Assembly (NCBI GenBank): GCA_013141125.1
Contig: JABFRO010000003.1
Span: 234,458 to 298,457, forward strand
Source of the DNA: Methylophilaceae bacterium
Lineage (GTDB): Bacteria > Pseudomonadota > Gammaproteobacteria > Burkholderiales > Methylophilaceae
DNA: 64,000 nt
Direction: 5' to 3'
Every line of letters starts with the position of its first letter. Positions within the stretch are counted from its first letter, which is position 1. The notes below the pieces were generated by a model. It was not told the DNA's origin and searched no databases. It saw nothing but the letters and a program-made list of their open reading frames with translations. Below are positions 1 to 64,000 of the stretch, piece by piece. The position numbers and the translations under genes were made by a program.

Positions 1-72
1 GGATTATTGGCAATCCTTATTTACTCATATACTGAAGTTTAATGGATTCGTTATTGAATCTGCCATATTTTC

Positions 73-2469
73 ATGCTGTGCATTAATACGAAATCGAACA
101 ATATTACCCTGTTGGATACTTGGAATTTTCATGAAGGAATTTTTGTGGTTTTGATTGACCCCGTTTTGATTTTTTCTGTGCTACCTGCGGTGACAGTTTT
201 CGCTCTGCTGTTTTATAAGCCATTTGTCGCCTGGCTCGCAAGTTCTTTGTGGAGTCTGCTGTTGTTGATTCTGGTAGGTGAGGTTAGCCTAGAGCTACTG
301 AGCAACGTGCTTGTGTTTGGCAAGCTGGCGCAAGTTGTGGTTAATGCCATTGGCATGGTGATTTTGCTTTCTCCGCTAGCATTGTTTTTGTGGAACAGCC
401 AAAAAGAGAATGCTGATAATCTGCTACGCATGAAAAGCCTGATTGATAATTTACCCTGTGCTATATTCTTCAAGGATGCCGATGGGCGCTGGCTCATGGT
501 GAATTCGGTAGCGGAAAAGTTATTTCGATTGCACGGCTTGGCCTGGCAGGGCAAGAGTGCAGAAGAACTGGCCGTGTTGCAACCACATCTTGCTGATATT
601 CATCACGCCTGCAAAGTTAGTGATGAGCAGGCTTGGGTGCGTGGTTCGCTGGATGTTTCAAAGGAAACCGTCGCTGATGAGCATGGCAATACAAGGCAGT
701 TTGAAGCTTGCAAAATTCCGTTATTTGAAGCCAATGGTAAACGCCGAGGTTTGATTACAGTCGGACACGATATTACGGAGCGTGTGATGGCTGAAGAAAA
801 TTTGAGGCTGTCTGCTTCGGTGTTTGATAATAGTCAGGAAGGCATCCTGATTACCTCGAACGGAAGTGATCCGCATATTCTTCGTGTCAATCAAGCGTTT
901 TGCAAGATATTCGGTTATACGCCTGAGGAAGTTATAGGCCAGAGTCCGCGTATGTTGCAATCTGGCAAGCACGATAAAAACTTCTATCAAGCCATGTGGC
1001 TTTCCATAGAGTCGAACGGAGCTTGGCGAGGCGAAATCTGGAATCGGCGCAAAAATGGTGAAATATTCCTCGAATGGTTGAGTATCACCGCAGTTAAGGA
1101 TGTGCAAGGCCAGGCTACGCATTTCACTGCTATTTTTGAAGATATTAGTGATGTTAAATTAGCGCAAACCAAGCTGGAACAAGTCGCCAATCATGATCCA
1201 TTAACCGGTTTGCCCAATCGTCGCCTGCTCAATGAACTGCTGGAGCATGCCATCCGTCGCGCTAGCCGTGAACAAGGAAAAATTGCCGTCCTGTTTATTG
1301 ATCTCGATCGTTTCAAAATCGTCAACGATACCTTGGGACATCAGGTAGGAGATAGCTTGCTGGGGCAAGTTGCAGAGCGCATCAATGATGCGATTCGCGA
1401 CAGCGATATGTTGGCACGCTTGGGTGGGGACGAGTTTATTGTAGTCATGGATAGCCTGCACGAAGCCAACAATGCAGCCGTTGTGGCGCGTAAGATTATC
1501 GACATGCTGGGTCAGGCGTTTTACATCAATGGCCATGAACTCATTATTGGTGCCAGTATTGGCATTAGCCTATACCCGGAAAATGGCAATGACTCCGCCG
1601 AGTTAATCAAAACGGCCGACATTGCGATGTATCAGGTTAAAAATGAAAGCCGTAATAATTTCTGCTTTTATTCCAGCACCTTGAGTGCCAATCGCAATGA
1701 GTTGTTTGCGTTGGAAGCGGAGCTGCGCCATGCGATTAAACGCAATCAGCTTGAGTTGTTCTATCAGCCGCAGGTGAATCTGGAGGATGGAAGAATTCTT
1801 GGAGCAGAGGCCTTGATACGCTGGCGGCATCCTGAATTCGGCCTGATTTCACCCATGCGCTTTATTCCACTGGCAGAAGAAACCGGCTTGATTTTGCCTA
1901 TAGGCGAATGGGTATTGCGCGAAGCGGCGCGCCAAACTCAGGCTTGGTATGAACAGGGCTATATTCTGCAATGGGTTTCCATTAATGTTTCCGGCGTGCA
2001 GATTCAGCGCAGTAATTTTTCTGATACGGTTTATGGTGTGCTGGTGGAAACAGGCTGCAAGGCCGAGATGCTGGAGCTGGAAATCACAGAAAGTACGGTA
2101 ATGCATAATACCGAGCACGTCACCGCTGTTATCAATCGCCTGGAGGATCTGGGCGTGCGCATGGCGATTGATGATTTTGGCACGGGTTATTCTTCCATGT
2201 CGCATCTCAAGCGCTTGCCCATGGACAAGCTCAAAATTGACCAATCCTTTGTGCGTGAGCTGCCGTACAACACGCAAGATGTGGCCATTGTGCGCGCCAT
2301 TATTGCCCTTGGCCATAGCATGGAGCTGGCAGTGATTGCCGAAGGCGTGGAAACCGCAGAACAAGCCGCATTTTTGCATGATCTGGGTTGTGAGGAAGCG
2401 CAGGGTTATCATTTTGGCCGTCCCGTGCCAGCCAGTGAATTTGAATTATTATTGAGTAAAAAACCATGA
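73..2469 (+). CDS. Membrane PAS-PAS-GGDEF-EAL protein (c-di-GMP cyclase/phosphodiesterase)
   Basis: Bifunctional cyclic-di-GMP enzyme at the inner membrane. Residues 25-108 are strongly hydrophobic (about three membrane segments). Two PAS sensor domains follow (about 120-240 and 245-365), then a GGDEF domain with an intact GGDEF motif at 451-455 and an RxxD inhibitory site (RDSD) five residues before it. An EAL domain has its EAL motif at 579-581 plus DDFGTGYS and the terminal AEGVE block. Both catalytic signatures are complete, so synthesis and hydrolysis are both possible; the net direction cannot be read from sequence. The stop codon overlaps the start of the HD-GYP gene (ATGA), so the two are co-translated. 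The start is uncertain because no clear ribosome binding site precedes the ATG at 73. Confidence 0.9.
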   Translation: MLCINTKSNNITLLDTWNFHEGIFVVLIDPVLIFSVLPAVTVFALLFYKPFVAWLASSLWSLLLLILVGEVSLELLSNVLVFGKLAQVVVNAIGMVILLSPLALFLWNSQKENADNLLRMKSLIDNLPCAIFFKDADGRWLMVNSVAEKLFRLHGLAWQGKSAEELAVLQPHLADIHHACKVSDEQAWVRGSLDVSKETVADEHGNTRQFEACKIPLFEANGKRRGLITVGHDITERVMAEENLRLSASVFDNSQEGILITSNGSDPHILRVNQAFCKIFGYTPEEVIGQSPRMLQSGKHDKNFYQAMWLSIESNGAWRGEIWNRRKNGEIFLEWLSITAVKDVQGQATHFTAIFEDISDVKLAQTKLEQVANHDPLTGLPNRRLLNELLEHAIRRASREQGKIAVLFIDLDRFKIVNDTLGHQVGDSLLGQVAERINDAIRDSDMLARLGGDEFIVVMDSLHEANNAAVVARKIIDMLGQAFYINGHELIIGASIGISLYPENGNDSAELIKTADIAMYQVKNESRNNFCFYSSTLSANRNELFALEAELRHAIKRNQLELFYQPQVNLEDGRILGAEALIRWRHPEFGLISPMRFIPLAEETGLILPIGEWVLREAARQTQAWYEQGYILQWVSINVSGVQIQRSNFSDTVYGVLVETGCKAEMLELEITESTVMHNTEHVTAVINRLEDLGVRMAIDDFGTGYSSMSHLKRLPMDKLKIDQSFVRELPYNTQDVAIVRAIIALGHSMELAVIAEGVETAEQAAFLHDLGCEEAQGYHFGRPVPASEFELLLSKKP

Positions 2470-3746
2470 GTCATCAGGCGCATTACATAGCCCCCGGCCA
2501 GCTGAGGCCGGGCTTGTACATACATTTGGATCTGGGATGGATGGATCACTCGTTTACTTTTAGCAGCTTCAAGATCAAGAACGAGGAGCAGATCGAGCAG
2601 ATTCAGGCCTTGAAGCTGGAAAAAGTGCGCTACGACCCGCGCCGTAGCGATTTGGAACCACTGCCGCTGGCGGTAGCAGCCGCAACACCAGCAGAAATTA
2701 CAGTGCCACAGGTTCTCAATGAACCATCTGAAGTGGTTGTTGATGTGCAACAACAGCGCCTGGATGCCTTGCACCGCGCCGTGTATGAATGTGAAAAGAA
2801 ATTTTCACAGGCCGCCAATGAAGCCAAGCGCATAGAGCGTGAGATATTCAATAATCCGCCAAAAAATCTGGCTGCGGCGCGTGCGCTGGTAGATGGATTG
2901 GTGGATTCTCTGCTGGCAGAAGGCGATGTGGCCTTGCATGCTATGCAGCAAAAGCCCGGAGCTGCTGAAAACCATGTGCGTTCGCTCAATACATTGGTGC
3001 TAACCTTAATTCTGGCAAAATCGCTTGATTTGTCTTCAGACGATGCTAAACATCTGGGTTTAGGTTGTTTTTTACATGATGTCGGCATGTTGCAGATTCC
3101 AAGCAGGATCACTCAGAAAACGGAAGCACTAACCAAAGCCGAGCTTTCGCTGATTCAGCAGCACCCGGCGCTGGGTACCAAATTTGGCATGGAGCAGAAG
3201 CTGGATACCAGCGTATTGAAAATAATCCAGCAACATCATGAATGCAGTGATGGCAGTGGTTATCCGCTACAACTCAAGCAGGAACAAATCAACTCGCTGG
3301 CACGTATTGCCGCCATTGCCATTGCGTACGAGGAACTTTGCAACCCCGTCAACATTGTACAAGCCATGACCCCGTATGAAGCACTGGCGCATATGTTTGT
3401 ACGACTGCGCAGCAAATTTGATGAAGATATTCTGAAGGTGCTGATTAAGTGTCTGGGTATCTATCCACCCGGCAGCATTGTGCAGTTATCCGATAACCGT
3501 TACGGCATTGTGGTGTCGGTTAACCCCAGCAAGCCGCTACGTCCCTATGTATTGCTGTATGCACCGGAAGTGCCCATAGCCAAGCCCTTGCTGATTAATC
3601 TGGGAGATGAGCTAGGGGTGTCCATTTCACGCTGTTTGCGTCAGGATCAGCTACCCAAGGATGTTTTGACCTACCTTGCCCCGGGTCGGCGTATTTGCTA
3701 TTTCTTTAATCATGAAGAAAGTGAACCGGAAGCACTGCCGATTTGA
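2466..3746 (+). CDS. HD-GYP phosphodiesterase with N-terminal DUF3391
   Basis: Predicted cytoplasmic c-di-GMP phosphodiesterase. The N-terminal 80 residues fit the DUF3391 domain common on betaproteobacterial HD-GYP proteins (APGQLRPGLYIHLDLGW). The metal-binding HD pair is at residues 204-205 (FLHDVGM), followed by the HHE and DGSGYP motifs, with GYP at 265-267. All the main catalytic signatures are present. It overlaps the upstream GGDEF-EAL gene by four bases, so one transcript carries three c-di-GMP domains of opposing activity. A hairpin at 3756-3805 follows the stop codon. Confidence 0.9.
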   Translation: MSHQAHYIAPGQLRPGLYIHLDLGWMDHSFTFSSFKIKNEEQIEQIQALKLEKVRYDPRRSDLEPLPLAVAAATPAEITVPQVLNEPSEVVVDVQQQRLDALHRAVYECEKKFSQAANEAKRIEREIFNNPPKNLAAARALVDGLVDSLLAEGDVALHAMQQKPGAAENHVRSLNTLVLTLILAKSLDLSSDDAKHLGLGCFLHDVGMLQIPSRITQKTEALTKAELSLIQQHPALGTKFGMEQKLDTSVLKIIQQHHECSDGSGYPLQLKQEQINSLARIAAIAIAYEELCNPVNIVQAMTPYEALAHMFVRLRSKFDEDILKVLIKCLGIYPPGSIVQLSDNRYGIVVSVNPSKPLRPYVLLYAPEVPIAKPLLINLGDELGVSISRCLRQDQLPKDVLTYLAPGRRICYFFNHEESEPEALPI

Positions 3747-3755
3747 AATTCAACA

Positions 3756-3805
3756 GTAGGGTGCATTTCATGCACCAGAACCACGGTACATGGAATGCAC
3801 CCTAC
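3756..3805. repeat. 17-bp inverted repeat, terminator-like or REP-like hairpin
   Basis: Arms at 3756-3772 (GTAGGGTGCATTTCATG) and 3789-3805 pair at 16 of 17 positions around a 16-base loop. It lies just after the HD-GYP stop and directly abuts the duplicated clpB tail. No U-run follows, so a dispersed palindrome is as likely as a terminator. Confidence 0.7.
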
Positions 3806-3880
3806 CTTAAACACTGATATTGCTTAATCCTTGCTAAACAACATCTTGCCGCCTTTGTAATCCACTTTAATCGTATCTTT
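3805..3880 (-). pseudogene. Duplicated 76-bp 3' end of clpB
   Basis: This stretch matches 4813-4888, the end of the real clpB gene, at 73 of 76 positions. Read on the minus strand it still encodes a ClpB tail ending MLFSKD followed by TAA (the real gene ends MLFSKA). The match stops abruptly at 3880. Together with the real clpB end it brackets the VapBC module as a direct repeat. It is too short to function; it could be a target duplication or the relic of a deleted second clpB copy. Confidence 0.85.
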
Positions 3881-3941
3881 CTTCAAGCCTACGTAGTGTA
3901 TTCACCGCGTGCCAAGCTGCGCCACTCACAAAAACCATACA

Positions 3942-3965
3942 AATAATATATCTTGATATATTATT
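3942..3965. promoter_or_regulatory. Palindromic operator upstream of vapB
   Basis: Two perfect 11-bp arms (AATAATATATC and its complement) flank a 2-bp centre. The site lies about 62 bp upstream of the antitoxin start. VapB antitoxins of the AbrB fold commonly autoregulate through such palindromes; the assignment as its operator is inference from position. Confidence 0.55.
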
Positions 3966-4027
3966 TTGTCGGGAATATACTTTGCATTACTAAACCATCA
4001 TTCATTCATTTTGTGAGGAGCCTAACC

Positions 4028-4288
4028 ATGAGCCAGGTTGCAAAATTATTTTTAAATGGGCGTAGCCAAGCGGTGCGTTTACCCTCGGCATTTCGATTTG
4101 ATACCAATGAAGTCTTTATTCGTAAAGATGCCGAAACAGGCGATGTTATCTTGTCACGCAAACCCGCTGATTGGGATGGTTTCTTTGCGGCTATTAAAAA
4201 TTTGGACGTACCCGAAGATTTTCTTGCAGGGCGCGAAAAGCCCCAGGCCGCAGATAATCGTGACCCCTTTGCCGGTTGGGTAGAATGA
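4028..4288 (+). CDS. vapB: VapB-type antitoxin (AbrB-like fold)
   Basis: Antitoxin of a type II toxin-antitoxin pair, 86 residues. The N-terminal sequence MSQVAKLFLNGRSQAVRLP is the typical swapped-hairpin AbrB/MazE DNA-binding domain of VapB proteins, and the C-terminal half would wrap the toxin. The ATG at 4028 is preferred over an upstream in-frame start because GTGAGGAG lies upstream of it. The stop overlaps the toxin start (ATGA). It has a second homologue in the window at 47436-47672. The module lies between two copies of the clpB 3' end, suggesting insertion. Confidence 0.88.
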   Translation: MSQVAKLFLNGRSQAVRLPSAFRFDTNEVFIRKDAETGDVILSRKPADWDGFFAAIKNLDVPEDFLAGREKPQAADNRDPFAGWVE

Positions 4289-4683
4289 AGCAATATATGC
4301 TGGATACCAATACGGTGAGTTACCTGATAAAAAGTAACGCACAAGTGATCGCTCATCTACTTGCCGTGCCAATTACCTCCATCTGCATTTCTGCTATTAC
4401 AGAAGGTGAGTTACTTTTTGGCATCGCTAAACGCCCGCAAGCTAAAAAACTGCATTTGGCCGTACAGGAATTTTTAAAGCGTGTAGATGTTATCGCCTGG
4501 GAGAGTGCCACGGCTCAGCATTACGGTTCTTTAAGAGCTGATTTGGAGCGACAAGGTAAAACATTGGCACCGCTGGATACTTTGATAGCCGCTCACGCGC
4601 TAAGTATCAACGCCACACTGGTGACCAATGATCGTGCTTTTTCTGCGGCAACGAACTTAGTAATTGAAAATTGGTGTGATTAA
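4285..4683 (+). CDS. vapC: VapC-type PIN-domain ribonuclease toxin
   Basis: Toxin of the VapBC pair, 132 residues, predicted Mg-dependent endoribonuclease. PIN-domain acidic residues are visible: Asp in MLDTNTVSYLI near the N-terminus, Glu in ITEGELLFG, Asp in LAPLDTLIAAHA, and the terminal TNDRAF segment. The ATG at 4285 overlaps the vapB stop and is the natural coupled start; the in-frame TTG at 4276 is less likely. It is not a close copy of the VapC at 47672, although both have the LDTLIAAHA/LDKLIAAHA core. A strong hairpin follows at 4743-4779. Confidence 0.88.
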   Translation: MKQYMLDTNTVSYLIKSNAQVIAHLLAVPITSICISAITEGELLFGIAKRPQAKKLHLAVQEFLKRVDVIAWESATAQHYGSLRADLERQGKTLAPLDTLIAAHALSINATLVTNDRAFSAATNLVIENWCD

Positions 4684-4742
4684 TGAGAGGTAAAAGTAGA
4701 GAGTGAGCCGGAAGATATATCCGATGAAATCCGCAAATAAAT

Positions 4743-4779
4743 AATCCGGTGATGTGCATTTTATGCACATCACCGGATT
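4743..4779. terminator. Hairpin between convergent vapC and clpB
   Basis: Perfect 17-bp arms (AATCCGGTGATGTGCAT and its complement) with a 3-base loop. It is placed between the ends of vapC (plus) and clpB (minus). T-rich bases follow on the plus strand, so it could terminate transcription there; bidirectional use is inference. Confidence 0.65.
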
Positions 4780-4831
4780 TTCATATAAGGACGATGCAGG
4801 CATCGCCCTTACCCTTAAACACTGATATGGC

Positions 4832-7417
4832 TTAAGCCTTGCTGAACAACATCTTGCCGCCTTTGTAATCCACTTTAATCGTATCTTTTGCGGCAAACGT
4901 CCCGTTCAAAATTTCCTTGGCCAGCGGATTTTCGATTTCGGATTGTATGGCGCGTTTTAACGGACGTGCACCATACACCGGATCAAAACCGGCATCGGCA
5001 ATTTCACCCAAGGCTGCATCGCTCACTTCCAGTGCCATTTCCATTTTAGCCAGGCGTGCGGCCAGGCTTTGCATTTGGATACCGGCAATGGATTTGACAT
5101 GCGTTTCACCCAAGGCGTGGAATACCACCACTTCATCAATACGGTTGACAAACTCGGGGCGGAAATTGGCTTTGACTTCGCCCATTACCGCCAGTTTTAT
5201 CAGCTGATAATCATCGCCGGACATGCTTTGTATCATTTGCGAGCCGAGGTTGGAGGTCATGATGACTACCGTGTTTTTAAAGTCCACGGTGCGCCCCTGA
5301 CCATCGGTCAAACGGCCGTCATCCAGCACTTGCAGCAATACATTGAATACATCGGGATGCGCTTTTTCCACTTCGTCCAGCAGAATTACCGAATACGGTT
5401 TACGGCGCACGGCTTCGGTCAGCGCACCGCCTTCTTCATAGCCCACATAGCCGGGAGGCGCACCTATCATGCGCGAGACCGAATGTTTTTCCATGTATTC
5501 GCTCATGTCTATGCGGATTAAATGGTCTTCCGAATCAAACAGAAAGTTGGCCAAGGCTTTGCATAGCTCGGTCTTGCCCACGCCGGTAGGCCCCAAAAAC
5601 AGGAAGGAACCATAAGGCCGGTTGGGGTCGGATAGGCCGGAACGCGAGCGGCGTATGGCATCCGACACCAGCCGCACCGCTTCATCCTGTCCCACTACAC
5701 GCTCATGCAGCTTGCCTTCCATGGTGAGCAATTTATCACGCTCGCCTTGTAGCATTTTGGAAACCGGAATGCCAGTGGCGCGAGAAACCACTTCCGCAAT
5801 TTCATCCGCGCCCACTTCGGTACGTAGCATGCGATTTTTGTTTTGCCCGGCTGTTGCCTCGCTGCTTGCAGCTTGTTTCAGCTGTGCTTCCAGTTGCGGC
5901 AATTTGCCGTATTGCAGCTCGGAAACTCTTTGCCATTCACCTTTGCGTGTGGCTTCTTCCATCTCGAACTTCAGCTTTTCTATGGCTTCCTTGATGTGTG
6001 CCGAACCTTGCACCTGCGCTTTTTCCGCCTTCCAGATTTCTTCCAGATCGTTATATTCTTTTTCCAGCTTGTCGATTTCTTCCTCAATCAGCTCGAAGCG
6101 TTTTTTACTGGCTTCGTCTTTTTCACGGCGCACCGCTTCACGTTCGATTTTAAGTTGAATCAAGCGCCGTTCCAGCTTGTCCAGCACTTCCGGTTTTGAA
6201 TCAATTTCCATTTTGATGCGCGAAGCTGCTTCATCAATCAGATCAATCGCTTTGTCCGGCAAAAAACGGTCGGTGATGTAACGGTGGCTCAGTTCCGCAG
6301 CGGCTACAATGGCGGGGTCGGTAATTTCCACCCCGTGATGCAGCTCATATTTTTCCTGTAGGCCGCGCAAAATGGCAATCGTGGCTTCCACACTGGGCTC
6401 ATCCACCAAAACCTTTTGAAAACGGCGTTCCAGCGCGGCATCTTTTTCGATGTATTTGCGATATTCATCCAGTGTAGTCGCGCCTACGCAGTGTAGTTCG
6501 CCGCGTGCCAGCGCCGGTTTCAGCATATTGCCCGCATCCATGGCACCTTCAGCCTTGCCCGCGCCCACCATGGTGTGAATTTCGTCTATGAATACAATGG
6601 TCTGGCCTTCATCCTGCGCCAGCTCCTTCAGCACCGATTTCAGGCGTTCTTCAAATTCGCCTCTATATTTGGCACCCGCCAGCAAGGCCGCCATATCCAG
6701 CGACAGCACTTTTTTGTTCTTCAGTGTTTCCGGCACTTCGCCATTCACAATACGCTGCGCCAAACCTTCCACAATGGCGGTTTTACCCACGCCGGGTTCA
6801 CCTATCAGCACCGGATTATTTTTCGTGCGTCGTTGCAAGACCTGAATCGCGCGGCGGATTTCATCATCGCGTCCAATCACGGGGTCAAGCTTGCCCATAC
6901 GCGCCCGTTCCGTTAAGTCCAGCGTATATTTTTTCAGTGCTTCGCGGCTACCTTCGGCTTCCTGGTCATTCACTTTTTCGCCGCCGCGCACAGCGGTAAT
7001 CGCCTGCTCCAGTGCGGCTTTGGTCAAGCCATTTTGTTTAAGCAAACGCCCGGTTTCACCTTTGTCGTCGGCCAATGCCAGCAAAAACATTTCGCTGGCG
7101 ATATAGGCATCGCCGCGTTTCTGTGCATTTTTGTCCGTGACATTCAGCAGATTGTTCAAATCGCGTGAAATAGCAATCTCGCCCGCATTGCCTTCCACTT
7201 TGGGCAAATTGTTGATGGCTAGTTGCAAGGCGGATTTGAGCGGTGCCAGATTGGTGCCAGCATGTGCCAGCAATGAAGCCGTGCTGCCGTCATCCTGGCT
7301 GAGCAAGGCGCTCAATAAATGCGGTGCCTCAATCGCCGAGTTGTCATTGCCCACGGCAAGACTTTGCGCATCGGAAAGAGCCTGTTGAAATTTGGTTGTC
7401 AGTTTATCGAATCGCAT
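4832..7417 (-). CDS. clpB: ClpB protein disaggregase
   Basis: Hexameric AAA+ chaperone that resolves aggregated proteins together with DnaK. Full length at 861 residues. The order is N-terminal Clp repeat domain, first AAA+ domain (Walker A GEPGVGKT at 206-213, then VFIDEIHTM), the long coiled-coil M-domain (about 400-530), second AAA+ domain (GPTGVGKT near 609, pore loop [20 protein letters not shown]) and the D2-small domain. The ATG at 7417 has GAAGGA upstream. A sigma-32-type promoter is 34-63 bp upstream, consistent with heat-shock control. Its last 76 bp are duplicated at 3805-3880. Confidence 0.97.
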
Positions 7418-7450
7418 AATGCTTCATCCTTCATCGGGTTGGTTAGCCAG

Positions 7451-7480
7451 TACATGGGGGCGAAGTGTTGAGTTTCAACC
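7451..7480 (-). promoter_or_regulatory. Sigma-32 (heat-shock) promoter of clpB
   Basis: On the minus strand, TTGAAA (7478-7473) and CCCCATGTA (7459-7451) are separated by 13 bases. This closely fits the RpoH consensus (CTTGAA, 13-17 bases, CCCCATNT). It is correctly placed and oriented for clpB, a classic RpoH target. Confidence 0.82.
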
Positions 7481-7637
7481 GGTGGTAGATTAAAGCGTGA
7501 GTAAGTCCAACAACAGATTCTAGTAAATATTGCCTGTTTGGTGCATTAGCATTATTTTAGTGCGTTTAATTTTATTGAAAATATTGAAAATATATTTCTA
7601 ACATAATGTTTATTAATGTGTTTTTTTTGTTTTAAAG

Positions 7638-7655
7638 TTGGCACGATTTTGGCTT
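7638..7655 (+). promoter_or_regulatory. Sigma-54 (-24/-12) promoter of the PEP-CTERM gene
   Basis: TTGGCACGATTTTGGCTT has the invariant GG and GC dinucleotides ten bases apart, with a near-perfect TTGGCAC block. It lies about 115 bp upstream of the PEP-CTERM start at 7770. Sigma-54 sites upstream of PEP-CTERM genes, with the PrsK/PrsR regulators, are known in other bacteria. No activator gene of that type is identified beside it. Apart from this site and the clpB promoter, 7418-7769 holds only AT-rich sequence. Confidence 0.7.
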
Positions 7656-7769
7656 ACTTATTAAGTACAGGTGAGTGTAGAGGTGGTTTTTATATTATGT
7701 CAAAGGATCCATACTGAATCCAGACTCGCTTTAAAAAATTGACTGAACTTAAATGCTAAGGAGATTCAA

Positions 7770-8300
7770 ATGAAATTGAAATTAATGGTTATTGCGATGG
7801 CGTTGGGGCTGAGTTCGTTGGCTCAAGCGCAGGATTACGACTTGGGTTCATTGGTTGTACCAAATGAGTTATTTAATCTAAGTGATGAGCACAATGCTCC
7901 TGGAAGCTTTACGGATACCTGGAGTTTTGAAGTTCTGGCTAATACCTACCTGGCTGCAACTTTTACTGATTTGCCAATTCTTCAATATAATTCGAAAAAT
8001 ATCGATGCTTTATCGGTAAAACTGTATGACGGTGCAAATGAACTTATTAGCAATCTGTCATACAGCATTGGAAGCACCAGCGATCAAAAATTAGGCGCAT
8101 GGCAACTTACTGCAGGTAGCTATAGCTTCAAAGTGGCTGGCAACGCAACTGGTAATCAAGGTGGCGTATATACTGCATTTTTAAAAACAGGTACAAGCGT
8201 AACTGATTTTACTGTTCCCGTACCTGAGCCAGAAACCTATGCCATGTTGTTGGCTGGCCTTGGTGTGCTGGCTGCCACGGCACGTCGTCGTCTGAGGTAG
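7770..8300 (+). CDS. PEP-CTERM sorting domain protein, FxDxP-like
   Basis: Exported 176-residue protein. It starts with a clear signal peptide cleaved near ALA/AQA-Q (residues 1-21) and ends with an exosortase-recognised PEP-CTERM signal: VPEPETYAMLLAGLG, a short hydrophobic segment and a basic RRRLR tail. The middle resembles the beta-rich, repeat-free body of small PEP-CTERM proteins and has no recognised catalytic motif. Family knowledge predicts sorting by exosortase (EpsH) and association with exopolysaccharide or floc formation; an exopolysaccharide cluster lies at 53-64 kb, but no exosortase gene is in this window. AAGGAG precedes the ATG, and a sigma-54-type promoter is upstream. Confidence 0.9.
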   Translation: MKLKLMVIAMALGLSSLAQAQDYDLGSLVVPNELFNLSDEHNAPGSFTDTWSFEVLANTYLAATFTDLPILQYNSKNIDALSVKLYDGANELISNLSYSIGSTSDQKLGAWQLTAGSYSFKVAGNATGNQGGVYTAFLKTGTSVTDFTVPVPEPETYAMLLAGLGVLAATARRRLR

Positions 8301-8307
8301 TTTCTTG

Positions 8308-8352
8308 AATAAACAAGCCCACTGTAGTTCATACACGGTGGGCTTGTTTATT
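8308..8352. terminator. Bidirectional intrinsic terminator
   Basis: Perfect 15-bp stem (AATAAACAAGCCCAC with its complement at 8338-8352), GC-rich at the top and with A/T-rich bases at the foot on both strands. It sits between the convergent PEP-CTERM and copper-storage genes. Confidence 0.8.
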
Positions 8353-8365
8353 TATGCTTTCAAAA

Positions 8366-8797
8366 TCAAGCCGCAATTTTCCTGCATTCTTTAATACAGG
8401 CCGCACAGCTTTCGCCGCAGGCTTTGCAGGCTTCGTGTTTGTCCGCGTGTTTTTTGCATTCATCTTCACATTGCTTACAGACATCCTGCGCGATGGCCGC
8501 CAGTTTGGGCAGGTAGCTGGATTCCTGATTGGCAAGTTGTTGCAATGCGCCGCAAATCGCCAGCATCTGGTTGACGCTCTTGGAACAGGCGGCCATTTCC
8601 TTGTCGCCCTGGCCTAGCAAGGCCAGGCAATGATGCAAACAGACCTGGCCTTTTTGCACACAGTCGGCGGCGGTATTGATTAAATCGGCATTGGCTGATG
8701 CGGCATGGTGATGCGCATGTTTTTGTTCTGCTGCATTGGCGCTTATTGCCGCTCCGGTTAAGGCAACGCTTGCCAATAACATTTCTCTTCTGTTCAT
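8366..8797 (-). CDS. Csp1-like copper-storage protein (Cys-rich four-helix bundle)
   Basis: Predicted exported Cu(I)-storage protein, 143 residues. The N-terminus MNRREMLLASVALTGAA carries a twin-arginine-like leader. The mature part has 13 cysteines, mostly in CxxC and CxxxC spacings (VCLHHC, CKQCEDEC, CKACGESCAAC), in long amphipathic helices, as in the DUF326/Csp four-helix bundles. Methanotroph Csp1 also has 13 cysteines lining the bundle core and a Tat leader. A His-rich stretch (KHAHHH) follows the leader. No copper transporter or regulator is adjacent. GGAGAGC lies before the start. Whether this paralogue stores copper or another thiophilic metal cannot be told. Confidence 0.85.
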   Translation of the reverse strand: MNRREMLLASVALTGAAISANAAEQKHAHHHAASANADLINTAADCVQKGQVCLHHCLALLGQGDKEMAACSKSVNQMLAICGALQQLANQESSYLPKLAAIAQDVCKQCEDECKKHADKHEACKACGESCAACIKECRKIAA

Positions 8798-8930
8798 GCT
8801 GCTCTCCTTTAAGTTTGCTTACGAAATGTCATTCTTCTATGCCGTTTTACTGTAGTGGTCAAGTATTTTCGGACACCTCCATCGGTTGTAAAGCCTGTCA
8901 GCACCTATAGCGTATTTGGGTCGGGTCTTG

Positions 8931-9209
8931 TTACTCAAAATGCGTCCACAATCTGAGTACTTTCACGATTTTTTCATCTTCCAGCACTTGATACACTAAA
9001 CGATGCTGAATATTAATGCGGCGAGAATAAGCGCTGACTAAATCACCGATGAGTTTTTCGTAAGGCGGTGGGTTTTGAAATGGATTTTCTGCAATGATTT
9101 CCAAAAGTAGTAATGCTTTATCTTTAAGTCCCGCAGCGTTTAATTTTTTGGCATCTTTTTGCGCGGCTTTGGTGTATAGCAGTTGATACTGCGACAATTC
9201 GTTTACCAA
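8931..9209 (-). CDS. YoeB/RelE-family toxin
   Basis: Predicted ribosome-dependent mRNA interferase, about 92 residues. It ends with the family signature: YSRRINIQHRLVYQV, then VLRLWTHFE. The Arg, His and C-terminal His/Phe residues correspond to YoeB active-site positions. The best start is TTG at 9209, overlapping the antitoxin stop by seven bases; there is no ATG near the N-terminus, so a TTG start and translational coupling are inferred. It pairs with the Phd/YefM-like gene just upstream. Confidence 0.85.
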   Translation of the reverse strand: MVNELSQYQLLYTKAAQKDAKKLNAAGLKDKALLLLEIIAENPFQNPPPYEKLIGDLVSAYSRRINIQHRLVYQVLEDEKIVKVLRLWTHFE

Positions 9210-9445
9210 TCCAACTGTGCTGAAAGCTCACTCGTGGGCGTATTCATGCCATCACGAATCGATTCGCGCATATTGGGAATAGACACCAAAATCAAGGTTT
9301 CTTGAATCGCAGACCAATCCTCTTGCGAAATTAACACCGCATTCCCGCGCTTGCCAGTGATAAGCACAGGCTGATGCGAACTCGCCGTCTCATCTATCAA
9401 GCGATATAGATTAATACGGGCAGCACTGGCCGATAAGGTTTGCAT
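9203..9445 (-). CDS. YefM/Phd-family antitoxin
   Basis: 80-residue antitoxin. The N-terminal half (SASAARINLYRLIDE, HQPVLITGKRGNAVLIS, EDW) is the standard Phd/YefM DNA-binding fold, and the C-terminal tail would neutralise the YoeB-like toxin. Start chosen at 9445 because AAGGAAG precedes this ATG; a longer in-frame extension to 9691 has no family similarity. A perfect palindrome at 9477-9492 is a likely autoregulatory site. Confidence 0.87.
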   Translation of the reverse strand: MQTLSASAARINLYRLIDETASSHQPVLITGKRGNAVLISQEDWSAIQETLILVSIPNMRESIRDGMNTPTSELSAQLDW

Positions 9446-9476
9446 GATTGACTTCCTTGGTTTAATGTAAGCCATG

Positions 9477-9492
9477 GTACGTTTAAACGTAC
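9477..9492. promoter_or_regulatory. Perfect 16-bp palindrome, antitoxin operator candidate
   Basis: GTACGTTTAAACGTAC is fully self-complementary and lies 32 bp upstream of the YefM-like start. Position and symmetry suggest the autoregulatory operator. The remaining bases up to the thioredoxin gene (9493-9718) hold no other gene. Confidence 0.55.
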
Positions 9493-9718
9493 GTAATATC
9501 AAATAAAATTGTGCGGAGTCACGTAAAACAGTTTTTGCAGTTTTGCGTGGTTGGGGATTTATCCCCATGCAGATTGTCACAAGACAAATGACTGCACCAC
9601 GGGTAAATTTTTCAGTGAGGTATTCCTGTAATTTTGAGGAAGCTTTCATGCTTTCTAAAGTCGCTATTAAAGCCTTCTGCATTATTATCAATACGCTTAA
9701 CTATCATCAAGGAATCGC

Positions 9719-10087
9719 ATGTCTGTCATCACGCTTACCCAAGCCAACTTTAAAACCATCATCGAACAGCATGATTTCGTCATTATTGATTTCTGGGCGG
9801 AGTGGTGTAAACCTTGTCTGGATTTCACTGATACATTCAATCAGGCCGAGGCCGCGCACGCGGATATTGCGTTTGGACTGTTGAATATAGACGATGCGCC
9901 TGATATTGCCGAGTATTTCAATGTGACGCAGATTCCATGCGTGATTGCCATTAAACATCAAGTGATTGTTGATGGTGTGTTTGGATTGATGCCTCTGCAT
10001 GATTTTCAGAACACGATTCAAAAATGGCGTGATTTTGATGTGACTGAAATCGACAAGCATTTTTCTACAAAGCAACGTTCATCCTAA
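9719..10087 (+). CDS. Thioredoxin-like protein
   Basis: 122-residue cytoplasmic thiol-disulfide oxidoreductase. It has the WCKPC active site (Cys30, Cys33), the preceding FWAEW strand and the cis-proline (QIPC) seen in thioredoxins. It has no signal peptide. A 14-residue C-terminal extension goes beyond the usual thioredoxin length. An AAGGAA precedes the ATG. Its stop overlaps the next start by one base (TAATG), so it is co-translated with an exported protein of unknown function. Confidence 0.87.
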   Translation: MSVITLTQANFKTIIEQHDFVIIDFWAEWCKPCLDFTDTFNQAEAAHADIAFGLLNIDDAPDIAEYFNVTQIPCVIAIKHQVIVDGVFGLMPLHDFQNTIQKWRDFDVTEIDKHFSTKQRSS

Positions 10088-10761
10088 TGGCTGGGTTTTA
10101 TGGTTTTAGATTGAACGGCTGTAGATTGCTGATTTTAATTGGCAGCGTGTTGTTATTGCTGGCGTTTCAGGCTGTAGCGGATAAGCCTGAAACGCCGCAT
10201 CAATCAGCTAAACACACAGCCAGTGTCTTGCCTTCAGCGCGTGATGAAATGCAAACTCACAGTGAGAGCTTACGTTTATTGATGATAGCGTTGTATCAAC
10301 AAAACCCTTCAGAGCTACAAAAAAGCACACAAGTCAGTGCGGAAGAAATGACGCAATGGGTATTTGAAGGACCATTCAATTGGAAATTTGATGCCTTACG
10401 CAACAGGCAAAGTGTGGACGCTTTAAAACTCAGTATTGACCCGAAATATAGCGGTGATCGCGTATTAGCGCTTATTACCGGTTTGCAAACCATGCTCACA
10501 TTTGCTTATGCAGATAAATCGGAATGGCAGATTTTACAGAATACTGCGCATAACCTTGAAGCGGCTGTATTAAACATGAAAACTTCTCTGCTAGCGTTTG
10601 GCCTCCAGTCAACGCCTGCGGAGTACGAAGTTTTACTCGAAATAAAACTTAAAATAATGCAAAGATTAAATCGCTATGCGAATGATTTTCCAGAAAAAAA
10701 TAGCCAACATTTATCTGAAGAAAATCTGCAAACGGATGCGAACAGTTTTACCTCACTTTGA
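10087..10761 (+). CDS. Exported protein of unknown function
   Basis: 224 residues, not recognised. A hydrophobic segment at residues 13-30 ending near AVA-D looks like a signal peptide or membrane anchor. The rest is helical and hydrophilic, with no cysteine cluster or known motif. It is translationally coupled to the thioredoxin-like gene, which hints at a shared envelope or redox role, but that is only context. Confidence 0.7.
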   Translation: MAGFYGFRLNGCRLLILIGSVLLLLAFQAVADKPETPHQSAKHTASVLPSARDEMQTHSESLRLLMIALYQQNPSELQKSTQVSAEEMTQWVFEGPFNWKFDALRNRQSVDALKLSIDPKYSGDRVLALITGLQTMLTFAYADKSEWQILQNTAHNLEAAVLNMKTSLLAFGLQSTPAEYEVLLEIKLKIMQRLNRYANDFPEKNSQHLSEENLQTDANSFTSL

Positions 10762-10806
10762 ATTTTTAAAAATCGAATATTGTAAATATTACCGGGAGGT
10801 AACCGA

Positions 10807-11163
10807 TTGAATAAACTAAATTTTTATGCATGTTTTATCATGGCTCTGATATTGCCATCTTTGGCGGCGAGCGCAGAGTTTGATATAAAAGCGGAATACG
10901 CAGACAGGGTTAAATTTGTAGAGTTGGATGAATCTGATTGCATAGCGAAAGAAGGCAAATTAATCGCTCTACAATTGGTGACATCAAATACCGACATGGC
11001 CTTGTATGAGGTTTGGATAGATCGGTGGTTTATGGATGTGCAGACGGCCGATCACACCCGGCAAGTATTACAAGCCGGAAAAGACCCGCTACCGCTGGGC
11101 TGCTCTAACACCTATTCAGGGAAGCAGTATTGGACTATTTATAGTGTCAAGTTATTGAAATAA
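10807..11163 (+). CDS. Small periplasmic protein of unknown function
   Basis: 118 residues with a clear signal peptide (about 1-23, cleavage after ASA). Two cysteines in the mature part (DCIAKEG and GCSNTYSG) could form a disulfide. No family recognised. The start is TTG at 10807, chosen because a strong GGGAGGT lies upstream and the signal peptide begins there. It follows the exported protein by 45 bases and may share its transcript. Confidence 0.7.
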   Translation: MNKLNFYACFIMALILPSLAASAEFDIKAEYADRVKFVELDESDCIAKEGKLIALQLVTSNTDMALYEVWIDRWFMDVQTADHTRQVLQAGKDPLPLGCSNTYSGKQYWTIYSVKLLK

Positions 11164-11202
11164 TTAATGTGTTTTATGTTGGGGATTTTTTGATGGATAT
11201 TG

Positions 11203-11227
11203 AAAAAAACCCCGGCATAGGCCAGGG
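11203..11227 (-). terminator. Intrinsic terminator of the haemoglobin gene
   Basis: On the minus strand CCCTGGC pairs with GCCGGGG around a CTAT loop (one G-T pair) and is followed by seven T. It is 38 bases downstream of the truncated haemoglobin stop. Confidence 0.75.
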
Positions 11228-11264
11228 CAAGGGGAGGGTGGTACTTGTTGAAAGTTATTTCAGA

Positions 11265-11633
11265 TTATTTGCACAGCACATCGTTACGTGTAGTTTCCGC
11301 AATAGCGGCGACTTCAGCAATTAACGTTTGCGGGACATTGAGTTCTGCCAATGTTTTGCCCAGCAGTTCAACTACTGCATCAAAATGGCTATCGTTCAAG
11401 CCTTGCGCGACCAAATGCGCATGGCCTTTGCGCATGTTTTCACCGGAATAGGTTTGCGGGCCGCCAAAGGCCATGGTTAAAAAGGACTTTTGCTTGGTGG
11501 CTTGTCGTGTCATATCGGTATTGGCGAAAAAATGTTTGATACGGTTGTCGGCCAGGACTTTGCCGTAAAAAATATCTACAGCGGCATTGACGGCTGCTTC
11601 TCCGCCTAATCTTTCATACAATGATGCACTCAT
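11265..11633 (-). CDS. Group 1 truncated haemoglobin
   Basis: 122-residue 2-on-2 globin binding haem, O2 or NO. It starts SLYERLGGEAAVNAAVDIFYGKV and has the FAN...MTRQATKQKSFL helix region, FGGP, and the proximal histidine in KGHAHLV. The ATG at 11633 has AAGGAG upstream and matches the family N-terminus; a longer reading to 11684 does not. It lies just downstream of a c-haem oxidase operon in the same direction, so a role in oxygen or nitric oxide handling is plausible but inferred. Confidence 0.92.
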   Translation of the reverse strand: MSASLYERLGGEAAVNAAVDIFYGKVLADNRIKHFFANTDMTRQATKQKSFLTMAFGGPQTYSGENMRKGHAHLVAQGLNDSHFDAVVELLGKTLAELNVPQTLIAEVAAIAETTRNDVLCK

Positions 11634-11698
11634 AATAATCTCCTTTTGGTTGATAAAGTGGTTAAGGCGGATGAATAAAGCCATCCGCCCTAATGCTG

Positions 11699-12763
11699 CT
11701 ATTTCAGAGTGTTAATCCACTCTGCAATTTGCTTGCCGTCCGCATCCGGCACTTGCGGCATGGGGGGCATGGGCGGATAACCTGGCCAATTTTCAGGCTT
11801 GGGTGCTTTGATCAAGGCAACGACCTGATCAGCACTATAACCCTTGGCCGCTACGTCTTTGTACGCAGGGCCTACCACTTTGACCTGTGCATTATGGCAA
11901 GCCAGGCAGCCGTATTTATCTGCCAAGGCTTGACCAGGATGTATATCTGATTGCGTAAAGGTCCTGGGCTTGTTTTTCTCGGCTTCAAAAGCAGCTAAGG
12001 ATTCTCTTTGGAACACTTCTGTTTTAGCTGCGGAAGCTGCTAATACAGGCTTAATCAGGCCCATACGCATACCGTGGCGCAAGCTGGCCATGGAAATGAT
12101 GGCGATTATCATCACACCGACTATCGTCCATACCCGTGCTGGTGGCAGATCGTCGTTGAAGAAGTCTTTCAGTAGCTGATACATGGCAAACAAGGCCAGC
12201 ACTATGGTGAGAATAATCAGCCAGAAGTAGCCATTCTCAAAGAACGCCTCTATGCCATATTCAGGGAAGCTGAACAACACCAGGGGGCCGATGAAGAAAT
12301 TCAAGGCCGTGGGGATGAGGAACCAGCTTTTTCCGGTACGGGTGAGAATTGCCCCGACTTCTCTATCCATTGCGTCAGTGCTACGGCGTTTATACATGCC
12401 ATACACCAGCATGAATACGCCGGTTACCGCAAAGCTGGCCAGATAGAAATGCACCAGGCGAAAAAAGGTATCAGCACGTAGCAAAACATCCCAGAAGTGT
12501 GTGTTATAAGTCCAGGTGCTGGGAGTCATGGCCAATTGCACGGTGGCCATAAACGCCCAGGGCAGAGTAAAGAACAGCGCGACAGCGACTGCACCTATGA
12601 AAATGTGCAGACTTTTACGATGTTCCAATGCATGCCAAGTGTATTTATACAAATACGACAGCAGGAAGGCAACGACGTTGCCGTAGATGATGTGCAACCA
12701 GTGTGGTGAATTCATGATGGAGGCCGAATAGAACAGCGGCGTAATCAGAATACTCACCAACAA
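11699..12763 (-). CDS. bd-oxidase-like subunit II with C-terminal cytochrome c (3' part of frameshifted gene)
   Basis: Main part of a membrane subunit that is split from its N-terminus by a frameshift. It contains about eight hydrophobic segments, then a C-terminal c-type haem domain with CLACH, a VVGPAY segment, and a distal methionine region (PPMPPMP). The protein resumes in this frame at a VAPLLLVSILITPLF segment, exactly where 12754-13041 goes out of frame. Restoring one base in the G-runs at 12776-12796 (minus strand) gives one continuous protein of about 444 residues. It pairs with the upstream subunit, which also ends in a cytochrome c domain. Electrons could therefore enter through c haems as well as quinol; this is inference. 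Confidence 0.8.
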   Translation of the reverse strand: MLVSILITPLFYSASIMNSPHWLHIIYGNVVAFLLSYLYKYTWHALEHRKSLHIFIGAVAVALFFTLPWAFMATVQLAMTPSTWTYNTHFWDVLLRADTFFRLVHFYLASFAVTGVFMLVYGMYKRRSTDAMDREVGAILTRTGKSWFLIPTALNFFIGPLVLFSFPEYGIEAFFENGYFWLIILTIVLALFAMYQLLKDFFNDDLPPARVWTIVGVMIIAIISMASLRHGMRMGLIKPVLAASAAKTEVFQRESLAAFEAEKNKPRTFTQSDIHPGQALADKYGCLACHNAQVKVVGPAYKDVAAKGYSADQVVALIKAPKPENWPGYPPMPPMPQVPDADGKQIAEWINTLK

Positions 12764-13041
12764 TAGCGGCGCAACACCCCATAGCGCCCCATGTTTTCCG
12801 AAATGGTTACCGGTGTAGTGAGCAAATATCCCACCCGGTCAAACAGCGGATTTTTCTCTCGATGGCCTTTATTGTTGAAATACACCGAGGCTAAGGATGC
12901 CCCCAATAACACGTTAATAAAGAGAATATGTAACACCCAGGCAAATACCAGCAAACCATGGAAAAACGGCTCCATGAAATCCAGCCCCATGGTGGGCAAG
13001 GGCAACGGAATGTCGCCGGGGATGATTCTAAAATCGGTCAT
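12754..13041 (-). CDS. bd-oxidase-like subunit II, N-terminal part before frameshift
   Basis: Encodes the first two membrane segments (MEPFFHGLLVFAWVLHILFI, with a likely haem-ligating His) and reads through PVTISENMG before running out of frame. It continues in the minus-one frame as 11699-12763; the two overlap by ten bases. The start ATG overlaps the stop of the upstream subunit (ATGA). Two nearby runs of four G are the probable lesion site. Whether it is a real pseudogene mutation, a sequencing error or a phase-variable tract cannot be decided here. Confidence 0.75.
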   Translation of the reverse strand: MTDFRIIPGDIPLPLPTMGLDFMEPFFHGLLVFAWVLHILFINVLLGASLASVYFNNKGHREKNPLFDRVGYLLTTPVTISENMGRYGVLRRYCW

Positions 13042-14444
13042 TTTGTCACCTCGTTTGATGTTGTTACTTTGGCAGCTTCTTCACCCGGAAAGTGGTTGTC
13101 ATTTTTTTCCAAAGTGGCCAGAAAAGCCGCCAGTGCATGACGTTCCGCATCCGTGCCGGTAAACGGTGGCATGAAAGGCGTAGCGGCAGAGTTGAGTGAA
13201 CCAATGCGATAGTAAATCGCGGCTTCATCCATGCCTTTAACGCGCGCTTTGATGGGATTAACGCCGTTAATTGTGTGGCAATAACGGCACTGCATTTGGT
13301 ATAAATATTTACCCACAATCAGTTTGTTTTCTTCTGTGACAACGCGATACTCCGGCGGCACAAAAGCGGCATGTTTTAAATAGCCATCTTTATTGAGGTA
13401 AGGCACATCGGCCACGCGCACACCATTGGCATACATGTAGTCGTAGATGATGTAAGGTTTGCGCACAAACTCGCGCACACGCTCAAATTCACCAATCAGA
13501 CCCATGGAGCCAATCAGCATGGTGATGCCCAAAAACAGCGGTGCATTTTTGGGTTTGGTATACAAAGCCACCGCACCCGCCAGTACCATGCCGGATAAAG
13601 CTACCATCAGGTAGGTTGCATATTCAGGGTTGGCCGCCATGCGCCGTGTAATCGCACCCATCCAGAATAAATCCTTGGCTGCCTGCGGAAACTGGTCGTA
13701 ATACCAGGCACCAAAAATAACGAATAACGGAATACAGGCCAACAGAACGCCGCCATATAAACGCATGGCTTTTTGACGTAACTCCATATCTTTTTTGGTG
13801 AAGAGCCAGGTCAACACCATCGCCATTGCCGCTGCCCAGGCAATCGACCAGAAGGTACGGAAACCCAGCGAGGGAAACCAGGATGGATTAAACAGTGCGG
13901 CCATGTAATCCGGCTCGGCGGGGAAGTAGGACTTCAGCCAATTGCCCGGAGTCATCATGAAGCCCAGAATCGCCGTGATAATCGCCATGGTGAACCAGGA
14001 GGCGACTGCATAAGTTAAACCAAGATTGAAGTTTATCTTTTTCCCAGGCGTGCCTAGAGGATATTGCTTCCAGGTGAGAAACCACCACAGCAAGAAGATC
14101 ATCTCAATATTGAAAACAATCCACTCAATAAACCACTTCCAGAAAAACACGCGCAGCAAAGCGCCAATGGCGGCGGGATTAATGATATTGATATGAATCC
14201 ATATCCCAATCCCCGTTAGCGCGCCAATGGCCGTGGCCATAATAAAAAACGTGAACAGGATTTTGTAGGACAAATCATCCAGTTTTTTGTCATTGTTTTT
14301 AATCGCCAACCATTGGCTTAATACCAGAATTATGCTGCCGCCCACCGCTGCGCCGTGTGAGATAAACACATGCAAAATCGCATCAAACGCAAACAACAAC
14401 CTATGACCAATAAACGGCATTTCAAAAATAGGATAATCAAACAT
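13038..14444 (-). CDS. bd-oxidase-like subunit I with C-terminal cytochrome c
   Basis: 468-residue polytopic protein. The first 330 residues have about nine membrane segments with conserved histidines (AILHVFISHG near the N-terminus, GIWIHINIINP) and resemble the CydA-type quinol-oxidase family, but the classic long Q-loop is not obvious. A soluble region follows with the c-haem motif CRYCHTI and a methionine-rich distal part (PFMPPF). bd-like oxidases fused to c-haems have been described in Nitrospira-like chemolithotrophs. The gene is first in an operon with subunit II (four-base overlap) and has a RegA-type palindrome about 100 bp upstream, suggesting redox control. Confidence 0.82.
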   Translation of the reverse strand: MFDYPIFEMPFIGHRLLFAFDAILHVFISHGAAVGGSIILVLSQWLAIKNNDKKLDDLSYKILFTFFIMATAIGALTGIGIWIHINIINPAAIGALLRVFFWKWFIEWIVFNIEMIFLLWWFLTWKQYPLGTPGKKINFNLGLTYAVASWFTMAIITAILGFMMTPGNWLKSYFPAEPDYMAALFNPSWFPSLGFRTFWSIAWAAAMAMVLTWLFTKKDMELRQKAMRLYGGVLLACIPLFVIFGAWYYDQFPQAAKDLFWMGAITRRMAANPEYATYLMVALSGMVLAGAVALYTKPKNAPLFLGITMLIGSMGLIGEFERVREFVRKPYIIYDYMYANGVRVADVPYLNKDGYLKHAAFVPPEYRVVTEENKLIVGKYLYQMQCRYCHTINGVNPIKARVKGMDEAAIYYRIGSLNSAATPFMPPFTGTDAERHALAAFLATLEKNDNHFPGEEAAKVTTSNEVTK

Positions 14445-14880
14445 GCCGCGCCTCCTTCAGGTGATTCATTTCTCCGCTCCCTTAAAGTTTAAAAACATTA
14501 AAATCGCGGCAAATGTTAGGAGGATTTTTACATCAGCGAAAGTGACATATTGCCGCGCGGCAATGTGTCGCAGGGGGAATAAGCAGGGATAAGCCGTGCT
14601 GAAAATCTCGCCGCCGTAAGCAGCCCTCCAAGTAATCGACATCACTCATGGCAAACATTACGGGAGCTACGGCTCCAGTTTTTTTATGATATTTTTAGTT
14701 GGTAGACTTATTGAATTTGACGTAATTAAAGAGTCCTGGGTTATTACAAAAATTAAGTTTGCAATAAAATCAATTTCTCCTAAGATGGCAAGCCTGAGTA
14801 CATTGCTTGGCCGAAAACGACTTGTCTCAATCTATCAATCCTTGAAACGTTTTCACTCAATCTTTATCCATTGAATTTAT
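14445..14880. other. Intergenic region with a RegA-type palindrome
   Basis: This 436-base stretch separates the divergent oxidase operon and the Fic gene. It contains the RegA-type palindrome at 14542-14571. An unrecognised open frame (14686-14874) has no ribosome site or family match and is not called as a gene. Confidence 0.6.
14542..14571. promoter_or_regulatory. RegA/PrrA-type binding palindrome upstream of the oxidase operon
   Basis: Two adjacent half-site pairs: GTGAC-N5-GCCGC (14542-14556) and GCGGC-N5-GTCGC (14557-14571). The second fits the RegA/PrrA pattern GCGNC-Nx-GNCGC exactly. It lies about 100 bp before the oxidase start. The same architecture occurs just upstream of regB at 15707-15736. 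Confidence 0.6.
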
Positions 14881-15636
14881 ATGTCCACTAAAAGCGCACT
14901 TCTTTTTACTTATAGAGAGGCAGAAGTACAGGCCTCAAGAGATCGCTTGTCACTGCTGCCAGACAAACGTCGAGCCTTATTTATGGCCGAGCGTGGGCGT
15001 GTTGATTTTGTTTATAACACGGCGGCTTTAGAGGGGAATCCATTCACCTATCCTGAAGTTAAAACGCTGCTGGATGGCATTACCGTTGGCGGACACAAAC
15101 TCACGGATTTAGAGCAAGTGCTGCGGTTAAATCGGGCTTTATCGCATTTGATTGGATTGGTGAAAGAAAACAAATTTCAATTTGATGCAAAAACGGCCTG
15201 TGAAATACAAGGCATTGTGGCATGCGATGAGGCGCTGACATGGGGCAAGTTTCGTGATGGCGGTGTTGAAATTGGCGGTACAAGTTACAAGCCGCCCAAA
15301 GCTGAAAACCTTGCGGAAATTTTTGCTCGTGGTGAACAAGCGCTCAACGCCATGGACGACCCTATTTTTAAAGCTTTTCTGATTTTTTTATGGGGCAGTC
15401 TCAATCAGTTTTTTTATGACGGAAACAAACGAACTTCTCGTTTTTTAGCAAACGGGGTGTTAATGAGCACAGGCTTTCCACCGGTAATGATTCAAGCGAA
15501 AGATCAATTGGCTTATAACCAGGTGATGACGCGTTTTTATGATAGCCAAGAGGGAACAGAAGCTTTGGTTTGGTTTTATGAATACTACCGTGAGCGTATT
15601 GCAGGGCTTGGTTTTGATGTCCCTCCAATGCTGTGA
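14881..15636 (+). CDS. Fic-family protein with substituted catalytic histidine
   Basis: 251-residue Fic-fold protein; active members transfer AMP or other phosphates to target hydroxyls. The Fic core reads QFFYDGNKRTSR at 176-187, aligning exactly with HxFx(D/E)GN(G/K)RxxR except that the catalytic His is Gln176. Asp180, Gly181, Asn182, Arg184 and Arg187 remain. An intact class II inhibitory motif (TAALEGN, 47-53) precedes it. The His-to-Gln change predicts loss of ordinary AMP transfer. A binding-only or other role, or an alternative base, is possible. No antitoxin neighbour is present. The start ATG is weakly supported by a ribosome site. Confidence 0.85.
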   Translation: MSTKSALLFTYREAEVQASRDRLSLLPDKRRALFMAERGRVDFVYNTAALEGNPFTYPEVKTLLDGITVGGHKLTDLEQVLRLNRALSHLIGLVKENKFQFDAKTACEIQGIVACDEALTWGKFRDGGVEIGGTSYKPPKAENLAEIFARGEQALNAMDDPIFKAFLIFLWGSLNQFFYDGNKRTSRFLANGVLMSTGFPPVMIQAKDQLAYNQVMTRFYDSQEGTEALVWFYEYYRERIAGLGFDVPPML

Positions 15637-15706
15637 GCTTTACACCGGATGCCAGTTTTATATGACGTTTTAGTCAATACAAAAACTACGCTTGGCATAA
15701 GTAAGA

Positions 15707-15736
15707 GCGGCATATTGCCGCGCGGCAATATGCCGC
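15707..15736. promoter_or_regulatory. Perfect 30-bp RegA/PrrA-type palindrome upstream of regB
   Basis: The stretch is fully self-complementary. It is two tandem copies of GCGGC-N5-GCCGC (15707-15721 and 15722-15736), each fitting the RegA/PrrA site GCGNC-Nx-GNCGC. It ends 49 bp before the regB start, suggesting autoregulation by the RegA encoded downstream. Confidence 0.65.
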
Positions 15737-15785
15737 AGTACAAACAGACCTGAATATCAACAGTGTTTTGTATAATGGGCATACC

Positions 15786-17090
15786 ATGAATTTGTCCATT
15801 TCCGATAACGCTACTTTTGTTGAAAGCGCCTCGCGCCGCAACTTGCAACGGCTGTTCATGTTGCGCAATGTGCTGACGGTTTTTCTACTGTTCGCCGCAT
15901 TAAGTTTAGCCTTTTTAAATATCCCACTGCCCAAGTTGCCCATAGGCATCACCATGAGCGGCATGTTATTGCTGAATCTGATTACTTGGCGCAGATTGCA
16001 GAATCCTGAAAATATCAGCGAGTTGGAATTGCTGGCGCAATTGCTGGGGGATATTGCCGCGCTGACGGTGTTGTTTTATTACACCGGTGGCTATAGCAAT
16101 CCGTTTGTATGGATGTATTTGTTGCCGCCCACAGTGGCGGCGGTGGCGCTGCCGCGTGTTCATGCCTGGTTACTAACTGCGGTGGCAGTCGCGTGTTATT
16201 CGGCGCTGGTGTTTTTTTATGTGCCGCTTTCGCATTTGCATATGCATTACATTGAAGGCCGAAATCTGGATATACATCTGGTTGGCATGTGGATGGGTTT
16301 TGTCGTCAGCGCCGGCATTGTGGCTTTTTTTGTGGCGCGTATTGGGCAGAATTTGCGTGATTATGATCGCCTGATCGCCGTCGCCAGAGAAGGTGCTTTG
16401 GAGAGTGAGCGCATGATGGCGCTGGGCACCTTGGCCGCCAGTGCGGCGCATGAGCTGGGCACACCGCTGGCAACCATGGCCATACTCACCAGGGAAATGC
16501 AGCTGGATATTGAACATCCGGAAGAGGCGGAGGATGATCTGGCGAGCAAATTGAATATACTCAGTACGCAGATTGGCCGTTGCAAGGAAATTCTGTCCTC
16601 GCTTTCTGCCTCATCCGGTGCAGATAGAGCCGGGGCAGGGCAGGCGTTGACGATTAGCGCGTTTTTGCGTAGCACCATCGCCCGCTGGCAGGATACGCGA
16701 CCGGCTACTATTCTGGATTTCAGCCAAATGCCTTTTGTGCATGATCCGCAAATTTTTACCGACCGCACCTTGAGTCAGGCTTTGCAGAATTTGCTGGATA
16801 ACGCCGCCGATGCCTCGCCCGAGCGCATCACCATGCAAGCCGAATGGAACGAGAAAGGCCTGTTTCTTAAAATTCGGGATTACGGCACCGGCTTCAGCAC
16901 GGAAGCCGCCGCAAAAGCAGGGACACCGTTTTTTACTTCAAAAAACGAGCATGGCCTGGGGCTGGGGCTATATCTGACGCGTGCCATTTTGGCGCGTTAT
17001 AACGCTACGTTGGCCTTGGATAATCAAGCCGATGGCGGTGTACTCACGCAAGTGTATTTACCGTTAAATCAATTAAAAATTTCCATATGA
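15786..17090 (+). CDS. regB: RegB/PrrB/RoxS-type redox sensor histidine kinase
   Basis: 434-residue membrane kinase sensing respiratory redox state. About six hydrophobic segments fill residues 25-190. The ubiquinone-binding heptad GGxxNPF is present as GGYSNPF at 101-107. The H-box has phospho-acceptor His222 in AAHELGTPLAT. The redox cysteine is Cys266 in GRCKEIL, matching the regulatory Cys of RegB. N, G1 (DYGTGF) and G2 (GLGLGLYLTRAIL) boxes complete the ATPase. The ATG at 15786 is preferred over an upstream TTG; it has no Shine-Dalgarno, and a TATAAT lies only nine bases upstream. It is followed 27 bases later by regA. Confidence 0.93.
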   Translation: MNLSISDNATFVESASRRNLQRLFMLRNVLTVFLLFAALSLAFLNIPLPKLPIGITMSGMLLLNLITWRRLQNPENISELELLAQLLGDIAALTVLFYYTGGYSNPFVWMYLLPPTVAAVALPRVHAWLLTAVAVACYSALVFFYVPLSHLHMHYIEGRNLDIHLVGMWMGFVVSAGIVAFFVARIGQNLRDYDRLIAVAREGALESERMMALGTLAASAAHELGTPLATMAILTREMQLDIEHPEEAEDDLASKLNILSTQIGRCKEILSSLSASSGADRAGAGQALTISAFLRSTIARWQDTRPATILDFSQMPFVHDPQIFTDRTLSQALQNLLDNAADASPERITMQAEWNEKGLFLKIRDYGTGFSTEAAAKAGTPFFTSKNEHGLGLGLYLTRAILARYNATLALDNQADGGVLTQVYLPLNQLKISI

Positions 17091-17117
17091 GTAAGCCGCA
17101 CAAGGGGTTTTAGCAAC

Positions 17118-17714
17118 ATGAATGACAGCGCCACAAGCAATGATTTTGCCGTAAACAAGGAATCCGCCACTCTGCGCCCCAGTTTGCTGTTGGTTGACGA
17201 CGACGATACTTTTCGTGCTGTGTTGGGTAAAGTCATGAAAAGGCGCGGCTTCGAGGTCAGCATGGCCAATAGTGCCGAAGTTGCCTGGCAATCGGTACAA
17301 CAAGATCCGCCGGAATATGCCGTCATCGACCTGAAAATGGGTGGTCAATCCGGCTTGGTATTGGTCAGGCAGATCAATGCGCTCAATGCCGGTACTAAAA
17401 TGGTGGTGCTCACCGGTTACGCCAGCATCGCCACGGCGGTTGAATCCATCAAGCTGGGTGCCGTTCATTATTTGGCCAAGCCGGTAGATGCGGACGATAT
17501 TATTGCCGCTTTTGACAAAACCGAAGGTGATGCCGAAGCTGCTGTGGCCGCTAATCCGCTCTCCATTGACAGACTGGAATGGGAGCATATTCAACGCATT
17601 TTGGCTGAAAATGATGGCAATATTTCTGTCACCGCGCGCGTGTTGAATATGCATAGACGCACTTTGCAACGAAAGCTCAGCAAACATCCCAGCAAAAGAC
17701 CCGTTCCGCAGTAG
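17118..17714 (+). CDS. regA: RegA/PrrA/RoxR/ActR-type response regulator
   Basis: 198-residue DNA-binding regulator phosphorylated by RegB. The receiver has the acidic cluster VDDDD, phospho-acceptor Asp71 in VIDLKM, the conserved TGYASIATAVE helix and the KP dipeptide (LAKPVDADDI). A short linker leads to the Fis-type HTH: SIDRLEWEHIQRIL, then TARVLNMHRRTLQRKL, the very conserved RegA recognition helix. Known family targets are respiratory oxidases and redox genes. RegA-type palindromes upstream of regB and of the oxidase operon fit that. Confidence 0.95.
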   Translation: MNDSATSNDFAVNKESATLRPSLLLVDDDDTFRAVLGKVMKRRGFEVSMANSAEVAWQSVQQDPPEYAVIDLKMGGQSGLVLVRQINALNAGTKMVVLTGYASIATAVESIKLGAVHYLAKPVDADDIIAAFDKTEGDAEAAVAANPLSIDRLEWEHIQRILAENDGNISVTARVLNMHRRTLQRKLSKHPSKRPVPQ

Positions 17715-17751
17715 TAATCCAGCCAATATTGCAATGATGAAAGGTCAAGAC

Positions 17752-18102
17752 ATGAGCAACATAACCATTTACCACAACCCAGCCTGCGGTACTTCGCGTA
17801 ACACGTTGGCCGCTATACGCGCCAGTGGCATAGAGCCGGAGGTTGTCGAATACCTGAAAAATCCACCGAATCGTGAGTGCTTGGTAGCGCTAATCGCCGC
17901 GACAGGCGGCAGTGCACGCAATTTGCTGCGTGAAAAAGAAAAATTATGCTCTGAGCTTGGGTTGGATAATCCGGAATTGCCGGAAGAAGCGCTGATAGAT
18001 GCCATGTTGCAACACCCTATTTTGATTAATCGGCCAATTGTAGTAACGGGCAAGGGAGTTAAATTATGCCGTCCATTTGAATTGGTATTACCACTTTTGT
18101 AA
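17752..18102 (+). CDS. arsC: ArsC-family arsenate reductase (glutaredoxin-dependent type)
   Basis: 116-residue thioredoxin-fold protein. It starts MSNITIYHNPACGTSRNTL with the catalytic Cys12 in the HNPxCGTSR motif; later conserved arginines lie in LLREKE, NRPIVV and CRPFE, as in plasmid R773-type ArsC. The ATG at 17752 is preferred over 17734 because it gives the family N-terminus and has AAAGG upstream. No ars operon partners are next to it, so it may be an ArsC-like (YffB/Spx-type) thiol enzyme rather than a dedicated resistance gene. Confidence 0.88.
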   Translation: MSNITIYHNPACGTSRNTLAAIRASGIEPEVVEYLKNPPNRECLVALIAATGGSARNLLREKEKLCSELGLDNPELPEEALIDAMLQHPILINRPIVVTGKGVKLCRPFELVLPLL

Positions 18103-18149
18103 AAAGCCGAAATAGGCTAATTTGCAATTTTATCTCAAGGGCGCTTCTA

Positions 18150-18989
18150 TTACTGATAGACAGCAAAACCAAACTCGTGTTTGCCGAATCCATAGGCAAC
18201 CCCTTGGGTAATATTGTGGATATTCAGGCTATTAGCAATATCGCGCACAAGCACGGCGTGCCGGTGGTGATTGATAACACAGTGGCCACGCCCATCCTGT
18301 GCCGCCCGTTTGAGTTCGGTGCTGATGTGGTAGTGCATTCGCTCACCAAATACATAGGCGGTATTATTGTCGATAGCGGCAAGTTTCCCTGGGGCGAACA
18401 CAAGCAGCGCTTTAGTAGCCTGAACACGCCGGATCCCAGTTACCACGGGGTCAATTATGTGGAAGCTCTGGGCGCTACGGCATACATTGCCCGCGCGCGC
18501 GTGGTGCCGTTACGCAATACCGGCGCGGCGTTGAGTCCGTTCAACATTTTCCTTATTTTACAAGGCCTGGAAACGCTGGCCTTACGCATGGAACGTCATA
18601 GTGAAAATGCTCTGCGCGTGGCGCAATATTTGCAGCAACATCCGAAAGTATCCTGGGTTAATTACGCGGGTTTGCATGATCATCCGCAGCAGCATCTGGT
18701 TGAACAATATCTTGGTGGCAAAGCCTCCGGCATTTTGTCCTTCGGTGTGCACAGCGGCATTGCAGGCGGCACGCGTTTAATAGATGCGCTGCAACTCATC
18801 ACGCGCCTGGTCAATATTGGCGATGCTAAAAGTCTGGCTTGTCATCCGGCTACCACTACGCACAGGCAACTCAGCCCGGCAGAATTGCAAAAGGCGGGGG
18901 TTAGCGAAGACATGGTGCGCTTGTCCGTGGGCATAGAACATGTGGAAGATATTATTGCTGACCTGGAGCAAGCGCTGGCACAGATGTAA
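18150..18989 (+). pseudogene. O-acetylhomoserine sulfhydrylase (MetY) fragment
   Basis: C-terminal two thirds of a Cys/Met-metabolism PLP enzyme; intact members of about 425 residues make homocysteine from O-acetylhomoserine. Similarity begins at about 18150 (LIDSKTKLVFAESIGNP) and runs to a normal C-terminus, so about 150 N-terminal residues are missing. The PLP lysine is kept in [10 protein letters not shown], but the next residues are IIVDSGKF. Intact homologues have a second HGTxIGG block there, so about seven residues are lost between two IGG-coding repeats. A GTG at 18177 could start a 270-residue product, but it would lack the N-terminal part of the active site. Confidence 0.85.
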
Positions 18990-19112
18990 ATATCCGCATA
19001 AGTTAGGTCAGAATTCAGGCGTCCAAACACGGCTTTCATTGCTTGAACCCCCCGTCTCAAGTAACATTACGCGTTTAAATCACATGGCCCCAAAGCCGGT
19101 GCGAGCCTGATT

Positions 19113-20345
19113 TTGCAACCTATATTAAAATCCACGAAACTTAACAACGTCTGCTACGATATTCGCGGCCCGGTGATGGCGCGCGCGAAGCAAATGGAGG
19201 ACGAAGGTCATCGTATTATCAAGCTGAATATCGGTAATCCCGCGCCGTTTGGTTTTGCCGCGCCGGAAGAAATTTTGCAGGATGTGATCCGAAACATGGG
19301 CGAGGCTTCGGGCTATACCGATTCCAAAGGCCTGTTTTCCGCACGCAAAGCCATCATGCATTACACGCAAGAGAAGAAAATTGCCGGTGTGCATGTGGAT
19401 GACATTATCATCGGCAATGGCGTTTCCGAGCTGATAGTGATGGCCATGCAAGCCTTGCTGAACAACGGCGATCAGGTACTGGTGCCTATGCCGGATTATC
19501 CCCTGTGGACGGCAGCGGTCAATTTGGCGGGCGGCACGCCGCGCCATTACCGCTGCGATGAAGAAACCGGCTGGTTGCCCAATCTGGCCGATATTGAAGC
19601 CAAAATTACCGCCAATACGCGCGCTATCGTCGTTATTAATCCGAATAATCCTACCGGTGCGCTATATCCGCCTGAATTTTTAATGCAGCTGGTGGAAGTG
19701 GCGCGGCATCACAAACTGGTGATTTTTGCCGACGAGATTTACGACAAGGTGCTGTATGACGGCAACACGCATACATCGATTGCCTCGCTGGCGGACGATG
19801 TGCTGTTTGTCACCTTCAACGGCTTGTCAAAAAACTATCGCACCTGTGGTTATCGCGCTGGCTGGATGGTGATCTCCGGTGAAAAACGTCATGCCACGGA
19901 TTATATTGAAGGCCTGAACATGCTGGCCTCCATGCGTTTATGTGCCAATGTGCCGGGGCAGCTGGCAATACAGACCGCATTGGGCGGCTATCAAAGCATA
20001 GATGATCTGGTCGCACCCGCCGGGCGCTTGTGTAAACAGCGTGATCTGGCCTGGCAGATGCTGACGGATATTCCCGGTGTGAGCTGTAGCAAGCCCAAGG
20101 CCGCCATGTATTTGTTTCCCAAGTTAGACCCTGAAATTTATCCGATCAAGGACGATCAGCAATTTATTCTGGAGTTGTTGCTGGAAGAAAAAGTATTGCT
20201 GGTGCAGGGCAGCGGTTTTAATTGGAAACAGCCCGATCACTTCCGCGTGGTGTTTTTGCCCAATGTGGATGATCTGACCGAAGCCATAGGCCGCATTGCG
20301 CGCTATCTGGAAAACTATCGCAAGCGCCACGGCGCAACTGCTTGA
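19113..20345 (+). CDS. alaA: AlaA-type alanine/glutamate-pyruvate aminotransferase
   Basis: 410-residue class I PLP aminotransferase, close to E. coli AlaA over its whole length, starting with ILKSTKLNNVCYDIRGPV. PLP-binding features include GNGVSEL, NPNNPTGA, DEIYDKVLYD, the Schiff-base Lys in FNGLSKNYR and the C-terminal arginine in HFRVVFLP. It makes alanine from pyruvate. The TTG at 19113 is chosen because it aligns with the AlaA N-terminus; no ATG is nearby. It precedes hom and thrC as in many betaproteobacteria. A terminator overlaps its stop codon. Confidence 0.93.
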   Translation: MQPILKSTKLNNVCYDIRGPVMARAKQMEDEGHRIIKLNIGNPAPFGFAAPEEILQDVIRNMGEASGYTDSKGLFSARKAIMHYTQEKKIAGVHVDDIIIGNGVSELIVMAMQALLNNGDQVLVPMPDYPLWTAAVNLAGGTPRHYRCDEETGWLPNLADIEAKITANTRAIVVINPNNPTGALYPPEFLMQLVEVARHHKLVIFADEIYDKVLYDGNTHTSIASLADDVLFVTFNGLSKNYRTCGYRAGWMVISGEKRHATDYIEGLNMLASMRLCANVPGQLAIQTALGGYQSIDDLVAPAGRLCKQRDLAWQMLTDIPGVSCSKPKAAMYLFPKLDPEIYPIKDDQQFILELLLEEKVLLVQGSGFNWKQPDHFRVVFLPNVDDLTEAIGRIARYLENYRKRHGATA

Positions 20346-20358
20346 AGTTGCGCCTTTT
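20331..20358 (+). terminator. Intrinsic terminator overlapping the alaA stop codon
   Basis: GGCGCAACT pairs with AGTTGCGCC around GCTTGA and is followed by TTTT. The alaA stop codon (TGA, 20343-20345) is in the loop, so the stem includes the last sense codons. It would separate alaA from hom, or act as a partial attenuator. Confidence 0.7.
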
Positions 20359-20417
20359 ATAAAGCGCAATTGCTTGAAATTACACTATTTAAATTTAAAG
20401 AAACCCATATCAAGTCT

Positions 20418-21758
20418 ATGAAACCAATCAATGTAGGCCTCATCGGTACCGGCATCGTCGGCGGCGGTACTTTTACCGTACTCACGCGCAATCAGGAAGA
20501 AATCACGCGCCGTGCCGGACGACCCATCCGTATCGTCAAACTGGCCAACCGCAACATGGCGCGCGCGCAGGAATTAATCCAGAAATCCGGTGTAGGCACT
20601 GGTTTGGATATTAATAAAGACGTGACCGATGATGCCTTTTCCATCGTCAATGATCCCAATATCGACATTGTGGTCGAGCTGATAGGCGGCTGTACCGTGG
20701 CCAAGGATTTGATTCTGCAAGCTATTAATAATGGCAAGCATGTGGTGACCGCTAATAAGGCGCTGCTGGCCTTGCACGGTAATGAGATTTTTGCCGCTGC
20801 CCAGAAAAAGGGCGTGATTGTTGCGTTTGAAGCGGCGATTGCCGGTGGCATTCCCATTGTTAAAGCTGTGCGCGAAGGTCTGGCGGCGAATCGTATCGAA
20901 TGGATAGCGGGCATTATCAACGGCACCACTAATTTTATTTTGAGCGAAATGCGCGAAAAAGGTCTCGCTTTTGCCGATGTGCTGGGTGAGGCGCAACGCT
21001 TGGGCTATGCCGAAGCCGACCCCACGTTTGATGTGGAAGGCATAGATGCTGCACACAAGCTGATGATACTGGCGGCCATTGGTTTTGGCATTCCCATGCA
21101 GTTCGACAAAGTGTATATCGAAGGCATCAGCAAGTTGGCCAGCGTGGATATTCGCTATGCCGAAGAGCTGGGCTATCGCGTGAAATTATTGGGTATTACC
21201 AAGCGCACCGAAAAAGGCGTGGAATTACGCGTGCATCCCACACTGATCCCGGAAAAACGCTTAATCGCCAATGTTAACGGCGCAATGAATGCGGTTCTGG
21301 TCAAAGGCGATGCCGTGGGAGCGACCTTGTATTACGGCGCAGGCGCGGGTGCCGAACCCACCGGCAGCTCCGTCATCGCCGATTTGGTCGATGTCACCCG
21401 CATGGCGACTTCCGACCCGCATCAGCGCGTACCGCATCTAGCCTTTCAGCCAGATCAACTGATAGCTTTGCCGATACTAGCGATTACGGAAATTCACAGT
21501 GCCTATTATCTGCGCCTGCGCGCGCTGGATAAACCCGGCGTACTGGCCGATGTCACCCGTATTTTGGGCGACCGCAGCATTTCCATTGATGCCATGATGC
21601 AAAAGGAACCGGCTGAAAATGAAACCGAAGCCGATATTGTCATCCTCACGCATATTACCGTTGAACATCAAATGGATTGCGCAATCGCGGAAATTGAGGC
21701 ATTGCCCGCTATTGCCGGCAAAGTCACACGCATACGCTTGGAAGAGTTAGGGAAATAA
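20418..21758 (+). CDS. hom: Homoserine dehydrogenase
   Basis: 446-residue enzyme of the aspartate pathway, reducing aspartate semialdehyde to homoserine for threonine and methionine. It has the N-terminal NAD(P) motif GLIGTGIVGGGTF, the TANKALLA block, the catalytic region AGGIPIVKAVREGLAAN, GIINGTTNFIL, and a C-terminal ACT domain (YYLRLRALDKPGVLADVTRIL) for feedback by threonine. The ATG at 20418 is chosen from the family N-terminus; the open frame runs further upstream without similarity. thrC follows after 50 bases. Confidence 0.96.
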   Translation: MKPINVGLIGTGIVGGGTFTVLTRNQEEITRRAGRPIRIVKLANRNMARAQELIQKSGVGTGLDINKDVTDDAFSIVNDPNIDIVVELIGGCTVAKDLILQAINNGKHVVTANKALLALHGNEIFAAAQKKGVIVAFEAAIAGGIPIVKAVREGLAANRIEWIAGIINGTTNFILSEMREKGLAFADVLGEAQRLGYAEADPTFDVEGIDAAHKLMILAAIGFGIPMQFDKVYIEGISKLASVDIRYAEELGYRVKLLGITKRTEKGVELRVHPTLIPEKRLIANVNGAMNAVLVKGDAVGATLYYGAGAGAEPTGSSVIADLVDVTRMATSDPHQRVPHLAFQPDQLIALPILAITEIHSAYYLRLRALDKPGVLADVTRILGDRSISIDAMMQKEPAENETEADIVILTHITVEHQMDCAIAEIEALPAIAGKVTRIRLEELGK

Positions 21759-21808
21759 CCTCCATAATTGTCATACCGACGCATGTAGTGAATAATTTAA
21801 GAAAATAT

Positions 21809-23239
21809 ATGAAATACATCAGCACACGCGGCTTATCGCCCGCCCAAACTTTTAGTGAAATTTTGCTCGGCGGTCTGGCGCCGGATGGCGGCCTGTATCT
21901 GCCGGAAACTTATCCGCAATTTTGCGAAAACAATTTGAATGCCATGCGCCACATGAATTATCGTGACCTGGCGTTTACCATTTTGTCGCGTCTGGCGGAT
22001 GATATGCCGCTGGCCGATTTGCGCGCCATTGTCGATAAAACCTACACTGCCAGCGTATATCGCCACACCCGCGCCGGACAAAATGCCGAGGACATTACAC
22101 CTACCGTAAAACTGGTAGACGGCCTTTATTTGTTATCACTTTCCAATGGTCCTACGCTGGCGTTTAAAGACATGGCGATGCAGTTGCTGGGCAATTTGTT
22201 TGAATATGTGCTGGCCAAAACCGGGCGCGAAACCAATATTCTGGGTGCCACGTCCGGCGATACCGGTTCGGCAGCGGAATACGCGATGCGCGGCAAAAAA
22301 GGCATACGTGTATTCATGCTATCGCCGCACCAGAAAATGAGCCGCTTTCAAACCGCGCAAATGTTCTCCCTGCAGGACGAGAACATTTTTAACATTGCGG
22401 TAAATGGCGTGTTTGATGACGCGCAGGATATAGTCAAGGCGGTTTCCAACGACCACGCATTCAAGGCCGAACACAAGATAGGCGCGGTCAATTCCATCAA
22501 CTGGGCACGTGTGGCGGCGCAGGTGGTGTATTACTTCAAGGGTTATTTTGCGGTCACGCAGAACAACACCCAGCAAGTCAGCTTTGCCGTGCCTTCCGGC
22601 AATTTCGGCAATGTCTGTGCCGGGCATATCGCGCGCATGATGGGGCTGCCTATCAAGAAGCTGGTGGTTGCCACCAATGAAAATGACGTGCTGGATGAAT
22701 TCTTTAAAACCGGTGTCTACAGTCCGCGCACGGCGGCTAATACGTATCACACCAGCAGCCCTTCCATGGATATTTCCAAAGCCTCTAACTTTGAGCGTTT
22801 TGTGTTTGATCTGGTCGGGCGCGATTCTGCCAAAATGCGCGAACTGTGGGGCAAGGTGGATGCAGGCCAGGCTTTTGATTTGAATGCCGCAGGTGTTTTC
22901 AACAAGGTGGCTGATTACGGCATGGTTTCCGGCAGCAGCAATCACGCCAACCGCATGGCCACCATACGCCAAGTACATGCACAATACGGCGTAACGCTGG
23001 ATACGCACACCGCCGATGCTTTTAAAGTCGCGCTGGAATATCGTGAAGCCGATGTGCCCATGCTGGTGCTGGAAACCGCGCTACCGGCCAAATTTGAAGA
23101 TGCCATTGTGGAAGCGCTGGGGAGCAAGCCTGAGCGCCCGGCGGATCTGGCCGGTCTGGAAGATTTGCCGCAGCGTTTTGTGGTGATGGAGGCGGACGTG
23201 AATGCCATCAAGCAATTCATCGTTGAACATACGGCTTAA
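21809..23239 (+). CDS. thrC: Threonine synthase
   Basis: 476-residue PLP enzyme converting O-phosphohomoserine to threonine. It begins MKYISTRGLSPAQTFSEIL and has the Schiff-base Lys120 in PTLAFKDMAMQLLG, ILGATSGDTGSAAEYA, the phosphate loop VPSGNFGNVCAG and C-terminal LETALPAKFEDAI. The ATG at 21809 is preferred over the GTG at 21788 because it matches the family start. It sits between hom and thyA, the latter beginning four bases after its stop. Confidence 0.96.
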   Translation: MKYISTRGLSPAQTFSEILLGGLAPDGGLYLPETYPQFCENNLNAMRHMNYRDLAFTILSRLADDMPLADLRAIVDKTYTASVYRHTRAGQNAEDITPTVKLVDGLYLLSLSNGPTLAFKDMAMQLLGNLFEYVLAKTGRETNILGATSGDTGSAAEYAMRGKKGIRVFMLSPHQKMSRFQTAQMFSLQDENIFNIAVNGVFDDAQDIVKAVSNDHAFKAEHKIGAVNSINWARVAAQVVYYFKGYFAVTQNNTQQVSFAVPSGNFGNVCAGHIARMMGLPIKKLVVATNENDVLDEFFKTGVYSPRTAANTYHTSSPSMDISKASNFERFVFDLVGRDSAKMRELWGKVDAGQAFDLNAAGVFNKVADYGMVSGSSNHANRMATIRQVHAQYGVTLDTHTADAFKVALEYREADVPMLVLETALPAKFEDAIVEALGSKPERPADLAGLEDLPQRFVVMEADVNAIKQFIVEHTA

Positions 23240-23243
23240 TTAG

Positions 23244-24065
23244 ATGCAACAATATCTCGACCTAATGCAGCATGTGCTGACACAGGGTCAGCTGAAGGAA
23301 GACCGCACCGGTACCGGCACGCTGTCGGTATTTGGTTATCAAATGCGCTTTGATCTGGCGCAGGGGTTTCCGCTGGTCACCACCAAAAAAGTGCATCTCA
23401 AGTCCATTATTCATGAGCTGCTGTGGTTTTTGCAGGGCAGTACCAATATCGCCTATCTCAAGCAAAATGGGGTCAGGATTTGGGATGAGTGGGCGGATGA
23501 AAATGGCAATCTGGGGCCGGTATATGGCCACCAATGGCGTAGCTGGCCCAAGCCCGATGGCAGCTCCATAGACCAGATGGCGCAAGTGGTGGATATGATT
23601 AAAACCAACCCGGATTCCAGACGGCTCATCGTTTCGGCCTGGAATGTGGCGGATATTAATCAAATGAAGCTGCCGCCTTGTCATGCGTTCTTTCAGTTTT
23701 ATGTGGCTCCCGCCGCCAAGGAGGATGCCGATCAACGTGGCAAATTATCCTGTCAGCTGTATCAGCGCAGTGCGGATATTTTCCTCGGCGTGCCATTCAA
23801 TATTGCTTCCTACGCCTTACTCACCATGATGGTGGCGCAAGTGTGCGGATTGAAAGTGGGGGATTTTGTACACACGCTGGGTGATGCGCATCTTTATGCA
23901 AATCATCTTGAGCAAGCGCGTGAACAACTTTCACGCACGCCGCATGCCTTACCCATGATGCATATTAAGCCGCAAGTAGCTGATATTTTCAGTTTTAATT
24001 TTGATGATTTCACGCTGGAAAATTACGCTCCGCATCCGGCAATCAAGGCGACAGTGGCGATTTAA
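23244..24065 (+). CDS. thyA: Thymidylate synthase
   Basis: 273-residue ThyA, making dTMP from dUMP with methylene-tetrahydrofolate. The nucleophile is Cys146 in [10 protein letters not shown]. Other family blocks are [59 protein letters not shown] and the C-terminal KATVAI. A slightly longer loop ([12 protein letters not shown]) precedes SCQLYQRS. It follows thrC by four bases. The dihydrofolate reductase gene lies 5.4 kb away in the same orientation, separated by a minus-strand block. Confidence 0.97.
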
Positions 24066-24143
24066 ATGTGGGTAGACCGCTTTACCGACATGACAACGTC
24101 TTTTTACAGAGTTGAATGTTATAAGGCTGGAGATGAAATTCAT

Positions 24144-24185
24144 GCGAAAAAAACGAGCCAATTCGGGGTCGAAGACTGGCTCGTT
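24144..24185 (-). terminator. Intrinsic terminator of the small exported-protein gene
   Basis: On the minus strand AACGAGCCA (24185-24177) pairs with TGGCTCGTT (24160-24152) and is followed by a run of T. It lies 34 bases after the stop at 24219. On the plus strand it could also end thyA transcription. Confidence 0.7.
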
Positions 24186-24218
24186 ATGAAGAGGAGATAT
24201 AAAAAATAGGCTGGGCGA

Positions 24219-24602
24219 CTAGGCTTCTGTTAAGTTGCCATTTTGTAGTTTAACGTGTTGACCTATGTTCTGCTCTGGTTGGCTATACAGAGTAACTCTG
24301 CGTAAGCTATTGTTTTGCATGCGCACGATGATGGTGTAGGTGGGTTCGGTTGCAATCGAGTCCGAATTTCCATATCCTGGTTTTTCAGATCCTAGTGCGT
24401 TTCGATAAATATCCACAATAGTTCCGCAATGGCTACAGGCCAGTTCAGCACTGGTTTTGGAAACGAGCGCACTTGGGTTTGATGGCTCATTATTGGCGGC
24501 ATTCATGTTGTTATCAACGTGTTGATTGCCGATTAAAGCAACGAGGGTAATCGCCAGCAATAAAAACAATGGATGTGGTTTGCGTGAAACTGTCATGTGC
24601 AT
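24219..24602 (-). CDS. Small exported or membrane-anchored protein of unknown function
   Basis: 127 residues, not recognised. The N-terminus is basic and then hydrophobic (HPLFLLLAITLVALIG), an anchor or signal peptide. The soluble part has a CSHC pair (AELACSHCGTIVDIYR) that could bind a metal or form a disulfide, followed by a region with alternating strands. CAGGAG lies eight bases before the ATG at 24602. It sits 18 bases downstream of the glycine-zipper gene and probably shares its transcript. Confidence 0.7.
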   Translation of the reverse strand: MHMTVSRKPHPLFLLLAITLVALIGNQHVDNNMNAANNEPSNPSALVSKTSAELACSHCGTIVDIYRNALGSEKPGYGNSDSIATEPTYTIIVRMQNNSLRRVTLYSQPEQNIGQHVKLQNGNLTEA

Positions 24603-24620
24603 TATTTGTACTCCTGTACT

Positions 24621-24992
24621 TTAGTCATCATGGTTGTGGTGTCTGTGGCGGTGACCATGTCTGTGATGATTGTCATACTCACGGTGTCGGCTGTAGTTTT
24701 CGCCATAATTATTGCGATATTCGTTTTGATAAACTGTACGGTATTGCGGTTGTGGGGTGGCGATTGCAACGCCAGCAACGGCTCCTACCGCGCTGCCTAG
24801 CATGGCACCATTGCGCCCACCAATAGCTGATCCAACTGCTGCCCCTGCGCCGCCGCCGAGTGCGCCGCCAATAACCGATCTGCCATCAATCGGCTGTGCG
24901 TATGAGGCAGTTGATAATCCAATCAGGCTTGCACCCAGGCAAAGTAGGAAAATTCTGTTGTGGATGGATTTTGAATGCAGTGCCATTTTCAT
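24621..24992 (-). CDS. Glycine-zipper envelope protein with His-rich tail
   Basis: 123 residues. A signal peptide (cleavage near SYA-Q) is followed by a glycine-zipper stretch (GGALGGGAGAAVGSAIGG, GAMLGSAVGAVAGVAI) typical of 17-kDa-antigen-like outer-membrane proteins. The last 30 residues are very rich in His, Arg and Tyr (HHRHGHRHRHHNHDD) and could bind divalent metals. No lipobox cysteine is seen after the leader. It is followed in the same direction by the small exported-protein gene. Confidence 0.82.
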   Translation of the reverse strand: MKMALHSKSIHNRIFLLCLGASLIGLSTASYAQPIDGRSVIGGALGGGAGAAVGSAIGGRNGAMLGSAVGAVAGVAIATPQPQYRTVYQNEYRNNYGENYSRHREYDNHHRHGHRHRHHNHDD

Positions 24993-25209
24993 ATTGTGAC
25001 TTTCTGTGCGTTTAAGACGGTTATATATTTTTAAATTTAAAGCTTATTTCAAACTACTCATTAATCGGGATTAATAGATGAGCCAGCCCTGTTCCGCCAA
25101 TGCCGCCGGGTTTTGTCGTAGCCCATGGCCCGTTGTTTAATGCAGCCATGATCTACGCTTTTTTTTCGTGGAATTTGAGAGATGAACAGCTGGCTCGTGC
25201 CGCCGGGGT

Positions 25210-25500
25210 TTATTTTTTTACTTCAGCACTCTTGGCTACGTTATATTCCTTGGCATCCAGAACACCGTCAAAATTAGTGTCAAGACCGTCAAAGCTGGTG
25301 CTCAGGCCTTTGTCAGTAGCCACTTCTTCGCGTGAAAGTTTTTCATCGTGGTTGGCATCCAGCTTGGCAAAGTCGGCGCTTGCGACTTGAGCCGTTTCAG
25401 GCCGGTCTGCGGCAGAGGCATGAAAGCTTGCGCAAGCCAGTGATGCAAGGGTAAGGGCAGAAATTGCAGCTGATTTTTTGAATGAGATAGTACTTTTCAT
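25210..25500 (-). CDS. Exported EF-hand calcium-binding protein
   Basis: 96 residues with a signal peptide (1-31, cleavage near ASA-A). Two EF-hand loops are visible: DANHDEKLSREE and DTNFDGVLDAKE, each with the D-x-N/D-x-D pattern and terminal Glu. Such small periplasmic EF-hand proteins are usual in proteobacteria; the ligand is probably Ca2+. The ATG at 25500 with GGAG upstream is chosen over a longer frame. Its upstream region carries a MITE-like element at 25577-25715. Confidence 0.85.
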   Translation of the reverse strand: MKSTISFKKSAAISALTLASLACASFHASAADRPETAQVASADFAKLDANHDEKLSREEVATDKGLSTSFDGLDTNFDGVLDAKEYNVAKSAEVKK

Positions 25501-25576
25501 GGTGTAGTCTCCAGTAATAAAAGTGTTGCACTGGTAGATAAGCAATAGTTGTGCCACATGGTAAATCATTGTAAAT

Positions 25577-25715
25577 GGCACTTCTATAAATTCAAATTTC
25601 GTCGTAATGCTTCGTTACTCACAAAAAATAATTCGTTATATATCAAACATATACCGCCTCATTATTTTTTGTTCGCGCCTCGCCTGACTTGGAGCTTTGA
25701 ATTTATAGAAGTGCC
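25577..25715. mobile_element. 139-bp MITE-like element with 20-bp terminal inverted repeats
   Basis: Perfect 20-bp inverted repeats (GGCACTTCTATAAATTCAAA at 25577-25596 and its complement at 25696-25715) flank a noncoding core. Allowing one terminal mismatch, the flanks show a TAAA direct repeat that could be a 4-bp target duplication. There is no transposase inside. It accounts for the gene-free region 25501-25886 between the EF-hand gene and glrR; the remaining bases hold nothing recognisable. Confidence 0.75.
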
Positions 25716-25886
25716 CTAAATACTATGATTTGCGTCTGATACTTGATCAGGAGGAAAGTATAAACGTCGCAGGATTGAGACGTTTATCTTTGAAGTGGCT
25801 TAACCGGTTGAATTTTAAAGAAACTTGTTGTCGTTAGGCTGAGACATGGGGGAAATGGCTTGGGCAACTGGGGAAGCCGCCTGATG

Positions 25887-27260
25887 TCAGGTGGCGTTTG
25901 CTTTAAACAAAGCAGGGGTGAGTTGATGCCGATTCAGAAGTTTATAAAACTCGGTGCGGTTACGTTGTGCCAGGCGTGAGGCTTGGGTAACGCTGCCATT
26001 GGTAGCCTTTAGCAGCTTGATTAGATAATCGCGTTCAAAATTCTTGCGTGCGGTTTCAAAAGAAACAATGCCGCCTATATTATCCTGCAAGGCTTTTTGT
26101 ATCAGTGACATAGGTACCAGTGGGGTGGTGGAAAGCACGACCGTTTGCTCAATAATATTGAGTAATTGCCTCACGTTGCCTGGCCAGGGTGCGGAAAGTA
26201 GCAGCTCCATTGCGTCAGGGGCAAAGCCGTTAAGTTGTTTGTCATATTTTTTGCTTAAAGTTTGCAGAAAGTTATTCGCCAACAGTGAAATATCTTCAGG
26301 TCTTTCAGCCAGGGGAGGTATTTTCAAACCGACTACATTAATGCGGTAGTAAAGGTCTTCGCGAAAGCGCCCAGCTTTCATTTCTTCAGCCAGATTTCTA
26401 TGGGTGGCCGAAATAATGCGCACATCAACAGCAATATTGGTACTGGCTCCTACCGGCCGAATTACACGTTCCTGCAAAGCGCGCAGGAGCTTGACTTGCA
26501 GTGGTAGCGGCATGTCGCCAATCTCGTCCAGAAACAGGGTGCCACCATCGGCACTTTGAAATAAACCCTTGTGGTCACGCACGGCACCCGTAAAAGCGCC
26601 CTTGCTGTGGCCGAATAACTCCGATTCTAGTAGTGCTTCAGGAATGGCTCCACAATTGATGGCAATAAAAGGTTTGGCATGGCGCGGGCTGGCGCGATGT
26701 ATGGCGCGAGCCAGAAGCTCCTTGCCGGTGCCGCTTTCTCCCTGAATGAATACACTGGCATCAGACGCTGCCATGAGTTTGGCCTGCCCTAGCAGGTTTT
26801 CCATTTGCGGGCTGCGTGTAACAATTGCCTCTCGCCAATCCTGGTCGTCACCCGTGCTGTCACCGGGCTGTGTGCTTGCTCCCATGCGTAACGCACTTGC
26901 TACTAACTGTAATAGCGATTTGCTGTCAAAGGGCTTGGTTAAAAAGCCAAAAACCCCGCGCTGTGTGGCATCAACGGCATCGGGGATGGAGCCGTGTGCA
27001 GTTAATAATATAAAGGGTAAGGCCGGATCGGTTTGATGAACGGCATCAAACAAGGCCAAACCATCCATGCCCGGCATACGTAAATCACTAATGACCAGCG
27101 CTGGACGGTACATGGCCAGCTGGGTCAGTGCGTCCTCCCCATTTTTAGCTGACATGACTTGATAGCCCGCCGCTTCCAGCCGCATGCCCAGCAGCTTGAG
27201 AATGTCTGCATCATCATCAACAGCAAGAATTTTATAGCCGGTTTGTTCTGCCGGGCTCAT
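25887..27260 (-). CDS. glrR: GlrR/QseF-type sigma-54 response regulator
   Basis: 457-residue NtrC-family activator. The receiver has Asp59 ([12 protein letters not shown]) and KPF. The AAA+ domain has Walker A GESGTGKE, the sigma-54 contact loop GAFTGA, the FLDEIGDMP Walker B, and [12 protein letters not shown]. The C-terminal Fis-type HTH ends [20 protein letters not shown], the form typical of GlrR. It activates sigma-54 promoters when phosphorylated by the GlrK-like kinase of the same operon. It overlaps the lipoprotein gene by four bases. A small regulatory RNA target, as in enterics, is not visible here. Confidence 0.92.
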
Positions 27261-27856
27261 TGCAAGGCTCGTGGTTTGCGGTTCATCATGGTTTTATCAA
27301 TTTCTTTCAAATCGTTAAGTTTTTTTTGTAGGGTGTCAGCACGTTTTTGTGTCTCATCCAGTTTTTGTTGCAGGCTTTCTACCATTGACTGCAGAGTGTC
27401 GGCACGTTTTTGTTCGTCACGCAATCTTTGGGAAAGCTTGCTGTTTTCATTGAGATGATCTCTTAATAATACAAGCAGGGCTTTACGTTCCATATTCAGC
27501 GTTTTTTCGCGTAGCAAGTCGTCAAGCAATATTTGTGCCTTGGCTGATTCGCGTAAGCGGCTGCTGGAAAACCCATAAATCATGGCGACTTTCATACGAT
27601 TGTCAATATCGCTTTTGTCCAGTAATAACGTCTGATTAATACGTGCAAGTTCTCTGCGCTGCGCTTCTATGGGCAGCTCGATAAAATTGCCAATAAATTC
27701 GAGTAAATTAGGACTATTAATACCAGCGGTGGATGGTATGTACGCCACTTCCGGGGGTGGGTGGTTGTTTTGGTTGGTATGGATTTTTGGCAATAGCGCG
27801 CATCCGCTGAGTAAGCAGGCAGTGCTGGTGAATATTAATATGGCGTGTTTAAACAT
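27257..27856 (-). CDS. QseG-like lipoprotein between sensor and regulator
   Basis: 199-residue lipoprotein with a lipobox (CLLSGCALL, Cys near residue 18) after a short leader. The C-terminal third is a heptad-rich coiled coil with the repeated phrase QKRADTLQ. In enterics the outer-membrane lipoprotein QseG sits between the homologous kinase and regulator genes and interacts with the kinase; the position and size match. The ATG at 27856 was chosen because the lipobox is then correctly spaced. It overlaps the kinase stop by eight bases and the regulator start by four, so all three are coupled. Confidence 0.8.
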   Translation of the reverse strand: MFKHAILIFTSTACLLSGCALLPKIHTNQNNHPPPEVAYIPSTAGINSPNLLEFIGNFIELPIEAQRRELARINQTLLLDKSDIDNRMKVAMIYGFSSSRLRESAKAQILLDDLLREKTLNMERKALLVLLRDHLNENSKLSQRLRDEQKRADTLQSMVESLQQKLDETQKRADTLQKKLNDLKEIDKTMMNRKPRALQ

Positions 27857-29387
27857 TTTGTGGCTCCATTTGTTGCTCCAGCGGCAGACGTACACGAAAT
27901 TGCGCGCCATGTTCAGGGGATAGTAATGTGATTTCTCCGCCATGCGCATGGACATATTCTCTGGCAATGCTTAGACCAAGGCCGCTGCCCCCGACCAGGC
28001 TTTCGTAGTCACTGCTGCCGGTATAAAACGGGTTAAACAGATGGTCACGCTCCACATTGGTAACGCCCGGACCGTTGTCTTGCACTTCAATAATGACAAA
28101 CCTGGATTGCGCTTGTGTGCTTATGCGCGTGGTGGCGCGTTGCTCAAATGGTGGCGGCGGGGCGCCATCCTTGCCAGGGTAAACGCTGATACGGATATTG
28201 CCTTGCTGTGGTGTAAACTTGAGCGCGTTGGACAGCAGATTATCGATTACTGTGCGAATTTTTTCCTTGTCACCCAGCATGGCATCACTGGCCATCGTAT
28301 TCTTGCTCAAATTGATGGGCTTGAAGTTACGTTTGATGGTGATTTGTTTGCCAGACAGCGTGAGTGCGTAGTTGGCCAATGTTTCTTCTACCAGTTCGGC
28401 CGGTGAGAATTCCTGAATTTTTAATTGAGGTTTTTGGGATTTAACTGCTGTGTAGTTGAGCAGATTTTCTATCATTCTCTGCAAGCGCAGGCTGTTCTCT
28501 CTTAAAATTCCAATAATTTCAATCTGTTGTGCGCTTAATGCGCCTCCTATGCCATCTCTTAACAACTCGCTGGCTTCACGAATCGCTGTAAGTGGAGTTT
28601 TGAGCTCGTGGGATACGTGGCGTAAAAAGCGTTGCTTTTGAATATCTGTTGCTTCAAGTTGCGTGCGTAGCCAATCCAGCCGCTCGCCTAGGCTACGCAA
28701 ATCTCCAGGCCCATCAATGCTGATCGGTTCCGTGTATTGCCCTTCACCCAAGCGGTTAATGGCGGCATCCATGCGGCGTATCGGTCTGGCAATTAAAAAT
28801 GTAATAACCAGTATGACAACAAAGGCCGCAGGTATCAGCGCGATAGCCTGCCAAAGTACCATTTCTCGCATGTGTTCGGCAGCCTCAGTCAGCATGGTTG
28901 ATTGCAAATCAATTTGCTGATTATTTTCTGCCAGCATGTCCGAGGCTTGGCGTACCAAATCATTAAATTGGCTAATAAATTGCTCTGCGTCTATGAGTTC
29001 TGGTGCTTGGGTTGTGAGGGTAAGGGTCAATGCATTTTCGGTTTCGCTTATGGCCTCAACGACACCTCCAAGCGGGTAGCGCGGCAACGCCGTCAATGCT
29101 TTGATGGCGCTATTGAATTTAACATGGCCGAGCAGGTAGTTTTTTTGGTAAATATCTTCTTTGCTGACCAGGTATTGTCTAAGGCTGCGTTCCATAGGAT
29201 TGAGCTGATCGACGAGTGCGCGGCTTTGGCGTGTGACTACAACGGCTTCAGCGACTGCGTTTAGACTGCGTTCAGCTTGCTGTATATAATGCAGGGCGCT
29301 GCCTAAAGCAATCATTAGCGGGAGGGTTGCCAGAGCAAATCCAAAAATTAAAAGTTTTAAAAAGGATTTTGGGTATGAAATTTGCAT
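27849..29387 (-). CDS. glrK: GlrK/QseE-type sensor histidine kinase
   Basis: 512-residue inner-membrane kinase. It has two membrane segments (about 10-30 and 180-200) around a helical periplasmic domain, a HAMP domain (ARPIRRMDAAINRLGEGQY), an H-box (FLRHVSHELKTPLTAIREA), and N, G1 (DNGPGV) and G2 (GGSGLGLSIAREYVHAHGG) motifs. The DGIGG segment after the H-box is typical of QseE-like kinases. The ATG at 29387 fits the hydrophobic N-terminus better than a TTG at 29408. It is divergent from folA, with only 35 bases between the starts. Confidence 0.9.
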   Translation of the reverse strand: MQISYPKSFLKLLIFGFALATLPLMIALGSALHYIQQAERSLNAVAEAVVVTRQSRALVDQLNPMERSLRQYLVSKEDIYQKNYLLGHVKFNSAIKALTALPRYPLGGVVEAISETENALTLTLTTQAPELIDAEQFISQFNDLVRQASDMLAENNQQIDLQSTMLTEAAEHMREMVLWQAIALIPAAFVVILVITFLIARPIRRMDAAINRLGEGQYTEPISIDGPGDLRSLGERLDWLRTQLEATDIQKQRFLRHVSHELKTPLTAIREASELLRDGIGGALSAQQIEIIGILRENSLRLQRMIENLLNYTAVKSQKPQLKIQEFSPAELVEETLANYALTLSGKQITIKRNFKPINLSKNTMASDAMLGDKEKIRTVIDNLLSNALKFTPQQGNIRISVYPGKDGAPPPPFEQRATTRISTQAQSRFVIIEVQDNGPGVTNVERDHLFNPFYTGSSDYESLVGGSGLGLSIAREYVHAHGGEITLLSPEHGAQFRVRLPLEQQMEPQNV

Positions 29388-29422
29388 GATTTTATGTCTT
29401 TGCCCCAAGTATAATAGATGCC

Positions 29423-29950
29423 ATGTCCTGTATTTCTCTCATTGCTGCTGTCGCTCTCCATCGTGTTATCGGCGTTAACAACACCTTGCCTTGGCATTTG
29501 CCGGAAGATCTTAAGCGCTTTCGCGCATTAACGACTGGTCATCATATTATCATGGGGCGTAAAACTTATGAGTCGTTGAACCGCTTGCTGCCGGGGCGTA
29601 CCACGGTGATTGTGTCGCGTAATCACGCATTAAACGTGCCAGGCGCGCTCATTGCAAACTCATTGCAGCAGGCGCTTGCGCTGTGTGGCGCTGATGAGGA
29701 AGTATTTATCATTGGCGGTGCTGAGCTGTATCGTGATGGATTAAAGCTGGCGGACAAATTATATATTACGGAAATTGATGCGGTATTTGCCGGTGATGCA
29801 TTTTTTCCTGAAATTGATTTCTCCGTTTGGCGACAATCCACAATCAGCGCTGATATGCGTGCGGGTGAAATCAATTATCGTTATGTGCTTTACCAGCGAC
29901 AGCCACAAACAACATTGAATGCCATTTCAAGGGCAGGCGACATATGTTAG
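29423..29950 (+). CDS. folA: Dihydrofolate reductase
   Basis: 175-residue FolA, reducing dihydrofolate with NADPH. Motifs: SLIAAVALHRVIGVNNTLPW, HLPEDLKRF (the active-site acid is Asp in PEDLKRF), IIMGRKTYESL, LPGRTTVIVSRN, VFIIGGAELYRDGL and the C-terminal RYVLYQR. It overlaps ccmA by seven bases and is thus the first gene of the ccm operon. No Shine-Dalgarno precedes the ATG, and a TATAAT lies seven bases upstream, so a leaderless transcript is possible. Confidence 0.96.
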   Translation: MSCISLIAAVALHRVIGVNNTLPWHLPEDLKRFRALTTGHHIIMGRKTYESLNRLLPGRTTVIVSRNHALNVPGALIANSLQQALALCGADEEVFIIGGAELYRDGLKLADKLYITEIDAVFAGDAFFPEIDFSVWRQSTISADMRAGEINYRYVLYQRQPQTTLNAISRAGDIC

Positions 29951-30561
29951 CGATACAAGATTTAAGCTGCATACGCGGCGACCATTTGCTTTTCAAGAAT
30001 CTCAGTTTTGATGTTAAGTCTGGTAGCTTGCTGTATGTGTTGGGCGAAAATGGCTCGGGTAAGAGCAGTTTGCTCAGATTGGTATGCGGCCTGTTGTCGC
30101 AGGAAGAGGGCGCTGTTCTCTGGCGTGGCGACGATATTCGGCATGTGCGAGAAAGCTATCAGGCCGATTTGTTATATATCGGGCATTTGAATGGCCTGAA
30201 AGATGACCTCACCGCGCTGGAAAATTTACATATGAATGCGCGTTTGGCAGGCGAAGATGCAAGCCTGCCACAAGCACTGGATGCGCTGAAGGCGATGGGC
30301 TTGGGGCGTATTGCCAGCCTGCCGGCGCGCGTGCTTTCACAAGGCCAAAAGCGCCGCGTGGCACTGGCTAGAATCTGGCTGACCAAAGCCAAATTATGGG
30401 TGTTGGATGAACCATTTGCCGCGCTGGATGCCTCAACCATAGATTTATTGGCGGCACAACTGGGACAGCACTTGGCTAATCATGGAATGATTATTTTAAC
30501 CACACATCAGGAAGTTACTATCCTCGCGGAAAATACGCAAATGCTGAGATTAAGCCATTGA
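29944..30561 (+). CDS. ccmA: CcmA, haem-handling ABC ATPase of cytochrome c maturation
   Basis: 205-residue ATPase that powers release of holo-CcmE from CcmC. Walker A GENGSGKSS at 34-42, signature LSQGQKRR at 131-138, Walker B LWVLDEP at 151-157, and the H-loop in TTHQE. Length is normal for CcmA. It overlaps folA by seven bases and ccmB by four, so the operon is tightly coupled. Confidence 0.95.
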   Translation: MLAIQDLSCIRGDHLLFKNLSFDVKSGSLLYVLGENGSGKSSLLRLVCGLLSQEEGAVLWRGDDIRHVRESYQADLLYIGHLNGLKDDLTALENLHMNARLAGEDASLPQALDALKAMGLGRIASLPARVLSQGQKRRVALARIWLTKAKLWVLDEPFAALDASTIDLLAAQLGQHLANHGMIILTTHQEVTILAENTQMLRLSH

Positions 30562-31226
30562 ATGCGGCCTGGTTGACGGTTTTACAACGAGATTTGTTAC
30601 AGGCTTTCCGGCGCAGATCGGATGTGGCAACCACGGTATTCTTTTTTCTGATTGTTTCCAGCTTGTTTCCACTGGGCATGAACCCGGAATCGGAAACACT
30701 AAGCCTGATAGCTCCAGGCGTGTTGTGGGTGGCGGCGTTACTAGCGGGCATGTTGTCGCTTACGCGTTTGTTTGCAACCGATTTCGCCGATGGCAGTTTG
30801 GAGCAAATGCTGCTAGCTCCACAGCCATTGACTTTAATGGTGTTAGCCAAGATATTGGCGCATTGGCTGGTGTGCGGCTTGCCGGTGGTGTTGCTGGCAC
30901 CGATTATCGGTTTGCAATATGCTTTGCCTTATGAAGCCTTGCAGATACTGATGCTGTCCTTGTTGCTTGGCACGCCAGCCTTGAGTCTGATTGGAGCCAT
31001 AGGCGCGGCGCTGACCTTGGGTGTGCGCGGTAGTGGTTTGTTGGTGGCGTTGTTGGTATTGCCCTTATATATTCCCGTGCTGATTTTTGGCGCGGGCGCG
31101 GTGGCGGCTAGCCAACATGGCATGAGTGCGCAAGCGCATTTGTCTTTACTCGCGGCATGTTCCTTGCTTGCATTAGTGCTCGCCCCGTTGGCTACTGCTG
31201 CGGCACTCCGAATTTCAGTAGAGTAA
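30558..31226 (+). CDS. ccmB: CcmB, membrane subunit of the CcmAB complex
   Basis: 222-residue integral membrane protein with six predicted segments. CcmB features are QRDLLQAFRRRSD at the N-terminus, FATDFADGSLEQMLL, and the long hydrophobic C-terminal half. It works with CcmA and CcmC in releasing haem-loaded CcmE. The start overlaps ccmA; ccmC follows after 45 bases. Confidence 0.95.
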   Translation: MNAAWLTVLQRDLLQAFRRRSDVATTVFFFLIVSSLFPLGMNPESETLSLIAPGVLWVAALLAGMLSLTRLFATDFADGSLEQMLLAPQPLTLMVLAKILAHWLVCGLPVVLLAPIIGLQYALPYEALQILMLSLLLGTPALSLIGAIGAALTLGVRGSGLLVALLVLPLYIPVLIFGAGAVAASQHGMSAQAHLSLLAACSLLALVLAPLATAAALRISVE

Positions 31227-31271
31227 TGGATTATCAACCGAGTAATAAAAATCTTAACAGAATGATGGAAA

Positions 31272-32048
31272 ATGAAAATTAACTGGTTTAAATATTCTTC
31301 ACCGCAAAACTTTTACCCGCTGGCTGGTCGTATGGTGCCTTGGTTTGCCTGGCTGGCCGCACTGCTGACGATTGCCGGGCTGTATGTGAGTTTTTTTCTC
31401 GCTCCCCCGGCAGATTTTCAACAAAAGGAAGCCTATCGCATAATTTTTGTGCATGTACCTGCGGCCTGGATGTCCATGGTGATTTATATCGTGATGGCGG
31501 CTTGGGCTGGCATTGGCCTGGCGTTAAATGCACGGCTTTCGGCAATGATGGCGCAAGCCTTGGCTCCCACCGGAGCGATGTTTACTTTGCTGGCGTTGGT
31601 CACTGGTTCCTTGTGGGGTAAACCCACCTGGGGTACCTGGTGGGTTTGGGATGCGCGGCTGACTTCCGAGCTTATTTTATTGTTTTTGTATTTGGGTTTT
31701 ATTGCCTTGCAGGCAGCGATTGATGATCCGCGCCGTGCTGACCGTGCCGGTGCATTGCTGGCACTGGTTGGAGCGGTTAATGTGCCTATCATTTATTTTT
31801 CCGTGAAATGGTGGAATACCTTGCATCAAGGCTCCTCCATCTCCATGGGTGCCGCGCCAAAAATGGTGGTGACCATGCTGACGGGTATGTTGCTGATGGC
31901 GCTGGCATTCTGGATGTATGCGATAGCGGTGGCGCTGATGCGCGCCCGTTGCATTATTCTGGAACGTGAACGCAATAGTGAGTGGGTGAAAGAATTAGTC
32001 GGGGCGGAAATATGCGGGTCACAAACGAAAACAGGAGTAAATGCATAA
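31272..32048 (+). CDS. ccmC: CcmC, haem transfer to CcmE
   Basis: 258-residue protein with six membrane segments. The tryptophan-rich haem-binding motif WGTWWVWDARLTSE is at 121-134. The two conserved periplasmic histidines are His61 (FVHVPAAW) and a second in TLHQGSSI. It attaches haem to CcmE. Its stop overlaps the ccmD start by one base (TAATG). Confidence 0.96.
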   Translation: MKINWFKYSSPQNFYPLAGRMVPWFAWLAALLTIAGLYVSFFLAPPADFQQKEAYRIIFVHVPAAWMSMVIYIVMAAWAGIGLALNARLSAMMAQALAPTGAMFTLLALVTGSLWGKPTWGTWWVWDARLTSELILLFLYLGFIALQAAIDDPRRADRAGALLALVGAVNVPIIYFSVKWWNTLHQGSSISMGAAPKMVVTMLTGMLLMALAFWMYAIAVALMRARCIILERERNSEWVKELVGAEICGSQTKTGVNA

Positions 32049-32212
32049 TGCAATGGCAAAATTGGTCGGCATTTTTTTATATGGGGGGCTATGGTTTATA
32101 TGTATGGGGCTCTTTTGGATTAACCGCAATTTGCATGGTTTGGGAAGTGGTCGCTTTACGTAATCGTAACCAGCAGGCATTGCGGTTGTTACGATTGTTA
32201 ACTCAAAAATAA
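32048..32212 (+). CDS. ccmD: CcmD, small membrane factor
   Basis: 54-residue single-pass protein ([20 protein letters not shown] start, then a hydrophobic segment and a basic tail), as expected for CcmD, which links CcmC, CcmAB and CcmE. The ATG at 32048 is chosen because it gives the normal short CcmD; the frame continues upstream inside ccmC without similarity. Confidence 0.92.
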
Positions 32213-32228
32213 GCAAGCAAGGATCATC

Positions 32229-32705
32229 ATGGCACTTAAAGCAAGACATAAACGTTTTATATTAATCGCTATCGGCCTGGCCTTGGTCGGTTTGGCCGCA
32301 ACGCTGATTTTGAATGCATTCCGCAGCAACATGGTATTTTTCTATACACCTACCCAAGTGGTTGCGGGTGAAGTGCCGCAAGGTACCGGTTTTCGTATCG
32401 GCGGCCTGGTGGTGGCTAATAGTTTGAAGCGTGACAACGACGGTTTGACGGTGCGTTTTGCGGTGACTGACACCTTGAAAACGGTTCCAGTAACTTACAA
32501 AGGCATACTCCCCGATTTGTTCAAGGAAGGTAAAGGTGTCGTCGCGCAAGGCAAGGTGGGCGCAGACGGCATCTTTGTCGCCAGTGATGTGCTGGCCAAG
32601 CATGATGAAAACTACATGCCGCCTGAAGCGGCTGAAGCGTTGAAACAAGCCAATGCCAAAAACAACAGCATGCAAAGTAACGCGGCCTTGGCCGCACCCA
32701 AATAA
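32229..32705 (+). CDS. ccmE: CcmE, periplasmic haem chaperone
   Basis: 158-residue protein with an N-terminal membrane anchor and an OB-fold domain. The haem-binding histidine is His125 in [13 protein letters not shown], the conserved HxxxY motif with Tyr129. The long flexible C-terminal tail is normal. It carries haem from CcmC to CcmF. Confidence 0.96.
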
Positions 32706-32744
32706 CTTCCTCCACATTTAACAAATAATATAAAGGATATTCCA

Positions 32745-34694
32745 GTGATTCCTGAAATTGGTCATTTTGCTTTGATACTGGCGCTACTCGTAGCGTTTGT
32801 ACAAGGTACTTTCCCCATCATCGGTGCTGCGCGCGGCAATGCGGCATGGATGGGTTTAGCCAAACCGGCGGCACGCGCGCAGTTTTTACTCATTGTGCTG
32901 GCGTTTTTCTGTTTGGCCTATGCTTTTGCGGCTAAGGATTACTCTGTATTGTATGTCGCCTCCAACTCCAATTCGCAATTACCGCTGCAGTTCCGTATTG
33001 CCGCTGTGTGGGGTGGGCATGAGGGTTCACTATTATTATGGGCTTTGATATTAAGTCTGTGGACAGTCGCGGTCAGCTTCTTTTCCAAGCATTTGCCGGA
33101 TGACATGCGCGCCCGCATTCTGGCAGTCATGGGTTTAATCAGCATAGGCTTTTTATTGTTCATGCTGACGGTTTCCAATCCTTTTGAGCGTTTGATTCCC
33201 GCCGCTATGGATGGGCGCGATCTTAATCCGCTGCTGCAAGATCCCGGCATGATTTTCCATCCACCGATGTTGTATATGGGCTATGTGGGCTTTTCTGTGG
33301 CTTTTGCTATCTCCATCGCCGCCTTATTGGGCGGTCAGCTGGACGCAGCTTGGGCGCGCTGGTCACGCCCATGGACAATTCTGGCTTGGGTGTTTTTGAC
33401 TACAGGCATTATGGCCGGCAGTAATTGGGCTTATTATGAATTGGGCTGGGGTGGCTGGTGGTTTTGGGATGCCGTAGAAAACGCGTCCTTTATGCCTTGG
33501 CTGGTAGGTACCGCTTTGATCCACTCACTGGCGGTGACGGAAAAGCGCGGTAGTTTCAAAGCCTGGACAGTTTTGCTCGCTATTTGCGCTTTCTCCTTAA
33601 GCTTGCTGGGTACTTTCCTGGTGCGTTCCGGCGTGCTGACTTCAGTACATGCCTTTGCGACTGATCCACGACGCGGTTTATTCATTTTGATATTTCTTGT
33701 TGTAGTCATCGGCGGTTCGCTGGCCTTGTTTGCCTGGCGCGCGCCTAAAATTGGACGTGGTGGCAAGTTTGATGTAGTTTCCCGTGAAAGCTTTCTGCTG
33801 GCCAATAACGTATTGTTGGCAGTAGCGGCGATTTCTGTATTGCTGGGTACTTTATATCCCTTGTTTCTGGATGCTTTGGGTGGCGGCAAAATCTCCGTAG
33901 GGCCTCCATACTTTGATTCGGTATTTGTGCCACTCATGGCTCCGGCTGTGTTTCTGATGGGTGTTGGGCCATTCGCGCGCTGGAAGCAAGCACCCTTGCC
34001 AGAATTGGCCCTGCGTTTACGTTGGGCCTTGGGTGTGAGCGTGGCCACTGCGATTGTGTTGCCCTTGATTCTCGGGCAATGGACACCAATGAAAGGCCTG
34101 GGTCTGTTCTTGGCATTCTGGGTAATCGCCACTACAGCCAATCTGCTTTATCAGCGTTTATTTGTCACAGGAAAATCCTGGCAAACTCAAGTGAAAGCCG
34201 CCTCCAGATCATGGTGGGGCATGGTGATTGCGCATTTGGGCATTGGTATTTTCGTACTGGGCGTTACTATTGTTAAAAGCTATGAATCTGAAATCGCTGT
34301 GCGTATGCATCCCGGAGACGTGGCACATTTGGCTGGCTATGACTTTACGCTAAATGGTGTTAAAGAAGTAAAGGGTGCAAATTATTCCGCTGCGCGCGGT
34401 GAAATCAGCGTTAGCCGTAATGGGGTGCAAAAAACAGTTCTATTCCCGGAAAAGCGTCTGTATACCGTGACTAATATGCCCATGACTGAGGCTGGTATCA
34501 GCCCGGGCATTTTGCATGATCTTTATGCCTCATTGGGTGAACCTCTGGATGATGGTGCCTGGAGCGTGCGCATTTATTACAAACCGCTGGTGGAATGGAT
34601 TTGGATAGGTTGCCTGATGATGGCGTTTGGCGGTTTGCTGGCATTGTCGGATAGACGCTACCGTTTGCAAAAGCGCCGCGCAGAGGCTAATTAA
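32745..34694 (+). CDS. ccmF: CcmF, cytochrome c haem lyase subunit
   Basis: 649-residue polytopic protein of normal CcmF length. It has the WWD motif GWGGWWFWDAVENASFMPW, an upstream RIAAVWGGHEGSLLLW block and DPGMIFHPPMLYMGYVG, with conserved haem-ligating histidines. With CcmH it ligates haem to apocytochrome CXXCH motifs. The start is GTG at 32745 with AAGGA upstream. Confidence 0.96.
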   Translation: MIPEIGHFALILALLVAFVQGTFPIIGAARGNAAWMGLAKPAARAQFLLIVLAFFCLAYAFAAKDYSVLYVASNSNSQLPLQFRIAAVWGGHEGSLLLWALILSLWTVAVSFFSKHLPDDMRARILAVMGLISIGFLLFMLTVSNPFERLIPAAMDGRDLNPLLQDPGMIFHPPMLYMGYVGFSVAFAISIAALLGGQLDAAWARWSRPWTILAWVFLTTGIMAGSNWAYYELGWGGWWFWDAVENASFMPWLVGTALIHSLAVTEKRGSFKAWTVLLAICAFSLSLLGTFLVRSGVLTSVHAFATDPRRGLFILIFLVVVIGGSLALFAWRAPKIGRGGKFDVVSRESFLLANNVLLAVAAISVLLGTLYPLFLDALGGGKISVGPPYFDSVFVPLMAPAVFLMGVGPFARWKQAPLPELALRLRWALGVSVATAIVLPLILGQWTPMKGLGLFLAFWVIATTANLLYQRLFVTGKSWQTQVKAASRSWWGMVIAHLGIGIFVLGVTIVKSYESEIAVRMHPGDVAHLAGYDFTLNGVKEVKGANYSAARGEISVSRNGVQKTVLFPEKRLYTVTNMPMTEAGISPGILHDLYASLGEPLDDGAWSVRIYYKPLVEWIWIGCLMMAFGGLLALSDRRYRLQKRRAEAN

Positions 34695-34705
34695 GGAATT
34701 TTGGC

Positions 34706-35233
34706 ATGAAACGATTTTTACTACCGTTAGCGATTTTTTTGGTTGTGGTCGGCTTTTTATTCAAAGGCTTGAATCTTGATCCGCGCGAGGTGCCTTCGCC
34801 GCTGGTGGGCAAGCCCGCGCCGCAATTCAGCCTGCCACAATTAGGTGATGCGCAAAAAACCTTTTCCCCCAGAGATATGCTGGGGCAAGTCTGGCTGTTC
34901 AATGTCTGGGCTTCCTGGTGCGTGGCTTGCCGTGAGGAGCATCCGATTCTGGTTGCGCTGTCCAAACAAAATATCGTGCCGGTTTACGGCATGGATTACA
35001 AAGATACGCGTGAAGATGCCGAGCAATGGTTGAGTCAGGGCGGGAATCCCTATTTGGTGACGGCGGTGGATGCGGATGGACGCGTGGGCATTGATTATGG
35101 TGTTTATGGCGTGCCGGAAACTTATGTGATCGACAAGGCGGGGGTGATTGCCTATAAGCAGATCGGCCCCATTACCGAAGATGCCTTGCGCGATAAAATT
35201 TTGCCCTTGGTGAAAAGGTTACAGGCTCAATGA
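34706..35233 (+). CDS. ccmG: CcmG/DsbE thiol-disulfide oxidoreductase
   Basis: 175-residue membrane-anchored thioredoxin. It has an N-terminal membrane segment, GKPAPQFSLPQL, the active site WCVAC (Cys72, Cys75) and the GVYGVPETYVID acidic/cis-Pro region. It keeps apocytochrome cysteines reduced with CcmH. It overlaps ccmH by four bases. Confidence 0.95.
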   Translation: MKRFLLPLAIFLVVVGFLFKGLNLDPREVPSPLVGKPAPQFSLPQLGDAQKTFSPRDMLGQVWLFNVWASWCVACREEHPILVALSKQNIVPVYGMDYKDTREDAEQWLSQGGNPYLVTAVDADGRVGIDYGVYGVPETYVIDKAGVIAYKQIGPITEDALRDKILPLVKRLQAQ

Positions 35234-35712
35234 TGTTAAATAAAATTTCACTGGTTATAACGGGTTTAGTGTTTTTTGGACTTTTTGCGCTGACAAACAG
35301 CATAAATGCCGAAGAAGCGCGTCCGATGCAGGAAAACGTAGTGATTGAACAGCAAGTGCAGCGGCTTTCCGAAGAGCTGCGTTGTTTGGTTTGTCAAAAT
35401 CAAACCTTGGCCGATTCCAGCGCACCACTCGCAGAAGATTTACGCAAGGAAGTGCGTGAAATGGCCACTAAAGGCATGAGTGATAAGGCGATTATTGATT
35501 ATTTGGTGACGCGCTATGGAGATTTTGTGCGCTATCGTCCGCCGCTAAATCTGGCCACGGCACTGCTTTGGATTGGGCCTTTCGTTCTGCTTATCGCCAG
35601 TGCGGTGGGTTTTGTCTCCATGTTGCGGCGTGGGCGCAAGCTCAGTGCCGAAGCACCACTGTCGCAGGATGAAGCACGTAAAGTTGCAGAATTGTTGAAA
35701 AAGGAATCGTAA
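35230..35712 (+). CDS. ccmH: CcmH, N-terminal type thioreductase
   Basis: 160-residue protein with a signal peptide, the LRCLVCQNQTLADS motif (Cys52 and Cys55), the three-helix RKEVREMATKGMSDKAIIDY core and a C-terminal membrane segment. It works with CcmG and CcmF. It is the short CcmH, with the TPR part encoded separately as CcmI. The stop overlaps ccmI by one base. Confidence 0.95.
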   Translation: MMLNKISLVITGLVFFGLFALTNSINAEEARPMQENVVIEQQVQRLSEELRCLVCQNQTLADSSAPLAEDLRKEVREMATKGMSDKAIIDYLVTRYGDFVRYRPPLNLATALLWIGPFVLLIASAVGFVSMLRRGRKLSAEAPLSQDEARKVAELLKKES

Positions 35713-36947
35713 TGCTTGTGTTCTGGATAGTTGTGTTTGTGTTGTTAGTGCTGGTGCTGGCGTTGTTATTGCCAGCCTTGTTGCGTCCCAATGTGCTGGT
35801 TAAAACTGATGCCAATGCGGAAAAGCGTGCCATCTTTCGTCAGCAGTTTGAGGAGCTGGCGCAAGACAAAGGCAATGGCGTGCTGGACGAGACCCAATAC
35901 GCTTTGGCAAAAAGTGATTTGGAACGGCGTTTGCTGACAGAGGCGGATGTAGTGAGTCAGCAGGCTACCAGCGTCAAGCCGGATAAAATTTTGGCAGGCA
36001 TAATTTTATTAGCTTTTCCGGTGTTGGCAATTTTGCTCTATGCCAGTCTGGGGAACCCGCTGGCTATTATTTCACCGCTGACTACTTCTCAAACGCAAAC
36101 TGGGGTGGCGCATGAAACCACTATGGCCGATCTGGAAAAAATGCTGGCCACCTTGCAACAAAAGCTGGAAAAGAACCCACAGGATGCCAAGGGCTGGACG
36201 GTGCTGGCGCGTTCTTATATGCAGCTAAAACGCTATGCCGAGGCCGAGCAAGCTTATGAAAAAGTGACGCAATTGGTGAAGGATGATGCGCAGTTGTATG
36301 CCGATTATGCTGAGGCTTCCGCCTTGGCCGCTGGCAGCACGCTGATAGGCAAACCCGAAGCCTTGATCCAAAAAGCCTTGGCAATTGATCCGCAGCATAT
36401 CAAGACCTTATTGCTGAAAGGTTCGCTCGAATTTGAGCGCAAAACTTATGACCAGGCCATTGTTGATTGGGAGAGTGCGCTTAAATTGCTCCCGGCAGAT
36501 GCGCTTGAAATGAAATCTGAAGTGCGAGCAATGCTGACCGAAGCCAACAAGCTATCCGCCAGCGCGCAAAAAAATGGCAATGCCCAGACGGGCGAGCCGC
36601 AGGCAAGCGGGATTAGTGGAGCCATCAGTCTTTCACCCAAGTTGGCAGGCAAAATTGACCCTGCCGCCACCTTGTTTATCTATGCGCGTGCGCCGCAAGG
36701 TGCTCCCATGCCGCTTGCCATTTTGCGTGCGACGGCGGGTGAGTTGCCTTATAGCTTCAAGCTGGATGATAACAACTCGGTAATGGCAGAGCGTAAACTC
36801 TCACAAGCGAGTGAGGTGGTATTGGTTGCACGTATTTCAAAAAGCGGAAATGCCCAGCCACAAAGCGGTGATCTGCAAGGGTCAAGTGCGGTTATCAAGC
36901 CCGATGCCAAAGAGATTAAGCTGGTAATAGATCAAGTATTGCCTTAA
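35712..36947 (+). CDS. ccmI: CcmI, apocytochrome-binding TPR protein
   Basis: 411 residues: two N-terminal membrane segments with a short cytoplasmic loop (FRQQFEELAQDKGNGVLDE), TPR repeats (about 150-270, including WTVLARSYMQLKRYAEAEQAY) and a C-terminal periplasmic beta domain. It presents apocytochrome c to CcmF/H. It is the last gene of the folA-ccm operon; the next gene starts 78 bases later. Confidence 0.93.
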   Translation: MLVFWIVVFVLLVLVLALLLPALLRPNVLVKTDANAEKRAIFRQQFEELAQDKGNGVLDETQYALAKSDLERRLLTEADVVSQQATSVKPDKILAGIILLAFPVLAILLYASLGNPLAIISPLTTSQTQTGVAHETTMADLEKMLATLQQKLEKNPQDAKGWTVLARSYMQLKRYAEAEQAYEKVTQLVKDDAQLYADYAEASALAAGSTLIGKPEALIQKALAIDPQHIKTLLLKGSLEFERKTYDQAIVDWESALKLLPADALEMKSEVRAMLTEANKLSASAQKNGNAQTGEPQASGISGAISLSPKLAGKIDPAATLFIYARAPQGAPMPLAILRATAGELPYSFKLDDNNSVMAERKLSQASEVVLVARISKSGNAQPQSGDLQGSSAVIKPDAKEIKLVIDQVLP

Positions 36948-37025
36948 GCCACAATGCCCTCAGGGCAATATGGTTTAATATGCTTGCGGGTTACCATCTT
37001 CGGTTTGCCATCTTAAGGTTTAGTT

Positions 37026-38399
37026 ATGAATAACAACTCTGGGGCATGCTCCGTCTATACTTCAGAATGCGATGTACTAGTCATAGGCGGTGGCCCGGCA
37101 GGCTCCACTGCCGCAGCGTTACTGGCCGAACGCGGCTACCGCGTGACCTTGCTGGAAAAAGCCCATCATCCGCGTTTTCACATTGGTGAATCGCTACTCC
37201 CTGCCAACTTGCCGCTATTGGAAAAGCTGGGCGTAGCCGATGCAGTCAAAGCCATAGGTATGGAAAAATGGGGAGCGGAATTTGTTTCACCCTGGCATGA
37301 GCACAAGCAGTCCTTTGAGTTTGCCGATGCCATGGATAAATCCATGCCTATGGCATATCAGGTACGCCGTGCCGAGTTTGACGAAATTCTGATCCGCAAT
37401 GCCAGTAAAAAAAATGCGCGCGTAGTGGAAGGTTGTCAGGTTCAGGATGTGCAGTTTTTGCCTGACAATGCCGGGGCTTTAGTGCAAGCCAGCCATGATG
37501 ATGGCCGCATCGAGACCGTGCAAACGCGGTTTGTGGTGGATGCTTCCGGCCGAGATACTTTTCTTGGCAATCGTTTCAAAGCCAAGCAGCGCAATAAAAA
37601 ACACAATAGCACCGCGCTCTACGGCCATTTCTCGGGAGCCGAGCGCAACTCGGGCAAGACGGCGGGCAATATCACGATATTCTGGTTTGAGCACGGCTGG
37701 TTCTGGTTTATACCGCTGGCCGATGGCACTACCAGCGTGGGGGCGGTGACCTGGCCGTATTACCTGAAAACGCGCGACAAAAAACCACTGGAGCAGTTTT
37801 TGCAGGAAACTATAGCCCTGTGTGCACCTTTGAGTGCCAGGCTACAAAACGCACAGCTTGTATCGCCGGTTGAAGCCACGGGTAATTTTTCCTATGTCTG
37901 TGACCGCACCCACGGCAGCAATTACCTGCTATTGGGTGATGCCTATGCCTTTATTGATCCGGTGTTCTCTTCCGGGGTGATGCTGGCCATGCAAAGCGCT
38001 TTTGTCGGCGCAGACACGGTGGATACCTGTTTGCGAAACCCCAAGCAAGCCGCAGCAGCATTGAAGCAGTTTGATAAAAGTATGAAAGTTGGCCCAAAAA
38101 TATTTTCATGGTTTATTTACCGCGTAACCAATCCCACGCTGCGCAATATGTTCATGTCGCCCAGCAATGTGTTTCGGGCAAAAGAGGCGGTGCTATCGGT
38201 CTTGGCGGGCGATGTGTTTGGCAAGACCCCCATTCACGGCTCCTTGTTCATGTTCAAAAGCTTGTATTACGCGGCCTCCCTGTTCAATTTCAAACGCACA
38301 TTTAAAGCCTGGAAGATGCGCAAAAGTAATATTCAGGTGGTGGACGAGCTTGGGGTGAATCAAGCTGAAGTAAGCCCATCCAGCGCAGTAGCGAATTGA
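37026..38399 (+). CDS. FAD-dependent oxidoreductase of the tryptophan-halogenase-like family
   Basis: 457-residue flavoprotein. FAD motif GGGPAGSTAAALLAERGY at the N-terminus, RFHIGESLLP (halogenase-family block), and the second FAD motif LLLGDAYAFIDPVFSSGV. The WxWxIP motif diagnostic of true flavin halogenases is only partly represented by WFWFIPLADG, and no halide work can be assumed. Homologues occur in aryl-polyene, xanthomonadin and resorcinol lipid clusters. The stop overlaps the chorismatase-like gene by four bases. Confidence 0.85.
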   Translation: MNNNSGACSVYTSECDVLVIGGGPAGSTAAALLAERGYRVTLLEKAHHPRFHIGESLLPANLPLLEKLGVADAVKAIGMEKWGAEFVSPWHEHKQSFEFADAMDKSMPMAYQVRRAEFDEILIRNASKKNARVVEGCQVQDVQFLPDNAGALVQASHDDGRIETVQTRFVVDASGRDTFLGNRFKAKQRNKKHNSTALYGHFSGAERNSGKTAGNITIFWFEHGWFWFIPLADGTTSVGAVTWPYYLKTRDKKPLEQFLQETIALCAPLSARLQNAQLVSPVEATGNFSYVCDRTHGSNYLLLGDAYAFIDPVFSSGVMLAMQSAFVGADTVDTCLRNPKQAAAALKQFDKSMKVGPKIFSWFIYRVTNPTLRNMFMSPSNVFRAKEAVLSVLAGDVFGKTPIHGSLFMFKSLYYAASLFNFKRTFKAWKMRKSNIQVVDELGVNQAEVSPSSAVAN

Positions 38400-39472
38400 G
38401 CAGTACCGCCTATCCCTTGCAATGCACCTCTCTTTCTCTGGACGCGCTGTTGCATCAATCAGCACCATGGAAAAATAATGCTTTGGGTGTTCATGTTTAT
38501 GCCACGGATACTGTGGATATTCATACACAGGCTGATATAGCGCTGCCCTGTATGCCAGTGTCCATGCCACGTCTGGATACTGGCACGGCCATTTGTGAAG
38601 TCTGGCATGGCAGTGAGCCAACAACGCCAGGGCAGTTAGATAGCATCTATTATCGCCATGACCAGAATGTGCTATTCGGCGTGCTGGTATTGCCCGAAGC
38701 CGGGTTTGTCGCCAATGCGGATAAAACGCCGCTGCAGCAAGCGACAGAATCTGGCTACCGGCAGATATTTTCCCTGCTCGATCAGCTGCACTACCCGCAT
38801 CTGTTGCGCTTATGGAATTACATCCCCGACATTAATGCGCATAGCCAAGGGCTAGAGCGTTATGTGCAATTCAACCTTGGGCGACAGGATGCCTTTCTTG
38901 CGCATGGACGCGATGTGCTGGGTAATGTGCCTGCGGCGTGTGCGCTGGGATTTGAGCAGAAAGCAACACGTAAAGAATGCCTGACCATTTCCTTTCTGGC
39001 AGGACGTGTAGCGCCTTTAAGTATAGAAAATCCGCGCCAGATCAGCGCTTATCTTTATCCGCAACAATATGGCTCGCGCAGCCCGACCTTCTCACGTGCC
39101 AGCCTGGTGCAGATCGGACAGGAACAGGTGTTGTTTATCTCCGGCACTGCCAGTATTGTCGGCCATGCCACCCTGCATGCCGATGATGTTGTCGCGCAAA
39201 CGCGTGAAACCATGACCAATATCCAGGCGGTACTGGCTGAGGCTAATCGCCATGTGGGTAAGCCCGGTTTTGATCTCTGCCAGCTGAATTACAAAGTATA
39301 TATACGCCATCCCGCTGATTTTGCGTTGATACGCAACGAGCTGGCGCATTGCGTGGGTGATGCACTCCAGGCGGTCTATTTGCAAGCAGACATTTGCCGT
39401 CAGGATTTACTGTTGGAAATTGAAGCCACGGCCGGGCATCCTCTGCTAAATCTGTCCGAGAAACCAGCCTAG
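38396..39472 (+). CDS. Chorismatase (XanB2/FkbO/Hyg5-like)
   Basis: 358-residue enzyme resembling XanB2, which converts chorismate to 3- and 4-hydroxybenzoate, the starter for xanthomonadin-type pigments. Recognised blocks: LLRLWNYIPDIN, LERYVQFNLGRQDAF, PAACALG, SIENPRQISAYLYPQQYG, FSRASLV, LFISGTASIVGHATLH, and a downstream YKVYIRHPADF region. The product ratio (3- versus 4-hydroxybenzoate, or another chorismate hydrolysis product) cannot be told from sequence. It starts with the non-ATG codon at 38396 (TTGAGC context) overlapping the oxidoreductase stop. Confidence 0.87.
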   Translation: MSSTAYPLQCTSLSLDALLHQSAPWKNNALGVHVYATDTVDIHTQADIALPCMPVSMPRLDTGTAICEVWHGSEPTTPGQLDSIYYRHDQNVLFGVLVLPEAGFVANADKTPLQQATESGYRQIFSLLDQLHYPHLLRLWNYIPDINAHSQGLERYVQFNLGRQDAFLAHGRDVLGNVPAACALGFEQKATRKECLTISFLAGRVAPLSIENPRQISAYLYPQQYGSRSPTFSRASLVQIGQEQVLFISGTASIVGHATLHADDVVAQTRETMTNIQAVLAEANRHVGKPGFDLCQLNYKVYIRHPADFALIRNELAHCVGDALQAVYLQADICRQDLLLEIEATAGHPLLNLSEKPA

Positions 39473-39474
39473 CC

Positions 39475-40299
39475 ATGCGTGCTGCACTGCATTTATTGCT
39501 GCGTATTTACGAATATCTGGTGCTGTATTTCGGCCTCGCCTTATTGGGGATCATGTGCTTGGCATGGACACCGGTGGCGCTGATTATTTACCCGCTGCTG
39601 CCCAAGCGCTGGGGACGCTCATTGGGGCGTTATGTCATCACCTTATCGTTTCGTTTTTATCTCGCCAGCCTTAGCTTGTCGCGCCGTTGCAGCTTTGATT
39701 TGCAGGCGCTGGATGTGCTGCGCGATCAACCGTCATTGATTATTGCACCCAATCATCCCTGTCTGCTGGATGCGGTAATGGTGATTTCACGCCTGCCCAA
39801 TGTGGCCTGTGTGCTCAAGGCCGAGCTGATGAACAATGTGTTTCTGGGCGCGGGTGCCCGGCTGGCGCGCTATATCCGCAATGATCCGCTGCGGCGCATG
39901 GTACAACTGGCGATTGAGGATTTTGCCAGTGGCAGCCATTTACTACTATTCCCGGAAGGCACCCGTACCACGGCGTGTCCGGTCAATCCGTTCAAGGGCA
40001 GCCTGGGCTTGATCGCACATCATGCCCGGGTGCCGGTGCAAACGGTGTTGATAGAAACCGATACGCGTTTCCTGAGCAAAGGCTGGTCGCTATTTCGCAA
40101 GCCGCCCATGCCCATCCACTATAGAGTGCGTCTGGGGAAGCGCTTTGATCCTCCGCAACATAGCAAGCCCTTTATGCTTGAGCTGGAACACTATTTTGCG
40201 CACGAGCTGATAAACGGTTCGGCGTTTTATCCGGTTAATTCTCTGCCTGCATCCGCTGTCAGCACGGCACCATTCATCTCGCATACGCCATCATCATGA
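39475..40299 (+). CDS. PlsC-like acyltransferase
   Basis: 274-residue 1-acylglycerol-phosphate-type acyltransferase. Two N-terminal membrane segments precede the HxxxxD motif (NHPCLLDAV), the NDPLRRM block and FPEGTRT. It starts two bases after the chorismatase stop and overlaps the glycosyltransferase start by four. In xanthomonadin/aryl-polyene clusters such enzymes attach the polyene to a lipid carrier; that role is inferred from context. Confidence 0.87.
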   Translation: MRAALHLLLRIYEYLVLYFGLALLGIMCLAWTPVALIIYPLLPKRWGRSLGRYVITLSFRFYLASLSLSRRCSFDLQALDVLRDQPSLIIAPNHPCLLDAVMVISRLPNVACVLKAELMNNVFLGAGARLARYIRNDPLRRMVQLAIEDFASGSHLLLFPEGTRTTACPVNPFKGSLGLIAHHARVPVQTVLIETDTRFLSKGWSLFRKPPMPIHYRVRLGKRFDPPQHSKPFMLELEHYFAHELINGSAFYPVNSLPASAVSTAPFISHTPSS

Positions 40300-41057
40300 C
40301 CGTTTCCACCACACATTTAGTCCTCATTCCCAGTTACAATCCCGGCCAAAAAGTATACGAAACCGTGCGTGCAGCGCGAGAATATTGGGCACCGGTATGG
40401 GTCGTGGTAGATGGCAGCACCGATGGTAGCGCTGAAGGTCTGCTGGCCATGGCCGCCGAGGATGCTGATCTGCAAGTGATGATTTTGCCGCACAATCAGG
40501 GCAAGGGTGCCGCAGTTTTGCACGGTTTGGAACAGGCCGCCGCCGCAGGGTTCAGCCATGTTTTGACCATGGATTCGGATGGTCAGCATCCTGCCGAACG
40601 TATTCCCGCTTTTATGGCCGAATCCTGCAAACAGCCAGCGGCCATGATATTGGGAGTGCCGGTATTTGATGCCAGTGCGCCGGGCTTGCGTGTCAAAGGG
40701 CGACGCATCTCCAACTGGTGGGCCAATCTGGAAACCCTGTGGGCAGGCATAGGCGATTCGCTGTTCGGCTTCCGCGTGTATCCGGTTGCCGCGTTGCGGC
40801 AAGTAATGCGCCATCAACCCTGGATGCGCCATTTCGATTTTGATCCGGAAGCCGTAGTGCGCCTGTGCTGGCGCGGAATCAAGCCAGTCAATCTGCCCGC
40901 CCCGGTGCGCTATTTTTGCGCAGAGGAGGGCGGTGTATCGCATTTTCGTTATCTGCGCGATAACGTGTTGTTGACCTGGATGCACACCCGCCTGTTTGTC
41001 GGCTTTATGTTGCGTTTACCAGTTTTGCTGGCAAGACGTGTGCTGGGACGTTGTTAA
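40296..41057 (+). CDS. Family 2 glycosyltransferase of the pigment-like operon
   Basis: 253-residue GT-A enzyme (LIPSYNPGQKV, VVDGSTDGSAEG, metal-binding TMDSDGQHP, DFDPEAVVRL, then a C-terminal hydrophobic tail). It resembles glycosyltransferases found in aryl-polyene/xanthomonadin clusters. It overlaps the acyltransferase by four bases and ends the operon; the next gene, rfbC, is convergent. Confidence 0.87.
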   Translation: MTVSTTHLVLIPSYNPGQKVYETVRAAREYWAPVWVVVDGSTDGSAEGLLAMAAEDADLQVMILPHNQGKGAAVLHGLEQAAAAGFSHVLTMDSDGQHPAERIPAFMAESCKQPAAMILGVPVFDASAPGLRVKGRRISNWWANLETLWAGIGDSLFGFRVYPVAALRQVMRHQPWMRHFDFDPEAVVRLCWRGIKPVNLPAPVRYFCAEEGGVSHFRYLRDNVLLTWMHTRLFVGFMLRLPVLLARRVLGRC

Positions 41058-41110
41058 GGCAACCCAGTTCTATTGCAGCCCTGATACAACGTAATCAGGA
41101 ACGAGATTCC

Positions 41111-41656
41111 TTATTTAAAATGCTCCGCATTAGCAAGCGCCAAGCCCAGTTTATCCTTCTGTGAAAGCAACGGCTCCCCCTGCAACGGCCACACAATGCC
41201 AATTGAAGGATCATTCCAGGCAATACAGCGCTCATGTTCAGGCGCATAAAACTCCGTGGTTTTATAAAGAAATTCAGCAAACTCTGAAAGCACCAAAAAG
41301 CCATGTGCGAAGCCGGGCGGCACCCACATCTGGCGCTTGTTATCCGCAGAAAGATGCGCGCCTACCCACTGACCAAAAGTAGGTGATGATTTACGAATAT
41401 CCACCGCCACATCAAATACCTCACCCACCGCCACCCGCACCAGTTTGCCCTGCGGCTGCACGATTTGATAATGCAAACCACGCAAAACCCCATTGGCTGA
41501 ACGCGAATGATTATCCTGTACAAACACGGGTGCTGAACCCGTCGCCTGCTCAAAAACGCGCTGATTGAAACTCTCATAAAAAAAGCCGCGTGCATCCCCA
41601 AACACCCGGGGTTCAAAAATCAGCACATCCGCAATATCTGTTTTTACTACGTTCAT
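41111..41656 (-). CDS. rfbC: dTDP-4-dehydrorhamnose 3,5-epimerase
   Basis: 181-residue RmlC of normal length. It has EPRVFGDARGFFYESFN, HSRSANGVLRGLHYQ (catalytic His and Arg), GEVFDVAVDIRKSSPTFG and PPGFAHGFLVLS. It makes dTDP-L-rhamnose precursor sugar. The other rml genes are not in the window, so it is either the end of an operon whose start is not on this side or a stand-alone copy. It opens on the minus strand towards the accessory island. Confidence 0.95.
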   Translation of the reverse strand: MNVVKTDIADVLIFEPRVFGDARGFFYESFNQRVFEQATGSAPVFVQDNHSRSANGVLRGLHYQIVQPQGKLVRVAVGEVFDVAVDIRKSSPTFGQWVGAHLSADNKRQMWVPPGFAHGFLVLSEFAEFLYKTTEFYAPEHERCIAWNDPSIGIVWPLQGEPLLSQKDKLGLALANAEHFK

Positions 41657-41950
41657 TTAAAACCCTTTATTTTTTTCAATGATAAATTCAAATTATGCAA
41701 ACAGGATTAACCGTCATCCATTCTTTTGCATATTCCGTTGCGAAAATGCCAATTCAAATCATAACACCCCCGATTGTAATCAAGATACCGTCTTGTCCGT
41801 CAAATCAAAGCCTGGGGCGATTCAGTCGTTTGTTTCAGCGCATTTAAGACCTGGATGAAACGGCAACAGAGCCTGGAACGCAATCTCAAACATTAAAACG
41901 CTATTAAGCCATCTTAGCTATTGAGCGACAATCTTAGCCAGCGTAGGACT
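41657..41950. other. Gene-free stretch before the accessory island
   Basis: No supported gene. It holds the rfbC upstream region and low-complexity AT-rich sequence. The remainder up to the ParD gene at 42293 contains the repeat at 41951-42107 and nothing else recognisable. Confidence 0.6.
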
Positions 41951-42107
41951 GATGAGCGTAGCGTTATCCGCCGCAAAATCGAATTTGTCGCATATCGTGT
42001 ATTCCCAAAAGCGGCGTTGCCAGATTCCACGTTTGCGCTTTGACCAGACGTATAGCGAAAGCTTACATACGACGGATAACGCAACGTTCATCCGCCCTTC
42101 GAGTTCT
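41951..42107. repeat. R1 dispersed repeat, copy 1 (with both palindromic ends)
   Basis: A diverged copy of the 174-bp repeat found at 44004 and 45287. It starts with GATGAGCGTAGCGTTATCCG and ends with the inverse hairpin (GACGGATAACGCAACGTTCA), so its ends form imperfect terminal inverted repeats. This suggests a MITE-like unit. It encodes nothing. Confidence 0.7.
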
Positions 42108-42292
42108 CAGCCTGCGGAATATACGGACAGAATATACGCAGCGATGATAGCCATATAACAATCTGCACAAAGGCCGCGTTTCGCAATTAGCTGCGTTTTA
42201 TGCACCTGTCCACATGCAAAGCAAGAGAAAGTGGCATAAAATGGCAGTAATTGCCATTTGTGGTGCTAATACTAGAATGAAGGAGCTGACTT

Positions 42293-42553
42293 ATGCAAAG
42301 CATGAATATTTCCCTGCCTGACCCGCTCAAACAATTTGTGGATGGTCAGATTTCAACTGGGCGTTATAGCAGTGTAAGCGAGTATGTGCGCGAGCTGATC
42401 CGTGCTGACGAAAAGCGTAAAGCCGAAGAGCTGCTTGAAACACTGCTTATTGAAGGTCTGCAAGGAGAAGAAGCCGCATTCACGCGCGAGGATTGGCAGG
42501 CTATTCGCCAAGAGGCAGCGGCCTATGTGAAAAAGACGAGAAGCCACGCTTGA
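42293..42553 (+). CDS. parD: ParD-type antitoxin (ribbon-helix-helix)
   Basis: 86-residue antitoxin. The N-terminus MQSMNISLPDPLKQFVDGQI with RYSSVSEYVRELIR is the ribbon-helix-helix ParD/CopG fold; the C-terminal helical tail would bind the toxin. AAGGAG precedes the ATG. The stop overlaps the ParE start by one base (TGATG). It is the first module of the island. Confidence 0.9.
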   Translation: MQSMNISLPDPLKQFVDGQISTGRYSSVSEYVRELIRADEKRKAEELLETLLIEGLQGEEAAFTREDWQAIRQEAAAYVKKTRSHA

Positions 42554-42882
42554 TGGGAAAGGTTTATCGCCGCCCTGCTGCACGCTGTGACTTGATTTCG
42601 CACTATGCCTACCTTAGCGAATACGCGGATGAAGAGGTTGCTGGACGATTTCTTGATCAAGCTGAAGCCAGTTTCAACGATTTGCTCAAACGGCCGGAAA
42701 TGGGTGCTCCCTTGGCGTTGCGACATGCCAAGCTTGATGGTTTGCGTAAGTGGCGCGTTAAGGATTTTGACAATTTTCTGATCTTTTATCTGCCTCACCC
42801 GGATGGTGTATTAATTGTGCGTGTATTGCATGCCGCGCGCGACTGGTGGAGCTTGTTAGGTATCAAAAACCAGCCAGCTTAG
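42553..42882 (+). CDS. parE: ParE-family toxin
   Basis: 109-residue RelE/ParE-superfamily toxin. Features: RPAARCDLISHYAYLSEYA helix, AEASFNDLLKRPEMG, LRKWRVKDFDNFLIFYL and the final VLIVRVLHAARDWW. ParE toxins poison DNA gyrase, RelE members cleave mRNA; the ParD partner favours ParE. The start overlaps parD. An R2 repeat begins directly after the stop. Confidence 0.9.
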   Translation: MGKVYRRPAARCDLISHYAYLSEYADEEVAGRFLDQAEASFNDLLKRPEMGAPLALRHAKLDGLRKWRVKDFDNFLIFYLPHPDGVLIVRVLHAARDWWSLLGIKNQPA

Positions 42883-42883
42883 A

Positions 42884-42961
42884 GCGGATGAGCGTAGCGT
42901 TATCCGCCGCATGCTTCACCCGCATCCATCTCCACCGCCCCATTTATCGCCTCATCCGCCA
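42884..42961. repeat. R2 dispersed repeat, copy a
   Basis: 78 bp matching 45192-45269 at all but about two positions. It begins one base after the parE stop with the hairpin GCGGATGAGCGTAGCGTTAT and encodes nothing. Confidence 0.8.
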
Positions 42962-43067
42962 TTGGGTTCTAATAGCCTCCATGGAGTATCGCGGCGAGTG
43001 ACTGACAATTAACCTTGATTCCATTGCATTTCATTAAAACTATGCACTCATTGACGCGATATAGTGT

Positions 43068-43091
43068 TTGTGCCACCATATGATGGCACAA
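43068..43091. promoter_or_regulatory. Palindromic operator of the UPF0175/DUF3368 pair
   Basis: 8-bp arms TTGTGCCA and TGGCACAA flank an 8-bp spacer. It is 21 bp upstream of the chosen antitoxin start. A role as autoregulatory operator is inference. Confidence 0.5.
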
Positions 43092-43111
43092 TTTAATTGG
43101 GGGTGAATGTT

Positions 43112-43441
43112 GTGGAGACTTTTTCAATACGTGATTTACGTGAAAGAACTGGTGAACTTGTTAGAGCTGCCGAAGATGGCAAGCTTTCCGTGGTTGCCAA
43201 GCATGGGCATCCCGTTTTTCTGGCAGTCCCCATCTCTGAGCTGATGCTAACCAGTGGCTTTAATGTTTCCCTTGCCGTGAAAATGTTCGATGAAGGCGCT
43301 TTAACGCTGGGTAAGGCGGCTAAATTTGCCAACATGAGTCACGAGGCTTTTATGGAACTACTTGGGTCTATGGCTATACCTGTAGTGAAATATTCGGCGG
43401 ATGAATTAGATGAGGAAGTCGAAGCATTTATCAAGCAATGA
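43112..43441 (+). CDS. Phd-like/UPF0175 fusion antitoxin
   Basis: 109-residue protein in two parts. The N-terminal half (FSIRDLRERTGELVRAAEDG, VVAKHGHPVFLAVPI) is Phd/YefM-like DNA-binding; the C-terminal half (AVKMFDEGALTLGKAAKFANMSHEAF, then DELDEEVEAF) is the UPF0175 helical domain. UPF0175 proteins commonly partner DUF3368 PIN toxins, which is the next gene. The GTG at 43112 is chosen because GGGGGTG lies six bases upstream; a TTG at 43097 is the alternative. It overlaps the toxin by four bases. Confidence 0.8.
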   Translation: METFSIRDLRERTGELVRAAEDGKLSVVAKHGHPVFLAVPISELMLTSGFNVSLAVKMFDEGALTLGKAAKFANMSHEAFMELLGSMAIPVVKYSADELDEEVEAFIKQ

Positions 43442-43953
43442 AACGTTTAATCATTGCGGACACCGGGCCGCTGATTATCTTTGCAAAAAGCGCAAGGCTT
43501 TCAATGCTTAGCGAAATGACCTCGCAGATACTCGTTACCAATACGGTGATGCATGAATGTACAGATGACACAAACAAACCCGGGACAAACCTGATCCTTA
43601 AGGCATTTGAAGATCAGACGCTGACATTGATTGATGATGTTGAGCTAAATGAGGCTCTGAATAAAACCCTACTTGACGACGGTGAAAAGTCAGCGATAGC
43701 GCTTGCAATGCACATGAACGATCAAAAACCATCAATACTCATTGATGAAGTGCGCGGTCGGAATGTTGCAAAGAAAAATGGATTAATAGTCATCGGTAGT
43801 GCCGGAATTTTAATTGCAGCAAAGAAGATGGGCTTAATTCAGAACGTTGAGCAAATTATTATTGAATGGCAGAGCTTGGGCTACTTTGTTAGCCAGCCAT
43901 TGATTGAAGAAGTGTTAATCAAGGCAGGAGAGCGGAATACCCCTCGTCCGTGA
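43438..43953 (+). CDS. DUF3368-family PIN-domain toxin
   Basis: 171-residue PIN protein. It starts IIADTGPLIIFAK (catalytic Asp), then VTNTVMHECTD, LLDDGEKSAIALAMH, ILIDEVRGRNVAKKNGLIVIG and the AGILIAAKKMGLI segment diagnostic of DUF3368. It is predicted to be a ribonuclease neutralised by the upstream UPF0175 protein. The four-base overlap (ATGA) couples the two. Confidence 0.85.
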   Translation: MKRLIIADTGPLIIFAKSARLSMLSEMTSQILVTNTVMHECTDDTNKPGTNLILKAFEDQTLTLIDDVELNEALNKTLLDDGEKSAIALAMHMNDQKPSILIDEVRGRNVAKKNGLIVIGSAGILIAAKKMGLIQNVEQIIIEWQSLGYFVSQPLIEEVLIKAGERNTPRP

Positions 43954-44003
43954 TTATCCAAAAAACCGCTGCTGAAGCATGGGTGGGTCGGGCTTCAGCC
44001 CGA

Positions 44004-44177
44004 CATTTCAAGGGCTTGATATGCAGATAATCCCTATGCGCCGCCTAATCGAGTTTGTCGCGCATCCTGTGTTCCCAAAAGCGGCGTTGCCAAGATACCA
44101 CATTCACCTTTGGCCAGACGTACAGCGAAAGCTTACATACGGCGGATAACGCTACGCTCATCCACCCTACGAGTTCT
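44004..44177. repeat. R1 dispersed repeat, copy 2
   Basis: 174 bp matching 45287-45460 at about 171 positions and 41951-42107 more distantly. It ends with the hairpin GGCGGATAACGCTACGCTCA and encodes nothing. It follows a short GTCGGGCT/AGCCCGAC hairpin at 43987-44004. Confidence 0.85.
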
Positions 44178-44229
44178 GCATTACTGTTTGATTTATTTGC
44201 TTTAATGTAATTTTTGCTATATATTTAAA

Positions 44230-44330
44230 AGCGAGTCGGGTCTGCGCTGACCAATATGCAGTGCGTTGAAGTTTTACTTCGCCTGGCTTACCCAACACCT
44301 AAAAGGTCGCATTTATAGCGACCTTTTTTA
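44230..44330 (+). ncRNA. Candidate structured leader or small RNA with intrinsic terminator
   Basis: About 100 noncoding bases with three possible hairpins: GGTC/GACC near 44240, GAAGT/ACTTC near 44268-44280, and a strong terminator stem AAAAGGTCGC (44301-44310) with GCGACCTTTT (44318-44327) followed by further T. An AT-rich promoter-like stretch precedes it (44205-44230). The terminator is only 14 bases upstream of the DUF3800 start. It could be an attenuator or a separate small RNA; no known family is recognised. Confidence 0.4.
44301..44329 (+). terminator. Intrinsic terminator directly before the DUF3800 gene
   Basis: Perfect 10-bp stem with a seven-base loop (ATTTATA) and a T-run. It is not downstream of any coding gene on the plus strand, so it marks the end of a short transcript or an attenuator. 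Confidence 0.75.
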
Positions 44331-44343
44331 TTAGGTATCTTGA

Positions 44344-45045
44344 ATGCATCTACTTTACATTGATGAATCTGGATCAGTATCAGACCCAAATCAGGAATAT
44401 TTTGTATTGGCGGGTGTCTCGGTGTTTGAGAAAAAAACGCACTGGGTTGAGCAGCCTCTAAATAATATTGCAAGCTCGTTTAATTCCCAAGAACCATGGT
44501 CAATTGAACTTCATGGATCACCAATGCGATCTGGTCGTGATGGTTGGAAAGCCTTTCCGTTAAATGATAAGCTACTTGCGATGGAAGAAACACTCAAGCA
44601 AGGAATTGTTAATAATCACGGAAAAGCACTTCGCCTCTTTGGTGTGGTTGTCAAAAAATCAAGCATCTCTGGGATTGATCCAGTAGATCATGCATTTGAA
44701 CAACTTACTAGCCGATTTGATCTGTTTCTGAAACGATTACATTCCAAACATAAAGACTCTCAACGAGGGTTAATGCTGCTAGATAAATCATCCACTGAGC
44801 AGCGAATCCAGAAGCTTGCGCGCGAATTCAAATATACAGGGCATTCATGGGGGCAAACTAAAAATTATGCAGAGGTTCCTGTATTCTTAGATTCAAAAGC
44901 ATCACGCCTTATTCAATTGGCTGATATGGTAGCGTTTGCTCTATTCCGACGGTATGAACACAAAGATGATCGTTTATATGACATTATAAAAAATTGTTTC
45001 GATAGTGAAGGTGGTGTTCAGCACGGTCTATACGTCAAAGAATAG
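44344..45045 (+). CDS. DUF3800 protein (RNase H-like fold)
   Basis: 233-residue protein with the N-terminal signature LLYIDESGSVSDPNQEYFVLAGV that defines DUF3800, followed by a second acidic stretch (LMLLDKSS) and the final ASRLIQLADMVAFALFRRYE. The fold is related to RNase H-like nucleases; many members are found in defence islands, but biochemical function is unknown. An AGGT lies eight bases before the ATG. It is isolated, preceded by the structured leader and followed by repeats. Confidence 0.85.
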   Translation: MHLLYIDESGSVSDPNQEYFVLAGVSVFEKKTHWVEQPLNNIASSFNSQEPWSIELHGSPMRSGRDGWKAFPLNDKLLAMEETLKQGIVNNHGKALRLFGVVVKKSSISGIDPVDHAFEQLTSRFDLFLKRLHSKHKDSQRGLMLLDKSSTEQRIQKLAREFKYTGHSWGQTKNYAEVPVFLDSKASRLIQLADMVAFALFRRYEHKDDRLYDIIKNCFDSEGGVQHGLYVKE

Positions 45046-45191
45046 TAATGATGACAAGAATCTATAACATCCAAAACCAAGGTTCCACGATAGGCGACTA
45101 GATCTGCAAAGCTGCCGTTGGCCTCGACTTTACTTTTGTTCGAAAATTGAGTATGCCTCAATGAAATGCCAGCTCTTTCAGCCAGCGTAGG

Positions 45192-45269
45192 GCGGATGAG
45201 CGTAGCGTTATCCGCCGCATGCTTCACCCGCATCCATCTCCACCGCTCCATTTACCGCCTCATCCGCCA
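45192..45269. repeat. R2 dispersed repeat, copy b
   Basis: Matches 42884-42961 with about two differences over 78 bp. It is followed 18 bp later by R1 copy 3. Confidence 0.8.
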
Positions 45270-45286
45270 CTTGTTGAACTAAACCG

Positions 45287-45460
45287 CATTTCAAGGGCTT
45301 GATATGCAGATAATCCCTATACGCCGCCTAATCGAGTTTGTCGCGCATCCTGTGTTCCCAAAAGCGGCGTTGCCAAGATACCACATTCACCTTTGGCCAG
45401 ACGTACAGCGAAAGCTTACATACGGCGGATAACGCTACGCTCATCCGCCCTACGAATTCT
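45287..45460. repeat. R1 dispersed repeat, copy 3
   Basis: 174 bp matching 44004-44177 with about three differences. Its right end touches the stop of the truncated AbiEii-like fragment. The stretch 45046-45458 holds only R1 and R2 copies. Confidence 0.85.
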
Positions 45461-45626
45461 ATTGAAACAAAGCGCGTAGTGAAACATGAGCTGTGCCTCC
45501 GCCCAGACTCCAGCGCGGGGGCGTGTATCCGTCGGACGCAATCGCGTCAAACAGCTGGTACGCCTTTTCCAGAAGGGTTTCCCACGAACCATTCGGGAAC
45601 CTAAGCACCGGCTTAGCCAATAGCAT
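45459..45626 (-). pseudogene. Truncated AbiEii/AbiGii-type nucleotidyltransferase toxin
   Basis: About 55 residues remain. It begins MLLAKPVLRFPNGSW, then LLEKAYQLFDAIASDGY and WSLGGGTA, the beginning of the nucleotidyltransferase motif of AbiEii-like toxins. After GGGTA the sequence becomes unrelated and stops at the edge of R1 copy 3. The catalytic Asp residues downstream are gone. The start overlaps the end of the XRE gene by 14 bases, the usual antitoxin-toxin arrangement. Confidence 0.75.
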
Positions 45627-46098
45627 TCCAGAACTTGTTCGGCGACTTGATCTCGGTAGCAACGTGCGACAGGTTCTTCCAGACCTGCCTGGCATTGATG
45701 TTTTTCTTTGCGGCAAGCTGCTTGATGGCTCCGGCAACCAGAGAGGTTGGCGTTTCGTCGATCAGGTGCATCACCTGCCCTTCAAGTCCGGGTTGGATCC
45801 TTCCGCTCATCATGAGCGCTACCAGGTCAGACACTGACATGGATCTTTTATAACTTGTATTGATGTTACCAAGCGTTACCTTGATGAAATCCATCTTCTT
45901 CCCGGACGAAAACATTGGGGTGCCGACGTTCTCGGCAATCTCAGCGAGCTTGATGGCACCTATGTCGCCAACCTTGCCCCTTTCCAGATTTACAATGGTG
46001 ACTCTGGAAACGTGAGATGCCTCGGCCAATGCCTTTTGGCTCAGGCCACATGCCGTTCTCTCCTTCCTGATGATTGCGCCAATCGTTAAAATATCCAT
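45613..46098 (-). CDS. XRE-family regulator, antitoxin partner of the truncated AbiEii
   Basis: 161-residue protein. An N-terminal Cro/C1-type HTH (IGAIIRKERTACGLSQKALAEA, VSRVTIVNLERG) is followed by a helical C-terminal domain (MSVSDLVALMMSGRI, then VAGAIKQLAAKKNINARQVW). The ATG at 46098 is chosen because the HTH begins there; a longer frame to 46290 has no similarity and crosses the operator palindrome. It is upstream of the AbiEii-like fragment, so it is probably the surviving antitoxin/autoregulator. Confidence 0.8.
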   Translation of the reverse strand: MDILTIGAIIRKERTACGLSQKALAEASHVSRVTIVNLERGKVGDIGAIKLAEIAENVGTPMFSSGKKMDFIKVTLGNINTSYKRSMSVSDLVALMMSGRIQPGLEGQVMHLIDETPTSLVAGAIKQLAAKKNINARQVWKNLSHVATEIKSPNKFWNAIG

Positions 46099-46121
46099 GG
46101 CGAACACTATAGCGATGCAAG

Positions 46122-46153
46122 CAACAAAAGTAAAGTGTGCTTTACTTTTGTTG
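46122..46153. promoter_or_regulatory. Perfect palindromic operator (14-4-14) upstream of the XRE gene
   Basis: Arms CAACAAAAGTAAAG and CTTTACTTTTGTTG flank TGTG. It lies 23 bp upstream of the XRE start. The size and symmetry suit a dimeric HTH autoregulator. The rest of 46154-46405 holds nothing recognisable except a small TTGATA/TATCAA palindrome near 46322. Confidence 0.7.
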
Positions 46154-46405
46154 GGCGCACCACCTTTGATTGGTTTGGTTTGGATGGATGCCGATTTTGC
46201 ACCCACACGATTGCAGGCAACGCGCGGGTTAACAGGCATTCCAGCCTTACGTTGTGTGGTTGATTGAATCGTCAAATTTATCAAGACCAAGTCAAATGCT
46301 ATACTAGCCGCAAAAATTGGATTGATAACTTTATTGTATCAAGCACGTCAGTAATCTTAGAAAACAGTCGAACTTTGATACCGATTCAACCATCGAGATG
46401 CGGAC

Positions 46406-46699
46406 ATGAAACCATCAGAACTGCTGGAAGCAAACAGAAAATCCATACGTGAAATCGTAGCGGCGCATCGCGGACTCAATCCTCGTGTATTTGGTTCAGT
46501 CGCACATGGCAAAGATACCGAAACAAGCGATTTGGATATTTTGGTGGATCGCGCTAAAGGTATGACCTTATTTGATTTTTGTGCTATTCGCGTTGAATTG
46601 CTTCAATTGCTCGGCAATATCAATATTGATGTAGTTACACCTAAAGCATTGCCCGAAAAATGGCGTTACAAAGTTATTTCAGAAGCAATACCCATATGA
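46406..46699 (+). CDS. mntA: MntA-type nucleotidyltransferase antitoxin
   Basis: 97-residue minimal nucleotidyltransferase. The active site is Gly30-Ser31 with Asp42 and Asp44 (GSVAHGKDTETSDLDILVD), followed by INIDVVTP. Known MntA proteins neutralise the HepT RNase by adding AMP residues to it. The stop overlaps the hepT start (ATGA). The partner is broken, so this copy may have no present function. Confidence 0.88.
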   Translation: MKPSELLEANRKSIREIVAAHRGLNPRVFGSVAHGKDTETSDLDILVDRAKGMTLFDFCAIRVELLQLLGNINIDVVTPKALPEKWRYKVISEAIPI

Positions 46700-47094
46700 A
46701 TCGCGGAATGCTCCGCCTAACCGATTACATGCAACATGTTCGTGATGCATTCGTGATGCAATAGAACGCATTGACCGTTATACAGCAGACATGGACGAAG
46801 TTACATTCTTGCAAAATTAGCTGGTTAACGATGCGGTGATTCGTAATTTTGAAGTGATTGGTGAAGCTTGCCATAACATCGAACGTGATTATCCAGATTT
46901 TGCAAACTCCCATTTGGAATTACTTCTCAAATTTGCCTATGAAATGCGCAATGCCATTGCCCACGGGTATTACCAAGTAGATCTGGAACAAGTGCAGAAT
47001 CAATGGGGCTTACAAAAAAGAAATTTCGGCGCTAATAACCTCAATGGAACAACGCGGAATCGAGGCTGATAACAGCATAATATATCCTGATTAG
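46696..47094 (+). pseudogene. HepT toxin pseudogene with three lesions
   Basis: Relic of a HEPN-type RNase (HepT). It starts MNRGMLRLTDYMQHVRDA, then an 11-bp tandem duplication (46739-46749 repeated at 46750-46760) shifts the frame. In the restored frame a TAG at 46818-46820 replaces an expected Gln codon. Later, an extra G in the run 47005-47008 shifts the frame again. The HEPN catalytic motif RNAIAHGYY survives in the middle. Corrected, the product would be about 125 residues ending IEADNSIIYPD. mntA is intact. Confidence 0.85.
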
Positions 47095-47234
47095 CAAGCT
47101 GCCTCAGCCAAACCGTCAAACCTTTGAGCGTTGAAATCCAGTGTCGTAAAAAGTCACTGGATTCCGTATCAAGCACGGAACGACAACAACAATGATGATC
47201 CAGAAAACCGCCGCTGAACCATTGGTAGGTTGGG

Positions 47235-47300
47235 CTGAAGCATGAAGCCCAACGCAATAGCACATTGCGCGGGAAATGTTGGGCTTCGTGCCTCTGCCCA
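47235..47300. repeat. R3 repeat, copy a
   Basis: 66 bp matching 48068-48133 with about three differences; the two copies bracket the second VapBC module as direct repeats. It contains the hairpin GAAGCCCAAC/GTTGGGCTTC. Nothing else recognisable lies between the HepT relic and the VapB operator. Confidence 0.85.
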
Positions 47301-47401
47301 CCCGCGCTACGTGCCGCAGGCGATTATGTGTATTTCGATCCGCTCTACCTCATAATATGACGTACATCCTTGTGTTTACATTCCCTGCTTGATGTTATAA
47401 A

Positions 47402-47416
47402 GTACATACTCTGTAC
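47402..47416. promoter_or_regulatory. Palindromic operator upstream of the second vapB
   Basis: GTACA-N5-TGTAC, 20 bp upstream of the antitoxin start; a partial match (GTACATCC) recurs about 50 bp upstream. Operator role inferred from position. Confidence 0.5.
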
Positions 47417-47435
47417 ATCCATTTTGGAGATTGCA

Positions 47436-47672
47436 ATGCACACCACCAGAGTTTTTAAGAATGGCAACTCGCAGGCCGTTCGCATTCCGGCAGATATGGC
47501 CTATGACCGCACAGATATGGATTTGGAGATCGAGCGCGAAGGTGATGAAATTCGGATTCGCCCAGCGCGCAGGTCACTGTCTGGTGTACTAACCAAGTTC
47601 GCCAGCTTTTCTCCTGATTTCATGGCAGAAGGACGTGGCGAACAGGAGCAGCCAGAAAGGGAAGCCCTGTAA
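47436..47672 (+). CDS. vapB: VapB-type antitoxin (second copy)
   Basis: 78-residue antitoxin with the AbrB/VapB N-terminus TTRVFKNGNSQAVRIPADMAY and an acidic tail. It shares the NGxSQAVR block with the VapB at 4028. GGAG lies seven bases before the ATG at 47436; the frame continues upstream without similarity. The stop overlaps vapC by one base (TAATG). Confidence 0.88.
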   Translation: MHTTRVFKNGNSQAVRIPADMAYDRTDMDLEIEREGDEIRIRPARRSLSGVLTKFASFSPDFMAEGRGEQEQPEREAL

Positions 47673-48079
47673 TGCCGCGTTACATGCTGGATACCAATAT
47701 GTGCATTTACCTGATAAAGAATCAGCCAAAAGAAGTGGCGCTGCGTTTCGCCAAGTGCTACGTGGGGGATGTGGTCATGTCCTCGATCACCTATGCTGAA
47801 TTGGAGTATGGCGTGGCTGTGTCTGCCGAGCCGGAGCAAGAACGCAGAAATCTGGCCAGCCTGGTGGAAGACATTCAGGTAGTTTCGTTCGACGCACCTG
47901 CCGGTATTGCCTATGGCCGGATTCGACTGGCAACCAGAGACAACAGGAAAGATGCACTCGATAAGTTGATTGCTGCTCACGCCATGTCACTTGACGTTAT
48001 TGTGGTGACTAATAACGAAAAGGATTTTGCCAGGTATCCCGGTGTTACGATAGAAAACTGGCTGTTGCCTGAAGCATGA
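47672..48079 (+). CDS. vapC: VapC-type PIN-domain toxin (second copy)
   Basis: 135-residue PIN ribonuclease: Asp in YMLDTNMCIYLIK, Glu in ITYAELEYGVA, Asp in DALDKLIAAHAMS and the TNNEKDF segment. All four acidic positions are present. Its last three codons (Pro-Glu-Ala and stop) fall inside the R3 repeat that also lies upstream of the module. Confidence 0.9.
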   Translation: MPRYMLDTNMCIYLIKNQPKEVALRFAKCYVGDVVMSSITYAELEYGVAVSAEPEQERRNLASLVEDIQVVSFDAPAGIAYGRIRLATRDNRKDALDKLIAAHAMSLDVIVVTNNEKDFARYPGVTIENWLLPEA

Positions 48080-48133
48080 AGCCCAACGCAATAGCACATT
48101 ACGCGGGAAATGTTGGGCTTTGTGCCTCTGCTC
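48068..48133. repeat. R3 repeat, copy b
   Basis: Direct repeat of 47235-47300. It overlaps the vapC stop codon and contains the terminator-like GAAGCCCAAC hairpin. Confidence 0.85.
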
Positions 48134-48164
48134 AACCTACGGGCTAGAATGAAGGAGATTAAAA

Positions 48165-48452
48165 ATGTTAACACACGCTGAATTGAAGGCTAAAGCCTTA
48201 CAAAATCCTGCGGTTCGTGCAGAGTATGAACGTTTAAACCGTGAAGAATTTGCCATTTTGGATGAAATGTTAGCTGCACGCCGTGCCGCTGGTTTATCCC
48301 AAGCACAAGTTGCTGAGCGCATGGGCACAAAAGCACCTGCTGTCGCGCGTTTAGAAAGTGCATTAGCCTCAGGCAAGCACTCATCCAGTATTGATACCCT
48401 GCGTAAATATGCCGCAGCCTTAGGTAAACACATTGAAGTGCATCTAGTTTAA
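48165..48452 (+). CDS. Orphan XRE-family (HigA-like) antitoxin
   Basis: 95-residue protein: helical N-terminus, then a Cro/C1-type HTH (MLAARRAAGLSQAQVAERMG, KAPAVARLESALASG) ending LRKYAAALGKHIEVHLV, as in HigA-type antitoxins encoded after a RelE-like toxin. AAGGAG lies before the ATG. No toxin gene adjoins it; R3 copy b is directly upstream, so a toxin gene may have been lost. Confidence 0.82.
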   Translation: MLTHAELKAKALQNPAVRAEYERLNREEFAILDEMLAARRAAGLSQAQVAERMGTKAPAVARLESALASGKHSSSIDTLRKYAAALGKHIEVHLV

Positions 48453-48513
48453 TTTTCCTGAATAAGCTATTTATTGCACGCCATCGAAGTTGCGCGCACT
48501 GCCTAATAGCACT

Positions 48514-48948
48514 CTACGCAGCAGGCAGCCACTCAAGCAAAAGCGCTTCATATTCCGCCAACACCTTATCCCAGGTGAAAAATTCCTGATAACGCTGCAA
48601 AGTGCCAACCTTCATGGTTTCCAGCAAGTGTGGGCTTGGCAAAACCTCATCCAGTGCTCGGGAGAACGCATCCGCCCCATTAAAATAAATCGCACCGTCG
48701 CCTGCCACCCAGCGATTAAAAGGATTGTCATGCGCAATCACCGCATTGCCAGCGCCCATGGCTTCCACCAGCGAAGGATTAGTGCCGCCTACCTGATGCC
48801 CATGCACATAAGCCGCGCTGTGAAAGCGTAACGCCTGCACCACGGCTTTATCGTAAATTGCCCCCACAAAGCGCACTTCAGCGCTGGCGGCGGCAATACC
48901 ATGTGAAAAACAACGCGAAACATTTCCGCAATATTTATGTGCTAGCAT
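48514..48948 (-). pseudogene. C-terminal fragment of a DUF1972-type glycosyltransferase
   Basis: The frame from about 48894 to 48514 matches the last third of the glycosyltransferase at 53266-54372, including SLVEAMGAG, DNPFNRWVAGDGAIYFNG and a related but diverged C-terminus. About 240 N-terminal residues are missing; the first 18 codons of the open frame are unrelated sequence. The segment 48671-48894 is nearly identical in DNA to 53426-53649. It lacks the sugar-donor N-terminal domain and is unlikely to be active. Confidence 0.82.
48671..48894. repeat. 224-bp direct repeat (partner at 53426-53649)
   Basis: The same length and about 95% identity in both copies, same orientation. The divergence outside is sharp. 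The repeat bounds the plus-strand glycan module. Confidence 0.85.
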
Positions 48949-49036
48949 AAATATAATGCTATCCGTACAATATCCGAGGCTGATGGTGGCTCAATAATCT
49001 TTATTTACACATATTTTCAATCTAGTATTGGTGGCT

Positions 49037-50017
49037 ATGAATAATCGTCTTATGCATCGTATTTCCATTGTTATCCCCGTTTATGCGGGGGAACACACCC
49101 TGCCTACTTTGATTGCGGAAATTGAACCACTTACTCTTCCGCAAACAACACCAAACGACAACAGCTTCATAATATGTGAAGTTTTACTGGCTCATGATTG
49201 CGGTCCGGATCGATCGGACAAAACACTAGAAACGCTTAGTGCTCAATATCCATTTGTACAGCCTGTGTGGCTCTCTCGAAATTATGGTCAACATGCAGCC
49301 ACTATGGCAGGCATGGCCAGCGCCACGGGCGATTGGGTCGTGACCATGGACGAAGACGGCCAACAAAACCCAACAGATATAGGCAGCATGTTGGATAGCG
49401 CCATAAGTTCCTCATTACAACTAGTTTACGCACAGCCAATTAATCCGCCGCCCCACGGCTGGCTGCGAAATATCCTGAGCAAAACAGCGAAGGAAATTAG
49501 CACCCGCATGTTAGGCAATCGTACAATTGGACGCTTCAACAGCTTCCGGCTGGTGGATGGAGAAATTGCCAGGACACTTGCGGCTTATTGTGGCAACGGT
49601 GTTTATTTGGATGTTGGACTTTTCTGGATCGCCGGACGCATTGGGCATTGCCCCGTTCTACTACGTAATGAATTAGGACGCCCATCTGGTTACTCTTACT
49701 TAAAACTAATTGGCCATTTCTGGAGCCTGATTCTTACGACTGGCACGCGCCCCTTGCGATTAATTACAGTATTAGGCTTTTCTTCAATCGTACTAGCCTT
49801 CGCTATCGCAGCCTATGCATTGTATGGCAAATTCTACGGTCAAGTTCCGGTTCAGGGCTGGGCATCGCTCCTCATCGTTGTTTCCTTTTTCTCGGGAAGC
49901 ATTCTGGCGGCACTCGGCGTGATTGCTGAATATCTGGCTGTCACCATGGGTATCGTCATGGGCAAACCCCTTTATGTTGTCAGCACCAAACCAACACGCC
50001 CAGCCATACGCAAATGA
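49037..50017 (+). CDS. Polyisoprenyl-phosphate glycosyltransferase (GT2, DPM1/GtrB-like)
   Basis: 326-residue enzyme. A GT-A domain (ISIVIPVYAGEHTL, LSRNYGQHAATMAGM, metal-binding VTMDEDGQQNPTDIG, FNSFRLVDGEI) is followed by two C-terminal membrane segments (about 230-300), the layout of GtrB/ArnC-type enzymes that load sugar onto undecaprenyl phosphate. ATG at 49037 preferred over a TTG nine bases upstream. It overlaps the epimerase by four bases, and a GtrA-like flippase is two genes on, forming a GtrA/GtrB-like pair. Confidence 0.88.
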   Translation: MNNRLMHRISIVIPVYAGEHTLPTLIAEIEPLTLPQTTPNDNSFIICEVLLAHDCGPDRSDKTLETLSAQYPFVQPVWLSRNYGQHAATMAGMASATGDWVVTMDEDGQQNPTDIGSMLDSAISSSLQLVYAQPINPPPHGWLRNILSKTAKEISTRMLGNRTIGRFNSFRLVDGEIARTLAAYCGNGVYLDVGLFWIAGRIGHCPVLLRNELGRPSGYSYLKLIGHFWSLILTTGTRPLRLITVLGFSSIVLAFAIAAYALYGKFYGQVPVQGWASLLIVVSFFSGSILAALGVIAEYLAVTMGIVMGKPLYVVSTKPTRPAIRK

Positions 50018-51000
50018 CCATTGCCTGGGTCTTGGGTAGCAACGGCCTTCTTGGCAAAGCGTTGTGTCGAGCGCTACTCAGCAATGGAAGCGAGTTATTT
50101 TCTCCTGCAGAACGCTTTAGTTGGGATAACGATATAGAGCTAACAACTCAAATCACGACAGCCGTTCAAGCATTTTCTGCCAAAGTTGACGAAACCGATC
50201 AATGGGAGATCTACTGGGCAGCAGGAGTTGGTACCATGGGCAGCGTGGCAGCATCCTTCACCCCGGAAACACAGGCTTTGTCTTTATTACTCCAACGGCT
50301 CCAGTCTGATCCACACCTGATGGCCACATCCGGGTCGTTTGCTTTTGCCAGTTCGGCAGGTGCAATCTATGCGGGGTCAACGGATGACATCATTACGGAA
50401 AATACAGTGCCAGCACCAACGACAGACTACGCACGCGAAAAACTTTTACAAGAAAATTTAGTCAGTACTTTTGCACTTGCAAATAGTCGAACCACCGCGC
50501 TCATGGCACGGATTTCCACACTTTATGGCTCCGGGCAAGCTGCCGGAAAGAAACAAGGGCTGTTGACTCACATCGCACGTAGCATTCTGAGAAACCAACC
50601 CATACAGATTTACGTGCCGTATGACACAATCCGCGACTACATTACAGCCGACGATGCCGCTAGCGCAATGATCGCCACACTACGAAGCAAAAACCAAAAA
50701 TCGCAAGTGACCATAAAAATAATTGCCTCAGAATACCCCGCGACTATTGCCGAGATCGTCTCGATTTTCAAGAGAATCGCGCGGCGCAAACCACTAATAG
50801 TCACCAGTGCTAGTAAATTATCCAGCCTCTACTCGCGACGAGTCCAATTTCGATCAAGGGTACTCATAGAGCATCCAAAAACATCTGCCACAAAACTCAG
50901 CGTTGGCATTGCCCAACTCATGGTAGCAGAGCGTGAAGCCTTCGTGCGGAGCGCTAGTACAATTGAGCTTTCCAGGGCGCAACATCTGAAGAATAATTAA
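50014..51000 (+). CDS. NAD-dependent epimerase/dehydratase (SDR)
   Basis: 328-residue extended SDR. Cofactor motif GSNGLLGKAL at the N-terminus, active-site Ser in FASSAGAIYAG, and the YxxxK motif in DYAREKLL; further YVPYDTIRDYITADDAA is typical of nucleotide-sugar modifying SDRs. Its sugar substrate is not evident. It is coupled to the upstream GT2. 163 bases separate it from the GtrA gene; they hold nothing recognised. Confidence 0.85.
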   Translation: MTIAWVLGSNGLLGKALCRALLSNGSELFSPAERFSWDNDIELTTQITTAVQAFSAKVDETDQWEIYWAAGVGTMGSVAASFTPETQALSLLLQRLQSDPHLMATSGSFAFASSAGAIYAGSTDDIITENTVPAPTTDYAREKLLQENLVSTFALANSRTTALMARISTLYGSGQAAGKKQGLLTHIARSILRNQPIQIYVPYDTIRDYITADDAASAMIATLRSKNQKSQVTIKIIASEYPATIAEIVSIFKRIARRKPLIVTSASKLSSLYSRRVQFRSRVLIEHPKTSATKLSVGIAQLMVAEREAFVRSASTIELSRAQHLKNN

Positions 51001-51163
51001 TGAGTCATCAATCAACTTTCCTCATGAAGAAAACCACATAAGTGATATTCAACTCAAACCTAAACCGAAAAGTCAAAATTTTATTGAGAAGATGTATGAA
51101 GCAAACCCAGTTTAGAAAACTCCATCAAGCGCAAAAAAAACGACAACTTGAACTGGCAAGCCA

Positions 51164-51586
51164 ATGAAAGGCTGGAAATTTCTTCAGTTTATAAAGTTTC
51201 TCAGCGTTGGCGTTGCCAACACGCTGGTTGGCTTGTCGGTAATTTACTCAGCCAAATGGTTCTTTAACGTTGGTGACGTTGCCGCAAATGCCCTTGGCTA
51301 TTCCGTTGGGTTACTCGTCAGCTTCACCCTAAACAGTCGCTGGACCTTTGCTCACCAAGGCCCTCGCTTGCCAGCAATGCTTAAGTTTCTTCTGGTGTCT
51401 TTGGTCGCCTACGGCATGAACCTACTGACAGTAATGATAGCAATCCACTACGTTGGTCTAAATGACTATATCGCCCAAGCCTTGGGCATACCGCCCTATA
51501 CATTGACTTCATTTTTTGCAAGCAAATATCTTGTATTCCGTACCAAATCCGAACCAAATGAAAGATTACAACTTGACAACCAATAA
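51164..51586 (+). CDS. GtrA-family flippase
   Basis: 140-residue protein with four membrane segments and family features FIKFLSVGVANTLVGLSVIY, NALGYSVGLLVSFTLNSRWTF and FFASKYLVF. GtrA proteins flip undecaprenyl-phosphate sugar for O-antigen or glycan decoration, matching the upstream GtrB-like enzyme. It overlaps the next gene by 29 bases. Confidence 0.9.
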   Translation: MKGWKFLQFIKFLSVGVANTLVGLSVIYSAKWFFNVGDVAANALGYSVGLLVSFTLNSRWTFAHQGPRLPAMLKFLLVSLVAYGMNLLTVMIAIHYVGLNDYIAQALGIPPYTLTSFFASKYLVFRTKSEPNERLQLDNQ

Positions 51587-53144
51587 CCTGAGCCTGCCCA
51601 TCAAAAAGTGGGAAGTGCTATTTTTTACGCTGATCCAGGTCAGCGTCATGCTCATCGCCATAAGCAATGAGAGCCTGTGGATTGATGAATTCTGGAATGC
51701 CTATTTTGCCTCGCTAGGATCAGTAAACGAACTGTATGAGCTGCTACTCATTCCTAGCGGTTCGCAAACCCCTTTGCACTTTGCTTACAACTATTTTTGG
51801 GGACTTTTTTTTCAGCCTAGCGAACTTGGCCTAAGACTTTCAAACTTGCCATTATTTGTTCTTGCTCAGCTATCGCTTTACTGGGCTTTGCGTGCTTATC
51901 CAAAAAAATTCAGCTACTTGTTTTTAGTAATAAGTGCTCTGCACCCGCTGGTTTGGCAATATGCCAATGAAGCTAGACCCTATATTATGATATACGCAGG
52001 TTCAGAAATGATTCTGGCGTACCTTTTACATATGCACGCCATAAAATTTAATGGTGGCCGCATTAGTCCTCTTTTTTCAGCGATTTTCGTTTTTGGTAGC
52101 ATTTTGCTATTCGGCGCAAGTTTGCTTGGCGTATTTTGGGTATTCGCAGCATGTTTGTATGTGGCGTATTTCCATTTTCAGCATTTAGACTGGCGCTATC
52201 TAAAACGCGTTGAATCGGTGATATTGCTTGGTCTCTTCCTGGCGGCTACATCATTACTAACCATCTATTACTTGAACAATTTAATCCATGGCGGTGGTGC
52301 CTCAAGAATCTCTGCAACAACAGCGGCCACTTTGATGTTTGATGCTTATGAATTGCTCGGGCTATCAGGTATTGGGCCGGGGCGGCTGGAAGTACGTGAA
52401 TCAGGACTCGCTTCGTTGAGCCCCTATTGGCTATGGTTAATAGCATCTTCTGCAATTATATTGGCAACGTTGATAAAAGGCCTGCAGGAAGCGACTAAAC
52501 TGCTAGGATCAAAAAAGCTACTTCTGGTAGGTGCACTCGGTTTACTACCGTTAATAATCGTCATCATTTCCGGCTTTGCCATGCACTGGCGCGTGCTTGG
52601 CCGGCACATGATTGCTGAGCTTCCTCTATTGAATCTCTTGTTTGCACTTGGCCTAGCCAAATTATTTGAAAAGAAAGCGGGGCGTAATTTCTCTTTTCAA
52701 TCAATACTGGCCATAGCCTTTTTATCAGTGCTAGTTTATTCATCCTGCTCTCTACGCTTCGCCGATAGGCACAGAAAAGATGACTACAGGGCGGCGGCTA
52801 CAATCGCCAAGCAAGAATTTTCAAAAGGACAACGCGTATGGTGGGCAGCTGATGCACTTGGTGCCAGATACTACAAGCTACCTGGGGAATTTGATTTCAT
52901 GGGTGAACTTACCAGCATCTACAAACCCTACGAATGCATAGATCAGCCTGGGGTTCTATCGGTAAGTGCTGCAACGGGTGAATGCTTGGAAACGCTTTCT
53001 CCTCCCGATGTGGTTATTTTGTCAAAACCAGAAACTTATGACAGAGCAGGAGTAATTGTCGCGTATCTTGAAGCTATGGGCTTTGAAAAAACGCAAACAT
53101 TGCCTGCCTTCACTATCTGGCGAAAAAGTCATCAAGCAAACTAA
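51558..53144 (+). CDS. Polytopic glycosyltransferase (GT39/ArnT-like, GT-C fold)
   Basis: 528-residue membrane protein with about eleven hydrophobic segments. The first periplasmic loop carries the acidic ESLWIDEFWNAYFA motif typical of GT-C enzymes using polyprenyl-linked sugars, followed by TPLHFAYNYFWG and NEARPYIMI. It would transfer the sugar loaded by the GtrB-like enzyme and flipped by GtrA. Start ATG 51558 lies inside the end of gtrA; an earlier in-frame start at 51516 is less plausible. Confidence 0.82.
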   Translation: MKDYNLTTNNLSLPIKKWEVLFFTLIQVSVMLIAISNESLWIDEFWNAYFASLGSVNELYELLLIPSGSQTPLHFAYNYFWGLFFQPSELGLRLSNLPLFVLAQLSLYWALRAYPKKFSYLFLVISALHPLVWQYANEARPYIMIYAGSEMILAYLLHMHAIKFNGGRISPLFSAIFVFGSILLFGASLLGVFWVFAACLYVAYFHFQHLDWRYLKRVESVILLGLFLAATSLLTIYYLNNLIHGGGASRISATTAATLMFDAYELLGLSGIGPGRLEVRESGLASLSPYWLWLIASSAIILATLIKGLQEATKLLGSKKLLLVGALGLLPLIIVIISGFAMHWRVLGRHMIAELPLLNLLFALGLAKLFEKKAGRNFSFQSILAIAFLSVLVYSSCSLRFADRHRKDDYRAAATIAKQEFSKGQRVWWAADALGARYYKLPGEFDFMGELTSIYKPYECIDQPGVLSVSAATGECLETLSPPDVVILSKPETYDRAGVIVAYLEAMGFEKTQTLPAFTIWRKSHQAN

Positions 53145-53265
53145 TCAAACAGAGCCTGACTGGCTGAGAAAACATATTAATGCTTCGGCCTGATAATGTA
53201 TTAAGCCAGTTCGCATTGAGCTTGAGGCTTAGGCAGCACGGAAGTTTATACTTCACTGTGCAGAA

Positions 53266-54372
53266 TCAATAGCCAACAGGCAAAAATCTGACAAGCAACG
53301 CTTCATACTGCGCCAAGACATCCGGCCAAGTAAACACCTCATCAAACCGCTCACGACTCAAAATCCTCATCTTCTGTAGTCGCTCCGGATCAGTCAGCAG
53401 CTCATCCATGCGTAACGAGAAAGCTTCCGCCCCATTAAAATAAATCGCACCGTCGCCTGCCACCCAGCGATTAAAAGGATTGTCATGCGCGATTATCGGG
53501 TTGCCAGCGCCCATGGCTTCCACCAGCGAAGGGTTGGTACCGCCCACCTGATGCCCATGCACATAAGCCGCGCTGTGAAAGCGTAACGCCTGCACCACGG
53601 CTTTGTCGTAAATTGCCCCGACAAAGCGCACTTCAGCGCTGGCGGCAGCCTTGATCGCCCGATGATAAGCATTGCCTTCATGATAATTGCCCAACACCAC
53701 CATCTGAAAACCGCGTGGTTTGGCAGAAAAGCCCTGCACCACCTCCAGTATCGAATTCTCCGGTTCCGCCCGTGCAATCACTGTCAAAAATCGTCCCGGC
53801 TCCAAATCTAACGCACGCACCGGCGCTTCCGGTGCGGCATCTACCGCGTCCGCGCCATAAGGAATCATCGTAATCTTGTCGCCATGCACCCGCGTTTGCA
53901 AATGCACCTTGATCTGTGGATGATCGGCCACCAGATGATTGCCCAGCCAGCAGCCCGCCCAATCATTCAGCCAGAACCAGGTCTTGGCCACGGTGCCCCA
54001 CTTCTGGCGCTTCCACTCCACACCATCCATATTGATTAAATTGGGTACGCCTTTCAAACGCAACAGCGTGCAAAATATCGCTGTGTTATAACCCAAAGTT
54101 AAACATAAATCCTTAAATTGCGCCGCATGTGCCGTGGCTTTCCAATCAAACACAATGGTGCCTTTCGGCCCCTCTTGCGCCACCGGAATATGCACCCGTT
54201 CCACCCCTTGCCAAGTGTCCTCAAATACCGGGCCAATACCATCCTCCTGACAATACACCACCACACGCCAACCCTGCGCCACCAGATAAAGCGCCAAATG
54301 CTCGGCAAACGTTTCAAAGCCACCATGCGCCGCAGGCACACCACGTGTGCCGAGGATTCTTAAAGTATTCAT
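53266..54372 (-). CDS. DUF1972/GT4 glycosyltransferase of the exopolysaccharide operon
   Basis: 368-residue GT-B enzyme. It starts LRILGTRGVPAAHGGFETFAEHL, the DUF1972 signature of rhamnosyl- and related transferases, then NLINMDGVEWKRQKWG, and the donor domain with HQVGGTNPSLVEAMGAGNP. Last gene of the minus-strand operon, three bases after the preceding GT4. A truncated relative with a 224-bp near-identical stretch lies at 48514-48894. Confidence 0.9.
   Translation of the reverse strand: MNTLRILGTRGVPAAHGGFETFAEHLALYLVAQGWRVVVYCQEDGIGPVFEDTWQGVERVHIPVAQEGPKGTIVFDWKATAHAAQFKDLCLTLGYNTAIFCTLLRLKGVPNLINMDGVEWKRQKWGTVAKTWFWLNDWAGCWLGNHLVADHPQIKVHLQTRVHGDKITMIPYGADAVDAAPEAPVRALDLEPGRFLTVIARAEPENSILEVVQGFSAKPRGFQMVVLGNYHEGNAYHRAIKAAASAEVRFVGAIYDKAVVQALRFHSAAYVHGHQVGGTNPSLVEAMGAGNPIIAHDNPFNRWVAGDGAIYFNGAEAFSLRMDELLTDPERLQKMRILSRERFDEVFTWPDVLAQYEALLVRFLPVGY
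53426..53649. repeat. 224-bp direct repeat (partner at 48671-48894)
   Basis: Part of the intact glycosyltransferase gene that is duplicated in the fragment at 48514. Same orientation and about 95% identity. Confidence 0.85.
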
Positions 54373-54375
54373 GAG

Positions 54376-55602
54376 TTATGCCTTAACGCCTAATTCCCGA
54401 TAAAGCGCCAGCATAGAATCCACATAGCGCTGGCGACTAAAAGTTTTTTCCACATAATCCCGGCCAGCTTGCCCCATGCGTGCAATCACTGCATCATCTG
54501 CCGCCATCACCGCCTGCAAACAAGCCGCCAAATCATCAACATTCTGGCTTTCAAATGTCCAACCGGTTTCATTTTCCACAATCATTTCCGGTATCCCACC
54601 TATGCGCGCACCAATAACCGGCTTACCCAAGGCATAACTTTCCAGCACACTCATGGGCGCGTTTTCATACCATTCCGAAGGCAACACAACTGCGCGTGCA
54701 CCTCGCACCAAATCATGTAACTCATTCCCTGTGCGATAACCCAGAAAATCCGCCTCACCGCCGACTTGGGCAGAAATCGCCTTGACTTCGGCCTCTACCG
54801 GCCCGGTACCCACAATTTTCAGCGGCACACCCGCTTTGGCGGCGGCGCGGATTAAGGTTCCCACTCCCTTTTCCGGCGCAAGACGGCCAAAATAGAGCAA
54901 ATAATTTCCCGGCTGATACAAAGGTTCAAACTTGCTAACATCAACATAATTGGGAATGTAAATCAGTTTTTCGCGCGGCCATCCCCATTCTACAAATTTC
55001 TCCAAAAAAAACCGGCTAGGCACCGCCACCCTATCCAGATGCTTGCGATAGGTATCCAGATAACGATGCAAGCCACTTTCAACCGCCACAATAACGCTAG
55101 CCGCTAGAGAATCCTTAACACAACGGTGCTTAATCACATTCAGCACACTGCCGTGATTGCAACGCTCGCAAATCCCCTGCGAATTAAGCATTTTATAAGC
55201 CGGGCAGGCAATCTTGAGGTCATGCGCCGTCATCACGGTCGGGATACCGGCCGCTTTCAAAACCGGCAAAATCGCCGGAGAAAGGTGATGGTAAATGCAA
55301 TGCAAATGCGCAACATCCGGCTGAAAATCCTGAATTAAACGCTTTAGCTTGCGCTGTGCCTCAAAGGAATAAACCACCTTGGAAGCCATGGATAACTTAT
55401 CCGCCAACGAATAAGCATGGCCAAACTCAATCTCATCTATAAAATATTCAGACCAAGGCGTAGGGAAGTTTTTTGGATGATGCATGGAAAAAAATGCATT
55501 ACTGAAACCCTGGCTTTCCATCAGCTCGGCGTGTTCCAGATAAACCACATCAGAACCACCACGGCGGTAGTGGTAGTTGTTTATGCTTAATAGATTCGTC
55601 AT
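54376..55602 (-). CDS. GT4 glycosyltransferase
   Basis: 408-residue GT-B enzyme: N-terminal NNYHYRRGGSDVVYLEH (a glycine-rich loop common in exosortase-associated exopolysaccharide clusters), HLHCIYHHLSP, LYFGRLAPEKGVGTLIRAA, and the donor-binding PSEWYENAPMSVLESYALGKPVIG. The sugar is unknown. Encoded within the minus-strand operon, 28 bases after the nitroreductase-like gene. Confidence 0.92.
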   Translation of the reverse strand: MTNLLSINNYHYRRGGSDVVYLEHAELMESQGFSNAFFSMHHPKNFPTPWSEYFIDEIEFGHAYSLADKLSMASKVVYSFEAQRKLKRLIQDFQPDVAHLHCIYHHLSPAILPVLKAAGIPTVMTAHDLKIACPAYKMLNSQGICERCNHGSVLNVIKHRCVKDSLAASVIVAVESGLHRYLDTYRKHLDRVAVPSRFFLEKFVEWGWPREKLIYIPNYVDVSKFEPLYQPGNYLLYFGRLAPEKGVGTLIRAAAKAGVPLKIVGTGPVEAEVKAISAQVGGEADFLGYRTGNELHDLVRGARAVVLPSEWYENAPMSVLESYALGKPVIGARIGGIPEMIVENETGWTFESQNVDDLAACLQAVMAADDAVIARMGQAGRDYVEKTFSRQRYVDSMLALYRELGVKA

Positions 55603-55630
55603 AAAATATTTTGCTAATTCATCTTTATCA

Positions 55631-56650
55631 TCAATGAACCTGCAATACCTCTTGCAATGGCCTACGTGCTGAATAAGCCACTTTGAAAGAGTCCGGTAAA
55701 GTGCCTACCGCTATCAACATAATAATCTGCTCTTCAGGTTTGATAACAGCCACTTTACGTAGAGCAATATCATCCCTATGTTCTTTGGACCAGTTCAAAC
55801 AACAAGTACCATAACCTAGTGCATGGAATGCAAGACAAATCGACATGCTGAACATGCCACCATCAATCCACGCCTGATAGCGTTCTCCAACATCTACAAA
55901 TCGGGTCAAATCGCAAGTCACTACCAGCACGGTAGAAGCCTGTTCACCAAAACCGCGACTTCCACTCTGAATCGCCAACAAGCGTTCCATATCCGGTTTC
56001 TTTGAATATGCATGTACTGTCCAAGCCTGCCGATTACAAACAGACGGCGTTTTTTGCGCAATGCTGATACATTCCACAATATCTTGCGCAGGAATAGGTA
56101 AACCGGAAAAATTGCGTACACTGTAGCGTGAATTAAAAAAATCCTTGAACCCGGCTGCCCGTTTTGTTTCAAGCTCTGTGCGACTTATTGAAATGGCACC
56201 ACCTTCATTGCAAATATTCTGCACACTGCCACCATTATTCAACAAGTCTGCAATACGCTTTTTCAATGCTGTCATATCCACATTTACTGACTCATTGAAT
56301 GCCACATAAGCATTCAACACCCCTAAAGCCGTAGTAGCCGGAGCAACAAAACCATATTGAGCAATAAAAGGCTCAACCCCACCAAGCAAACGCAATACTA
56401 CCTCTTTGCCAAAGCCCGGACGAGGCTCTGCGTAACTCAAACCTTTTTCCAGCTGGTGATAAGCCATGGTAATGCGAGCCGCTTGCTCACCTTGGTATTG
56501 CCGACTTTTATTCATGCCCGAATAAACAAGATAGCGCTTGGTGTCGTACCATACATTGGGTATCAAACGAAGGGCAAAAAAAACATTACGCAACCAACGA
56601 TGCGTAAATGCAGGGGTTAAACGCCACACCAGTTTTTTGAAAGACATCAT
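55631..56650 (-). CDS. Nitroreductase-family protein in the exopolysaccharide operon
   Basis: 339 residues. The C-terminal 180 residues are a nitroreductase fold (FFNSRYSVRNFSGLPIP, AQKTPSVCNRQAWTVHAY, then CLAFHALGYGTCCLNWS), predicted to bind FMN. The N-terminal 160 residues are an additional helical region with MAYHQLEKGLSYAEPRPGFG, not part of ordinary nitroreductases. It overlaps the pyruvyl transferase gene by four bases, and such pairs occur in other glycan clusters. Its reaction is unknown. Confidence 0.85.
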   Translation of the reverse strand: MMSFKKLVWRLTPAFTHRWLRNVFFALRLIPNVWYDTKRYLVYSGMNKSRQYQGEQAARITMAYHQLEKGLSYAEPRPGFGKEVVLRLLGGVEPFIAQYGFVAPATTALGVLNAYVAFNESVNVDMTALKKRIADLLNNGGSVQNICNEGGAISISRTELETKRAAGFKDFFNSRYSVRNFSGLPIPAQDIVECISIAQKTPSVCNRQAWTVHAYSKKPDMERLLAIQSGSRGFGEQASTVLVVTCDLTRFVDVGERYQAWIDGGMFSMSICLAFHALGYGTCCLNWSKEHRDDIALRKVAVIKPEEQIIMLIAVGTLPDSFKVAYSARRPLQEVLQVH

Positions 56651-57786
56651 GGCTTGTTCCTCAATTTAATCTCAGCATCCTTCAGCGCATTTTCAAGAAA
56701 CTGCATTGAGCTAGCTTTTAATCTTTCCAGCAGCTCATACACCTGCACGTAATCAATAACAGTATCGAGATGAGATTCCAATTGAGCCAGATCACGATTT
56801 ATACGATGTTCCAGCCCTAATTGATGCAACAAAAATCCAAGCTTGCTGGAATTACTCCCCCATCTGTTTTCACCTCGCACTAGCGAGACAAAAGGCTTGC
56901 GGTTTTTGATTGAAAATATCGTACCGTGAAAAGTATCCGTTACTACATAAGCCGCATGCCTGAAAATTGAAAGCAATTCAAAAGGAGTCGCTACCAGATT
57001 CTCGTCGCACCATTCATGATAAAACCCGACAGATACTGTTCTCAGACCCTTGGCATTTGCAAAAGCCAGAATTTTTTCTACATCCTCAGGCGCATCCAAC
57101 CGACCATCATAGGCGTAGATCAAGACATAACCGGAGGCAATTGGAGCCGGGGGAATGACATCATCAAAATCATAAAGCAGTGTTGGGTCAATAACATAAA
57201 CCGGCGTTTTTTGCGCATAACTTGCTACCATTTCATAAGTATTCTTGTCACGCACTCCCAAGTGATCAAATTTAGCAAGCCCGGCTGAGAGTTCCGCTAC
57301 CATATTGTCTGATTCCACATCCTTTGCCGTTGCATAGCCTGCCGAAGCCGCATAGGAAATAATAGAACTCGCCGGTATATCATGTCCAAATAGAGCAGGT
57401 ACATAACCGAACCCATGATTTTGTGTGTAGTTAAATACCTCATCACTGCCTATAACCATCACATCGCAAGCGTAGTTGTAATTAAGCTCGGAATTGATGC
57501 CTAATTTTTCCCATGCATGATCCATGTAACTTTTGCGTAACTTGCGGCGAAAAAGTCGCTTCTCAATAAAATTACGCAAATTAAAGATATGCTTGGGTAG
57601 TCGCATCAGTTTTTCTGACAGCCTTTCTGACTTTACCTTTTCGCCTAAATGTCGAGGTAAACCCGATTTGAAATCGCAAAAAACAACACGATGCCCGAAT
57701 GTTTCCAACACTTGTTTCAAAGCAAAAGCCTGCATAAAAGAGCCATAATTCACGACTCGTTGCATGGAAAGGATTTTAATATTCAT
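56647..57786 (-). CDS. Polysaccharide pyruvyl transferase
   Basis: 379-residue protein of the CsaB/WcaK family, adding pyruvyl ketals from PEP to glycan sugars. Features: NYGSFMQAFALKQVLETFGH at the N-terminus, VIGSDEVFNY, YAASAG, and the C-terminal AAYVVTDTFHGTIFSIKNRKPF block. It follows the flippase gene by 14 bases and overlaps the nitroreductase-like gene by four. Confidence 0.9.
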   Translation of the reverse strand: MNIKILSMQRVVNYGSFMQAFALKQVLETFGHRVVFCDFKSGLPRHLGEKVKSERLSEKLMRLPKHIFNLRNFIEKRLFRRKLRKSYMDHAWEKLGINSELNYNYACDVMVIGSDEVFNYTQNHGFGYVPALFGHDIPASSIISYAASAGYATAKDVESDNMVAELSAGLAKFDHLGVRDKNTYEMVASYAQKTPVYVIDPTLLYDFDDVIPPAPIASGYVLIYAYDGRLDAPEDVEKILAFANAKGLRTVSVGFYHEWCDENLVATPFELLSIFRHAAYVVTDTFHGTIFSIKNRKPFVSLVRGENRWGSNSSKLGFLLHQLGLEHRINRDLAQLESHLDTVIDYVQVYELLERLKASSMQFLENALKDAEIKLRNKP

Positions 57787-57800
57787 AGTATTGATTCGCT

Positions 57801-59348
57801 TTATCGTTCATTCACATTAATGAGTTTTTCAGGCACCAATTCACGCTGCCCCATCAAATCAGCCACAAAAGTCTTCAAATCCTGACTACGCAACTTCCAG
57901 GTGCCAATCAAAAAAACAGTTTCCGCTATGCTGGTAGCCAAAAGCCAATGCACCCCTATATAACTCAGCAGCTTGCCCAGCAAAATCGCCACCAGCATAA
58001 CAACTACCAGTTGCGCACTGGCAAACCAGGCATGAGTAATAACGTAACCTTCTGTGGCAAGTTGGCGCTTAACCCACAAATTGGAAAAAACGAGTGCCAA
58101 CGCATTTGCCAGCGGGAAACCAATAGCCCCCCAATGGGGGAAAAGCAAAATCGCCGGAATAATGGATAGCGATAATATGATATTGGTTGGTATCAATATC
58201 GCGTAACGGCCAACGGTTTGTACCAGCATTTCCAGTATCAAGCGATGCGTCTCCAGCGTTAAAACCACCAGCAAGGCAACTAATATCCATAGTGCTTCAG
58301 ACCCATATTTCCCACCCGAAATCCATGCCAAAGTCTCCTGCCCGCCAACGGCAAGTGCCGTAAAAATAGCGCCAATAATTGCAATATTGATTAAAATAAC
58401 GCGCGCGCAAGTAATAGCTACCGCTGTGAAACTCCTTTCTTCGCTATAACGTGCCAACACAACCGGACGAATCAAACCCACCAAAAGTTGTGCAGGCAAA
58501 TAACGTTTGATGTACTCATATAACGATTGTGCAAAACCAAAACTCGCCATGACTGGGCTAGTAAACAAGTAGCCACCCACCAGCCGATTTGCATCACCGC
58601 CAAAAGGCAAACCGACAATATGCTGTGCATAACCGGATAAGGCAAAGTTGACTATTTGCCGCAGATGCCTTTTAAACCAAACTTCGTCATCCAATGGGCT
58701 GCGCGCTTCTTCAGCCGTGCGCCAAACCACATGAACAACTCCAGCCAGCATTGCCAGCATGCAGATAGCATCACTGATGACTTCCACCCAAACAACATCC
58801 AACAAACCTACTTGACCTGATTGCATCAAGTAAAGCATTCCTATCAATCGCATAATGGAGGACAAGGAAAAAGCTAGTTGAGAATAACCCTGATGCAGAG
58901 TTGATTCGAGAATCTGCGAAGTAAAATGACTAGTAGTTCGAAAGATGACCACCAGCAAAAACAACTTGAAAGCTTCAATAAAATCGCCCAACCCGATGAT
59001 TGGAGCCAATGATACTGACCAGGCATGAATCGCCCCAGCAGCCAGAATCAATATCAAAGTTCTTAAAACAAAAGCACTAAAAACAAACTTCCTCAGGGCA
59101 ATTTTATAATGCTGTACATAAAGCTCTGGCACAAAACGCAATAAAGCATGAGACAAACCCAAGGCTGAAACAGCGGTAAAAATCTCCACGAGCGAAACAA
59201 GTACCGAGTAATCAGCAAATTCGTGTACCGGCAATAATCTCACCACCAGCACCATTGCTAGAAATCCGCTTACAACAGAGACGGCTTTACCCAAAACAAA
59301 ATGCCAAAGCCCTTGCTTAAAGCGCTCACCACCATATCTAGCGCTCAT
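57801..59348 (-). CDS. Wzx-type oligosaccharide flippase
   Basis: 515-residue protein with 12-14 membrane segments of the MATE/Wzx polysaccharide-transporter superfamily. It starts FVLGKAVSVVSGFLAMVLVVRLLP and has GLSHALLRFVPELY. It would export lipid-linked repeat units for polymerisation. It overlaps the upstream GT4 by four bases. Confidence 0.87.
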   Translation of the reverse strand: MSARYGGERFKQGLWHFVLGKAVSVVSGFLAMVLVVRLLPVHEFADYSVLVSLVEIFTAVSALGLSHALLRFVPELYVQHYKIALRKFVFSAFVLRTLILILAAGAIHAWSVSLAPIIGLGDFIEAFKLFLLVVIFRTTSHFTSQILESTLHQGYSQLAFSLSSIMRLIGMLYLMQSGQVGLLDVVWVEVISDAICMLAMLAGVVHVVWRTAEEARSPLDDEVWFKRHLRQIVNFALSGYAQHIVGLPFGGDANRLVGGYLFTSPVMASFGFAQSLYEYIKRYLPAQLLVGLIRPVVLARYSEERSFTAVAITCARVILINIAIIGAIFTALAVGGQETLAWISGGKYGSEALWILVALLVVLTLETHRLILEMLVQTVGRYAILIPTNIILSLSIIPAILLFPHWGAIGFPLANALALVFSNLWVKRQLATEGYVITHAWFASAQLVVVMLVAILLGKLLSYIGVHWLLATSIAETVFLIGTWKLRSQDLKTFVADLMGQRELVPEKLINVNER

Positions 59349-60562
59349 GATTTATGCAAAATTTCCTGATATTTGTGCCAGACATTTTCGGCAATAATCG
59401 TGTAAGTGCGGTGCGCCGCCACCCAGGCCGGCCCTTTTGTCCCCATGGCTTCTGCTGCTTCCGGGTGCTCCAACATCCAGATCATCGCATGAGCGAATTC
59501 GGCACTGCCCCATTCAACACACAAACCTGCACCGCTTTTACCAATCACAGCAGTCTGATCCGGGTGCGCGTTGCACACCACCGGCCGCCCCAATGCCATG
59601 TATTCAAAAAGCTTGGTTGGTGAACCGCAATTTAATATCGGGCTAGGAAAAATAGGTGAAGCACATACGGTAGCGGAGGCCGCATAGAACCATGCCTCTT
59701 CAATCGGTACAAAGCCGGTAAAACGCACTGCATCATTCAAACCAAGCGCGGCTACCTGCTGTTCCAGTGCCGCACGTTCATGCGGATGATCACCATCGCC
59801 CACCATCAACAAAGTGGCGGATGGACAGCGCAAATGCACGGCAGCAAATGCATCAATCAGCACGTGCAATTGCCGCACCAAAGCCATGGTACCCAGATAA
59901 ACCACACGCCCCGGTACCACTGGCAAGACATGAGTTACTGCCCAATCCAGCAAGCGCTGGGGAACACCCATGGGCACTGGTGTCATCTTTTTCATGGGAA
60001 CACCATAGGCGGCGATGTCTCGCTGCATCTGCTCGCTTTGCACGAAAGTATGGTCACTAAACGGCATCACGAGTCGATACAACACCAGCTTACCCATGCG
60101 ACCATGTAGTCCATAGTAAAGCCGCCGCAAGCCAGTGGCCTTTTTAGCCAGCTCAAGATAATGTTCGGGGAAAGGATAAGAGCACCAATAAACAAAAGGT
60201 AAGCCTTTGATTCGTGCAACCAAAAGGCCAAAAATCGCAGCCAGATATTTATCCCTAACCTGAATAACATCAACGGGTTTAAACAAACATCTCAGCAACT
60301 GCCAAATATCACACATCCAGAAAGCCAGCTTGTTTATGGCCTTCCAGAAAGAACCTTGATTGTCAGAGAAATAAGGTAAATGGACTTTCTGTCCCCCAAA
60401 GCTTTCAACCGAACTAACACCTGCCTGACTGCGTCGCATATACCACTCAACATCCAGGCCATAATCGACCAAAGCCTTGCCAAACAACTCGCCAACATCA
60501 ACCCGGTAAGGAGGAAAGTAATCGTCTATCGAATAAAAAATTTTAGATTTAGCCATATTCAA
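59345..60562 (-). CDS. GT4 glycosyltransferase
   Basis: 405-residue GT-B enzyme: N-terminal IFYSIDDYFPPYRVDVGELFG, KPVDVIQVRDKYLAAIFG, and donor domain VVYLGTMALVRQLHVLIDAFA, then LNCGSPTKLFEYMALGRPVV. Sugar unknown. It starts the tightly packed part of the minus-strand operon; 299 bases separate it from the acyltransferase, containing the copy of the hydrolase 3' end. Confidence 0.9.
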   Translation of the reverse strand: MNMAKSKIFYSIDDYFPPYRVDVGELFGKALVDYGLDVEWYMRRSQAGVSSVESFGGQKVHLPYFSDNQGSFWKAINKLAFWMCDIWQLLRCLFKPVDVIQVRDKYLAAIFGLLVARIKGLPFVYWCSYPFPEHYLELAKKATGLRRLYYGLHGRMGKLVLYRLVMPFSDHTFVQSEQMQRDIAAYGVPMKKMTPVPMGVPQRLLDWAVTHVLPVVPGRVVYLGTMALVRQLHVLIDAFAAVHLRCPSATLLMVGDGDHPHERAALEQQVAALGLNDAVRFTGFVPIEEAWFYAASATVCASPIFPSPILNCGSPTKLFEYMALGRPVVCNAHPDQTAVIGKSGAGLCVEWGSAEFAHAMIWMLEHPEAAEAMGTKGPAWVAAHRTYTIIAENVWHKYQEILHKS

Positions 60563-60600
60563 GCTGCTAGACTATTTAATACATTCATATTTTTAACAAA

Positions 60601-60707
60601 TTTTGTATTTTTAAAAATCATTTTTGATTTAACTTTAATTCACTTTGGACAAAGAAATGGCTGATACAGAATAAGGCGGTAATGTAACAAGCGTATTACC
60701 CGTTGCA
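60601..60707 (-). pseudogene. Duplicated 3' end of the glycoside hydrolase gene plus flank
   Basis: 60637-60707 matches 62340-62410, the end of the hydrolase gene, at 65 of 71 positions, and still reads TLVTLPPYSVSAISLSKVN and stop on the minus strand. The AT-rich stretch 60601-60638 matches 62191-62228 with few differences. With the right-hand copies it brackets the acyltransferase gene. The remaining bases of 60563-60861 hold nothing recognisable. Confidence 0.82.
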
Positions 60708-60861
60708 ACAACCACAAGACCAATCTGATATTCGCTCATTTTAGAATGCTAACAGCACAGGTTGCTATGTCAAATCCTAGTTGATTTTATGTCTCATCAA
60801 TAGTGACATTACTCTAAACTCGAGTCAGTATTGTCTTAAGCCATTGATCTAGAATGATTCA

Positions 60862-62121
60862 TCAAAGCACAATTGTCGCTGACTTTTTAGAGATGACTTT
60901 TTTAGAAAAATCTTCCGTACTTTTTTCGTTTTTAAAAGACTTACTCAGTAAGTGACATGGAAATTCTATGAATTTATAAAAAATGATTGCAAGACTGAAT
61001 GAGGCTATTAAGCCTAAAACTATTTCAACAATTGCTTGCAACCAATAAAATGGCAAGTTCATAGGTGCAACAACATAAAACCAAACCATTTCCAATACAG
61101 GGTCATGCAATAAATAAATAGAAAATCCAATAGTACCGACTAATTCAAGAGGTTTTGTAACTAAATTGTTAAAACAATTTAGTTGGATTTTATTCTTCCC
61201 TTTTAAATAAAATAAAACAGCTACAAAAAAGCCCACAAAGAAACTTTGAATTTGAAGAGGGATAGAGAATGAAAAATGAAAATGTGAGATTGAAAAACTA
61301 GCAATCGCTAACAATCCTATTCCCGCAAATGCAGTAAGCTTTACTATTTTGGAATGTTTGTCTATAAATAAAATTAACTGGGTTTGATCCTCTTGATTTG
61401 CATATTGTGCCGCTACAACACCCATGAAAAATAGTGAACAATAATATATAGAAGTGCCATTCTCGCCAGGGTTAATAACGTTAAAATTAAAAGAAATACC
61501 CCATAGAGCATAAGAAACAATCGAAATTAGAAAAAAAGTATTAACAAAGCCATTTTTTTTTGCTAAAAAATAAAATAATGGGAAAAGAAAGTATATTTGA
61601 TATTCAACACCAATAGACCAAAAAGCTCCATTTATCTTAGTGGCAACAGTTGGAAACCATTGATGAATTAAAAGCAAATGCTTCCAAAAACTCTCAAATG
61701 TTACTGGAAGTGCATTTTTAGCCCAAACAGAACCATGCATTTCTCCCATCGAGAAATAAATTAAAATCAAAGTCACAAATAGCGCGCCGTAGTATGGTAA
61801 GACTATACGAATAGTCCTGCGAATATAGAAATTTAAGATACTGCCAAAATGCTGCTTTCGAATTAACGGCAACATTAAACAATACCCTGATAAAACTATA
61901 AAAATGTCAACTGCGTAATGATCGTATGTGGTTAATAATTGTAAAAGTCTATAAAACGGGTCATGAGCATGATCACCCAATACGACTACTTTTCTTACAG
62001 CATGATGACAAACAACATATAGAGCAGCGGCTCCTCTGACTTGATCTAGCCATCTGTAATGGTTTGATTCGTTTATAACTTGGGGATTAAGCAAGTCTGT
62101 TGGTTTATCTATAGTATTCAT
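60862..62121 (-). CDS. Acyltransferase family 3 (OafA/NodX-like) glycan O-acyltransferase
   Basis: 419-residue membrane protein with about ten segments. N-terminal YRWLDQVRGAAALYVVCHHAV has the R-x-R/H-type motif of family 3 acyltransferases, followed by DIFIVLSGYCL, NFYIRRTIRI and WSIGVEYQIYFLFPL. It would O-acetylate the exopolysaccharide. The gene is markedly AT-rich against its neighbours and lies between direct repeats, so it was probably acquired later. Confidence 0.9.
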   Translation of the reverse strand: MNTIDKPTDLLNPQVINESNHYRWLDQVRGAAALYVVCHHAVRKVVVLGDHAHDPFYRLLQLLTTYDHYAVDIFIVLSGYCLMLPLIRKQHFGSILNFYIRRTIRIVLPYYGALFVTLILIYFSMGEMHGSVWAKNALPVTFESFWKHLLLIHQWFPTVATKINGAFWSIGVEYQIYFLFPLFYFLAKKNGFVNTFFLISIVSYALWGISFNFNVINPGENGTSIYYCSLFFMGVVAAQYANQEDQTQLILFIDKHSKIVKLTAFAGIGLLAIASFSISHFHFSFSIPLQIQSFFVGFFVAVLFYLKGKNKIQLNCFNNLVTKPLELVGTIGFSIYLLHDPVLEMVWFYVVAPMNLPFYWLQAIVEIVLGLIASFSLAIIFYKFIEFPCHLLSKSFKNEKSTEDFSKKVISKKSATIVL

Positions 62122-62190
62122 ACAATAACTCTAATTTATATTGCCATCTTCAAGTTAATGAGTGATGTAACTTATTCAAATGTTTAATAC

Positions 62191-62228
62191 TTTTTGTATC
62201 TTTAAAACCTTTTTTGATTTAACTTTAA
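62191..62228. repeat. 38-bp AT-rich direct repeat (partner at 60601-60638)
   Basis: Right-hand copy of the stretch that flanks the acyltransferase gene. It is separated from the hydrolase end by about 110 bp that are missing from the left copy. Apart from this, 62122-62337 holds nothing recognised. Confidence 0.7.
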
Positions 62229-62337
62229 CCAGCTTATTTACTAAGCTGCAGGTCTGGTTTAAACCTGACTTCTCGAACTAAAATCCAATCTATAACAGTT
62301 TGTTTTGTGACGAAAAGTTTCTGACGGACAATCTCGG

Positions 62338-63891
62338 CTAATTCACTTTAGCCAAGGAGATAGCTGATACAGAATAAGGCGGTAATGTAACAAGCGTTTT
62401 ACCCGTTGCATCAAATATTAATTCGGTATCAAATGACTTTGGACGCAGGCGTGACCAAATCTTGGCATTTGTCGCATTAACGTCATCGTCAGCAAGAACA
62501 TGCACTCGTGCTTGCAGCCGTTTACCGGCAAGTGCAGGGATTCGCAGGCTGGGTTGGATAGCAATCCCATTTCGATTCACTGACCAAACCGAATACTTAT
62601 TTCGGGCAGCATTGGTCAGCACAGTGCTACGAAAATCATAATGACCGAAATAAGCGCTATCCCAGCGACTTTCTGTTTTTGTCTGGAGAACTTCATCCAG
62701 CAGTGTAGAACGTAATATCGACAAGGCGTAATACACGGCACTTGCCTGCAAGCGCCCGTCTGGCAAGCGATGGAATAATGGCCAAGGGCTGGCCGTGCCT
62801 TCCATGGAATGCAAAAAAACACCTTGCACTTCGGGCACTTGCGTGGTGGCAATCATCATGTCGGCCACGCCAAGAGCGCCTTCCAGATTAACGCTACGCC
62901 ACCAGTTTTTTTGCCAATCCGAACCTTGGCCTGGTGGGGTTCTGGCATGTTCAGTTATCCAGAAGGTTGGCTTGATATCCGGCCTGACGGAATAGACATC
63001 TTCAATACTCTTGCACAGGTGCCCAAGTCGATTGGGAATCGGCGGCCCTCCGGGGGAGCCATCATAATAGAGGTGTTGAGCGAAATCCTGTATCTCAGGC
63101 GATAGCGCCTGTATCACTTGACGGTTGTACTGCGATGATGTTTTCCCCTTGAAAGCATCGTAATCTTCCAGCATGGCCACAAACCTGGGCTTGGCCTTGG
63201 TAAGTGCCATTTTTTTGGCAACAACGCTGGCATTACCTGCGTATTTTTCGGGTGGCCATGGGTTTTTACCCCTATCCAGCTCATTTCCCAGTTCCCAACG
63301 CAATACGGCTGGCTGACCTGCCAGCCTTTTACTTTCGGAATAAAGCAGCCAGTCAGCAGCATCACTAGCCAGAACATTTGCCGGGAGTTCACCTTCATAG
63401 ACACCTGATATATTTGCAATAACCCAGGCTTGGCCTTTCACCTGCGCGACAAATCCAAGATATTCGTCATAACCAAAGTTAGCCACGGTAGGTGCAGCCC
63501 ATGATTCAACCTTGCGCGATGGCCTATTCTGTGTGAGACCTGTGGTATCTCGCCAGCTATTAATGCTGTCATACCGATAAACAGCTCCGGGGAAAGCAGA
63601 CATCCATTCAATAATTTCAGGTTCTATTTGCTGCGTAGAAGAGTGCCAATGACTTCGTTGAAATCCCGTCCAGACCAGATTGAAACCGAAATATTCCGCG
63701 CCTATCTTCTTTCTCATGCTCCCATGCGCATCGACCATTATTGCATTAGCGACTGCATTCTTAACAGCAGTGGCTCTGCCGCATTCACCTTGTGCGCCGT
63801 AAGTTACATTGCCAACCATTACTACTGCCAAACCCATTAACATTAGTGAAACCAGCAACATCCTCAGCGCCAGACTTCTCATCACTTCCAT
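62338..63891 (-). CDS. Exported clan GH-A glycoside hydrolase (arabinofuranosidase-like)
   Basis: 517-residue protein with a hydrophobic signal/anchor (about 5-30). The catalytic domain resembles GH51/GH39-type TIM-barrel enzymes: acid/base Glu204 in RWELGNELDRG and putative nucleophile Glu314 in FWITEHAR, 110 residues apart. A C-terminal beta domain follows. It may trim or depolymerise the exopolysaccharide in the periplasm. Substrate not assignable. Start either 63891 or ATG at 63882; the former overlaps the upstream gene end. Its 3' end is duplicated at 60637-60707. Confidence 0.8.
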   Translation of the reverse strand: MEVMRSLALRMLLVSLMLMGLAVVMVGNVTYGAQGECGRATAVKNAVANAIMVDAHGSMRKKIGAEYFGFNLVWTGFQRSHWHSSTQQIEPEIIEWMSAFPGAVYRYDSINSWRDTTGLTQNRPSRKVESWAAPTVANFGYDEYLGFVAQVKGQAWVIANISGVYEGELPANVLASDAADWLLYSESKRLAGQPAVLRWELGNELDRGKNPWPPEKYAGNASVVAKKMALTKAKPRFVAMLEDYDAFKGKTSSQYNRQVIQALSPEIQDFAQHLYYDGSPGGPPIPNRLGHLCKSIEDVYSVRPDIKPTFWITEHARTPPGQGSDWQKNWWRSVNLEGALGVADMMIATTQVPEVQGVFLHSMEGTASPWPLFHRLPDGRLQASAVYYALSILRSTLLDEVLQTKTESRWDSAYFGHYDFRSTVLTNAARNKYSVWSVNRNGIAIQPSLRIPALAGKRLQARVHVLADDDVNATNAKIWSRLRPKSFDTELIFDATGKTLVTLPPYSVSAISLAKVN

Positions 63892-64000
63892 CTCTGCGTT
63901 GATGAGGCAGCCACTGCTGGCAGTGAACCATTCGCTTGATTCTGCGCTCGATAAGCGACATATCCGAACATCAACATCAGCAGTGTCTGATAGCCAATTT
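63882..64000 (-). CDS. C-terminal end of an upstream membrane protein (partial)
   Basis: Last 39 codons of a gene running off the window edge: a hydrophobic segment (YQTLLMLMFGYVAY) then a short polar tail ending in TGA at 63884-63882. It overlaps the hydrolase start by ten bases, so it belongs to the same operon. Too short to identify; a polymerase or exosortase-type membrane protein would fit the context. Confidence 0.5.
   Translation of the reverse strand, partial: IGYQTLLMLMFGYVAYRAQNQANGSLPAVAASSTQRWK

Follow-up and report, generated by a model that had tools for sequence, protein, structure and literature searches.

Paired 15-bp boxes upstream of a bd-like oxidase operon and of regBA in a Methylophilaceae genome as probable doubled RegA operators

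Regulators of the RegA type control respiration in many proteobacteria. Their sites in Rhodobacter and Bradyrhizobium (RegA, PrrA and RegR) are, like the boxes described here, 15-bp imperfect inverted repeats with G-rich and C-rich halves, and the published consensus sequences, as quoted in PMC5506826, are GNGRCRTTNNGNCGC for RegR, YSCGGC(5)GWCRMA for PrrA and SSGNVRDNHYSNCSS for RegA. Most of the tested promoters of B. japonicum are described as having two putative boxes (PMC4064962), and autoregulation of regBA is reported in other bacteria (PMC5506826). Two published attempts are recorded as ending without a usable motif for regulators of this type, one by ChIP-seq in R. sphaeroides (PMC4263372) and one in Acidithiobacillus ferrooxidans (PMC5506826). 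RegA is also reported to multimerise on DNA, for reasons given there as unclear (PMC5506826).

In the window, by which we mean the whole 64,000-nucleotide stretch of Methylophilaceae DNA analysed here, there are two 30-mers, each built of two abutting 15-bp boxes with the box consensus GYGRCANNNTGYCRC:

14542-14556: RegA-type box 1 (oxidase-proximal), GTGACATATTGCCGC, 12 of 12 fixed positions of GYGRCANNNTGYCRC
14557-14571: RegA-type box 2, abutting box 1, GCGGCAATGTGTCGC, 12 of 12 fixed positions
15707-15721: RegA-type box 3, GCGGCATATTGCCGC, 12 of 12 fixed positions, half of a perfect 30-bp palindrome
15722-15736: RegA-type box 4 (regB-proximal), GCGGCAATATGCCGC, 12 of 12 fixed positions

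The first-pass annotation had placed a perfect two-unit palindrome of 30 bp at 15707-15736, and this is what the sequence holds, with the same coordinates; its arm of 15 makes it the longest spacer-less palindrome in the window, where the next arms are 8. The same layout had been claimed for 14542-14571, and here too two 15-bp units abut, with 26 of 30 bases identical to the other site and with the perfect palindrome limited to the inner 16 bp (14549-14564). A REP-like or otherwise scattered repeat is ruled out, since the core TTGCCGCGCGGCAA has two exact copies in the 3,206,422-base genome, both in these 30-mers. The doubled pattern GNGRCN5GCCGCGCGGCN5GYCNC likewise has exact matches in the genome at these two sites only, and allowing up to three mismatches adds five forward matches (three mismatches each) versus seven for the reversed control.

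The proposed fit to the RegA/PrrA consensus held for the boxes themselves, which are of the published type, GYGRC-N5-GYCRC fitting all four and the strict GCGNC-N5-GNCGC three (box 1 has GTGAC), but not for the plain pattern as a genome-wide predictor: GYGRCN5GYCRC is not enriched, with 77 matches versus 93 for the reversed control. With the A and T at the spacer edges added (GYGRCANNNTGYCRC), there are 157 matches in this genome versus 71 reversed at up to one mismatch. The sequence of the sites, their conservation, their co-occurrence with regA and their position relative to -10-like elements are observed directly. We consider it highly probable on these comparative grounds that both palindromes are doubled RegA operators, one of the oxidase operon and one of regBA.

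The genes around the sites are as follows:

11699-13041, minus strand: bd-like oxidase subunit II with a C-terminal cytochrome c domain (ORFs 12754-13041 and 11699-12763)
13038-14444, minus strand: bd-like oxidase subunit I with a C-terminal cytochrome c domain (Cytochrome_CBB3)
14881-15636, plus strand: Fic-domain gene of 251 aa between the two proposed operators (PF02661, 5.3e-08)
15786-17090, plus strand: regB, redox-sensing histidine kinase (NF033792 ActS/PrrB/RegB, 240 bits, curated cut-off 350)
17118-17714, plus strand: regA, response regulator with a Fis-type helix-turn-helix (NF033791 ActR/PrrA, 201 bits, cut-off 250; Response_reg and HTH_8)

Earlier coordinates for the two sites were correct, and the fic gene between them had gone unmentioned. 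Neither regB nor regA reaches the curated NCBIfam equivalog cut-off, though these models are the best matches by far, and it is on rank, motifs and gene order, not on the cut-off, that the two genes are predicted to be orthologues of RegB and RegA. For regB the ATG at 15786 is preferred as start over the TTG at 15768, which falls just ahead of the putative -10. The RegB translation holds the H-box AHELGTPL, the sequence GGYSNPF, which corresponds to the quinone motif GGxxNPF, and the segment RCKEIL, which we take to be the site of RegB's equivalent redox-active cysteine. Both the quinone motif and Cys-265 are named as RegB features in PMC8191878. In RegA, alignment shows that the recognition-helix segment LNMHRRTLQR is common to PrrA 1umq and 3rqi.

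A family profile of oxidase subunit I matches 5doq_A, a bd oxidase subunit I (E 8.5e-11), and Pfam CydA gives no match in the protein. The top Foldseek match of its predicted structure is also 5doq_A; this is a low-confidence model (mean pLDDT 60.8), used as support to the sequence profile and nothing more. A one-base deletion near 12798 leaves subunit II in two frames, where all five aligned relatives have a single continuous frame; the frameshift (12690-12860, minus strand) would reflect either a pseudogene or an assembly error. Directly after the oxidase operon is a truncated-haemoglobin gene (11265-11684, minus strand).

Exact single boxes number 13 in this genome, four of them in the window, six inside predicted genes and three intergenic. 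All three of the latter precede respiratory genes, as the first-pass annotation had predicted of the motif: one precedes COX1 (a haem-copper oxidase) beside SCO1/SenC, one a 66-aa open reading frame followed by cydA, and one DUF1924 with a dihaem cytochrome c. GTDB contigs scanned for the pattern gave at least 119 stretches with at least 123 sites, of which, among the matches listed, 77 are strict doubled sites with A and T in both units. A doubled motif found mainly inside genes had been named as counting against a regulatory role; among the matches listed, all 77 strict sites lie outside genes, over-extended start calls being allowed for, and for 69 of them a gene starts within 300 bp and faces outward. 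Arrays of two units account for 90 of 94, and longer arrays are rare outside the oxidase context.

The proposed operator recurs before regB. Of 26 ortholog loci (27 less L100, on whose stretch no RegB was found), 17 have the box GYGRCANNNTGYCRC in the 300 bp before regB and 20 have the looser GYGRCN5GYCRC there, while six (L076, L088, L095, L099, L101 and L102) have neither. Across the same 26 loci, 22 boxes fall in the 7.8 kb before regB versus 13 in 211.6 kb elsewhere, and the reversed pattern scores 0 in both. In the class-wide sample of 369 genomes a stricter doubled pattern has exact matches in 20, against 0 for the reversed control. Of 19 loci from other genomes, a set without the sites in G516 and G285, 13 have a regB start no more than 155 bp from the doubled box, one of them with the box overlapping an extrapolated start. 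At L286 the distance to regB is 796 bp, and the G285 site probably also precedes regB, judged by its distance to regA.

The doubled box also tracks the presence of regA. Of 187 genomes of the family, 72 have a RegA ortholog (E <= 1e-35) and 23 have the exact doubled box, every one of the 23 belonging to those 72; the association gives a Fisher value of 6e-11 without the genome studied here and holds within genus g7 (16/0/26/10, p = 0.016). The exact doubled box is absent from the other 49 of the 72. Allowing up to one mismatch raises the count to 38 of 187 genomes, but this search is noisy (48 forward versus 30 reversed matches, summed from the table), and seven of the 15 one-mismatch genomes have RegA. 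In the class sample regA is found in 120 of 369 genomes (E <= 1e-25) and in 18 of the 20 with a doubled box (p = 2e-7 without this genome).

It is nonetheless conceivable that the doubled box is the operator of some other regulator, for example a metal- or redox-responsive one that controls TonB-receptor genes, with regBA as one of its targets. TonB-dependent receptors are the commonest targets among the matches listed, where 24 of 89 target proteins of at least 100 aa have a TonB-receptor plug domain, ahead of nine RegB-like kinases, with five matching a TonB copper-receptor model, and many of these doubled sites are outside the family; regA was not found in the remaining two of the 20 class genomes with a doubled box, G363 and G522, the latter 78% complete. 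An outside check at feo points the same way. In the methanotroph Methylomonas DH-1, ChIP is reported to place RegA at the feo promoter, the single case of a methanotroph promoter for which RegA binding has been shown in this way, and to detect no RegA at the TonB-dependent receptor promoter tested (PMC13274454). We found no box at 11 of 12 positions or better before feoB at 21 loci in 18 Methylococcales-type genomes (0 in 27.3 kb), a sample to which DH-1 itself does not belong. Against another regulator stand the association with regA in both the family and the class samples and the 13 of 19 loci at which the doubled box directly precedes regB in other genomes. The box also fits a Fis-type helix-turn-helix, on the basis of Fis-site geometry. 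Its 15-bp length, G...C ends and dyad agree with the RegR/PrrA consensus as published (PMC5506826). Taken with this evidence, a different cognate regulator seems unlikely.

Two further features of these sites were recorded. TonB-receptor targets outside the family are found in methanotrophs, ammonia oxidisers and others (L142-L260; for example L258:5099-7258 and L248:5024-7438). A PF13557-like outer-membrane protein gene repeatedly adjoins the doubled box (L251:4600-5781, L273, L278, L279, L281 and L285) and is mostly divergent from regB across it, parallel to the arrangement of the oxidase in the window.

Returning to RegA operators, the link between the oxidase and regBA can be followed in relatives. 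Subunit I is present in seven of 187 family genomes, this one included. The six relatives have their oxidase facing away from regB (G035, G161, G162, G171 and G181) or from a regA-like gene (G173), and in all six the fic gene is absent from between them. Counted in 15-bp register at a threshold of 9/12, the shared divergent region has two boxes in G035 and G173, four in G161 and G171, five in G181, and three plus two, 44 bp apart, in G162; in the window the count is two plus two, the pairs separated by fic. The suggestion that RegA-type sites tie regBA to the oxidase operon thus gains support from 6/6 oxidase-bearing relatives in which the oxidase diverges from regBA or a regA-like gene across the same boxes, the binding of RegA being predicted from sequence. 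A Methylotenera MAG (L173) has the same oxidase/regBA region.

Several related arrangements were seen. In G173 (L120, G173:C49) the oxidase is opposite a 51%-identical regA-like gene, and a different contig carries regBA together with a doubled box of its own. A Methylobacter sp. MAG (L219, a methanotroph) has a 41%-identical subunit I homologue with a doubled box ~450 bp upstream, and at L049 (G096:C1 near 2344822 and 2345394) two doubled boxes 572 bp apart, one with one mismatch, adjoin a gene whose cytochrome c domain is similar to the one in subunit II. A 37-row tree places the RegB of this genome in one clade with g7 rows, G204 rows and G013 (99/97). Separate inheritance of the oxidase-linked RegB as one lineage is not supported by this tree, which needs four label changes, a number as low being reached in 21 of 500 shuffles.

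The twin palindromes flank fic and are alike at 26 of 30 positions, and fic is missing from the corresponding place in relatives, which is also what would be expected if they were the flanking repeats of a mobile or duplicated fic-bearing segment and not operators. This is largely refuted by the fic-less relatives, in which the same boxes occupy the same intergenic region in the same register and at the same -10 distance, and the doubled box also stands before regB in many genomes whose stretch gives no match to this fic gene; we regard it as very improbable, although one operator may have been copied during the arrival of fic. From comparison of these loci, the twin operators of the window are best understood as marking both ends of what was a single divergent control region in the ancestor, into which fic was inserted; we infer this insertion from the absence of fic in the relatives. 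Either the ancestral region had four boxes that were then split, or it had two that were then copied.

The positions of the boxes relative to conserved hexamers define two putative promoters:

14513-14518, minus strand: putative -10 of the oxidase operon, TAACAT, 23 bp from box 1 (best common offset, 7 genomes)
15771-15776, plus strand: putative -10 of regB, TATAAT, 34 bp from box 4 (sequence and distance table, 39 loci)

On the oxidase side the distance from the operator edge to the -10-like hexamer is 23 bp in all seven genomes, with a mean of 4.43 of 6 matches, a score equalled at any offset by none of 5000 shuffles. On the regB side distances were called at 39 of 48 loci (eight have a box but no hexamer, and L096 has no unit) and are 23-25 bp in 21, 34-35 bp in 12 and 45 bp in two, with single loci at 27, 29, 32 and 62 bp. 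The 34-bp cases include many close relatives, eight of 11 being from genus g7. For 24 genus/distance pairs the Rayleigh statistic gives R of 0.68-0.73 at 10-11 bp, and 0.665 also at 12 bp because the 23-25 mode dominates, so that the main basis for a helical-turn reading is the two further modes, 34-35 and 45, the four single distances being off phase. Steps of this size, ~11 bp, suggest an activator that depends on the face of the helix and sits beside the -35 region or one or two turns above it. Both -10 elements are putative, being placed solely by their position across genomes, and a sigma-70 consensus scan finds no promoter at either. A role of the palindromes as nucleic-acid structures (terminator, attenuator or cruciform) is hardly credible, for although there is a terminator-like match at 15736-15707 on the minus strand, no minus-strand gene is seen to run into it, regB is directed away from it, the plus strand has no T run after the palindrome, the boxes are upstream and not downstream of the proposed -10 elements, and relatives have single, undoubled boxes at the same place before regB.

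For doubled RegA operators we propose the following mechanism. One RegA dimer would occupy each 15-bp Fis-type palindromic box (GYGRCA-N3-TGYCRC), with two dimers per operator. The bd-like oxidase operon and regBA form two divergent units, each of which would have its operator immediately ahead of its -35 region. RegA beside RNA polymerase would activate the oxidase operon and also regBA itself (autoactivation). A contiguous row of 2-5 boxes would serve both promoters in the relatives, and in this genome fic, lying between the box pairs, would leave one pair for each promoter. Binding by RegA, the dimer stoichiometry and the sign of regulation are what we infer here from the arrangement of the sites.

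A broader generalisation, to which we give even chances, is that beta- and gammaproteobacterial RegA recognises a sharp 15-bp box and binds as side-by-side dimers in contiguous 15-bp register, two at most targets and up to five at shared divergent promoters, with the operator next to the -35 or one or two turns up; the paired regB operator would be ancestral and general, would reach TonB-dependent receptor genes, and would be the missing sequence code for RegA multimerisation. If a sharp, doubled, positioned operator is indeed conserved before regB across genera, RegA regulons would become predictable in beta- and gammaproteobacteria, and the question of the RegA multimer is directly testable with 15-bp and 30-bp oligonucleotides. 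No title or abstract among the open papers searched, a set with few subscription papers, describes a doubled 15-bp RegA operator.

The nearest functional parallels are in bacteria where RegA-type regulators are tied to bd oxidases. RegA of A. ferrooxidans is reported to bind the reg and cyd promoter regions and to multimerise on DNA, and by the same account no RegA motif could be predicted for it (PMC5506826). RoxR/RegA activates bd oxidases according to PMC8191878 and PMC11742914, and PMC9104464 points to GCGGCAATTTAGAGC at cyd as a potential RoxR site. Unlike the window, the accessible descriptions of A. ferrooxidans RegBA and of Burkholderia RegAB/RoxSR include no paired-box layout. The oxidase resembles the bd-like oxidases of Nitrospina and Nitrospira, which are described as having N-terminal CydA similarity and as encoded beside electron-transfer cytochromes, as in the window (PMC3578206), and is set apart from them by the C-terminal cytochrome c domain of its protein. 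As for the sites, the alphaproteobacterial ones are described as degenerate and variably spaced (PMC5506826, PMC4064962, PMC4263372), in contrast to which the box of the window is sharp (GYGRCANNNTGYCRC) and its pairs abut before regB in a fixed 15-bp register in many genera, in keeping with the first-pass view, as judged against these published descriptions, that the double-site layout is tighter than that of usual RegA sites.
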